From positions 1-39,626 of the forward strand of contig JAGLID010000045.1 of assembly GCA_023143145.1 (NCBI GenBank): a stretch of DNA of 39,626 bases. Reading direction: 5' to 3'. Positions 1-39,626 of the stretch are shown here, in pieces. The notes under the pieces are model-generated. The model made no database searches. It worked only from the letters and a program-made list of their open reading frames with translations, and was not told the origin of the DNA. This DNA comes from Minisyncoccota bacterium. Its GTDB lineage: Bacteria; Patescibacteriota; Minisyncoccia; JAHIHE01; JAGLIN01. Within the stretch, counting starts at the first letter, position 1, and every line of letters begins with the position of its first letter. The position numbers and the translations under genes were made by a program.

Positions 1-362
1 TCTTTGACACCCATTCTTCTTTTCAGGGCAATCATTTCCTCTTCTGAAATTGGAGTCGGCGTAGTTCCTGATCCAACGAAACCAGTTACATTCGGAGTGT
101 TTCGAACAACATACCAAGAATCGTCGTTTACAATCATCTCTACCATAACATATCCAGGAAAGATTCTTTCTTCCAAGACTTTTCTCTTGCCATTCTTAAT
201 TTTTATTTTCTTCTCTTTTGGTACTAATACATCAAATATCTTTTCTTCCATCCCCATTGATTCAATTCTTTGTGTTAAGTTTCTACAAACATTATCTTCA
301 TAACCGGAATATGTGTGCAGAACATACCAATTTCTTCCGAAATCTGCCGTTTGTTTTGGCAT
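1..362 (-). CDS. nusG: Transcription termination/antitermination protein NusG (3' end truncated by window edge)
   Basis: Reverse-strand translation MPKQTADFGRNWYVLHTYSGYEDNVCRNLTQRIESMGMEEKIFDVLVPKEKK...ERIFPGYVMVEMIVNDDSWYVVRNTPNVTGFVGSG; adjacent to secE. Confidence 0.96.
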   Translation of the reverse strand, partial: MPKQTADFGRNWYVLHTYSGYEDNVCRNLTQRIESMGMEEKIFDVLVPKEKKIKIKNGKRKVLEERIFPGYVMVEMIVNDDSWYVVRNTPNVTGFVGSGTTPTPISEEEMIALKRRMGVK

Positions 363-406
363 ATCTTTATATTTAGTGATTAATAAAACTACAACGAAAG
401 TTTATC

Positions 407-595
407 CTAAAATAAACCTTTAACTATCTTGTCTAATGCAAAATCCATACCTCCTAAAAATGAAGCAGTTACCAAACTAATAATAACAACAATAGTCGAA
501 TCTTTTATAGCAGCTTTCCGAGAAGGCCAACTAACTTTCTTTATCTCAGATTTAACTTCAACGAAGTATTTTTTTAACTTTTTAAGTATATCCAT
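407..595 (-). CDS. secE: Preprotein translocase subunit SecE
   Basis: 62 aa, EVKSEIKKVSWPSRKAAIKDSTIVVIISLV motif, single TM, immediately upstream of nusG. Confidence 0.95.
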   Translation of the reverse strand: MDILKKLKKYFVEVKSEIKKVSWPSRKAAIKDSTIVVIISLVTASFLGGMDFALDKIVKGLF

Positions 596-792
596 TTTCT
601 TGATTTTAAAACAGCCCTTAAAGGCTATTATTGATTTTTAAACTATAGATTATATAAGCTCATAATACTATTAAATTAAATTTTAGTCAATAGCCTATGA
701 ATTGAGTCAATATTTTGTTATTTTGAAAATATTTCCATCAAAAAATATACAATATCACTTCTATATAATAGGTTAATAAAAAAATTAGTAAA

Positions 793-1713
793 TTAAATCC
801 ATCGTCGTTTTATCAGAAGCCAAAGAAAAGCCACGGACATAAAGACAATTAATAGTATGACATACAAAAAAGCAAAAGGACTATTGCCAAGTGGCAAAGA
901 AACATTCATTCCATAAATACTAGAGATTATAGTAGGAATCGTCAGAACGATTGTCACAACTGTCAAAATCTTGATTACTCTATTAAGTTCGTTAGTTAGA
1001 ATTGTTGAATAGGCTTCTCTAATGTTCTTGATAGATTTAAGCGCAACTCGCGATATCTCAATCGTCTGTTTGCTGTCCATAAATAAATCTTCTATCTCAT
1101 TTTTATCTTTATCATATATTTTTATATATCTCCCGCTCAATATTCTTTCAAGATTACTGATAATCGGCACAATCGAAGATTCGAAGTCATTTAAAGTTTC
1201 CTCTTCTTGAACAAGGAAGAGAATATCTTTATTATTGAGATTATCAATTTTAATTTTCTTTATTTTAATATCCTTTAATATTCTGTTAAGATATTTATCA
1301 TAACTATTGAAAACTTCAGTTATAATCTTTAATAAAAGACTAGTCTTATGTGTCGTGGAAAAATACGGAAATTTCTTTACAAAATTATTAATAACACAAT
1401 TTTGCCCATTTGAGAGAGTAATTATATTATCTCTTGTAATAACCACAAGCAGAGGCAAAGTAATTATATCTACATCACTTTGAGTAGGAAAACGAATTAT
1501 CATATAAAAAATTCCATTTTTACTTTCTACCCTGGAAAGCTCATTCTCGTCCAAAGCATCTTCAATAATTGTTAAATCCAATTTTAATTCTTTTCCTAAT
1601 CTTTCTATTTCATCTATATCAGGCTCAATCACCGATATCCAGCTTCCTTTTTCAAATGTCTTAATTTTTTTTAATTTTAAATCCTTTAGCGTTTTCTTAT
1701 ATATATCAATCAT
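793..1713 (-). CDS. corA: CorA-family divalent cation (Mg2+) transporter
   Basis: C-terminal two-TM region with YGMNVSLP (GMN signature) and long N-terminal cytoplasmic domain. Confidence 0.93.
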   Translation of the reverse strand: MIDIYKKTLKDLKLKKIKTFEKGSWISVIEPDIDEIERLGKELKLDLTIIEDALDENELSRVESKNGIFYMIIRFPTQSDVDIITLPLLVVITRDNIITLSNGQNCVINNFVKKFPYFSTTHKTSLLLKIITEVFNSYDKYLNRILKDIKIKKIKIDNLNNKDILFLVQEEETLNDFESSIVPIISNLERILSGRYIKIYDKDKNEIEDLFMDSKQTIEISRVALKSIKNIREAYSTILTNELNRVIKILTVVTIVLTIPTIISSIYGMNVSLPLGNSPFAFLYVILLIVFMSVAFLWLLIKRRWI

Positions 1714-1765
1714 AAATATTGTTTAAAATTATAAAACTACTATAAGTCCACTAAATACTAAACAC

Positions 1766-2818
1766 TTAAAAATTATTTAAATTTGGAGAATCATGAAAAG
1801 CCTTTTTGGCCATATTCCAAATCCGATCATCATTTTTTTCAGTTTTTAACCAATACCACCATTCGCCTCCCCAAAGATAAGCCTCGGAAAACTCGATATC
1901 TTTCACATAATCAATATTTTTCTGAAACTGTTCTGGGTCCATTGACTTATATTGATCTTCTAAAGATGTTTCAATAATCATTTTCGGACCCCATGGTTCT
2001 CCTTGTAGTTCAACTATAACAATCTTATCGACACCAGTTAAAAACATAATAATCGCCGCTTTTAACCTATAAATCACAGAAGGAGTTGGATAATGAATAT
2101 AGCCAATGCTATCATTCCAAACAATTCTATAAAGAGTTGTACCTAGGATATCGGCTCTTTTTCCTGCACTATACCAAGTGCCGAGCTCGCCACTGTCTGA
2201 AATTATAATCGGGCGACTATCCAGTTCACGAACCGTAGCAATTTCTCTATCTAAAAATTTCTTATCCAATTTTGGACATTTCCCATATGGTAAAAATGGT
2301 TCGTTTTCAACCTGCCAATTCGTAATATTTTTTTTATCTTTATAACGATTTACAACTTCAGTAATATAATTTATTAATTCATTTTGCCTTTCTATTTCAT
2401 CTATTTCCATAGCCCATTGCGGAATATGACATTCTGGCCATCTTGGTTGTTTTTGACCCAAAGATAAAACAATTTCCACTCCTCTTTTTTCTGCTTCTTC
2501 AATTTGCCAATCCAAATCTTGATAGAAATATTCTCCTCTTATATTTTCAATTTCATTCCAATATGAAGGCAACCTTACCTTTTTTGCTCCCGCATCATCC
2601 ATAAGTGCAAGATATGTTTCTTTCCAATCAAGACCAAGATGTTGCGCGAAAGATTTGCTAAAAGTTACTCCATAGACAACTTTCATATTTTGTCTTGGCA
2701 TCAAAAGAACAACTATCGTAAAAGCCATGGAAAAAAATATAATAAATAATATTATATTCTTCTTGGTCAATAATTTCCTTTTAATTTTTTTATTCTTTGA
2801 GAATAAATTAAATTTCAT
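1766..2818 (-). CDS. Membrane-anchored clan GH-A-like glycoside hydrolase (TIM barrel)
   Basis: N-terminal TM anchor; NWQVENEPF acid/base-like and IVELQGEPWG nucleophile-like motifs; W-rich C-terminus. Confidence 0.75.
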   Translation of the reverse strand: MKFNLFSKNKKIKRKLLTKKNIILFIIFFSMAFTIVVLLMPRQNMKVVYGVTFSKSFAQHLGLDWKETYLALMDDAGAKKVRLPSYWNEIENIRGEYFYQDLDWQIEEAEKRGVEIVLSLGQKQPRWPECHIPQWAMEIDEIERQNELINYITEVVNRYKDKKNITNWQVENEPFLPYGKCPKLDKKFLDREIATVRELDSRPIIISDSGELGTWYSAGKRADILGTTLYRIVWNDSIGYIHYPTPSVIYRLKAAIIMFLTGVDKIVIVELQGEPWGPKMIIETSLEDQYKSMDPEQFQKNIDYVKDIEFSEAYLWGGEWWYWLKTEKNDDRIWNMAKKAFHDSPNLNNF

Positions 2819-2902
2819 AATTTTGATTTATTTATGTTTTTTGATTATTGACATAAGTTTAAATTTAAGTTATGTTTTTTGTAAGTCTAAATAAACGGAG
2901 AG

Positions 2903-3346
2903 ATGAGTTTGAACAATATTATTAAAAAAATATATAGTGAATTTAAACTTGGACTTAGAACAGGCATATCAAAAGGAGCACTTGTAACGATACTTGCTCT
3001 TCTTATGATAAATATGTGGTATATTCTACCTCCCATTAGCACTTCCGACTTTTTGGTAATAGCATTGATTTGGGCAATAATAGGATTTTTTACAACTTTA
3101 TCATTCTACGAATTGTCAGACTTTGATTACTCAAGAAACCTTGCTTTTTTAATGGGGTTAATCGCAACCGTTGTCTCAATGAGTTATATATATCATATGT
3201 TAACATGTGATATACTGCCATATAATTTATTAATGACAGATATATATGTAATATTTGTTCTAATAAGTTTAAGTTCAACTTTTGCTTTTTTTCTAAAAAT
3301 GAGAATGTTGAAAAAAGAGCAAAAGAAACTTCACAGTAGGACCTAA
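2903..3346 (+). CDS. Multi-pass membrane protein of unknown function
   Basis: Four hydrophobic segments; GGAGAG SD just upstream; terminator hairpin overlaps the stop codon. Confidence 0.65.
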   Translation: MSLNNIIKKIYSEFKLGLRTGISKGALVTILALLMINMWYILPPISTSDFLVIALIWAIIGFFTTLSFYELSDFDYSRNLAFLMGLIATVVSMSYIYHMLTCDILPYNLLMTDIYVIFVLISLSSTFAFFLKMRMLKKEQKKLHSRT

Positions 3347-3362
3347 CATTCCTACTTTTTTT
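3335..3362 (+). terminator. Rho-independent terminator overlapping stop of the 2903-3346 gene
   Basis: AGTAGG-N10-CCTACT followed by T-run. Confidence 0.7.
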
Positions 3363-4266
3363 ATACACCTAGCAGAACCAATCCAATTCCGATTAATATA
3401 ATCGCTCCTACTTTTTGCATAATTATATTTCCACCAGCTTGTTCGTGATATAATTTTGGAAATTTTTTGGAAAGAATTAGGGCAAATAATAGAAGAAAAA
3501 CATATTGGACAGATTGAAGGGAATTTATAATTACAATATTACTTTCTTCTATTGAAATCGCATAAAAAATCAAAATTGCAGCTACGGCTGCCAAAATTTT
3601 ATTAGGAATAAAAAGATAGGCAGTTTTTTTTGCTACTTTTTCCGGAGTGGAAAATATTTTCTCTCTATTTTGCCTAGATAAAAGCAAAAGCATTGCTCCT
3701 AAAAATCCACCAATTTGAAAAAGAATAAATCCATCAAAGAATGAAATGTGCAAATATAAATATTTTATTAAAGTATAATACAACGCGAAAAGAAAACCAG
3801 CAACAACAGCCAGTAAAAATCCTTTAATCATGGAAAAATGGCTGTGATCTAATTTTGAAGATAGAAAGAATCCGCCAATGACAAAAAAGAGAAAAGCAAG
3901 AAATTGCTTTGCAGCTAAAAGTTCTCCCAAAATTAAATAGGAAAGAAGAACTGTAAAAATTGGAACAGTAGCGCCGACAACGGGAATAACTCTTGACGCT
4001 TCACTTAATTTCAGAGCTTTATAAAAAATCAGCAATGCTAGAATAAATAATATCCCATTCAAAACTCCAAGAATAAAAAATCTAGTTTCTGGAATTGTAA
4101 ATCCCACTATCGGAATGAGTGCAATAAATAATATCTGAAAAACACCTGAATAAAAAGTATAAGCTATAGGTTTTAAAACCGTATTAGAAACAATATGTTT
4201 ATCTATAATACTTACAATAGCATTTAAAAAATGAGCAACAATTGTGATTATGACCCAAAACAGCAT
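3361..4266 (-). CDS. EamA/DMT-superfamily permease
   Basis: About ten TM segments in two EamA-like halves (SEASRVIPVVGATVPIFTVLLSYLILGE). Confidence 0.88.
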   Translation of the reverse strand: MLFWVIITIVAHFLNAIVSIIDKHIVSNTVLKPIAYTFYSGVFQILFIALIPIVGFTIPETRFFILGVLNGILFILALLIFYKALKLSEASRVIPVVGATVPIFTVLLSYLILGELLAAKQFLAFLFFVIGGFFLSSKLDHSHFSMIKGFLLAVVAGFLFALYYTLIKYLYLHISFFDGFILFQIGGFLGAMLLLLSRQNREKIFSTPEKVAKKTAYLFIPNKILAAVAAILIFYAISIEESNIVIINSLQSVQYVFLLLFALILSKKFPKLYHEQAGGNIIMQKVGAIILIGIGLVLLGV

Positions 4267-4292
4267 ACTATTATTTTAATATTTAAATAAAT

Positions 4293-5477
4293 TTATAATG
4301 ACAAACTATTTTCCTTACAAATCTCCGCATAATCATATGCACTTTGACGGATTTTTGCTTCAAACCCATTCTCACAATCAATTTCAATAAGTCCAAATCT
4401 TTTTGCAAAACCGCTATCCCATTCAAAATTATCAAGTAGCGACCAATACATATATCCCTTCACATCCACACCATCTCCAATTGCTTTGTGCATCCACTTC
4501 AAATGTTCCCTGATAAACTCAGGCCTCTTCTTGTCGCTGGCATCAGCAACTCCATTTTCAGTAATATATATCGGCTTATTGTATTTCTTCATATCTTTTA
4601 AGATAAAATATAACCCTCTCGGAAAAATTTCCCAATTCATATCTGAAACCTTTTTATTCTCATTATCTATTTTTATAAAAGGAAAAGAAAAAGGAGTAAT
4701 CCTGATTCTGTTATGAAAATAATAATTAATTCCGATAAAATCAGAATGCTTATTTATAAGTTTTGAAAAAATATGATTTGTTAAGAAATCCGAAATTTTT
4801 ACTAAGCTCTTGTTTATAAAAGATTTCGGATTATGTGCATCTGAATAACAATAGTTCTGTGCTGTTCCTACTTTTGCATTTGGATTAATACTGTGTATCA
4901 TATTATAAGCTTTTTTGTGAACTCTAACGAAATTGACAAAGACTATTAAAGCGAGAAGTGATTTCTTTTTTTGTGGTGGAAATCTGCCCTCAATATAGCC
5001 AAGGGAGAGATAGACCATTGGTTCATTTACTGTGACCCAAAAATCCACAAGATCATCAAGCTCTTCTACGACAAACTTGGTAAAATTTTCAAAATATTCG
5101 GGGAATTTTTTATTATGTAAACCACCCCTTTCAGACAACCACAGTGGCAATGTATAATGCCAGATAGTTACCATTGATTTTATTTTTCTTTTCCTGAGCG
5201 CTAGTAATATTTTGCGATAATGTTCAATTTCTTTTCGATCAAATTTCCCTTCACTAGGTTGAATGCGTGACCATTCCAAAGAAAGTCGATGAACATTATG
5301 ATTCAACTCTTTTGCTAAATCAAAATATTTTTCATATTGATTATAGTAATCACAGGCATTTCCGGCTGGAAATCTTTCTGACCAATTACAATTTTCAATT
5401 CCACCCTCAACCTGATACGAAGAAACAGCCGCACCCCACAAAAAATCTTTTGGAAATTTTAGAACTTTTTTTGACAT
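4293..5477 (-). CDS. Glycoside hydrolase family 1 (beta-glucosidase-like)
   Basis: FPKDFLWGAAVSSYQVEGG N-terminal signature, TVNEP and YITENG catalytic motifs. Confidence 0.95.
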   Translation of the reverse strand: MSKKVLKFPKDFLWGAAVSSYQVEGGIENCNWSERFPAGNACDYYNQYEKYFDLAKELNHNVHRLSLEWSRIQPSEGKFDRKEIEHYRKILLALRKRKIKSMVTIWHYTLPLWLSERGGLHNKKFPEYFENFTKFVVEELDDLVDFWVTVNEPMVYLSLGYIEGRFPPQKKKSLLALIVFVNFVRVHKKAYNMIHSINPNAKVGTAQNYCYSDAHNPKSFINKSLVKISDFLTNHIFSKLINKHSDFIGINYYFHNRIRITPFSFPFIKIDNENKKVSDMNWEIFPRGLYFILKDMKKYNKPIYITENGVADASDKKRPEFIREHLKWMHKAIGDGVDVKGYMYWSLLDNFEWDSGFAKRFGLIEIDCENGFEAKIRQSAYDYAEICKENSLSL

Positions 5478-5697
5478 AAAATATTACAATTATAATATCT
5501 ATATTATACACTACATTTGAAATAAAAAAAATGCGAGAAAAAGTTGATAATCATTACTTTTCAAGCAAAACAAAACATCCTATATTTCCTGAAAATTTGC
5601 CATGCTGAACTTACTTCAATTATACAAATCTTACAAGTATCAAAAGATAGAATCTTCCAAAAGAGTTATGCTATGTTTGATTCGGAACGATTCATCT

Positions 5698-5907
5698 CTA
5701 TTTAATCTCTTCATCTTTCAATTCCTTCTTAATCTCCTCAAACTCATTCTCGACTTCTTTCAGCTGTCCTTTGCTTGCTTTGATAAGTTTCACGCCTTCT
5801 CTCACCTTTTCAAGTCCTTTCTCGAGATCAACTTCTTCCTGAGACTCAAACCAATTAACAATACCTTCAAGCTTCTTGAGAGATTCTCCTAAATTTTCTT
5901 TTTTCAT
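5698..5907 (-). CDS. xseB: Exodeoxyribonuclease VII small subunit
   Basis: 69 aa with ESLKKLEGIVNWFESQEEVDLEKGLEKVREGVKLI. Confidence 0.88.
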   Translation of the reverse strand: MKKENLGESLKKLEGIVNWFESQEEVDLEKGLEKVREGVKLIKASKGQLKEVENEFEEIKKELKDEEIK

Positions 5908-5929
5908 ATATTCATTTTAATTAACAAGC

Positions 5930-7405
5930 TTACTTCAGTTTCCTCTTTAAAATCTCCTCTGCCATTTGTGGATTTGCTTTTCCTTTGCTTTGCTTCATTG
6001 TTTGACCAACGAGAAACTTAATAGCGTTTTCTTTGCCAGCTTTATAATCTTCCACAGATTTCAAATTAGCCTCAACTACTTCTTCCACAATCTTTTCAAT
6101 TTCACCTTCATCGCTCATTTGAGCTAATCCTTTCTCGTCAAGAATATTTGACGGATCACCTCCTGTTTTATACATTTCAGCTAGCATTGTTTGAGCACCA
6201 CTACTTGAAATTTTACCTTCCTGAATAAGTGTAATAAACTCTGCGAAATTTTCCGCAGAAATTTTGCAACAATGAACTGAATGATTTTCGACGTATAGCA
6301 ATCTTTGCAATTCGGTTAATATATAATTTGCCGAAAGTTTTGTAAGCTGATCAATAAGTCCCCCATCAATTCCCTTCGCATCAACCCAAGCATTTAATTC
6401 CGAGACAATATCCTCAAAAAAGTTTGCCAATTCTTTGTCTTCAGAAAATATTTTTGCATTTTCTTCGGCCAGTTTATATTGGTTAATAAAACGATATTTC
6501 TTTGAAAGTGGAAGTTCTGGAATACTATTTTTTATTTTCTCCACATCAAAAACTCCTGCCTCTTTGGTTAAATCAAGAGGAGGTAAATCTGGTTCTGGAA
6601 AATAGCGATAATCGTGCGCTTCTTCTTTTTTTCTTTGTGAATATGTTTCTTGTTTATCTGCATTCCAACCTCTTGTCTCTTGTGAAATTTCTCCACCCTC
6701 ATCCAAAACTTCAGCCTGCCGTTTAATTTCATATTCAATTGACCTTTCAACCGCCCGAAAAGAATTTAGATTTTTCACCTCAACCTTTGTGCCGAACTTC
6801 TCACGTCCAAGTGGTCTAAGACTAATATTCACTTCACATCTCATATGTCCTTTTTCCATATCAGCATCTGAAACGCCAAGGCATCTCACGATAAGTTGAA
6901 ATTGTTTACAAAACTCTTTTGCTTCAGCTGACGATCTGATTTCCGGTTCCGTTACCAGTTCCATCAAGGGTGTACCCGCACGATTCAAATCAACCAAAGA
7001 ATAATCAGCTCCCGCTGGATGCAAAAGTTTCCCCGTATCTTCCTCAAGATGAATTCTGGTTATACCAATTTTTTTATCATTCACAAGGATACTTCCATTT
7101 TCACAAAGTGGTTTGTCATATTGTGAAATTTGATAACCTTTTGGTAAATCTGGATAAAAATAATTCTTTCGATCAAACTTTGAAAATTCAGCAATCTGAC
7201 AATCCATTGCCAATCCAGTTTTGACAACATATTCAACAGACTTTTTATTTGCCACGGGCAATGTCCCAGGTTGACCCATACAAATTGGACACACATTTTT
7301 ATTTGGCTGAATTCCATCAGGATTATTCACACACGAACAAAACATTTTTGAATTAGTTTTCAATTCCACATGGACTTCCATGCCAATTACTGCCTCATAT
7401 TTCAT
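5930..7405 (-). CDS. gatB: Asp-tRNA(Asn)/Glu-tRNA(Gln) amidotransferase subunit B
   Basis: MKYEAVIGMEVHVELKTNSKMFCSC, YFYPDLPKGYQISQYD, RAGTPLMELVTEP; start chosen at MKYEAVIG (track ORF starts at 7438). Confidence 0.97.
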   Translation of the reverse strand: MKYEAVIGMEVHVELKTNSKMFCSCVNNPDGIQPNKNVCPICMGQPGTLPVANKKSVEYVVKTGLAMDCQIAEFSKFDRKNYFYPDLPKGYQISQYDKPLCENGSILVNDKKIGITRIHLEEDTGKLLHPAGADYSLVDLNRAGTPLMELVTEPEIRSSAEAKEFCKQFQLIVRCLGVSDADMEKGHMRCEVNISLRPLGREKFGTKVEVKNLNSFRAVERSIEYEIKRQAEVLDEGGEISQETRGWNADKQETYSQRKKEEAHDYRYFPEPDLPPLDLTKEAGVFDVEKIKNSIPELPLSKKYRFINQYKLAEENAKIFSEDKELANFFEDIVSELNAWVDAKGIDGGLIDQLTKLSANYILTELQRLLYVENHSVHCCKISAENFAEFITLIQEGKISSSGAQTMLAEMYKTGGDPSNILDEKGLAQMSDEGEIEKIVEEVVEANLKSVEDYKAGKENAIKFLVGQTMKQSKGKANPQMAEEILKRKLK

Positions 7406-7416
7406 AAATTCAAAAT

Positions 7417-7956
7417 TTATTTTATTAAACTTCTCCAATTATTTTTATAATATTCAAATGCATAATTAAATTCCTCCTTTGTACTAATCTTAACTCCCAT
7501 CTTCATCAATTTTTTTTCTAGCTTTGCATATGTAACATCCTCTTCTCCTGCTGACACCATCTTTTCAATCTCAATAATTTTTCCATAACCCATTGTGTCG
7601 TCCAATAAAATTTTCATATCATCTTGTTGAAATTCCAATCTTTTTCTTAGCCATTTAATCTCAAGTTCGTATCCAAGCGTTTCGAATAAATTCTGCATTT
7701 TTTCAAAATCTACTGTTTCAAACTTGATTTCAATCTCCTCTCTGAATTTGTCGTGAAGATTTCCTTTCTTGTAAATAATATATGCATCTTTCTTATTTCT
7801 GCGCAATCTTAAGTCTTTGTCTCCGGAGAAATATATTGTTTCTTCGTTCAATTCTCTAATAAATTCACCGTTAAATCTTAATATAGACAATAATATTTTA
7901 TATTGATCGTCTGTTATAAAACTCCTTACCTCGACTTCAATATTACACTTTTCCAT
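7417..7956 (-). CDS. CYTH-domain protein (CyaB/class IV adenylate cyclase-like)
   Basis: MEKCNIEVEVRSF (ExExK-like), DLRLRRNK, EEIEIKF, KKRLEFQ; internal start preferred to the track start at 8097. Confidence 0.82.
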   Translation of the reverse strand: MEKCNIEVEVRSFITDDQYKILLSILRFNGEFIRELNEETIYFSGDKDLRLRRNKKDAYIIYKKGNLHDKFREEIEIKFETVDFEKMQNLFETLGYELEIKWLRKRLEFQQDDMKILLDDTMGYGKIIEIEKMVSAGEEDVTYAKLEKKLMKMGVKISTKEEFNYAFEYYKNNWRSLIK

Positions 7957-8110
7957 TGATTTATCATTGATTAATATTATATTTCCATTATAGCATATTG
8001 CTTTCAGATAACAAAAAAGGGTTAGAACTATTGCAAAGCCTAACCAAAAATTTGATTTTTTGAGATTTGCTAACCAGTGTACGCAGCTATGACGCACATA
8101 ATGAAACTGA

Positions 8111-8203
8111 TTAAGTTCTGATTTGTTCAGGCCTGTACACTACGTGGTGCACGTTGAGTCCAATGCAAATCATACTAGATATTTTATCTAGATTGCCCAA
8201 CAT
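8111..8203 (-). CDS. Small ORF, 30 aa: MLGNLDKISSMICIGLNVHHVVYRPEQIRT
   Basis: Strong SD GGAGGTG (8210-8216) 6 nt upstream of ATG; below the ORF-track length cutoff. Confidence 0.5.
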   Translation of the reverse strand: MLGNLDKISSMICIGLNVHHVVYRPEQIRT

Positions 8204-8495
8204 TTCTATCACCTCCATTATAATCATAAAGTTAAATAACAATCTGTCAAATAAATTATCTGCTACAGAAAAAGCTTTGCAAGATTAATGAATTTCAAAA
8301 ATATTGTGATATCTCTTGCTGACTTTCATCAGTACTCCATAACATTCAAATTCCTTAAAGCTAAAATAAATAAAAAACTACAGATAAAGTCACGATTAAA
8401 ACGCTAGACTAGAGCAAGAGCTTCAGCGCGATAATATGCCAAGCGACTTGATGCGAATTCGAGCCAAAACCCTCGCTCCAAAAATAAAATTATGC

Positions 8496-10292
8496 CTAAA
8501 TTTTCTTCAATTTAACTCCCAGTTCATCCAGTTGCTCTTTTCTAACTGCGCTTGGACTATCCATCATCAAATCTCTTCCTTTCCCATCTTTTGGAAAGGC
8601 ATAGATGTCGCGAATCGAATCATAATCACAAAGAGTCATCAAAATTCGATCTACTCCAGGAGCACAACCACCATGAGGAGGTGCACCAAATTTCAAAGCC
8701 TTAATCATTCCGCCAAATTTAGCATCCACTTCTTCTTTCGTATATCCAGCAATTTCAAAAGCCTTATACATAATTTTTGGTTTATGATTTCTAATTCCGC
8801 CACTCAAACATTCAAATCCATTCAAAGATATATCAAATTGATTATTGATAATTTCAAGTGGGTCTTTTGATTCAAGTTCCTCAATCCCACCTCTGGGCAT
8901 TGAAAATGGATTATGTTCAAAATCAATTCGACCCTCTTCAATCTCAGAATAGGCAAACATTGGAAAATCAACTATCCAGCACCAAGCAGCCTTTGAATTA
9001 TCCTTAAGCCCAAGTCTTGTGGCACATTCATTTCGCACAGAACCCAAAGCCGAACAAACTGTTTTCCACTTATCTGCACCGAAAAATATAATATCACCAG
9101 AAACTGCTTCAACTTCGCTGGCAATCTCTTTCGTTAAATCATCACCAAGAAATTTCACAATTGGAGACTGAAATTCTCCACCTTCTTTGACAATAATATA
9201 TGCCAATCCTTTTGCCCCTTTTTCCTTGGCAATTTCCGTCAGCTCATCAATTTCTTTTCGAGAAAATTTTGCACCTCCGTCAATTTTCAAAGCATGAACT
9301 GCGCCGCCCTTTTCGACTGTGTCAGAAAAAACACTAAACCCACAACCTTTTATCAAATCTGAAATTGGTTTGATTTCCAAGTCAAAACGTAAATCTGGTT
9401 TGTCCGAGCCATATCTTTCTAATGCTTCTCTCCATGGAATTCTTTGGAAGCTTTTATCCTCATTAAGTGCAACAATTTTCTTTTTACTAAATTTTTCAGT
9501 GATTTCAACAAACAAAGGTTCCATAATCTCAAAAATATCATCTTGCTCCACAAAACTCATTTCCATATCAATCTGATAGAATTCTCCATAGGCCCTATCC
9601 ATTCGTGGATCTTCATCACGAAAACAAGGTGCAATCTGAAAATATTTATCAAGTCCTCCAACCATCAGAAGTTGTTTGAATTGTTGAGGAGCTTGAGGAA
9701 GAGCATAAAACTTTCCTGGGTGAATCCTAGAAGGAATCAAAAAGTCTCTTGCTCCCTCTGGAGAAGAATTGGCCAAAATTGGTGTTTGAACTTCAATAAA
9801 ATCTCTCGTTTGAAAATAATTTCTTACATGTTGAAATAATTGATCTTTAATCTTTAACATTTCCTGCATTTTCTTTCTACGTAAATCAAGAAATCTATAT
9901 TCCAAACGAATTAACTCATTCGCCTCCTGGCCTTTTTCATCATTAATTTCAAAAGGAGGAGTCTCTGATTCCGACAAGACTTCAATTTCATCCGCCTCAA
10001 CTTCGATCTCGCCAGTTCCAAGTTTTGAATTGATCATACCATTAGGTCTTGAAATTACCGTTCCTGTAATTCTGATCACATATTCGGTTCGAATTTTGTC
10101 AGCAGTTTCCCACGCCGATTTTGACACCTCTGGATCAAATGTAATTTGAGTAATTCCATATCGGTCACGCAAATCGATAAAAATCAATCCACCGTGATCT
10201 CTTCTGGAATTCACCCATCCCGATAAAATAACTTCTTGATTTTCTTCTTTTTTTGATAACACTCCGCAAGTATGAGTTCTATATTGTTGCAT
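8496..10292 (-). CDS. aspS: Aspartyl-tRNA synthetase
   Basis: MQQYRTHTCGVLSKKEENQEVILSGWVNSRRDHGGLIFIDLRDRYG, class II motifs, C-terminal GGCAPGVDRILM. Confidence 0.98.
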   Translation of the reverse strand: MQQYRTHTCGVLSKKEENQEVILSGWVNSRRDHGGLIFIDLRDRYGITQITFDPEVSKSAWETADKIRTEYVIRITGTVISRPNGMINSKLGTGEIEVEADEIEVLSESETPPFEINDEKGQEANELIRLEYRFLDLRRKKMQEMLKIKDQLFQHVRNYFQTRDFIEVQTPILANSSPEGARDFLIPSRIHPGKFYALPQAPQQFKQLLMVGGLDKYFQIAPCFRDEDPRMDRAYGEFYQIDMEMSFVEQDDIFEIMEPLFVEITEKFSKKKIVALNEDKSFQRIPWREALERYGSDKPDLRFDLEIKPISDLIKGCGFSVFSDTVEKGGAVHALKIDGGAKFSRKEIDELTEIAKEKGAKGLAYIIVKEGGEFQSPIVKFLGDDLTKEIASEVEAVSGDIIFFGADKWKTVCSALGSVRNECATRLGLKDNSKAAWCWIVDFPMFAYSEIEEGRIDFEHNPFSMPRGGIEELESKDPLEIINNQFDISLNGFECLSGGIRNHKPKIMYKAFEIAGYTKEEVDAKFGGMIKALKFGAPPHGGCAPGVDRILMTLCDYDSIRDIYAFPKDGKGRDLMMDSPSAVRKEQLDELGVKLKKI

Positions 10293-10327
10293 AATTTTTC
10301 TGATTAAAAAATAAATTAGACTTCACG

Positions 10328-10375
10328 CATTTTAGAAACCTAGCTCCGAAGCTTCGGAGCTAAGTTCCTAAAATG
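10328..10375 (-). other. 48-nt inverted repeat (long hairpin) upstream of aspS
   Basis: CATTTTAGAAACCTAGCTCCGAAG|CTTCGGAGCTAAGTTCCTAAAATG; 24 positions, two mismatches that become G.U on the minus-strand RNA. Confidence 0.8.
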
Positions 10376-10386
10376 TTCATATAACA

Positions 10387-10445
10387 AAAACTCCGTTCTT
10401 ATTTAATAAGTGAAAAACAAACTCATTAAATAAGAGCGAAGTTTT
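10387..10445 (-). terminator. Long hairpin terminator upstream of aspS
   Basis: 25-position arms 10387-10411 and 10421-10445, 22 Watson-Crick matches; minus strand followed by GTTTTTG. Confidence 0.7.
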
Positions 10446-10548
10446 ATTGATTATTATTATCTAAGTAATTAATTCTCATATTTTTTGCCATTTTCATTAA
10501 CTATATACATAATAACAAAGATATAAAAAAAGTCAAAGAAAAACACAC

Positions 10549-10630
10549 AGCCTACATCTTTTCAACGTATCTATCCCTGATAAACTCAATCCATTTATAA
10601 TCACGATCATTATTGATTTAAGTAAATAAA
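10549..10630 (-). pseudogene. Decayed duplicate of the argS 3' end
   Basis: About 72% identity by eye to 11424-11508; translates YLLKSIMIVIINGLSLSGIDTLK versus ArgS YLSKSVAITIKNGLDLLGIDTLKKM*. Confidence 0.7.
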
Positions 10631-10637
10631 AAAAGAA

Positions 10638-10664
10638 GCAGAGCCTATATTGGCTAGGCTACTG
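10638..10664 (-). terminator. Terminator after the multiheme protein gene
   Basis: Minus strand GCAGTAGCCTA..TAGGCTCTGC followed by TTCTTTTTTT. Confidence 0.7.
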
Positions 10665-10671
10665 CATTTGT

Positions 10672-11265
10672 TTAGTGGCAAATTCTACACTCACCACTAT
10701 GTTCTCCTCCAGGTCCCTTTCCTGGATTGTCATCATGATGAGATCCATGACAATCATCACAATTTTTATGAAGACTTGTTCCGTGACAAGCTCCACAGTT
10801 TTCCTGATGTATTCCAGAATATCTACTATGGCAAACTATACAACTCCTTTCAGTCGGAGCTGGACTCCCTTTATGGCAAAAAGGATTTATACAGCTGTAT
10901 TCATCAAGAATATCTTTATTATGATGAATCTCTTTTCCATCATGACAGTATTGACATTCATTATGAATGTTTCTGTTCGCTCCGTGACAATCCTCACATT
11001 CACTATGAATGCTTTTTCTACTTCCATGACAATCATCACAATCTTCGTGAAGGCTCGCTATGTGGCAATCTAGGCAATCCTTCTCCATATTATGAGGATT
11101 ACCAACGTCATCTTTGCCAGATTCAACATTACTGCCACTGTTTCCAGTGTCATCAGAACCACTAGGTCCAGGTCCTCTGGAATCACCTTTGCCAGCATCA
11201 ACCGAAACTATGGCAGTCAAGACCAATGACATTAGCACTAGACAAACAATCATTTTTCTATTCAT
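10672..11265 (-). CDS. Exported multiheme c-type cytochrome-like protein (8 CXXCH + 1 CX4CH)
   Basis: Signal peptide MNRKMIVCLVLMSLVLTAIVSVDA; CLDCH, CDDCH, CEDCH, CQYCH, CINPFCH, CIVCH, CGACH, CDDCH, CRICH; second ATG fits the GAGG SD better than the track start at 11271. Confidence 0.88.
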   Translation of the reverse strand: MNRKMIVCLVLMSLVLTAIVSVDAGKGDSRGPGPSGSDDTGNSGSNVESGKDDVGNPHNMEKDCLDCHIASLHEDCDDCHGSRKSIHSECEDCHGANRNIHNECQYCHDGKEIHHNKDILDEYSCINPFCHKGSPAPTERSCIVCHSRYSGIHQENCGACHGTSLHKNCDDCHGSHHDDNPGKGPGGEHSGECRICH

Positions 11266-11282
11266 ACCCATATCCTCTTTTT

Positions 11283-11308
11283 AGAGTATTTCTTAAAAGA
11301 AATACTCT
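11283..11308. promoter_or_regulatory. Perfect 12-bp inverted repeat just upstream of the multiheme gene SD
   Basis: AGAGTATTTCTT-AA-AAGAAATACTCT. Confidence 0.65.
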
Positions 11309-11426
11309 TTTGAAATCTGAAATTTAATTTATAAAATAATTATAACCTAAATTCCAATTAAACAACATCTAAGTTGGTATAATAGTTAAACCTAATCTTA
11401 ATTATTACATCAATAACATAGATGTT

Positions 11427-13172
11427 CTACATTTTTTTCAATGTATCTATCCCTAATAGATCTAATCCATTCTTTATCGTAATCGCGACCGATTTTGATA
11501 AATAAATTCTAGCTTTAGCAACCTGCATCTCTGATTTTATAATAGGTGTAGAACTATAGAAATTATTATACAAAGAAGCAAGTTCGTAAATATACAAAGC
11601 AATCAAATGCGGTAAATTTTCACGAGCAGCATTTTCAATAGCTTCCGGAAATTTAATTAATTGCCTTAAAATATCTTTTTCCATATCCTCTTTAAGCAAA
11701 CCAAAATCCGGCTTATCCAGAATATTGATTCTGTTTAATCTGTAAGCTCTATTATATTTTTCAACCAATGAATTTATTCTCGCATAAGTGTATTGCAAAT
11801 ACGGTGCGCTATTCCCTTCAAAAGAAAGCATTTTATCCCAGTTAAAAGCAATGTCTGTCAATCTATTCTGCGATAGATCATTATATTTTATAGCTCCAAG
11901 TCCTACAATTTTTGCAATCTTTTTTTTCTCCTTATTGCTTAGCTTGGGATTCTTTTCTTCCACGACTTTTTTTGCGATTTCAGTTGATTTTTTGATAAGC
12001 TCGTCAAGTTTCACCGTCTCCCCTTTTCTGGTTGAAAACTTTTTTCCTTCTTCTCCTAAAACCATACCGAATTTGATATGCTCAATTTGAGTATTTCTAC
12101 AAATACCCAATAATTCAAGCGAGGCGAATAATTTCTGAAAGTGCAATGCTTGTTCATTGGCAACTACATAAAGGATCTTCTTAGCTCGAAGTTTTTCTTC
12201 ACGATACTTTGCCGTCGCAATGTCAGTTGTCGTATAAAGATATGCTCCGTCTGTTTTTTTTATTAAAAATGCGGATAGATTATATTTATCAAGAGCGATA
12301 ACAATTGCCCCTTCGCTCTTTGTCGCAATTTTTCTCTCCAAGGCATCATTCACAACTCTTGAAAGCATTCCGTCATAAAAACTCTCGCCTAAAACATAAT
12401 CAAATTTTACACCTAAAGTTTTATATATCTTATTATAGTCTTTCAGACTTTCCTTAATTAGATATTTCCAAATCTTGATATTTTCGGTGTTTTTCTCTTG
12501 AAGCCTTTTTGTCTCATGTCTTGCAAACTCCTCAAGGTCCTTATTCTTCTCAACTTCTTTGTGAAATCTAACATAGAGTTTTGTCATCTCTTCAATGGGA
12601 TTTTTATCAATCTCTTTCTTGTTTCCCCAATGTTTATACGCGTAAATTAATTTTCCAAATTGAGTCCCCCAATCTCCGATGTGATTGTCACCGATAACCT
12701 TATAACCCAAAAAATTATAAATATTATAAAGTGATTGTCCAATTATAGTTGAACGCAAATGTCCAATATGCATCGGTTTGGCAATGTTCGGAGCTGAATA
12801 GTCAATGACAACAACTTTTTCTTTCCCAATTTCTGATGAACCAAACCTATCTTTCTTTCTCAAAACTTTGCACAAGTTTTGCCTAAGCCGTTTGTCGGAA
12901 ATTTCAAAATTTATAAAACCCGGATTTGCAATCGTAACTCCGCTGAAAATCTCTTTATACTCTGCAATCGTATCAATCTTATTTCTAATTTTCTCCGCAA
13001 TTTCCATCGGATTTTGATTCAACTTCCCCGCCGAAACCATCGCCACATTTGAAGCATAATCCCCGCGCCCCTTCTGTTTTGGCCACTCCACCACAAAATT
13101 AGGAATTTCTATATCCTGATATAAATCCTTTATTGCTTTATTTATAATTTCCTTTATTTCTTTATTTAGCAT
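11427..13172 (-). CDS. argS: Arginyl-tRNA synthetase
   Basis: VIDYSAPNIAKPMHIGHLRSTIIG; C-terminus NGLDLLGIDTLKKM typical of ArgRS. Confidence 0.97.
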   Translation of the reverse strand: MLNKEIKEIINKAIKDLYQDIEIPNFVVEWPKQKGRGDYASNVAMVSAGKLNQNPMEIAEKIRNKIDTIAEYKEIFSGVTIANPGFINFEISDKRLRQNLCKVLRKKDRFGSSEIGKEKVVVIDYSAPNIAKPMHIGHLRSTIIGQSLYNIYNFLGYKVIGDNHIGDWGTQFGKLIYAYKHWGNKKEIDKNPIEEMTKLYVRFHKEVEKNKDLEEFARHETKRLQEKNTENIKIWKYLIKESLKDYNKIYKTLGVKFDYVLGESFYDGMLSRVVNDALERKIATKSEGAIVIALDKYNLSAFLIKKTDGAYLYTTTDIATAKYREEKLRAKKILYVVANEQALHFQKLFASLELLGICRNTQIEHIKFGMVLGEEGKKFSTRKGETVKLDELIKKSTEIAKKVVEEKNPKLSNKEKKKIAKIVGLGAIKYNDLSQNRLTDIAFNWDKMLSFEGNSAPYLQYTYARINSLVEKYNRAYRLNRINILDKPDFGLLKEDMEKDILRQLIKFPEAIENAARENLPHLIALYIYELASLYNNFYSSTPIIKSEMQVAKARIYLSKSVAITIKNGLDLLGIDTLKKM

Positions 13173-13224
13173 AGCCTCATTGTAGCATAATTTTTTAGTT
13201 TTTCAAAAAAATGAAGAGTAATTT

Positions 13225-13497
13225 CTACTCTTCAATACTGTTATCTTTCTTACCAGACTTTGCTACAAAAATTACCATACCAAGTATTATATATAGCAAT
13301 ATGTCTATAATAATTAAGACGATAGAAGCCAATAGGCTCCACCAAAACCAAGCAGTGAATGCTATGGTTAGATTTTCTAACCCTACATAATAGAGCATCA
13401 TAAACATTCCGATTACAACGCCTAAAATTATAATAGCATAGGCAGTCCTATCAGAAATGCATATTATAGCTACTTTTCTTAGATTGTTAATATACAA
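13225..13497 (-). CDS. Small multi-pass membrane protein, unknown
   Basis: TTG start with AAAGGAGG SD at 13505-13512; two or more TM segments. Confidence 0.6.
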   Translation of the reverse strand: MYINNLRKVAIICISDRTAYAIIILGVVIGMFMMLYYVGLENLTIAFTAWFWWSLLASIVLIIIDILLYIILGMVIFVAKSGKKDNSIEE

Positions 13498-13531
13498 ACA
13501 AATTCCTCCTTTCTAAATATTTTATCTACAT

Positions 13532-13798
13532 TTAACTAAAATCTATCACAAACAAGAAAAATGTCAACAGCAATAACAAAAAACTTTCTTCTTCTGGAAT
13601 TATAAGCTCATCACTATAACGCACAGTATCAGATAAATCTTCCATAAATACCATGGCATTCGTAGAAAAATATATTCCTATTATAATACTAAATAATATT
13701 ATAGCAACTAATATAGTCTTATGTTTTTCTAAGTTTATAAGATCAAACATCTTATCAATTTTTTCTGTAATATGTCCAGACAAATTATCGTCCTCCAT
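13532..13798 (-). CDS. Small two-TM membrane protein, unknown
   Basis: ATG with AAAGGAT SD; hydrophobic helices at residues ~27-48 and the C-terminus. Confidence 0.6.
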   Translation of the reverse strand: MEDDNLSGHITEKIDKMFDLINLEKHKTILVAIILFSIIIGIYFSTNAMVFMEDLSDTVRYSDELIIPEEESFLLLLLTFFLFVIDFS

Positions 13799-13927
13799 TC
13801 ATCCTTTCTATTGTTTAATTTCATTTTTCAATGAGCATTATGCTCTTTGCAAAACTGTCAATTATAATTATGATTTACAAATAATTCTCAACCACTATAA
13901 TGGAGATATAAGAAATTAAATTTAAAA

Positions 13928-15088
13928 ATGTCACCTTATACTCATTACTTAGTGCATGATTTTTTTAAGAAAAAAGAATTTAATGAAATATATATTTCTG
14001 TTTTTATTATGACTTTTGCGGAAAGCCTGATTGAAATCTTTATACCAATTTATCTTTTTCAATTAGGATATTCAATCCCCATAATTATATTTTTCTATTT
14101 CTTAGTAAGTTTATTTTTTATCATATTTTCTCTATATGGTGCTAATATTGTTTCTAAGATTGGAGTAAAACATTCAATTCTCATTTCAATACCTTTTTTG
14201 GCTGTCTACTACATTGCCTTAAATTATATTATTTTTTCAAATTTTATATTCTTTGCCTTGCCAGCACTTCTCGCCATACGAATGATTTTCTATAATTTTG
14301 GTTTTCATTTAAACTATATTAAGCATTCAGACAAAGAAAAAAGAGGCAAGGAATTATCTACCATTGGAATTTTGACAACACTTTCGACTGCTACCGCTCC
14401 AATTCTCGCCAGTATTATTATTATCAAATTTGGTTTTGACATGTTGTTTTTAGTTGGAATCATATTATTAATAATTGGAACGATTCCTCTTTTTTTAACA
14501 AAGGATACTTACGAAAGAATTAATATCAATACCAAAAAAACTATAAGCTATATTTTTGATAAAAAAAGCCTTCCTCGCGCAATGAGCTTTACAGGATATG
14601 CGATTGAATCGATTATAGACAGAATTATCTGGCCGATATTTCTAATAATCTTATTGTTAACCGTTGAAAAAGTCGGAACAGTAGTTTCCTTTAGTCTCTT
14701 ATCTTCAATTCTTGTTTTCTATTTAATTGGGAAACTAACGGATAGACAAAACAAAACGAAACTAATAAAAATTGGAACATTTTTTTGTTTTTTCGGCTGG
14801 ATCGGAAGATTGCTTGTATATAATCAATTTACAGTACTATTAGTTGATTCATATAAAAATGTTTCTTCAAAAATTCTTCAACTACCTTGGTCAGCAAAAT
14901 CATATGACATTGCAGCCAAAGAAGGATACTTCAGCTTCATTGTTACAAGAGAAATAATTTTCAACTTGAGTAGAGTGATAATTTTACCTATCATTATGAT
15001 AATATTTTATATTGATTTTTTCCCATTTATTATCACTTTTATTATCGCGGCAATTTCCACTCTTTTATATCCCCTTCTATCCGAATAA
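13928..15088 (+). CDS. MFS-type transporter
   Basis: About 12 TM segments, 386 aa, MFS-like loops (GKLTDRQNKTK). Confidence 0.82.
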   Translation: MSPYTHYLVHDFFKKKEFNEIYISVFIMTFAESLIEIFIPIYLFQLGYSIPIIIFFYFLVSLFFIIFSLYGANIVSKIGVKHSILISIPFLAVYYIALNYIIFSNFIFFALPALLAIRMIFYNFGFHLNYIKHSDKEKRGKELSTIGILTTLSTATAPILASIIIIKFGFDMLFLVGIILLIIGTIPLFLTKDTYERININTKKTISYIFDKKSLPRAMSFTGYAIESIIDRIIWPIFLIILLLTVEKVGTVVSFSLLSSILVFYLIGKLTDRQNKTKLIKIGTFFCFFGWIGRLLVYNQFTVLLVDSYKNVSSKILQLPWSAKSYDIAAKEGYFSFIVTREIIFNLSRVIILPIIMIIFYIDFFPFIITFIIAAISTLLYPLLSE

Positions 15089-15107
15089 TAAATAAATAAA
15101 TACTAAA

Positions 15108-15135
15108 AAATCACAGTGAAGATTCGCTGTGATTT
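15108..15135 (+). terminator. Terminator between convergent MFS and ABC permease genes
   Basis: AAATCACAGTG-AAGATT-CGCTGTGATTT, 11-bp stem. Confidence 0.8.
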
Positions 15136-15140
15136 ATGTT

Positions 15141-15160
15141 TGTGAGGCGTACAGAATTCT
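15141..15160 (-). repeat. Partial decayed copy of the tRNA-Lys 3' end
   Basis: TTTGTGAGGCGTACAGAATTC versus TTTGTGGGGCGTACAGGACTC at the tRNA 3' end (18/21, all three differences transitions). Confidence 0.6.
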
Positions 15161-15194
15161 AATTTATTTTTTTCTATAAGAATTCAAAAAATAA

Positions 15195-16388
15195 TTATTC
15201 ACTTCTCAACGCATCCACGGGGTCAAGACGGCTTGCTTTTAAAGCTGGATAAAATCCGAAAAATACTCCAACAACAACAGAAAAACAAAAACCTATAATT
15301 GGACCTGTCCATGAAAACGCCAATGCCATAACGTCTAATCTTGAAAGTATTGAAATAGCCAATGAGCCAATAATAATCCCGAGTAGTCCGCCAACCATTG
15401 AAAGTGTTACGGATTCCAGCAAAAATTGCCCCAAGATGTCTCCTTGCTTTCCTCCAATGGCTTTTGATATTCCTATTTCTTTTGTTCTCTCCGCGACCGT
15501 AACAAACATAACATTCATAATTCCAATGCCTGACACAAGTAAAACAATAGCTGCTACAGAAGTTAAAAGAAACGTCATAAGTTCGGCTGAATCTTGAGCT
15601 GCTCCAACCATAGCCCCGGCATCCATTATCTTAAAATCATCCTCTTGACTATCTTTCAGTCCATGTTCTTCTCTCAAAGCTAACACAAGTTCTTCTGACG
15701 CAATCTCAATATTTTCTACACCATCAGCTACTGTAAATATCATTACAGAAGCATTACTTCCTAAAATACTTTTTTCTGCTGTAGTATTTGGCAGATAAAT
15801 AGCATCATCTAAAGAGTTTTTACCCATACTTCTTCCAGTTTCTTCAACTATTCCAATGACTTCAATCATTTTACCATTTATTTTTATAGTTTGACCAATT
15901 ATTTTATCCTTTTCAAAAAATAGTGTTTCTACTATCTCGCTTCCAAGGACCGCGACTCTTTCATTGCCCTCCACATCTTCATTGGTTATCAATCTCCCTT
16001 CGCCAATATCTATACTAGACATTTCAAAATAATTACTCTCAATTCCCATTATATTGAAAGAACCACTTTCAGCTTCAAAAGAAACAGCCATACCACCTTG
16101 TATCACAGCCGTAGCTTTTGGAATATGAGGACAATTTTCTATAATAACTTTAGAGTCAGTGGTTTTCAGCTTAGAACTTTCAATTTTTCCTTTCACTGAC
16201 ATGACAATAATTGAATCGGCAGACAATCCTTGAAATTGTTCATCTACTGCTTTTTGCGCGCCTTGTCCAATTGCAAATACAGCAATAACAGTAGAAACCC
16301 CAATAATTATCCCAAGCATTGAAAGAAATGTCCTTGTTTTATTTGCAAGTAAAGATTCAAAAGACATTTTTATAATTTCTAATTTCAT
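15195..16388 (-). CDS. MacB/FtsX-type ABC transporter permease
   Basis: LANKTRTFLSMLGIIIGVSTVIAVFAIGQGA, periplasmic MacB_PCD-like domain, C-terminal FtsX TMs. Confidence 0.95.
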   Translation of the reverse strand: MKLEIIKMSFESLLANKTRTFLSMLGIIIGVSTVIAVFAIGQGAQKAVDEQFQGLSADSIIVMSVKGKIESSKLKTTDSKVIIENCPHIPKATAVIQGGMAVSFEAESGSFNIMGIESNYFEMSSIDIGEGRLITNEDVEGNERVAVLGSEIVETLFFEKDKIIGQTIKINGKMIEVIGIVEETGRSMGKNSLDDAIYLPNTTAEKSILGSNASVMIFTVADGVENIEIASEELVLALREEHGLKDSQEDDFKIMDAGAMVGAAQDSAELMTFLLTSVAAIVLLVSGIGIMNVMFVTVAERTKEIGISKAIGGKQGDILGQFLLESVTLSMVGGLLGIIIGSLAISILSRLDVMALAFSWTGPIIGFCFSVVVGVFFGFYPALKASRLDPVDALRSE

Positions 16389-16389
16389 A

Positions 16390-17097
16390 TTAGTAATCTG
16401 AAGTTAATTTATAATTGTTGTCCACTACTTTTCCATCTCGCAGGTAAATTATTCTATCGGCATATTTTGCGACTTCTGAAGTATGAGTAACCATAATGAT
16501 TGTTTTATTTTTCTTTTTTAGACCAATAAATATTTTCATTATTTCAAGACCAGATTTAGAATCAAGTGCGCCAGTCGGTTCGTCTGCTAAAATTATATCA
16601 GGATTATTTATAAGAGACCTGCAAATAGAAACGCGTTGTTGTTGTCCGCCAGAAAGCTCCGTCGGTTTATGATTTGCTCTGTCCTCCATATTAACACTTT
16701 TCATAAGACCCATAGCTCTTTGCTCTCTGATATTTTTTGCTTCTCCTGAATATAGCGCTGGCAAAGCAATATTTTTTAATGCACTAAGTCGAGAAAACAA
16801 ATTAAACTGTTGAAATACAAAACCCATTTTTTTATTTCTAATATAAGCTAGTGTATAATCGTCTCTAACTTCTCCAATATTTTCTCCATTCAAAAAATAT
16901 TCTCCATCAGTTAAAGAATGGAGGCACCCTATAATATTTAATAAAGTTGTTTTCCCGCCACCAGATTCTCCCATTAACGCCACAAATTCTCCTTTTCTAA
17001 TATCAAGATTAATACCGTTTAGAACTGGCACTTCTTCGTCATTAGAAAGGTAATATGACTTATGAACATTTTTTAGTTGTATTAATAGTTCTTCCAT
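16390..17097 (-). CDS. MacB/LolD-type ABC transporter ATP-binding protein
   Basis: GESGGGKTTLLNIIG Walker A, LSGGQQQRVSICRSL signature, DIILADEPTGALD Walker B; likely start MEELLIQL. Confidence 0.96.
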   Translation of the reverse strand: MEELLIQLKNVHKSYYLSNDEEVPVLNGINLDIRKGEFVALMGESGGGKTTLLNIIGCLHSLTDGEYFLNGENIGEVRDDYTLAYIRNKKMGFVFQQFNLFSRLSALKNIALPALYSGEAKNIREQRAMGLMKSVNMEDRANHKPTELSGGQQQRVSICRSLINNPDIILADEPTGALDSKSGLEIMKIFIGLKKKNKTIIMVTHTSEVAKYADRIIYLRDGKVVDNNYKLTSDY

Positions 17098-17140
17098 AAC
17101 TTTTAATTTAATTGGAACTCTCTCACTTAATATCATTCTA

Positions 17141-19009
17141 TTAATATATTATTTTCTCACCAGCATCTAGACCTTTTATAATTTCTACATTCTTACCATC
17201 TGTAAATCCGGTTGTAACTGGCAACCACTCTTCGTTAATATTCAATACAGAAGGAACATCATTAATATTTCTAACCGCGCTAACCGGAACAACTAAAACA
17301 TTTTTAGCTTCAGCCGTTACAAAATCAACAAACACAGTCATACCTTCTCTTATTTGATTGTCTGCCTTGTTCATTATTACAATACGAACTAAATATGTAA
17401 CAATTCCTTGACTATTTGTTTTTGAAGTAAGTGAAATAAAACTAACTTCCCCATCAAGCATTAAGCTGTCCATTGCCTCAAAAGTAGCATAAACAGTTTG
17501 CCCGATTTTGATTTTGTTAATATCAGCTTCTTCAATATCCACTTCAATAAACAAAGTATCATTATTTATAATAACTGCTACCGGGTCAATATTTCCACTA
17601 TCTACTATAATATCACCTGTTTTATAATTAAGTCTTGCCACTTCACCATCAATCGGAGATACGATAGTTGCGTTTCCTAATTCATTTTGAGATTTTTCAA
17701 GATTTACAGAAGCGCTAGTTAATCTTGAGCGTGCAGAAGCTTTTTCCGCTTCAGTCAAAGGAGCTAATAGATTATTGTAATCTCGTTTAATTTGTTCAAC
17801 ACTTAATTTTTTACTTTCTACATTAGCTTCTGAGTTTTCAATGCTCCTCTTGGCATCAGCTTTAACATTGACCAAATCTCTTTTAGCATCTTCATAATCA
17901 ATAATATAATCATCAAGACGATCCCTCACATCATCTACTGCTTCAATTTTTGTGTTTATAGATGTAATTTTAGTATTAACGGTTGCTCTATTTGTGTTAA
18001 TTGTTGATATGAAACTGTCAAGTTCTGATTGTGAAAAATCAGATGAAGTAATTGTTGCTTCAAGCATTAAACTCATATAGTACAAATGCGTTTCAAATTT
18101 CTCCAAAGCAAAAACCGCTTGATTTGCCGCCTCGTCAATCTCACTATAAGAACTATTAAAATTTAATAACAGCACTAAAGAATCAAGTTTTTGTAACTCG
18201 TTCCGAGACACTAAATAGCTACTTTTTGCTTGATTTAAAAAAGACATATTTAACGCACCTAAAACATATTCAAAATCATCATTTATAGACTTATCGTCTA
18301 TTCCTACAATTTCATCTGATTCATTTAAGATATTATCTAAGCTTATATTAATTGATTTTATTGTATCCACTAAGCTTTCATAAGCATCACCTACATCTTC
18401 ACTACTAAGCTCATCTTGATTGTCGTCTAATTTCTCTTTAGCGTCATTTATTGCATCTTCAGCATTCTGGATACTTTCTTCAGCAGATTGCCTAGTTCCT
18501 TCCAAACTAATCTCAGCTTGATTTAATAATATTTCCGCTGAAGTAATTCTGTCTTTGGCATTAGCAATTTCCTCATCTGTAGCTCCATCCATTGTTTGAT
18601 TATACTCCGCTAAAACTGATAAATAATTTGAATATGCAGTACGAACATTCAACTCCAGTATTTCTGTTTTGACAGTAGCAATTTTATCACCCTTGCTGAT
18701 TTTATCACCCTCTTTAACAAATACTTCTTCTATCTCCAGATTATCACCGCCAACAGAGAAAGATAATTCAACTCCATCTTCTGCAATCACCTTACCGTCT
18801 GATTCAATAGAGATTTTCAAACTGTCTTTTTTCACTGTCCATTCTTTTTGAGAAACAGCTGTTTCTTTTGTATCTTTTTTGTCAAAATAAAAATAGGCAG
18901 AAATTAAAACTAAAAGAATACTACTTAAAATTATTATTTTCTTTTTAGTTATTTTAAATTTTCCACTATTGCCTCTAGATTTTTTACTTTCTTCTAATAT
19001 AGAACTCAT
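17141..19009 (-). CDS. HlyD/MacA-like membrane fusion (adaptor) protein
   Basis: N-terminal TM, split lipoyl/barrel-sandwich halves around a long coiled-coil, NATIVSPIDGEVARLNYKTGD. Confidence 0.92.
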   Translation of the reverse strand: MSSILEESKKSRGNSGKFKITKKKIIILSSILLVLISAYFYFDKKDTKETAVSQKEWTVKKDSLKISIESDGKVIAEDGVELSFSVGGDNLEIEEVFVKEGDKISKGDKIATVKTEILELNVRTAYSNYLSVLAEYNQTMDGATDEEIANAKDRITSAEILLNQAEISLEGTRQSAEESIQNAEDAINDAKEKLDDNQDELSSEDVGDAYESLVDTIKSINISLDNILNESDEIVGIDDKSINDDFEYVLGALNMSFLNQAKSSYLVSRNELQKLDSLVLLLNFNSSYSEIDEAANQAVFALEKFETHLYYMSLMLEATITSSDFSQSELDSFISTINTNRATVNTKITSINTKIEAVDDVRDRLDDYIIDYEDAKRDLVNVKADAKRSIENSEANVESKKLSVEQIKRDYNNLLAPLTEAEKASARSRLTSASVNLEKSQNELGNATIVSPIDGEVARLNYKTGDIIVDSGNIDPVAVIINNDTLFIEVDIEEADINKIKIGQTVYATFEAMDSLMLDGEVSFISLTSKTNSQGIVTYLVRIVIMNKADNQIREGMTVFVDFVTAEAKNVLVVPVSAVRNINDVPSVLNINEEWLPVTTGFTDGKNVEIIKGLDAGEKIIY

Positions 19010-19036
19010 ATAATGTTCAGTTAAAAGTTAAATAAG

Positions 19037-19606
19037 TTAATTAATTATCACAAAATTTGCAATATTCTTGTCCGTGATATCTTTATCGGTCCAAACTAAA
19101 AGCATTTTATCTTTGACAATATCATTTAGTGTAGCTTCAACCATTACTCCGTCTTCATTTTTGAGTATTTTTATTCCAACTGGAATAATAATTTTTTCTT
19201 CTCCTGTACTCATACTTTTCAACATTTCTAACCTTGCGTCAACATCATCATCAGTAGTATTTAATTGAGTACCTCCCATGCCCATGCCCATACCCATGCC
19301 ACCACCCGCACCTGATGATGGTCTTTTCTCTTTCTCATCATCTATATCTTCAACGCTTTCACTTTCTTCAAGTCCATTGTTTTCACCAGACATTTGTCTT
19401 TCAATCTCTAAAATCGTTACTTCATTACCAATAATAGTTTTTACAATCCCCGAGAGATTTGCCTTTTCTTCAGGCTTTTCAAATCCAGCAAATCTACTAT
19501 TCTCTGATGTTTGATTATTCTCATTTTGCTTATTACTATTTTGCCATAGATACCCTAATAAAACAGAAACGAATAACAGACTTATTATTGCTATAACTTT
19601 TTTCAT
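19037..19606 (-). CDS. Membrane-anchored protein with GMGMGMGMGG stretch, unknown
   Basis: N-terminal anchor, OB-like ANLSGIVKTIIGNEVTILEIER; directly upstream of the adaptor gene. Confidence 0.75.
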   Translation of the reverse strand: MKKVIAIISLLFVSVLLGYLWQNSNKQNENNQTSENSRFAGFEKPEEKANLSGIVKTIIGNEVTILEIERQMSGENNGLEESESVEDIDDEKEKRPSSGAGGGMGMGMGMGGTQLNTTDDDVDARLEMLKSMSTGEEKIIIPVGIKILKNEDGVMVEATLNDIVKDKMLLVWTDKDITDKNIANFVIIN

Positions 19607-19646
19607 AATAGTTTTTTATTAAATTATTATTTTTTATACTCTGATT

Positions 19647-20201
19647 TTATATTTTAAACATTTTTTTAAAATATGCCCAGTGCCAGAAAGTATGAAATAT
19701 TGAAATTACAAACATCGCGATGCCGATTTCAACATGCCAAAATAAAGTGTTAAATGGCAAAGAAATTGTTATACCAAAATTAATTTCTATAATCAATAAA
19801 ATCCCCAACAAACCGGAAATTAAAAAAGTAATTAGCAGTAAAAAATTCCAGATCTTTCTGTGATTGATAATACTGATAATTTTTTTCTTAGATAAAATAT
19901 GAGTAATAAAATATATCAAAATTAAAAACAACGAAATTGGTATGAGATGATAATTTGTTTCAGATTGCTTATTATTTATTATTAAATCTTTATCTTCTAT
20001 TTGAGTATTTATTATTTCAGTATTCCTGTCTTCTGGTGCGGGCTGGGAATGGTCGCATATTTCATCGCCGTCTGTATCAATATATCTATTGCAATCTCCA
20101 GGATAAGGAGAATTAACCTCGCCATAAGGACAATTATCCCAAGCCAAAACCGTTGTTGGAATTGAAATTATCAAAAGTAAAGCAAAAATTATTTTTTTCA
20201 T
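19647..20201 (-). CDS. Exported/membrane protein: [32 protein letters not shown] domain plus DUF4405/cytochrome b561-like His-rich TM domain
   Basis: Signal peptide, four predicted TMs, [30 protein letters not shown]; start overlaps upstream stop by 4 nt. Confidence 0.7.
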
Positions 20202-20617
20202 ATTGCATTTTGATTTTTTGTTTCTTCCGCGAGATCTTTAATTATCGCTGGAGAAAATTTATATTCCGCGTCTCTTATTTCTTCCAAAATTGTCTCAACA
20301 GTGTAATTCCCCTGCAAATCAAATTCAGCTATAATTTCTAACAAAAGAACATCCGCATTAATTTCCCAAAGATCAGCCACTTTTTGCACAGTCAAAGCTT
20401 TCATCGCGCTTCCTTCAATTTCCATAAAATGATCATGCTCATGTTCTTCGTCGTCTTCATGTTCTTCATGCTTTTCGTTCTCAGAAATAATCTCTTTTGC
20501 CGTATCCTCTTCAGATATATTTTTCTGCGTTGCCAGTTCTATCGTTGAACACTCAATAGTATATCCCACAATTACGCCTAAAACAATAGCAATTATTATT
20601 AAAATTATTTTTTTCAT
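20198..20617 (-). CDS. Membrane-anchored His/acid-rich protein, possible metal binding
   Basis: N-terminal TM then [19 protein letters not shown] and [28 protein letters not shown] helical domain. Confidence 0.7.
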
Positions 20618-20692
20618 ATAATATTTATATATTTTTTATACTGTAACCAAATAAAGAAGAGGTGCCTCTCCTTTTTCGGCTTTAGCTAATTA

Positions 20693-20923
20693 TTACAAAT
20701 TATCGCAACTACCATCACTATTAGCATTAATAAATTCCCCGCCTTTATTTTGTCCCTTGTTTTCAGCGCTCATTTTTCCACTTCGTTCTCCGTCAACGTT
20801 GTTCTGTCCTTTATATTTAGCTCCAACTTTTTCGCCATTACTAGTTCTCAGACCAAGTTCTTTTCTAATTGCGTCCGCACTGACAACATCTCTTGCTTGA
20901 CCTAAATTGTAAATAAATATCAT
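20693..20923 (-). pseudogene. Possible N-terminally truncated ORF ending in a DGxCDN-type motif
   Basis: ...RKELGLRTSNGEKVGAKYKGQNNVDGERSGKMSAENKGQNKGGEFINANSDGSCDNL; no signal peptide or SD seen. Confidence 0.35.
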
Positions 20924-21137
20924 TTCATAATTTCGCCAAAATGTGTGCCAGATGTGCTTTTAAAAAGATGAGGAGTAGAATACTATGCTGAAGCTTTTTT
21001 AAAACGCAGATAACGCACAAACCAGATGAAATTTGAAAGGTTATTTATCTACAACGACTTAGTGCTTATATATATTATTACAAATGAAATTCAAATTTAT
21101 TTCATTATTTATTTTTCCACTTCGAAAAATAGCAAAA

Positions 21138-21231
21138 AACCCGCTTAATTAAAGCAAGTTCTATTTATTGCAAGGATTGGTTTGCAATCTAGCAGGAATG
21201 AGTCTGTAACTCGTTTCTTGTCAGGAACTTG
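21138..21231 (-). ncRNA. Candidate structured RNA with terminator
   Basis: P1 CAAGTTC/GAACTTG (21225-21231 / 21155-21161), inner perfect ATTGCAA/TTGCAAT hairpin, terminator ACTTGCTTTAATTAAGCGGGTTTTTT overlapping P1. Confidence 0.35.
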
Positions 21232-21242
21232 TTTTGTAATTT

Positions 21243-21764
21243 TTATAAAATTCTATAAATACAACGAGTTCTTCCAACATACCAAACTTCTTTGAAATAA
21301 TTTTTACAGGAACTCCAGCCAATATCTTTAGTCGCATCTATTGGAAAATCTCCCATTTGATCATCAAAAAGTAAAAAAATATTATTCATTTCTTTCTCAT
21401 CTTTTCCTTGTTTTTTATACTTTTCTATTTTTGCATTAAGGGCTTTTAAGACCGGTCTCATATCATGTCGGTCTCGTATACTAAATGGTATAGATTCATT
21501 CCGTGTATTAAGTGGTGTAGATTCATAATATTTTTTCGATATTTGAGTTTGAAAACATCCGGTTTTTATATAATCTGCAACCGTAACTTGAATTTTTAGT
21601 TTCTTTCCATTTTTAAAATTAACAAAAACATCAACTACATCTTGTATTTCATTTGGTTTGATTTTAGCATCTTTTTCTCTTTCATTATTTTCCTGACAAT
21701 AATATGACAAAAAACGCTTTACGCAATTTTTTTCTTCTTTCTCTTGGATTTCGCTTCCCTTCAT
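21243..21764 (-). CDS. Hypothetical protein, possibly PD-(D/E)XK-like fold
   Basis: DVVDVFVNFKNGKKLKIQVTVAD plus C-terminal NNIFLLFDDQMGDF strand; assignment by motif shape only. Confidence 0.6.
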   Translation of the reverse strand: MKGSEIQEKEEKNCVKRFLSYYCQENNEREKDAKIKPNEIQDVVDVFVNFKNGKKLKIQVTVADYIKTGCFQTQISKKYYESTPLNTRNESIPFSIRDRHDMRPVLKALNAKIEKYKKQGKDEKEMNNIFLLFDDQMGDFPIDATKDIGWSSCKNYFKEVWYVGRTRCIYRIL

Positions 21765-21788
21765 AAATTTTTCTTATTTTTTTATTCA

Positions 21789-22985
21789 CTATTCCAATAT
21801 TATACCTGTTATATAAGATTCCCGATCAAAACTATTTATTTCATAGATAGAATCTGCATCAAAACCTAATTTTTTCAAAACGCTATTATTTTTTATCAGT
21901 CGTTTTTGCCCAAAATCTCCCTGCGGATATAATCTGTAGATTTTATCATCACCCACGGCACGAACTAATTCAGATGTTTTAAAAGAATTAAGTGTTGATT
22001 GACCTACATTCATCACATCTTCCCATTTTAAATGACCGTAGTTATTGAAAATAGAAGGATTTAGAATTAGTCGTTTGAATTTTTTTGAACCGACATATTT
22101 AACAATGTAAATATCATTATTATTTGCTGTTTTAATTAGAGCTCCTTCGGAAATTTCAATGATTATAGGGATGGCACTTTTAACATTAGAACTTGATTTT
22201 ACTACATCGGGATACCTTTCCTTAGTAATTTGAGCGAATGTCTTCTTGCGATTAGCAGGATCAAGTGTAAGAGATTTAATAACACTATAATCAGCAATCT
22301 CTTTATATTCAGGCATTTCATCTAGTGTTCTATAAAATTCTTTGCTGAACAAAATATTGATTCTGATCATTTTTTCAATAGATGCTTCTGTGCACACTTC
22401 TTTATCTATATCAAATTTACTACCAATTCCTCTTTTTTCTTCGCAATATTCATTCATTTTTATTTGAACATAAACATCTTGTCCGACATCTAATAAAAGT
22501 TTATCATCTTCACTTAGACTAGATTCAAATCTGTCTTTAATAATTTTATCTAGACATGATTGGTAATTTTCTTCAGCTATTTCAGAAAGATTGATACCAG
22601 ATCTGCAAGAGTCCAGCTCAATCTGATTGAGTGTTGAGCAATCATCACTGATTAAATTTCCCATACTTTTTCTAAAACTACAATTAGCTCTTATTTCATT
22701 TACATAATCTAATTTTCTCTGATAGTCTGATTCTTCTCTACAAATTAAAGGCAAGTCATCAACCAAAAAAGATGAACAAGAATTAAATTTACACTCTTCC
22801 GCATCTGTAAAATTAACCGAACTATTAACCCAGCCGTCATTACAAACAACTTTCCCATAAGAAGAAATGCTATTACAATTAACTCCGCCATAATAAGAAC
22901 AAGCGCCACTGGTTGCGTCAGCGGAAAGTGGAATTATAAATAACAAAGAAAATGCAAAGAAAATAAATTTATTTAGATATTTCAT
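21789..22985 (-). CDS. Secreted Cys-rich protein, unknown
   Basis: Signal peptide; SGACSYYGGVNCNSISSYGKVVCNDGW motif; C-terminal repeat-like VRAVGDDKIYRLYPQGDFGQKRLIK. Confidence 0.75.
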   Translation of the reverse strand: MKYLNKFIFFAFSLLFIIPLSADATSGACSYYGGVNCNSISSYGKVVCNDGWVNSSVNFTDAEECKFNSCSSFLVDDLPLICREESDYQRKLDYVNEIRANCSFRKSMGNLISDDCSTLNQIELDSCRSGINLSEIAEENYQSCLDKIIKDRFESSLSEDDKLLLDVGQDVYVQIKMNEYCEEKRGIGSKFDIDKEVCTEASIEKMIRINILFSKEFYRTLDEMPEYKEIADYSVIKSLTLDPANRKKTFAQITKERYPDVVKSSSNVKSAIPIIIEISEGALIKTANNNDIYIVKYVGSKKFKRLILNPSIFNNYGHLKWEDVMNVGQSTLNSFKTSELVRAVGDDKIYRLYPQGDFGQKRLIKNNSVLKKLGFDADSIYEINSFDRESYITGIILE

Positions 22986-23023
22986 ATTTTTAATCCTAAT
23001 AATAAATAAAAACTTTACAAAAA

Positions 23024-23082
23024 AGGTCTCCCGTCGGTGATAAATCTTTCAAATTACCCAATACCCTTTCGTGCAAAGACCT
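23024..23082 (-). ncRNA. Candidate structured leader RNA upstream of the 21789-22985 gene
   Basis: Minus strand AGGTCTTTGCACGAAAGGGTATTGGGTAATTTGAAAGATTTATCACCGACGGGAGACCT followed by a T-run. Confidence 0.35.
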
Positions 23083-23226
23083 AGAGTATAAGTACTAATC
23101 AAAAGACTGCTTTTATATTCTAGTATTTTGACCATACTCCGAACAAAAAATTCTGAGGTCAGATTGCTAGATTGTCATTCATTTTCTACTAAAAGAATAT
23201 CATATCAAATAAAGAAGTCAGCGACA

Positions 23227-23253
23227 AAAACACAGCTAAATTTGCTGTGTTTT
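23227..23253. terminator. Hairpin terminator after tRNA-Lys
   Basis: AAAACACAGC-TAAATTT-GCTGTGTTTT, perfect 10-bp stem. Confidence 0.8.
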
Positions 23254-23259
23254 AATTTG

Positions 23260-23332
23260 TGGGGCGTACAGGACTCGAACCTGTGACCATCAGCTTAAAA
23301 GGCTGTTGCTCTACCAACTGAGCTAACACCCC
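23260..23332 (-). tRNA. tRNA-Lys (anticodon TTT), CCA not encoded
   Basis: GGGGTGTTAGCTCAGTTGGTAGAGCAACAGCCTTTTAAGCTGATGGTCACAGGTTCGAGTCCTGTACGCCCCA folds as a cloverleaf. Confidence 0.97.
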
Positions 23333-23415
23333 CCACTCAAATTTTCATCTTACTTAATACCTATCCTTTATATCACACTTTTTATTCCGAGGCAATACCT
23401 GAAATTAAAAATCTA

Positions 23416-23457
23416 TAAACAACCAACCAGAGCTTCTTAAAAAGCTCTGGTGTTGTT
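23416..23457 (-). terminator. Hairpin terminator after SPFH gene
   Basis: CCAGAGCTT-CTTAAA-AAGCTCTGG with flanking ACAAC/GTTGT pairing. Confidence 0.75.
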
Positions 23458-23474
23458 TGTATAATTTATACTCA

Positions 23475-24224
23475 TTAATTTACTTTGTGCTCAAAAGCTC
23501 TCAAAATTTCAAGAGGTACTGCAAAAATAACTGTATTTGACTGATCCGAACTGAGGTCATTCAAGGATTGCAAAGTTCGAAGGTGAAGTGCGCCTGGAGC
23601 TGAAGCTAAAATTCCCGCTGCCTTTGCCATATTATCAGCTGAAACTACTTCTCCCTCAGCTTTGATAATTACTGCTCTTTTTTCTCTTTCTGCTTCAGCT
23701 TGTTTGGCAATAGTTCTTTTCATATTTTCAGGAAGTTCAATGTGTTTCAAATCAACTGAAACAATCTTAATTCCCCACGGATCAGTAGCCTTGTCCACAA
23801 TTTCCTGAATACGAAGTGAAATATCATCTCTGTTAGAAAGTAATTCATCGAGACTAACTTCTCCAACTACATCCCTCATCGTCGTTTGAGCAAGTTGTGA
23901 AACTGCATAGTCGAAATATTCAACCTTCAAAATAGCAGACTCTGCATTTGCTACTTTGTAATATAAAACTGCATTAACATTCAAAGAAACATTGTCTTTT
24001 GTAATAGCATCTTGATCAGGAACATCCACTGCCTTAACCCTAATATCAACTTTTTGATAAGATTGAAAAACAGGAATCACAATTCTCCATCCTGGATCCA
24101 TTGTTCCAATATATTTTCCTATTTGAAATTTGATACCTCTTTCGTATTCATTGATTTGTTTAATACTAATTGCAAGAATAAACACAACCGCCATTATTGC
24201 ATAAAATAAGATTAGTCCAATCAT
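23475..24224 (-). CDS. SPFH/stomatin-like (slipin) membrane protein
   Basis: KQINEYERGIKFQIGKYIGTMDPGWRIVIPVFQSYQKVDIRVKAVDVPDQDAITKDNVSLNVNAVLYYKV. Confidence 0.96.
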   Translation of the reverse strand: MIGLILFYAIMAVVFILAISIKQINEYERGIKFQIGKYIGTMDPGWRIVIPVFQSYQKVDIRVKAVDVPDQDAITKDNVSLNVNAVLYYKVANAESAILKVEYFDYAVSQLAQTTMRDVVGEVSLDELLSNRDDISLRIQEIVDKATDPWGIKIVSVDLKHIELPENMKRTIAKQAEAEREKRAVIIKAEGEVVSADNMAKAAGILASAPGALHLRTLQSLNDLSSDQSNTVIFAVPLEILRAFEHKVN

Positions 24225-24299
24225 AATTTTTGAATTAAAAATGAATTAAAAATGAATTCGACCTTTATTTATTGTTAAATTATTTATAATAATATTACT

Positions 24300-25862
24300 C
24301 TACACCCCCAAAAAAGCATCCATATTCAGCTTCGCATCTCCCGGAATAAGTGGATCATATCCTCCATCAATCTCATCTCCATCAGTGAATCCATCTCCAT
24401 CAGTATCAGGATTATTTATATCAGTTTTGAACATCAACTCCATATCATCGGTCAAACCATCACCATCAGAATCCACTGAACTCGACAAACTACTACTCAT
24501 AGCGCTTTTCATTAAAACCATTAGTAAATTTTCATAATCTTTCGGCTTCTCTATATTAAGCGGTTGATTAAATTCAGACATATTTAATTCAATATTTATA
24601 CTAAAAGAAAATGTGTCTTCGCGAGAATTTACAGAATTATTACTAGAAAGACCCTCAATTTCATCTATCCTTCTTTCCAGATTTTTTAGAGAATCCTCGT
24701 TCATTTCTAAATGAATCTTTACTTTATAAATAAAATTATCATCCTTGCCTATCCACATCTCAATTTTTACTTCATTCGAAAAATCTTTTATTATCTCCCT
24801 ATATTCAGGATTTTCTTCAAATTTATCAATCGCCTCGTCAAAGTCATTCATTAAACCCATAGAAGAAATTTCTCCCTGTTCTTGCATCAACAAGCCCTCT
24901 CTAATAAGTTCAATGTACAAATCGATCAGAGCGTTACTGTCCGCTTCAACACTATAATGGTAGACATCAACATTTCCTAATTTTTCATCCCCTAGATCAC
25001 TTTTAAAATTGAAAAGGTCATACTTTTCATAAATACCCTTGATGTCCAATTTATTTTCTTTCGAACTGTCTATGACATCAAATATCTCTGAGCTCAGAAT
25101 GCCCATATCTTTCAAATCCTTCATTCTTAATTCATACCACTTATTCTTATAAGAATCCAATTGAACCTCTGGGATTGACTCCAATAATTCAGAATCTAAA
25201 TTCTTCAGGTTCATATATATTTCGGCTTCTTCGCCTTTGCCAAAACTCATTACACCTAAATCCAAAAAGAATGAAGTTCTTTCTTGATCAATATCAACTT
25301 CACTATCTATGCCAAAATCATAAGATGCTTTTGGAATGTTTACATCACTTCCATCTTCACTTCCACTAACACTCACTTTGATTGAATTCTCTGAGATCTC
25401 ACCTTTAAAATTCACATCAAATCTCCCATCGAAGTTATACGAGCTAACACCACTCATCGCTTCAAGAGAAGACTTTATAATTTGTTGAGAATGGCTTATA
25501 TCTTCTTTTTTAAAAACATCTTCTTTTTTATTAAAAAAGAAATAATACGCGGCAAATCCAGATGCTGCTATTAAAAAAATAAAACCCATAATAAATAATC
25601 CTAGGTCTTTTTTCTTTTTTTTGACAGAAGGAAAAGTACTCTCTATCTTATTTGAAAATGTTTTTTTCTCAATACCATCTAACTCTGCGTTAATATTGTT
25701 TGAAATATTTTTAGCTATATTGTTTTCAATTCCCTCTTCAGTATTTTTAATATTATTAACAGGACCTTCACTATTTGTATCGTCTGAAGCAATTACTTCT
25801 AATCCTTCAGGATTCGTATTTGTTTCTTCTTTATTTTTGATTTTCTCATTTTCGTTTTCCAT
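24300..25862 (-). CDS. Single-pass anchored extracellular protein with C-terminal thrombospondin type 3-like Ca-binding repeats
   Basis: VDSDGDGLTDDMELMFKTDINNPDTDGDGFTDGDEIDGGYDPL; TM near residue ~115; start MENENEK preferred. Confidence 0.85.
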   Translation of the reverse strand: MENENEKIKNKEETNTNPEGLEVIASDDTNSEGPVNNIKNTEEGIENNIAKNISNNINAELDGIEKKTFSNKIESTFPSVKKKKKDLGLFIMGFIFLIAASGFAAYYFFFNKKEDVFKKEDISHSQQIIKSSLEAMSGVSSYNFDGRFDVNFKGEISENSIKVSVSGSEDGSDVNIPKASYDFGIDSEVDIDQERTSFFLDLGVMSFGKGEEAEIYMNLKNLDSELLESIPEVQLDSYKNKWYELRMKDLKDMGILSSEIFDVIDSSKENKLDIKGIYEKYDLFNFKSDLGDEKLGNVDVYHYSVEADSNALIDLYIELIREGLLMQEQGEISSMGLMNDFDEAIDKFEENPEYREIIKDFSNEVKIEMWIGKDDNFIYKVKIHLEMNEDSLKNLERRIDEIEGLSSNNSVNSREDTFSFSINIELNMSEFNQPLNIEKPKDYENLLMVLMKSAMSSSLSSSVDSDGDGLTDDMELMFKTDINNPDTDGDGFTDGDEIDGGYDPLIPGDAKLNMDAFLGV

Positions 25863-26048
25863 TTTTTTAAAATTAACATTTTTTATTATTAAAACAAAAG
25901 AATATTCATAGTTTAATGATAAAGGCCACACCGCTAGAGATTAACCAGACTCAGCTAAAACAGATAAATATGTTATAAACAACCAAATTATCTGCTACTT
26001 TGCATAATTACAACCATTGTCAATATTATACCACAAAAAAGGAAATCC

Positions 26049-27176
26049 TCAAATTCCTTCTTCTTTCAATTTTTCAAATAATTTTTTTTGACTCTTAGAA
26101 AGTCTTTCTGGTATCACAACCCGAACAACAATGAACATATCTCCCTTTCCTCTTCCTTGAAGATGAGTAATTCCTTTTTCGTTTAATTTAATTATCTTTC
26201 CGCTCTGAATGCCTGAAGGAATTTTCAATTTGACCTCATCTTGTAGGGTTGGAATATTCACCTTGTCTCCGAGCACGGCTTGCGAAATAGATATCTGTAA
26301 ATTATATATAATGTCATCGCCTTTTCTTTCGAAGAAAGAATGCTGTTTTACACGCACTGTAATATATAAATCACCAGCAACTGAATTTCTTTTTCCAGGA
26401 CGAAAACCGACTTCACCTTGACCCGACAAACGAATTGTCTGTCCGTCAGCAATTCCTGCGGGAATTTTAACTTTGATAGTTTTATTTTGCTTCGTCTTTC
26501 CATCGCCTCCACAAACCGAACATTTTTTATCAAATGTTTCTCCTAAACCCTTACAATCTGGACATATTTCATTCTGAGCAAAAGTTCCCAGAATGGTTCG
26601 TCTTTGTTTCGTCACTTGACCACTTCCGCTACAGGTTTTACAAGACTCAACTTTACTGCCCTTTTCTGCTCCGCTTCCATCGCAAGATGAACATAAAATT
26701 GAAATATATATATTTATATCTTTTTCAGTTTCGACTACCGCCTCTTCAAGAGTAATTTCAATATCAACAGATATATCATTTCCCTTTCCTTGATTCTGGC
26801 TTTGATCTCTTCCCTTACCTCCAAAAATATCGCCAAAAATATCGCCAAATCCTCCACCATCTCCACCATCTCCACCAAATTCAAAATTAAATCCATTCTG
26901 ACCACCTCCTTGAAAACCAGAAAAATCAAAACCTCCAAATCCTTGCCCTCCACCTGCCCCAGCCTGATCAAATCCTGAACCAAATTGATCATATTGACCT
27001 CTTTTTTGTTTATCAGAAAGCACTTGATAGGCTTCATTTATTTCCTTAAACTTCACCTCATCTCCTCCTTTTTTATCTGGATGATGTTTGTGAGCCGCCT
27101 TTCGAAAAGCCTTCTTGATTTCATCATCACTTGCATCTTTGGAAACTCCTAAAAGTTTATAATAATCTTTTGCCAT
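26049..27176 (-). CDS. dnaJ: Chaperone protein DnaJ
   Basis: J domain HHPDKKGGD, Gly/Phe-rich region, four CxxCxGxG-type zinc repeats. Confidence 0.97.
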   Translation of the reverse strand: MAKDYYKLLGVSKDASDDEIKKAFRKAAHKHHPDKKGGDEVKFKEINEAYQVLSDKQKRGQYDQFGSGFDQAGAGGGQGFGGFDFSGFQGGGQNGFNFEFGGDGGDGGGFGDIFGDIFGGKGRDQSQNQGKGNDISVDIEITLEEAVVETEKDINIYISILCSSCDGSGAEKGSKVESCKTCSGSGQVTKQRRTILGTFAQNEICPDCKGLGETFDKKCSVCGGDGKTKQNKTIKVKIPAGIADGQTIRLSGQGEVGFRPGKRNSVAGDLYITVRVKQHSFFERKGDDIIYNLQISISQAVLGDKVNIPTLQDEVKLKIPSGIQSGKIIKLNEKGITHLQGRGKGDMFIVVRVVIPERLSKSQKKLFEKLKEEGI

Positions 27177-27263
27177 ATATATTTATATTTTTATAATTTA
27201 ATCAATTTACTGAGTTATTTTAGCATCATATCAGTAATTTATCAAGATATATACTTTCTTGAA

Positions 27264-29225
27264 TCAAAACCTCTTCTCCAGCTTCCTTAATTCCAATATC
27301 TCATCTCGCAACATTGCCGCTTGTTCAAACTTCAAATCTTGAGAAAATTTTCTCATTTCCCTTTCCTTCATCTTAATTATTTTTGGAATATTTTCAAAAC
27401 TTTCAATCTTCAAATATTCCTCAGAGACTTTTGACTCAATTTCGTGATTAATAATGCTTTTAATTTTCTTTTGAATCGTGGCTGGTGTAATATTATGAAT
27501 TTTATTATAGGCAACTTGCTTTTTCCTTCTGCGATTCGTTTCATCAATCGCCCTCTTCATAGAACCTGTCATATTGTCGGCATACATAATTACTTTTCCG
27601 GAAACATTTCTAGCTGCCCTACCAATCGTCTGGATAAGTGATGTTTCACTTCGCAAAAATCCCTCCTTATCCGCATCAAGAATTCCAACCAACGTCACCT
27701 CAGGCAAATCCAATCCTTCTCTGAGCAGATTCACTCCCACCAAACAATCAAATTTACCCCTACGCAAATCTTCCAGAATTCTAATGCGATCAAGAGTATC
27801 AACTTCGCTATGTAAATAATTTGATTTAATTCCCATGTCCCGCAAATATTCATCCAAGTCTTCCGCCATCTTTTTGGTCAAAGTCGTCACCAAAATTCTT
27901 TCTTTTTTCTTGGCACGAATTTCAATTTCCTTTGACAAATCATCCACTTGATTTTCAATAGGTCGAACATTAATTTCTGAATCAACAAGTCCAGTTGGAC
28001 GAATAATTTGCTCTACAATTTGCGATGATATTTCTTTTTCATAATCTGCTGGTGTGGCTGAGATATAAATAACATTATTTACCCTCTCTTCAAACTCATC
28101 AAACCTCAAAGGACGATTATCAAAAGCCGATGGCAAACGAAAACCGTGATCTACTAAATTAGTTTTCCGCGCCTTATCGCCCGCATGCATCGCTCTGATT
28201 TGCGGAATTGTGACATGAGATTCATCAATAACCACAAGATAGTCTTTTGGGAAATAATCCATCAAAGTATATGGAGGATCTCCCTTTTTTCTGCCAGTAA
28301 GATATCTTGAATAATTTTCAATACCATTGCAATATCCAACCTCTCGAATCATCTCCAAATCATATTTTGTTCTTCTTTTCAATCGATCAGCTTCCAATAA
28401 TTTTCCTTCTTTTTGAAAAACCTTCAATTTCTCTTTCAATTCCTTTTCAATTCTCCCTAATGATTTCTCCAACAGACCATCTTCCACAATAAAATGTTTA
28501 GCTGGAAAAAACATAAAATCAGAATGCTCTTTGATTTTTTTTCGCGTCAATCCGTCGAATTCTGTAATCCTTTTTACTGTCTCGCCACTCAATTCAATTC
28601 TGATTATATTTTCAATTCCGGGAGGAATAATTTCAATAACATCACCACGCGCTCGAAATCGTCCTCTTTCCAAAACTTCACTGCGCGAATAATGCATATC
28701 AACAAGTTGACTAATAATTTTTTCGCGATTACTCGATAAGCCTGTGCTAATAAAAAGTACTTCATTCCGATAGGCATCTGGTGAACCCAAACCATAAATA
28801 CAAGACACTGATGCCACCACGATCACATCTTTTCGCGACAAAAGTTCGGCCGTTGCTTTATGCCTCAATTTTTCAATTTCCTTGTTAATCTGAACTTCTT
28901 TTTCGATATAAGTATCTGTCGATGACATATATGCTTCCGGTTGATAATAGTCATAATAGGAAACGAAATATTCAACCGCATTATCAGGAAAGAATTCCCG
29001 AAACTCACTCACTAATTGCGCTGCCAATGTTTTGTTGTGAGCAATCACTAATGTCGGTTTCTGGATTTTCTCAATGACATTAGCAACCGTAAAAGTCTTG
29101 CCACTTCCCGTTACACCTAAAAGTGTCTGATGTTGGCTTCCCTTCTTCAGACCTTGATATAATTTCTCAATCGCCACTGGCTGATCCCCATCTGGCTTGA
29201 ATTTTGCTTGTAATTTGAATTTCAT
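27264..29225 (-). CDS. uvrB: UvrABC system protein B
   Basis: [27 protein letters not shown]-terminal UVR domain. Confidence 0.98.
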
Positions 29226-29366
29226 TTTCTATTTACAATGATTATGTACATAAATAATATAGCACATAATCGTTAAAGTCTAGAATTATTTCAAACTAGA
29301 TATTTGCTAATATTATTTTTTTCGGTTATTATTCTAAAAGTTCATTACAAAAAGGAGATGATATAT

Positions 29367-30413
29367 TTGTCATACAAAAGAATTATCAGGCCGATTATAT
29401 TTTATTGGTCAAGAGAAGATCCAGAAAAAGCTCATGAACTTGTAATAAAAATTCTGTATTATATCGGAAAATATAGACTTATTGCATATTTAATTGAAAG
29501 GTTGTTTTTAGTCAAAGACAAACGCCTTGAAGTAGAGCTTTGGGGATTGAAGTTTAGAAATCCAGTTGGTTCAGCGGCCGGATTTGACAAGGATGGTTCT
29601 GCTCGATATGGCATTAAGATATTAGGCTTTGGATTTGCAAGTTTAGGTTCATTTACTCAATATCAGCAAGATGGAAGCGAACGCCCGAGAACTCAACGCA
29701 TTCCAAAAGACGAAGCTATCGTAAACTGTATGGGATTTAATAATCCTGGAGCAGATCAAACAGCTGAAAGACTATCCAAAAAGAGAAAAATAGACATTCC
29801 AATTGGAATCAGCCTAGGCAAGTCTTTGAGAACGCCTCTTGAAAATGCAGTTGAAGAATATCTATATTCTATTCGAAAACTTTATCTTTACGGTGATTTT
29901 TTTATCGTAAACGTGAGTTCTCCAAATACAGAAAATCTCAGAGAACTGCAAAAGAAAGAATATCTAAAAAATATTCTCGTCCGTCTACAAGAAGAAATTA
30001 TAATTCTGAGCAAGGAGCACGAAACAAACAAAAAGCCCTTACTCCTAAAGATTTCACCAGATTTATCGACGGAACAGCTCCATGATATTTTGGATATCTG
30101 TCTAGAATTAGGAATAAGCGGTATAGTGGCTGTTAACACTACAACATCGAGAGAAGGATTGAATGCTCCAGCGAGTGAAAAAGGAGGATTAAGTGGTAAA
30201 CCACTTTGGCCAAAAGCTATTGAGATAGTAAAACAAATTGACAACTATACAAAAGGTGCGGTACCAATTATCGCAGTAGGAGGAATATCCACACCAGAAC
30301 AGGCAAAAGAGATGCTATCAATAAAGAGTGTGAAGCTTATTAAAATCTTTACGGCAGTTGTTTATGAAGGACCATGGATTATAAAAAAAATAAACAAAGG
30401 TCTTCTCAAATAA
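29367..30413 (+). CDS. pyrD: Dihydroorotate dehydrogenase, class 2-like
   Basis: NPVGSAAGFDKDG, NCMGFNNPGAD, NVSSPNTENLRELQ; TTG start with AAAGGAG SD at 29351-29357 (track start 29304). Confidence 0.93.
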   Translation: MSYKRIIRPIIFYWSREDPEKAHELVIKILYYIGKYRLIAYLIERLFLVKDKRLEVELWGLKFRNPVGSAAGFDKDGSARYGIKILGFGFASLGSFTQYQQDGSERPRTQRIPKDEAIVNCMGFNNPGADQTAERLSKKRKIDIPIGISLGKSLRTPLENAVEEYLYSIRKLYLYGDFFIVNVSSPNTENLRELQKKEYLKNILVRLQEEIIILSKEHETNKKPLLLKISPDLSTEQLHDILDICLELGISGIVAVNTTTSREGLNAPASEKGGLSGKPLWPKAIEIVKQIDNYTKGAVPIIAVGGISTPEQAKEMLSIKSVKLIKIFTAVVYEGPWIIKKINKGLLK

Positions 30414-30467
30414 ACATAAATCAATATTTCTCACAGGATTATAACCTGCGGGATTTTTTTATTTAAA

Positions 30468-30493
30468 AAAACTCTCCCAAAAATTAGGAGAGT
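30468..30493 (-). terminator. Terminator after the 30509-30994 gene
   Basis: ACTCTCC-CAAAAATTA-GGAGAGT; T-run follows on minus strand. Confidence 0.75.
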
Positions 30494-30508
30494 GCCCAGT
30501 TGAAATTA

Positions 30509-30994
30509 TTATTTCCCTTCGCCAGGTATATATATCTCTCTAACGAAACTATCACTTATTTTTATCACAGAACCAGACAAAAGCATTGGCCATAACTTTG
30601 CAGGTATTTTTTCTGACAAAATTATATAATGCCTCATCGGTCCGTCAGTATATGGTGACCTCAGATATAGATGTACTACTATGGAATCCGCAGCTCTTTG
30701 AAAATCAAACTTATCTATGATTTCAAAATGTTGAAGGCAAAATGATTCTTTTCTTTCTCGAATTTCTACAATTGGGAGACCAATTATTTGGTAATCTCCA
30801 TCTCTTAATTTTGTTGCGATTTTATGTCGATCTTTTTCAAATTCAATCATTCCAAAAATCGTGAGATAGAAACCTAACAATACTAATGATGCAAATATTA
30901 TGAACATTAGAATTTCCTCTTTTGCACCAAAGTATAATAGTCCAGCAATAGTGGGTAATAGATACCCTACAAAAGTTTTATTATGACTTTCCAA
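30509..30994 (-). CDS. Membrane protein of unknown function
   Basis: TTG start with GGAGGG SD; two N-terminal TMs followed by soluble domain. Confidence 0.7.
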   Translation of the reverse strand: MESHNKTFVGYLLPTIAGLLYFGAKEEILMFIIFASLVLLGFYLTIFGMIEFEKDRHKIATKLRDGDYQIIGLPIVEIRERKESFCLQHFEIIDKFDFQRAADSIVVHLYLRSPYTDGPMRHYIILSEKIPAKLWPMLLSGSVIKISDSFVREIYIPGEGK

Positions 30995-31152
30995 CTTTTT
31001 ATTCCCTCCAGAAATTGCATTGTTAGCAATTTATATATACGACTATAGTATACATAGCCAATAAGACAGCATAATTCATATAATAAATATTGTCAAGTCT
31101 GAGAATCAAATAAATATGCACATTCAACGATCTAAATGTGCACGATTGCTCT

Positions 31153-31282
31153 TTATCTTTTATTTTTTATATATTGATCCACTAATTTTGGATATGCGAG
31201 AATTTCTTGTCTTACCTCCTCCGTTATAAATCTTTCTTTAATATAAATCTCAAGAATTTCCGCGAGGGTTAATAACCTCCAC
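31153..31282 (-). CDS. Candidate small ORF interrupted by a one-base frame offset
   Basis: SD GAAGAGGTGAG and GTG start at 31282; +1 frame encodes LLTLAEILEIYIKERFITEEVRQEILAYPKLVDQYIKNKR*. Confidence 0.35.
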
Positions 31283-31306
31283 TACTCACCTCTTCGAAAA
31301 ATTTGT

Positions 31307-31325
31307 GGCTGAGATAATCTCAGTC
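31307..31325 (-). terminator. Hairpin just after pyrF
   Basis: GGCTGAGA-TAA-TCTCAGTC. Confidence 0.5.
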
Positions 31326-31328
31326 GGT

Positions 31329-32309
31329 TTATTCTAATAATTTTCCCGCGCGTCTTCGTGCTTCGTTCAGTTCATTGTTTGAAAATTCTGCTGATTTTGC
31401 AGATGCTTCTGCATAATCATAAGGGCTGCATTCGAATGAACCTTTCAGATATGCACCGGAAATTCCTCGAGAAGAATTAACAACTCCAAAGCCATCGTTA
31501 TTAATTCCAGTGATGGCTGCATCTGCTCCGCCTCCTTGTCCAGCGCCATATCCCGGTATCAGAAACAAACAATTTTCGCCCATGATTTGACGCATAATAA
31601 CGGCATCTTCAGGATATGTTGCTCCCATCACAACGCCAACATTACTATAACCAAGTTCTCCTTCTGCTCCCTTTCCCCAATCAAGAGCAAGTTTGGCAAG
31701 ACCTTGCCATACTTTAGTGTCATCACGGAGTGTCATCTGCTCAATTTCAGAATTTGGCTTAAAGGATGTCTTATCGACAATAAATATTCCTTTGCCGCAT
31801 TCTTTTATGACTTTCACAAATTCATCTATGCAAGATGATCCGATATAGCCATGAACTGTCATTGCATCTAAATTGAAAGATGGAACTTTTACAACCTTTT
31901 TTTCGTTTCCATCCCATTTTTCCACCACTCCAAGATGTCCGCTTGCGTATGCCTCAGCTGTTGCTCCTCCATCACCGCGCTTAGCGTCTTCAATGACGAT
32001 AAAACCAACTTCTTCGCATATTCTTTTAGTTTCTTCAAATGCCCAAACACCCCAAGCACCATACTTTTCATAAAAAGCCATCTGTAGTTTCGCAAAAGTT
32101 GCAAATGGGACTGTAGACCTTGCTATTGCGGTATTAAAAATAACAAAAGCTCTGGCAATTGGTTCAAATCCCGTTTTATCTTTTGCCTGTTTCCAGCCTT
32201 CTTGAAGTACATGTTCTGGTATATGCTTTAATTGAGGATCAAATCCTACGCATAGGACACTATTTTTTTTAATTATGCCCTTTATTGCTTTATCTGAAAA
32301 AAATTCCAT
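31329..32309 (-). CDS. pyrF: Orotidine-5'-phosphate decarboxylase (type 2)
   Basis: NSVLCVGFDPQ, VIEDAKRGDGGATAEAYA, FLIPGYGAGQGGG; GGAAGGTGAG SD. Confidence 0.93.
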   Translation of the reverse strand: MEFFSDKAIKGIIKKNSVLCVGFDPQLKHIPEHVLQEGWKQAKDKTGFEPIARAFVIFNTAIARSTVPFATFAKLQMAFYEKYGAWGVWAFEETKRICEEVGFIVIEDAKRGDGGATAEAYASGHLGVVEKWDGNEKKVVKVPSFNLDAMTVHGYIGSSCIDEFVKVIKECGKGIFIVDKTSFKPNSEIEQMTLRDDTKVWQGLAKLALDWGKGAEGELGYSNVGVVMGATYPEDAVIMRQIMGENCLFLIPGYGAGQGGGADAAITGINNDGFGVVNSSRGISGAYLKGSFECSPYDYAEASAKSAEFSNNELNEARRRAGKLLE

Positions 32310-32362
32310 AGTTTCTCACCTTCCATTCATTCTATTCCAAGAGAATCCGTCTCTTATCGTTA

Positions 32363-32491
32363 CTAATCCTTTTTACCACAAGAACACTGACCATTTCTAG
32401 CACAATCAACACAATGTACTTCTTTCCCAAAAAGAACATTTAATTGATTAAAGCCAGAAACTTCCTCTTCAAATCCTTCTGAATCACACAT
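32363..32491 (-). CDS. Small Cys-rich protein, 42 aa: MCDSEGFEEEVSGFNQLNVLFGKEVHCVDCARNGQCSCGKKD
   Basis: Very strong SD AAAAGGGAGGTG ending 7 nt before ATG; upstream of pyrF on same strand; below ORF-track cutoff. Confidence 0.6.
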   Translation of the reverse strand: MCDSEGFEEEVSGFNQLNVLFGKEVHCVDCARNGQCSCGKKD

Positions 32492-32581
32492 ATATTTTCA
32501 CCTCCCTTTTATTTTATTTTCAATGATCAAACCTCTCTTTGTAAGATTTTAACTCTCCAAATTGTTCAATCCTAAACAAAA

Positions 32582-32623
32582 AATAACAGTAAACGTTGGT
32601 TATGTCAACAATTTACTGTTATT
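32582..32623 (-). terminator. Terminator after clpP
   Basis: AATAACAGTAAA..GTTG..CAAC..TTTACTGTTATT, minus-strand T-run (TTTTTTG). Confidence 0.8.
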
Positions 32624-32705
32624 GTATATCTTGAAAATAAATTAAGTTTCCAACGCATATACTAAGTATCCTCGTAAGCATCGAAACTTGGATATTATAT
32701 CATTT

Positions 32706-33281
32706 TTATTTCACAATCTTATCAACAATTCCATACTTCTTAGCTTCTTCGGCATTCATATAGTAATCACGATCAGAATCTTTTTCAATTTTATCAAGCG
32801 ACTGTCCAGTATTCTTTACTAAAATTTTATTCAGCTTTCCCTTAATTTTCAAAATATGACGAGCCGAAATTTCAATATCGCTTGCTTGACCCTCTGCGCC
32901 TCCCATTACTTGATGAATCATTATTTCAGAATTTGGAAGTGTCAATCTTTTCCCTTTAGCTCCCGATGAAAGAAGTAAAGATGCAGCCGAGGCAGCCATT
33001 CCAATGCAAACCGTCGAGACATCACATTTTACATAATTCATTGTGTCATAAATCGCCAAGGCCGAAGTCACAATTCCACCTGTAGAATTTATATAAAGCA
33101 TCACATCGGCTTTTTCATCTTGTTTCTCCAAAAATAAAAGTTGAGCAATGATATTATTTGCTACACTATCATTGATTGGACCACCAAGAAAAACAATCCG
33201 ATCTTTAAGAAGTCGTGAATAAATATCATAAGCTCTCTCACCGTCTGAAGATTTTTCGATTACCGTTGGTATTAGATTCAT
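32706..33281 (-). CDS. clpP: ATP-dependent Clp protease proteolytic subunit
   Basis: [35 protein letters not shown] active Ser, [18 protein letters not shown]. Confidence 0.98.
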
Positions 33282-33326
33282 ATATTTTATATTAATACTT
33301 AAAATTTAATAACGATAATTTAGATT

Positions 33327-33872
33327 CTACCGTTTCTTACTCTTGCCACTTAAATCCAACATCTCTTTGGTGTTTTTCATTATATTCTTAAACGGTAATC
33401 TTTCTGATAATATTTTCACAAAATTGAACATTATATCAGAATTACAACGCAACCTGAATTTGTGCTTTTTTTTATTTTCAATAAAGATGATATCACCAAA
33501 CATCTGAGCGGTCATATAAGTAATAAGATTTTTAGGTTTTACGTAAAAGCATTCCATTTCAGACCAAGCGACTGTCTTTGTTGTATTGAAAATAAGATTA
33601 TTAATCGTGAATCCATTATTTGTTATTCTGTATCTTTCAACTATTTCATTAATATCTATGTTATATCGACATCTTTTCTGGATATTTATATAGTATTTAG
33701 CCACTAAATATAAAACCACCAATAATAATATTACTACTATCCAAAAATTAATAAAACTTCCCAAGGAAATAAGGACTAACAAAGACAGGAAAAGCAAAGC
33801 ATGAAAATCTCTCTTGATATTAATACATGATTTATGCATATTCCATTCCAATAATATATTTTCACCTTGCAT
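33327..33872 (-). CDS. Two-TM membrane protein, YcxB-like C-terminal domain possible
   Basis: FNTTKTVAWSEMECFYVKPKNLITYMTAQMFGDIIFIENKKKHKFRL. Confidence 0.65.
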   Translation of the reverse strand: MQGENILLEWNMHKSCINIKRDFHALLFLSLLVLISLGSFINFWIVVILLLVVLYLVAKYYINIQKRCRYNIDINEIVERYRITNNGFTINNLIFNTTKTVAWSEMECFYVKPKNLITYMTAQMFGDIIFIENKKKHKFRLRCNSDIMFNFVKILSERLPFKNIMKNTKEMLDLSGKSKKR

Positions 33873-33895
33873 AATATATTTTATTGAATTAAGAT

Positions 33896-35182
33896 TTATT
33901 TTCCGTTCTTTTCAGCGATATTTTCCAAAACTTCAAAAACTTTTTCATTCATCATAATTCCTGCAATGTAATTTTTATACTTTTCTGTATCCATATTTTT
34001 TGTCATTTCTTCCGCATTCGGATAATGTCTTAAAGTTTCATTTACTCTTTCTCGAATCTCGTCTTCCTCAATTTTGATTTCCTCTTTATTAGAAATTTCT
34101 CGCATCACAAGCCCAGTCTTCACTCTTTTCTCAGCCATTTCCCTCCATTCAACTTTTAATTTTTCAACACTCGTATTTACACTAATAAGATAGTCTGCAA
34201 ATTCAATACCAGAATATGTAACATTATTTTCAAATTCCTTGAGCATATTGTCCAACTCAGAATCAATCAAAACATCTGGCAAGTCAATTGTTGATTTCTC
34301 ACTTACTTGGTCAATAAGTTTATTTTTAAGTTCTTCCTTGGCTTTATTTTCATTCTCTGTCATCATTCCATCTTTGATACTTTTCTTAAGACTATCTAAG
34401 TCTTCAAATTTTCCAAGACTTTTAGCAAATTCATCATTCACTTCGTCCAACTCAACCTTTTGAATTATTTTCATCTCAACTTTGAAATCAGCATTTTTTC
34501 CTGCTAACTCTTTTTTATATTCTTCTGGAAAAATTACACTAAATTCTTTGATATCATCCTTACTCATTCCAACGAGATTTTCCTCAAACCCCGGAATGAA
34601 TTTTCCTTCTCCAATAACCAAAGGATGATTTTTACTTTCCCCTCCTTCAATTTTCACACTGCCAACTCTTGTCTCAAAATCAATTTCAACTCGATCTCCC
34701 TTTTCGGCTTTTGTATCTTTTGTGATATATTTTGCTCTTTTCTTTTGAATCATCTCTAATTCTTTTTCAACTCGGCCAGCTTCAATTTCTTTGATTTCAA
34801 TTTTTCCAGAAACTTTTGTATAATCCCCCAACTTCACTTCTGGAAGCACAGAAATTATAATTTTATACTCCAAAGAATTTCCAATCGCTGTTTTTGTGAT
34901 TTCAGCTTTTGGATGACCAATTGGATTCAATTTATTTTTTTCGATAACTTCTAAATATGATTTCTCAATTGCGTCATGTGTTGCTTCTTCAAAAATAGCT
35001 AAATCTCCAATTTGTTTTTTTGCGACATCTTTAGGAACTTTTCCCGCACGAAATCCATCAGCTTTAACATTTTTTGACATTTTATCCAAAGCCTTCTTCA
35101 TATATTTTTCCATTTCTTCAACGGAAATCTCAACACTAATTTCTTTTTGTGATTTTTCTAAATCTTTAATCTCACTTTTCAT
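33896..35182 (-). CDS. tig: Trigger factor
   Basis: GFRAGKVPKDVAKKQIG, PPIase-like middle domain, tig C-terminal domain; near clpP. Confidence 0.96.
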   Translation of the reverse strand: MKSEIKDLEKSQKEISVEISVEEMEKYMKKALDKMSKNVKADGFRAGKVPKDVAKKQIGDLAIFEEATHDAIEKSYLEVIEKNKLNPIGHPKAEITKTAIGNSLEYKIIISVLPEVKLGDYTKVSGKIEIKEIEAGRVEKELEMIQKKRAKYITKDTKAEKGDRVEIDFETRVGSVKIEGGESKNHPLVIGEGKFIPGFEENLVGMSKDDIKEFSVIFPEEYKKELAGKNADFKVEMKIIQKVELDEVNDEFAKSLGKFEDLDSLKKSIKDGMMTENENKAKEELKNKLIDQVSEKSTIDLPDVLIDSELDNMLKEFENNVTYSGIEFADYLISVNTSVEKLKVEWREMAEKRVKTGLVMREISNKEEIKIEEDEIRERVNETLRHYPNAEEMTKNMDTEKYKNYIAGIMMNEKVFEVLENIAEKNGK

Positions 35183-35234
35183 TAATTTTTATTGTTAATG
35201 TATTATTTATTAAATTTCCTCGTTTTCGTTTTTG

Positions 35235-36167
35235 TTATTCTCCTAATTTATTCATCAATGGTGGAACCAATTGTTTTTTTCTAGAAACTACTCCCTTTAG
35301 AGACATTAGACTTTCTCTTATATTGCCTGAAAATACTTTTTCAGCCAATTTCTCTTCTTTGTTTTCAATTACATATAAATCAGAATTATTCTTCACAATA
35401 TCAACTACTGCAAAAAACATATAATCCATTTTTGCCTGACCTTTTTTCTCTATAAGAGATTGAATAATTTTGTCCTTTTGAACATTCACTGTTCCGGGAT
35501 TTGTTGTTTCCCAGACTCCGATTCCAACTTTATATCTACCCATATCAAACTCCTTGTAATCTTTGCTAATTATATCATCCACAGAAATTCCTTTCAAGCT
35601 TGATTTTGCAGCAAATATTTCGCTGACAAATTTTTTCATATCTAGCTTTGCAATCTTATTCAACTCTGAAAATATTTTCTTGTCATCAATAGTGCTTGTT
35701 GGAGAATTAAAGTTAATAGTGTCTGAAATAATACAAGTAATCATCAACTCAGCCGAAGCTTTATCAATCTTGATATTTTTTTCCTTCAAAATTTTATATA
35801 TCACGGATGCTGTACATCCAATTGCTTCAATGCGTGTAAAAATCGGCTTTGATGATTTCAATCCACCCAGATTATGATGGTCGATAATTGCCATCAAATT
35901 ATCCTCCGTTAATCCATCAATAATTTGAGATGGCTCAGTTGTGTCGACAAGAACAACAACTTCATTTATAATTGCTTTTAAAATTCGAGGTTTTTTTATC
36001 TTTAACTTCTCTAGAATATATTTTGTTTCATTATTTATCTCACCCGCCACGACTGGTTCAATTTCAAAACCAAATATTCTTTTTCCAAACCGCGAAACCA
36101 AAAAAGCAGATAAAGCAGAATCTGTATCAGGATTTTTATGACCAATAGAAATAATTTTGTTTTTCAT
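35235..36167 (-). CDS. ppaC: Manganese-dependent inorganic pyrophosphatase (DHH family)
   Basis: IGHKNPDTDSALSAFL, VLVDTTEPSQ, IIDHHNLGG. Confidence 0.92.
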   Translation of the reverse strand: MKNKIISIGHKNPDTDSALSAFLVSRFGKRIFGFEIEPVVAGEINNETKYILEKLKIKKPRILKAIINEVVVLVDTTEPSQIIDGLTEDNLMAIIDHHNLGGLKSSKPIFTRIEAIGCTASVIYKILKEKNIKIDKASAELMITCIISDTINFNSPTSTIDDKKIFSELNKIAKLDMKKFVSEIFAAKSSLKGISVDDIISKDYKEFDMGRYKVGIGVWETTNPGTVNVQKDKIIQSLIEKKGQAKMDYMFFAVVDIVKNNSDLYVIENKEEKLAEKVFSGNIRESLMSLKGVVSRKKQLVPPLMNKLGE

Positions 36168-36213
36168 TTAGTTAAAATTAAATTTTATTTTATAACAAGA
36201 ACACTATAGGAAG

Positions 36214-37518
36214 TTATTTCTTATCTGCCTTTTTATCAATCTTTTTCTTTTTCTTTTTTACTTTAGTTTCTTTTTCAACACCTTCTTCTTTTTCTGATTT
36301 TTCAGTGTCAGTTTCCTTGGAAGTTTCTTCTTTCTTTTCAACCTTTTCTTCGATTTCTTTTTCGTCTTTATCATCTTCTTTTGTGATTTCCTCTACTGCT
36401 ATTTTTTTCTTGTCTTCTAAAATATCAATTTTCCAACCAGTTAATTTTGCGGCTAGACGAACATTTTGTCCTTGCTTTCCAATCGCAAGAGAAAGCTGGT
36501 CTTCTTCAACATAAGCGACAGCATGCATTTTCGCTTCATCAATATCAAGATGCACAACCTTTGCAGGAGACAAAGCATTCTGAATAAATTTACTTGAATT
36601 ATCACTCCACTCTGTAATATCAATTTTTTCACCGCCAAGCTCATTGATAATTGTTTGAATTCTTGAACCTCTCTGACCAACACAAGAACCGACTGGATCT
36701 ATACCATCTTCATTAGAAAATACTGCAACCTTTGTTCTTGAACCAGCTTCACGAGCAATGGACTTTATTTCCACTGTTTTTGAAAATATTTCTGGAACTT
36801 CAAGCTCAAAAAGTTTTTTGATAATTTCCGAATTCGTTCTTGAGAGAACAAGATTTGCTTCTTTTGCTTCTCTATCAATTCTGACAATAAATACTTTTAG
36901 TCTTTGTCCAATATTATATCTCTCTCCAGCAATTTGTTCCACTGGATAAATAATACCCACGGCTTTTCCAATATCTACGAAAACATTTCTTCCTTCAATT
37001 CTCTGAACAACACCGTTAGCAACCTCCCCTTCCTTGTCTTTAAACTCATCAAAAATTGATTCCTTTTCTGCTTCTCTTATTTTTTGAATCATCACTTGTT
37101 TAGCAGTCTGAGCTGCAATTCTTCCAAAATCATCTTTAGGTGGTAATGGAATTTCAATTTCATCATCAATCTCAGGATTTTTCTTATATTCTTTTGCCTC
37201 TTCAATTGTTATATTCTTATCAACACTAAATTTCCTTTTAATAATTCTTTCTCCATTCTCATCTAACTCATCTTCTGTAATCCCATCTTCATTCTCATCA
37301 CTCTCTTCATCTTCATCTGCAACAACTTTGATTTGAAAAACCTCCATGCTCCCAGATATTTCATCAAAATTAACCTTAATTGTTTGACCTTTTTTCCCAT
37401 ACTCTTTTTTATAAGCAGCCGCCAAAGAAGCTTCTACAATCTCAATTGCTTTTTCATTTGAAATCGCCTTTTCTTCACATATCTGCTCAATCGCCGATAC
37501 AAATTGTTTATGTTCCAT
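36214..37518 (-). CDS. nusA: Transcription termination/antitermination factor NusA
   Basis: VGSCVGQRGSRIQTIINELGGEKIDITEWS and LAIGKQGQNVRLAAKLTGWKIDI; Lys/Glu-rich tail. Confidence 0.97.
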   Translation of the reverse strand: MEHKQFVSAIEQICEEKAISNEKAIEIVEASLAAAYKKEYGKKGQTIKVNFDEISGSMEVFQIKVVADEDEESDENEDGITEDELDENGERIIKRKFSVDKNITIEEAKEYKKNPEIDDEIEIPLPPKDDFGRIAAQTAKQVMIQKIREAEKESIFDEFKDKEGEVANGVVQRIEGRNVFVDIGKAVGIIYPVEQIAGERYNIGQRLKVFIVRIDREAKEANLVLSRTNSEIIKKLFELEVPEIFSKTVEIKSIAREAGSRTKVAVFSNEDGIDPVGSCVGQRGSRIQTIINELGGEKIDITEWSDNSSKFIQNALSPAKVVHLDIDEAKMHAVAYVEEDQLSLAIGKQGQNVRLAAKLTGWKIDILEDKKKIAVEEITKEDDKDEKEIEEKVEKKEETSKETDTEKSEKEEGVEKETKVKKKKKKIDKKADKK

Positions 37519-37575
37519 TGTTTTAATTTATTTACTTAAATTATTAAGAGAGTTGCTTGCCTATCTTTTAAAAAA

Positions 37576-37598
37576 ACCTGTCCATTTCTGTGGCAGGT
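37576..37598 (-). terminator. Terminator after ABC-F gene
   Basis: Minus strand ACCTGCCA..TGGACAGGTTTTTTT. Confidence 0.75.
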
Positions 37599-37713
37599 AA
37601 TCAATCGCATCCTCAATATAAATATAGTATAGCAGAAAATATATTCCTGTCAACAACGAAAACAAAACACTCCTAGAACGTTTTTTTTATAACTATAAAT
37701 ATTCAATCAATTT

Positions 37714-39168
37714 TTACAACCCGCCTAAATCCAAAACCTCATCAATTCTAATTTGTTCGATAAATTCTTCCATGTGGCTCACAATAATCATTGTTCCTTC
37801 ATACTTACTCAACGCCTTAGCAATAACTGGAATGTGACGGAAATTAATGTGATTTGTTGGTTCATCAAGAATTAGAAGCCCTGGTTGCATCATTACCAAA
37901 CGAGCAAAACTCAGAAGTCCCTTTTGCCCTTCAGATAAGGCTGAAACTTTATGAGCCATAAGTTCACCAGTTATTAAAAATCCAGCTGCAATAGATCTCA
38001 TCTTCTGAATATCATTTTCTCCAATCATTGCATCAGAGAGAGAATCCATTACGGTTTGATCATAGTCCAAAGTAGAAAAATCTTGACTATAATAACCCAC
38101 ACGAACGCCTTCCAAAATTTTATGATCTAGTGAATTGCCAGAAATCAAGCTTTTCAAAAAAGTACTTTTGCCAACACCATTTGGACCGCTAACTAAAACA
38201 TGAGTATCTTTTCTAAGAGTCAACTCTCTCTCTTTGGTCACTTCCTCACCATTTATCAAAGCTTTCACAGAGCTAATCTCAACAATCTTACCAACAATCT
38301 CTTGAGTCGGAATTGTGAAATCTCTAATTGTCTTGTCTTCTTTTCTAACATCAACTTTACTTTCTTCATCTTCTTCCAATTCTTCTTTCATCTTCTTAGC
38401 GAGTTTTCTCATTTTTCCTCCTTTATGGGCAAAGAAATTTACTTTTTCTTTTCGATCTTGAATATTTCTTTCCAATTGTGCATTTTTCTTTTTTTCTCTT
38501 TCAATCCGATTTTCAATTTCTGTCATTACAGAATAATAATCACCCACGTACTGCTCTGTCTTGTGCGTGAAAACATCAAGATAGATAACTCCATCTGTAA
38601 AACAATTTAAAAAATCAGCATCGTGTGAAATCACAATCACAGTTTTTTCATACATCATTAAAAAATTAATCAGATGCGCAATTCCATCTTCATCAAGATT
38701 ATTTGTTGGCTCATCTAGTAAAAGAATGTCTGGTTTTTGAATCAAGGCAAAGGCCAAAAGTAATCGTGCTTGTTGACCACCAGAAAGATCTTCTACCTTT
38801 TTTTCAATTGGCACATTTAAATTTACTGCATCAAGAACTTTTTTTATTTCACCGGGAGCATTATGCGGAACTTCATCATAAGATTTTTCAAAGTATTTTT
38901 GAACTGAAAATTTTAAATCACTTTTTTCAATTACCTGTTTGGCAATTCCGATTGTGACGCCACCAGTAATTGAAATTTGACCTTTGATTGGTTTCAGCTT
39001 TCCTGTAATCAATTCAAACATGGTACTTTTCCCCGCACCATTTTGTCCCATTAAGGTAATTTTTGACCCGTCACGCACTGAAAAACTAGCCTCCTGATAG
39101 ATAGGTTTCTTGTGTAAATATTCAAACGAGACTTCATCAAATCTCAAAATAACATCACCTTTTGACAT
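37714..39168 (-). CDS. ABC-F family ATPase
   Basis: Two ABC domains, LSGGQQARLLLAFAL and LSEGQKGLLSFARL signatures, no TM; start MSKGDVIL preferred. Confidence 0.94.
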   Translation of the reverse strand: MSKGDVILRFDEVSFEYLHKKPIYQEASFSVRDGSKITLMGQNGAGKSTMFELITGKLKPIKGQISITGGVTIGIAKQVIEKSDLKFSVQKYFEKSYDEVPHNAPGEIKKVLDAVNLNVPIEKKVEDLSGGQQARLLLAFALIQKPDILLLDEPTNNLDEDGIAHLINFLMMYEKTVIVISHDADFLNCFTDGVIYLDVFTHKTEQYVGDYYSVMTEIENRIEREKKKNAQLERNIQDRKEKVNFFAHKGGKMRKLAKKMKEELEEDEESKVDVRKEDKTIRDFTIPTQEIVGKIVEISSVKALINGEEVTKERELTLRKDTHVLVSGPNGVGKSTFLKSLISGNSLDHKILEGVRVGYYSQDFSTLDYDQTVMDSLSDAMIGENDIQKMRSIAAGFLITGELMAHKVSALSEGQKGLLSFARLVMMQPGLLILDEPTNHINFRHIPVIAKALSKYEGTMIIVSHMEEFIEQIRIDEVLDLGGL

Positions 39169-39251
39169 AATTATTATATTTATCAATTACCAAAACATAT
39201 TACCAAAAATTTAGTAAAAAGTAAAGCCTTCAAACAATAATACCTCTGATA

Positions 39252-39288
39252 ATAAAAGAATCTTATTACTTTAATAAGATTCTTTTAT
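39252..39288. terminator. Terminator between FKBP and ABC-F genes
   Basis: Perfect 17-bp stem ATAAAAGAATCTTATTA-CTT-TAATAAGATTCTTTTAT. Confidence 0.85.
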
Positions 39289-39298
39289 GAAATATTTT

Positions 39299-39625
39299 TT
39301 ATTGAATTCCGATTAATTCAATATCAAACATTATAGTAGCATTTGGTGGAATTGCACCAGGAGCCCCAGCTGCTCCATATCCCAACTCAGCTGGAATTGT
39401 GAGCTTTCTTTTTTCTCCAACTTTCATATCTAATGTTCCCTGTTCCCAACCTTGAATAACTTGTCCCGCTCCAATTGTAAATGAAAACGGATCATTTCGA
39501 TCGACGCTTGAATCAAACTTCGAACCATCTTCCAATGTTCCTGTATAGTGAACTGAAATTGTATCGCCTTTTTTTGTCACGACATCTCCAATGCCCTCTT
39601 GTAAAACTTCAATTTTTAATTCCAT
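39299..39625 (-). CDS. FKBP-type peptidyl-prolyl cis-trans isomerase
   Basis: [21 protein letters not shown]-type, [49 protein letters not shown]. Confidence 0.96.
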
Positions 39626-39626
39626 T

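Follow-up and report, generated by a model that had tools for sequence, protein, structure and literature searches.

Homology-facilitated illegitimate recombination is known from naturally competent species and from conjugation (PMC3240628; also summarised in PMC5361080). The same type of scar has been proposed for displaced T6SS immunity genes, effector 3' ends and orphan Rhs 3' regions (PMC5361080). Site-specific integration is a different route, in which ICEs and IMEs insert at conserved protein genes such as lysS, guaA and rpsI (PMC4701971). Transformation is also known to produce merodiploids (PMC3784515). Among the Patescibacteria, natural competence has been demonstrated in Saccharibacteria (PMC10633639).

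The argS locus described here shares with homology-facilitated illegitimate recombination one homologous anchor and the gain of foreign DNA beside the anchor, and a non-homologous junction is proposed for its other side. Unlike the described cases, it is read from sequence alone, in an uncultured Patescibacterium, and its anchor is an aminoacyl-tRNA synthetase gene. As in T6SS effector and Rhs displacement, a new module following a homologous upstream stretch would have shifted the old 3' part downstream. Displaced T6SS immunity genes are perhaps kept by selection, whereas at argS the stranded tail is without evident use and the anchor is an essential housekeeping gene. The locus also resembles the ICEs and IMEs, with an intact gene end, cargo, and a second gene end in direct repeat. 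We take the argS locus to be probably a known kind of recombination scar and not a new mobile element.

The window, that is, the whole stretch of 39,626 nucleotides analysed, belongs to genome G000. For comparison, G001 is of the same genus, G010 of a near genus and G007 of another genus of the family; G012, too, is of another genus. The features of the locus are as follows.

8496-10292, minus strand: aspS, the conserved neighbour downstream of argS (adjacent in 7 relatives, and an argS 3' end lies beside aspS in G004)
10387-10536, minus strand: resident aspS promoter, leader ORF and hairpin, right after the displaced tail (spacer homology to G008 and G006; promoter-like site)
10552-10630, minus strand: 3' tail of the resident argS, displaced, 79 bp up to the TAG, with one frameshift near the end (repeat finder, shuffle test, trees, identities)
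10642-10660, minus strand: terminator hairpin of the inserted gene (terminator scan), its T-tract abutting the displaced tail at the proposed illegitimate junction
10672-11271, minus strand: inserted gene, whose product, 199 aa long and putatively secreted, has eight CxxCH motifs and one CxxxxCH (motif count)
11272-11426, minus strand: spacer between argS and the multiheme gene, with no homology to any relative's argS-aspS spacer
11283-11308, no strand: 26-bp palindrome just upstream of the multiheme gene (inverted repeat, 12-nt arms, 100% complementary)
11427-11762, minus strand: argS 3' segment, about nt 1411-1746, coding for the DALR domain, imported from a G012/G007-like lineage (AU tests, MaxChi, DALR_1)
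11763-13172, minus strand: argS nt 1 to about 1410, coding for the N-terminal and catalytic domains, of the resident lineage (AU tests, Pfam domains)

The argS 3' end and its downstream copy form a real repeat. The repeat finder recovered it as an ungapped direct repeat of 72 nt with 72% identity and a spacing of 876 (10559-10630 versus 11435-11506), and in a gapped alignment the match continues through the TAG stop codon in both copies. Their Smith-Waterman score is 59, while 1,000 dinucleotide shuffles averaged 23 and did not exceed 36 (Gumbel p ~1e-8). The sequence-only reading had put the identity at about 72% by eye and suggested a shuffled-sequence null; the alignment stands far above the shuffles, and the independent recovery by the repeat finder agrees with the estimate. 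The peptides it quoted for the copy and for the end of ArgS are likewise correct. In a survey of 199 ORF tails from the window and related loci, each compared with its own 2 kb downstream, argS ranked first (59; runner-up 35). Searched against the whole 1.28-Mb genome, the copy had a clear match to the argS tail only (E=1.7e-5; next 0.03).

Comparison with relatives places the copy in its context. Nine family members, including the window, carry argS followed by aspS; argS is complete in seven of them, and in G007 and G004 the contig ends within the gene. The relatives have the empty state, in which argS leads directly to aspS with a single tail and no multiheme gene, as the sequence-only reading had proposed to look for. 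The sequence after the copy in the window is homologous to the argS-aspS spacers of G008 (score 162 against a null maximum of 36) and G006 (130 against 37), and it has a further hairpin in common with the G007 spacer. Against the argS-aspS spacers of 8 relatives, the sequence after the intact argS gave only alignment scores inside the shuffle range. Since the copy adjoins the conserved aspS upstream region and the intact argS does not, the copy occupies the place that belongs to the resident argS end, separated from the intact argS by 0.9 kb that contains the multiheme gene. The locus itself is native, because the window's neighbours on both sides are same-genus orthologues in the same order. 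The empty sites and the resident aspS context thus uphold the earlier view of the multiheme segment as an insertion and of the downstream copy as a displaced argS 3' end.

The copy is not a duplicate of the present argS tail, as it is nearer to the G007 argS tail (83% identity over the shared frame) than to its own (71%), and an AU test rejected its grouping with the window's own tail (p=0.024). The label "decayed second copy" of the window's own argS, given in the sequence-only reading, was therefore inaccurate, the match to the tail of another genus being better. Grouping of the copy with the G001 and G010 tails was also rejected (p=0.0004). The tree placed it with G007 and G004 with support of 71/98, a weak placement for so short a sequence. 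The resident tail is itself like that of genus g5, not like G001/G010, so that an earlier exchange at the same spot, or change in the G001/G010 tails, must be assumed. A plain tandem duplication of the argS tail within the genome, decayed afterwards, would account for the same orientation and the short distance of the two tails. It is largely contradicted already by the nearer G007 tail and by the conserved aspS upstream region, which follows the copy and not argS, and we regard it as extremely improbable.

The present argS is a mosaic, its first ~1,400 nt belonging with the same-genus lineage and its last ~340 nt with another genus. For nt 1-1380, AU tests did not reject a grouping with G001 and G010 (p=0.498), whereas grouping with G012/G007 (p=6e-4) or with G012 alone (p=2e-10) was rejected. 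For nt 1381-1743, it was grouping with G001/G010 that was rejected (p=0.007), and the tree joined G000 and G012 with support of 93/94. MaxChi located the break in G000 at 1409-1418; permutation p ranged from 2e-4 to 2e-3 in several triples, which were picked after the profile had been seen. Across the break, identity falls from 77 to 64% between G000 and G001 and rises from 73 to 79% between G000 and G012. The anticodon-binding domain DALR_1 occupies aa 459-581 of ArgS and starts at nt 1375, which puts the break (about nt 1375-1418) at the boundary of the catalytic and DALR domains. A stretch of high nucleotide identity lies immediately before the DALR start and could have served as a pairing anchor. 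Full-length argS trees left G000 unplaced. A xenologous replacement of the whole gene was also considered and rejected, the segment trees having only the 3' part leaving the same-genus lineage.

The insert between argS and the displaced tail holds the multiheme gene as its sole plausible gene, in agreement with the sequence-only reading, and the palindrome and the terminator claimed for that gene are present at the coordinates listed above. The gene has a GC content of 0.40 against 0.32 for the window. It was absent from 53 relatives, from a 380-genome sample of the phylum, and from viral contigs and plasmids. The genome of the window holds no second copy of the insert, palindrome included.

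In our view, the locus is probably the scar of a homology-facilitated illegitimate recombination that brought in a donor argS end together with the multiheme gene, with the junction in the resident tail; we put the probability of this reading at roughly 0.6. The donor DNA would have come from a related lineage (genus g5-like), with the argS end followed by the multiheme gene. Pairing with the argS of the recipient would have taken place in the conserved block that immediately precedes the DALR domain, and the resident DALR-coding end would have been replaced. Past the multiheme terminator, where donor and resident presumably no longer matched, the junction would have formed at a T-rich spot (TTTATTTA) within the final 80 bp of resident argS. 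Such an event would leave argS as a hybrid and add one gene, and 79 bp of the resident tail would be stranded but still attached to the aspS promoter of the resident. On the anchor side, the mosaic argS carries the donor-type sequence and its break falls in conserved sequence. At the other end, the copy starts at the T-rich tract abutting the multiheme terminator, and past the proposed junction the resident sequence is unchanged, the conserved aspS upstream region coming directly after the tail copy. Uptake by natural transformation may be suggested for the entry of the DNA; the genome encodes a member of the comEC family (PF03772, E=8.9e-53). The insertion is carried by one genome only, a draft assembly, and our searches found no donor genome with argS plus the multiheme gene.

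A single-crossover (Campbell-type) or merodiploid integration of a molecule with an argS 3' fragment and the multiheme gene would likewise yield an upstream hybrid argS and, downstream of it, a copy that lacks its 5' part but keeps the resident tail; most of this downstream copy would then have been deleted. Such an integration predicts a copy that starts upstream of the crossover, at about nt 1400, and an extra deletion of more than 255 bp is then needed; the observed copy, however, starts exactly at the T-tract of the multiheme terminator. We consider this course of events unlikely.

The sequence-only reading had taken argS for an attachment site and the insert for a mobile one-gene cargo cassette. 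On that account, an element with its attachment site in the argS tail restored the tail on integration, displaced the old one, and has since lost all but one gene. The geometry does fit, with intact tail, cargo and a displaced tail in resident context. In contrast to the ICEs and IMEs, however, the insert holds no integrase or element genes, it is single-copy in the genome, and the longest identical run between the tails is about 12 nt. With 72% identity over 72 nt, decay could have removed an identical core. Cassettes at other argS 3' ends, which that reading had proposed to look for, were not seen, none of 29 other argS loci having a second tail (best score 30, versus 59 here). Furthermore, the foreign tract in argS begins ~255 nt upstream of the repeat start and reaches back to the domain boundary. 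This fits recombination inside argS, not a crossover in an 80-bp core. Neither the attachment site nor the cassette is borne out by these results, and site-specific integration is in our judgement a decidedly improbable origin of the locus.

Two unrelated histories might also be imagined: in one, the DALR end of argS was replaced by normal homologous recombination, and in the other, the multiheme gene was inserted independently, together with a fragment of argS. Mosaic argS genes are common in the family without displaced tails, relatives having breaks of their own at about 1370-1383 in G012 and at about 1560 in G010. Exchange in argS is thus frequent in the family, and the G000 break may be separate from the insertion. 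Two events would then be needed, whereas one event is enough to explain the donor-type end of argS, the gained gene and the stranded resident tail. We therefore favour a single origin of mosaicism and insertion and hold two separate histories to be very unlikely. A broader reading is kept open because of the breaks in G000, G012 and G010 and of the argS-aspS spacers, which vary widely among relatives (97 to 1135 bp). According to it, the argS-aspS junction is a recurrent exchange point in this Paceibacterota family, at which genera exchange the DALR end as a module through uptake of DNA, in some cases bringing in passenger genes and leaving old gene ends stranded. At present this can be offered only tentatively, as possible but doubtful.

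Read as a recombination scar, the argS locus is a readable natural record, from an uncultured Patescibacterium, of the way in which one foreign gene can enter next to an essential one with no integrase involved. It links a domain swap in an aminoacyl-tRNA synthetase with the gain of a passenger gene. It also cautions that a gene 3' end present as a direct repeat is not necessarily an attachment site. A scar can be told from an attachment site by the resident context of the copy and by the foreign portion of the gene.

The product of the inserted gene matched no Pfam or NCBIfam family above cut-off. Its weak family matches were to Cytochrome_C7 (E=1.1, below cut-off) and, in PDB, to cytochrome c554 (E=0.017), and its N-terminus has a signal-like segment, judged by eye only. 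The CcmC/CcmF/CcsA family (PF01578) was not found in its own genome (92% complete) or in 16 relatives, while the same search found it in 9 of 14 control genomes. Without these proteins, either the multiheme-like CxxCH motifs would not bind heme c, or maturation would run some other way.

Several further observations concern the argS-aspS spacer of the relatives. Directly after argS in L047, L048, L049, L050 and L052, a promoter-like TTGACA precedes a hairpin-like stretch that contains C-rich runs (CCCCCACCCCCAC, CCCCTCGGACCCC). It has no Rfam match and is possibly an unnamed small RNA. The spacer of G007 (L052) contains a tRNA gene. In G008, G007 and G004 (L048, L052 and L055), the aspS at the same place beside argS is of a distant type, with 54-56% identity to the window's aspS, pointing to aspS exchange at this locus too.

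The aspS upstream region has features of its own, and its leader peptide and hairpin may outweigh the argS scar in value. Right after the stranded tail (10387-10479, minus strand) lies a short ORF, MRINYLDNNNQ; its stop leads into a hairpin of 24 pairs that terminates in a run of T. Leader peptides at the same place in 6 relatives read MKIIRLDDNNNQ, MKIIFLDENNNQ, (V)FYFKNNNDNNQ, (V)FYQKNNNDNNQ, (V)KFIDINNNQF and (V)EFSRDSNNRF. Seven genomes of the family share this arrangement, a short ORF containing Asn/Asp codons together with a long hairpin, and it shows covariation, with compensatory changes on both sides in 5 of the 24 pairs; the hairpin has no Rfam match. This makes the leader ORF and hairpin a candidate ribosome-mediated attenuator of aspS. 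The presence of gatB nearby suggests that it would sense the Asn-tRNA made by AspRS plus amidotransferase. Just upstream of aspS, the window also has a near-perfect 48-bp inverted repeat (10328-10375; CATTTTAGAAACCTAGCTCCGAAG / CTTCGGAGCTAAGTTCCTAAAATG), of which 49 of 53 positions are common to the G007 spacer.

What the first reader, a model, noticed from the sequence alone, without database searches (positions are those of the whole stretch)
10672..11271. Compact nine-heme-motif exported protein in a CPR-like genome
About 170 mature residues carry eight CXXCH and one CX4CH (CINPFCH), mostly as repeated HxxC-xx-CH units (LHEDCDDCH, IHSECEDCH, IHNECQYCH, LHKNCDDCH), ending exactly on CRICH. 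Patescibacteria generally lack respiratory chains and cytochrome c maturation, so a dense multiheme protein would be unexpected. It could be acquired electron-transfer or surface cargo, or a non-heme metal binder. No Ccm or Ccs gene is visible in this window.
Basis: partly seen in the sequence, partly recalled or inferred. Interest (0 to 1): 0.75.

Follow-up and report, generated by a model that had tools for sequence, protein, structure and literature searches.

The report
Orphan nine-heme-motif exported protein
A small bacterium of a group that normally lacks cytochromes carries one exported protein packed with nine heme-type binding motifs, apparently picked up from another microbe, but no machinery for attaching heme was found, so whether it carries heme or another metal is unknown.

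Summary
The ORF at 10672-11271 (-) encodes a signal peptide, a disordered-looking linker, and eight CXXCH plus one CX4CH motif in 134 residues, about one per 16 residues. All 18 mature cysteines lie in the motifs, and 11 further His lie near them. Shuffles of the same composition never exceed 3 CXXCH.

The contig belongs to its small-genome lineage: flanking genes are syntenic with family members, and the ORF has native codon usage. Misbinning is therefore unlikely.

No homolog was found in all 15 family and 19 order genomes held, in 387 class or 384 phylum genomes, in phages or in plasmids; one pattern scan of GTDB genomes gave only a spurious hit. No Pfam or NCBIfam family matches. It is the only CXXCH array in the genome. 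CcmF/CcmC/CcsA, ResB and ferrochelatase models find nothing (92% complete genome).

New here: a degraded argS 3' tail lies just downstream, closer to another genus's argS than to the intact argS upstream. This suggests argS and this gene arrived together and displaced the resident argS.

Best reading: an acquired multiheme c-type cytochrome design; heme loading is unproven (about 0.5). Main rival: an exported non-heme metal binder (0.33). CPR multiheme cytochromes have one published precedent.

The parts
10672..11271 (-). ORF of the nine-motif exported protein, 199 aa (likely start ATG at 11265)
11194..11271 (-). signal peptide, residues 1-26 (MGMNRKMIVCLVLMSLVLTAIVSVDA), predicted cut after VDA
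   Evidence: read from sequence; AF2 gives its only confident helix at residues 5-25
11095..11193 (-). Gly/Ser/Asp-rich linker, residues 27-59, no Cys
   Evidence: read from sequence; low pLDDT
10675..11094 (-). array of eight CXXCH and one CX4CH with flanking His, residues 60-199
   Evidence: codon-pattern hits
10642..10660 (-). terminator-like hairpin followed by a T-rich run, just after the stop codon
   Evidence: 2 found in the region, 0.3 expected
10546..10630 (-). degraded 3' tail of a second argS copy (last ~24 codons, frameshifted)
   Evidence: 83% nt identity to the G004 argS tail, 72% to the intact argS of this contig
10379..10537 (-). aspS upstream region conserved in relatives, where resident sequence resumes
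   Evidence: 76-80% nt identity to G009, G002, G013
11427..13172 (-). intact argS, inferred to have arrived with the nine-motif gene
   Evidence: Pfam; homologs
8496..10292 (-). aspS, resident flanking gene, syntenic in relatives
   Evidence: Pfam; synteny

Best explanation
A horizontally acquired, exported protein of multiheme c-type cytochrome design. Each CXXCH (and the single CX4CH) would hold one covalently bound heme, with a nearby second His as the other axial ligand (bis-His). That would give a short wire or electron store of up to nine closely packed hemes on the outer face of the cell or released from it. Shown: export signal, motif array, uniqueness, native contig, argS remnant beside it. 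Inferred: heme binding, electron transfer, joint arrival with argS. Missing: any maturation or heme-synthesis gene. If it is loaded, the genes lie in the unassembled ~8% or belong to an unrecognised system, and heme comes from neighbours.
For: Nine of nine Cys pairs are followed directly by His, including the CX4C pair; by established knowledge CX4CH also occurs in cytochrome c3 of Desulfovibrio. All mature Cys are used and 11 non-motif His are available for nine sites. The protein has a signal peptide, as c-type cytochromes require. Of five CXXC pairs in 13 other window genes none is followed by His. The best solved-structure match is cytochrome c554, though weak (E 0.017). The argS tail remnant supports import of the gene. 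A CPR genome with four multiheme cytochromes is published (PMC5220378).
Against: No PF01578 (CcmC/CcmF/CcsA) in the genome and none above cut-off in 290 phylum genomes, while 8 of 14 controls ring above cut-off. No ResB, no ferrochelatase. No cytochrome partner: no other CXXCH array in the genome. No cytochrome family model matches. No homolog, so no evidence of conservation of the motifs. About 16 residues per motif is denser than solved small multiheme cytochromes that I know of (about 23-27 per heme), from memory.
Confidence: 0.5

Rival explanations
1. An exported non-heme metal-binding or thiol protein: each H-x2-C-x2-C-H unit is a Zn, Cu or Fe site, and the protein stores or sequesters metal or buffers redox outside the cell.
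For: No heme attachment or ferrochelatase gene. The best Pfam match is the DnaJ zinc-finger domain (E 0.24), and DnaJ also shows up in the PDB (E 0.31); weak phylum hits look DnaJ-like (E 0.004-0.008). Units CDDCHGS and CEDCHGA resemble DnaJ CxxCxGxG. The protein is acidic and His-rich, with few hydrophobics.
Against: DnaJ's GxG spacing and paired-CXXC arrangement are absent; the number of motifs is odd; His after the second Cys is kept in nine of nine pairs, including CX4CH, a constraint expected for heme; the protein is exported. No zinc family reaches its cut-off.
Confidence: 0.33
2. A recently imported cytochrome gene carried as passenger cargo with argS: the apoprotein is made and exported, but is never loaded and has no function in this cell.
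For: Single genome in the phylum sample, next to an argS remnant that marks an insertion; no maturation genes.
Against: The reading frame is intact, has a plausible ribosome site and its own terminator-like hairpin, and codon usage equals the host's (-0.915 versus -0.907 +/- 0.039 expected), so it is either long resident or from a host of similar composition.
Confidence: 0.13
3. Assembly or binning artefact: the gene belongs to an ordinary cytochrome-rich organism.
For: Metagenome-like assembly in 168 contigs with 3.9% estimated contamination; no homolog in the family.
Against: Genes on both sides are syntenic and 54-94% identical with family genomes; the family-conserved aspS leader resumes about 130 bp after the stop codon; codon usage matches.
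Confidence: 0.04

Closest known systems
Multiheme c-type cytochromes (cytochrome c7/PpcA, PF14522; cytochrome c554; Geobacter CxxxxCH...CXXCH proteins)
   Same: Exported; repeated CXXCH, one CX4CH followed by CXXCH; His available for the second axial position
   Different: Below every family cut-off (PF14522 9.6 bits against 24.8); denser array; no Ccm/Ccs in the genome; no cytochrome neighbours. Likeness to the Geobacter CxxxxCH...CXXCH domain is from memory and was not reported by the Pfam search at E 10.
Multiheme cytochromes of the Parcubacterium GWA2-38-13 (PMC5220378)
   Same: Multiheme-motif proteins in a reduced-genome lineage
   Different: There they sit with a HAO-like protein, a Rieske/cytochrome b complex and other respiratory genes; here a single orphan gene between tRNA synthetase genes. 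I could not compare the sequences.
DnaJ central zinc-finger domain (PF00684)
   Same: Repeated CxxCHG-like units; weak similarity E 0.24
   Different: Exported; lacks GxG; nine units instead of four; His fixed after the second Cys; far below cut-off (12.1 against 32.7 bits)

Membership tests
c-type multiheme cytochrome | Several CXXCH/CXnCH motifs, Cys count matching | tested here: met
   8 CXXCH + 1 CX4CH, 18 of 18 mature Cys in motifs
c-type multiheme cytochrome | Export across the membrane | tested here: met
   Signal peptide read from sequence, confident helix at residues 5-25
c-type multiheme cytochrome | Maturation system (System I or II) in the genome | tested here: not met
   No PF01578 or PF05140 in a 92% complete genome
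c-type multiheme cytochrome | Match to a cytochrome family model over its cut-off | tested here: not met
   Pfam and NCBIfam
c-type multiheme cytochrome | Covalent heme and bis-His ligation | not testable with these tools
   Needs expression and spectroscopy; AF2 model uninformative (pLDDT 40)
DnaJ-type zinc finger | Four CxxCxGxG repeats | tested here: not met
   12.1 bits against a 32.7 cut-off; GxG absent on reading
DnaJ-type zinc finger | J domain in the same protein | tested here: not met
   No J domain match in P0001; the window's DnaJ-like ORF is at 26049-27176

The most novel reading that the evidence does not exclude
A nine-heme cytochrome, at about one heme per 16 residues, works on the outside of a reduced-genome (possibly episymbiotic) bacterium that has neither heme synthesis nor any known maturation system. 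Heme would be taken and attached by an unknown route or with help from the host, so the cell would pass electrons to or from a partner.
Probability: 0.1. Interest if true: 0.85.

Novelty: new variant of a known kind. Interest (0 to 1): 0.45.

Why it matters
If it is loaded with heme, a bacterium from a lineage thought to be fermentative and heme-free would have an extracellular electron carrier, and would need either host-derived heme and maturation or an unknown heme-attachment route. It would also be an unusually compact heme array. If it is not loaded, it is a clear example of how CXXCH counting can over-call cytochromes, and a possible new exported metal-binding array. Either answer can be had with one expression experiment.

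Tried and rejected
Homolog search: the genome-contig scan returned one locus, L002 (Rhodospirillaceae), which on reading is a spurious match with a single HNECQYCH-like stretch in a frame without an array. Phylum hits at E 0.004-0.008 are weak CxxCHG matches or signal-peptide regions in 356-425 aa frames, with no CXXCH array, and are read as DnaJ-like. PF14522 weak hits in the phylum are not multiheme proteins on reading; one is a ribosomal-protein-L24-like ORF. Three scans of viral contigs failed because the machine gave no answer, so that collection is untested. Plasmids and phages: no match. AF2 single-sequence model: uninformative, so no fold search was run. Recent tandem duplication of the 14-residue unit was considered and not supported: nucleotide identity between units is no higher than their amino acids imply. 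A closer donor for argS was not found: family argS are 64-79% identical. Possible electron partner genes at 19647-20617 match no redox family.

Full report
OBSERVATION. The ORF at 10672-11271 on the minus strand encodes 199 residues. It has a signal peptide (residues 1-26), a Cys-free linker and an array with Cys-His motifs starting at residues 66, 78, 92, 106, 127 (CX4CH), 144, 159, 171 and 195. Spacing between motifs is 12-24 residues, about 16 on average. All 18 mature Cys are in motifs; 11 further His are available, four of them exactly at HxxC. In 20,000 composition-preserving shuffles the maximum number of CXXCH was 3. Genome-wide it is the only CXXCH array.

IS THE CONTIG NATIVE? The window is contig C109 of a 1.28 Mb genome, 92.2% complete and 3.9% contaminated. 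The order uvrB, dnaJ, a large exported protein, SPFH protein, argS, aspS, CYTH, gatB is wholly or partly kept in family members, at mostly 54-94% protein identity for the conserved genes. In the sister genome G007 the order from dnaJ to gatB and beyond is kept. Codon usage of the ORF equals that of its neighbours. Misbinning is unlikely.

DISTRIBUTION. No homolog in the other held genomes of its family (15 searched, own included), in 387 of its class including the 19 held of its order, or in 384 of its phylum (weak CxxCHG or signal-peptide matches only). The GTDB-wide pattern scan gave one spurious locus. Plasmids and phages gave none. Viral contigs could not be searched. No Pfam, NCBIfam or PHROG family matches significantly.

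HOW IT GOT THERE. Between the gene and aspS lies a degraded argS tail (10546-10630). It is frameshifted and keeps only about 24 codons. It is 83% identical to the argS tail of G004 (another genus of the family) and only 72% identical to the tail of the intact argS 0.8 kb upstream. A duplicate of the intact argS should resemble it most, so I infer that a resident argS was displaced by an incoming argS plus the nine-motif gene. The gene's own terminator-like hairpin (10642-10660) ends just before the remnant, and sequence shared with relatives upstream of aspS continues after it. The evidence is about 75-85 bp, so this is a moderate inference. No closer donor argS was found.

HEME OR NOT. For heme: nine of nine Cys pairs followed by His, one CX4CH, export, enough second-ligand His. 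Against: no CcmC/CcmF/CcsA-type protein, no ResB and no ferrochelatase in the genome; none of 290 phylum genomes reaches the PF01578 cut-off, while 8 of 14 control genomes do; no genome in that sample reaches the cytochrome c7 cut-off. Sequence similarity does not decide: cytochrome c554 E 0.017 and cytochrome c7 E 1.1 against DnaJ zinc finger E 0.24-0.31. The AF2 model without cofactors has pLDDT 40 and says nothing. I put heme-type design with possible loading at 0.5, non-heme metal binding at 0.33, inert passenger at 0.13, artefact at 0.04.

LITERATURE. A Parcubacterium with a HAO-like protein (9 hemes), a decaheme and two tetraheme cytochromes beside respiratory genes is described in PMC5220378, so multiheme proteins in the radiation have precedent; a search of that paper's text for 'maturation' gave no occurrence. 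PMC4429474 lists Zn-binding and iron-sulfur proteins among common false positives of CXXCH searches without a membrane helix; its false positives with three motifs were RecJ proteins. The present protein, with nine motifs and a signal peptide, lies well outside that class.

VERDICT. A real, single-genome, probably acquired protein of multiheme cytochrome design in a genome where no way to mature it was found. Interesting and easily tested, but not demonstrated to be a cytochrome.

Noticed in passing
10387-10445: Inverted repeat upstream of aspS (AAAACTTCGCTCTTATTTAATGAGTTT...AAATAAGAACGGAGTTTT) conserved in position and sequence in several family genomes, possibly a terminator or an aspS leader element.
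   Followed up: partly
10328-10375: 48-base near-perfect palindrome CATTTTAG...AGCTCCGAAGCTTCGGAGCT...CTAAAATG just upstream of aspS, also upstream of aspS in G004 (about 92% identical).
   Followed up: no
13225-22985: About 10 kb between argS and the SPFH gene that is not found between these genes in the family contigs compared, where they lie about 1-2.4 kb apart; it carries a MacAB-like exporter with a large HlyD-type protein and several unassigned small proteins. Only the MFS gene has a counterpart, in G007.
   Followed up: partly
19647-20617: Overlapping pair: a His/Glu-rich single-helix protein and a signal-peptide membrane protein with [33 protein letters not shown] and several His near membrane helices; no family match above cut-off. 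Could be a membrane redox or metal protein.
   Followed up: partly
11283-11308: Perfect 10-base-pair inverted repeat (AGAGTATTTC/GAAATACTCT) between argS and the nine-motif gene, just before its ribosome-binding site.
   Followed up: no
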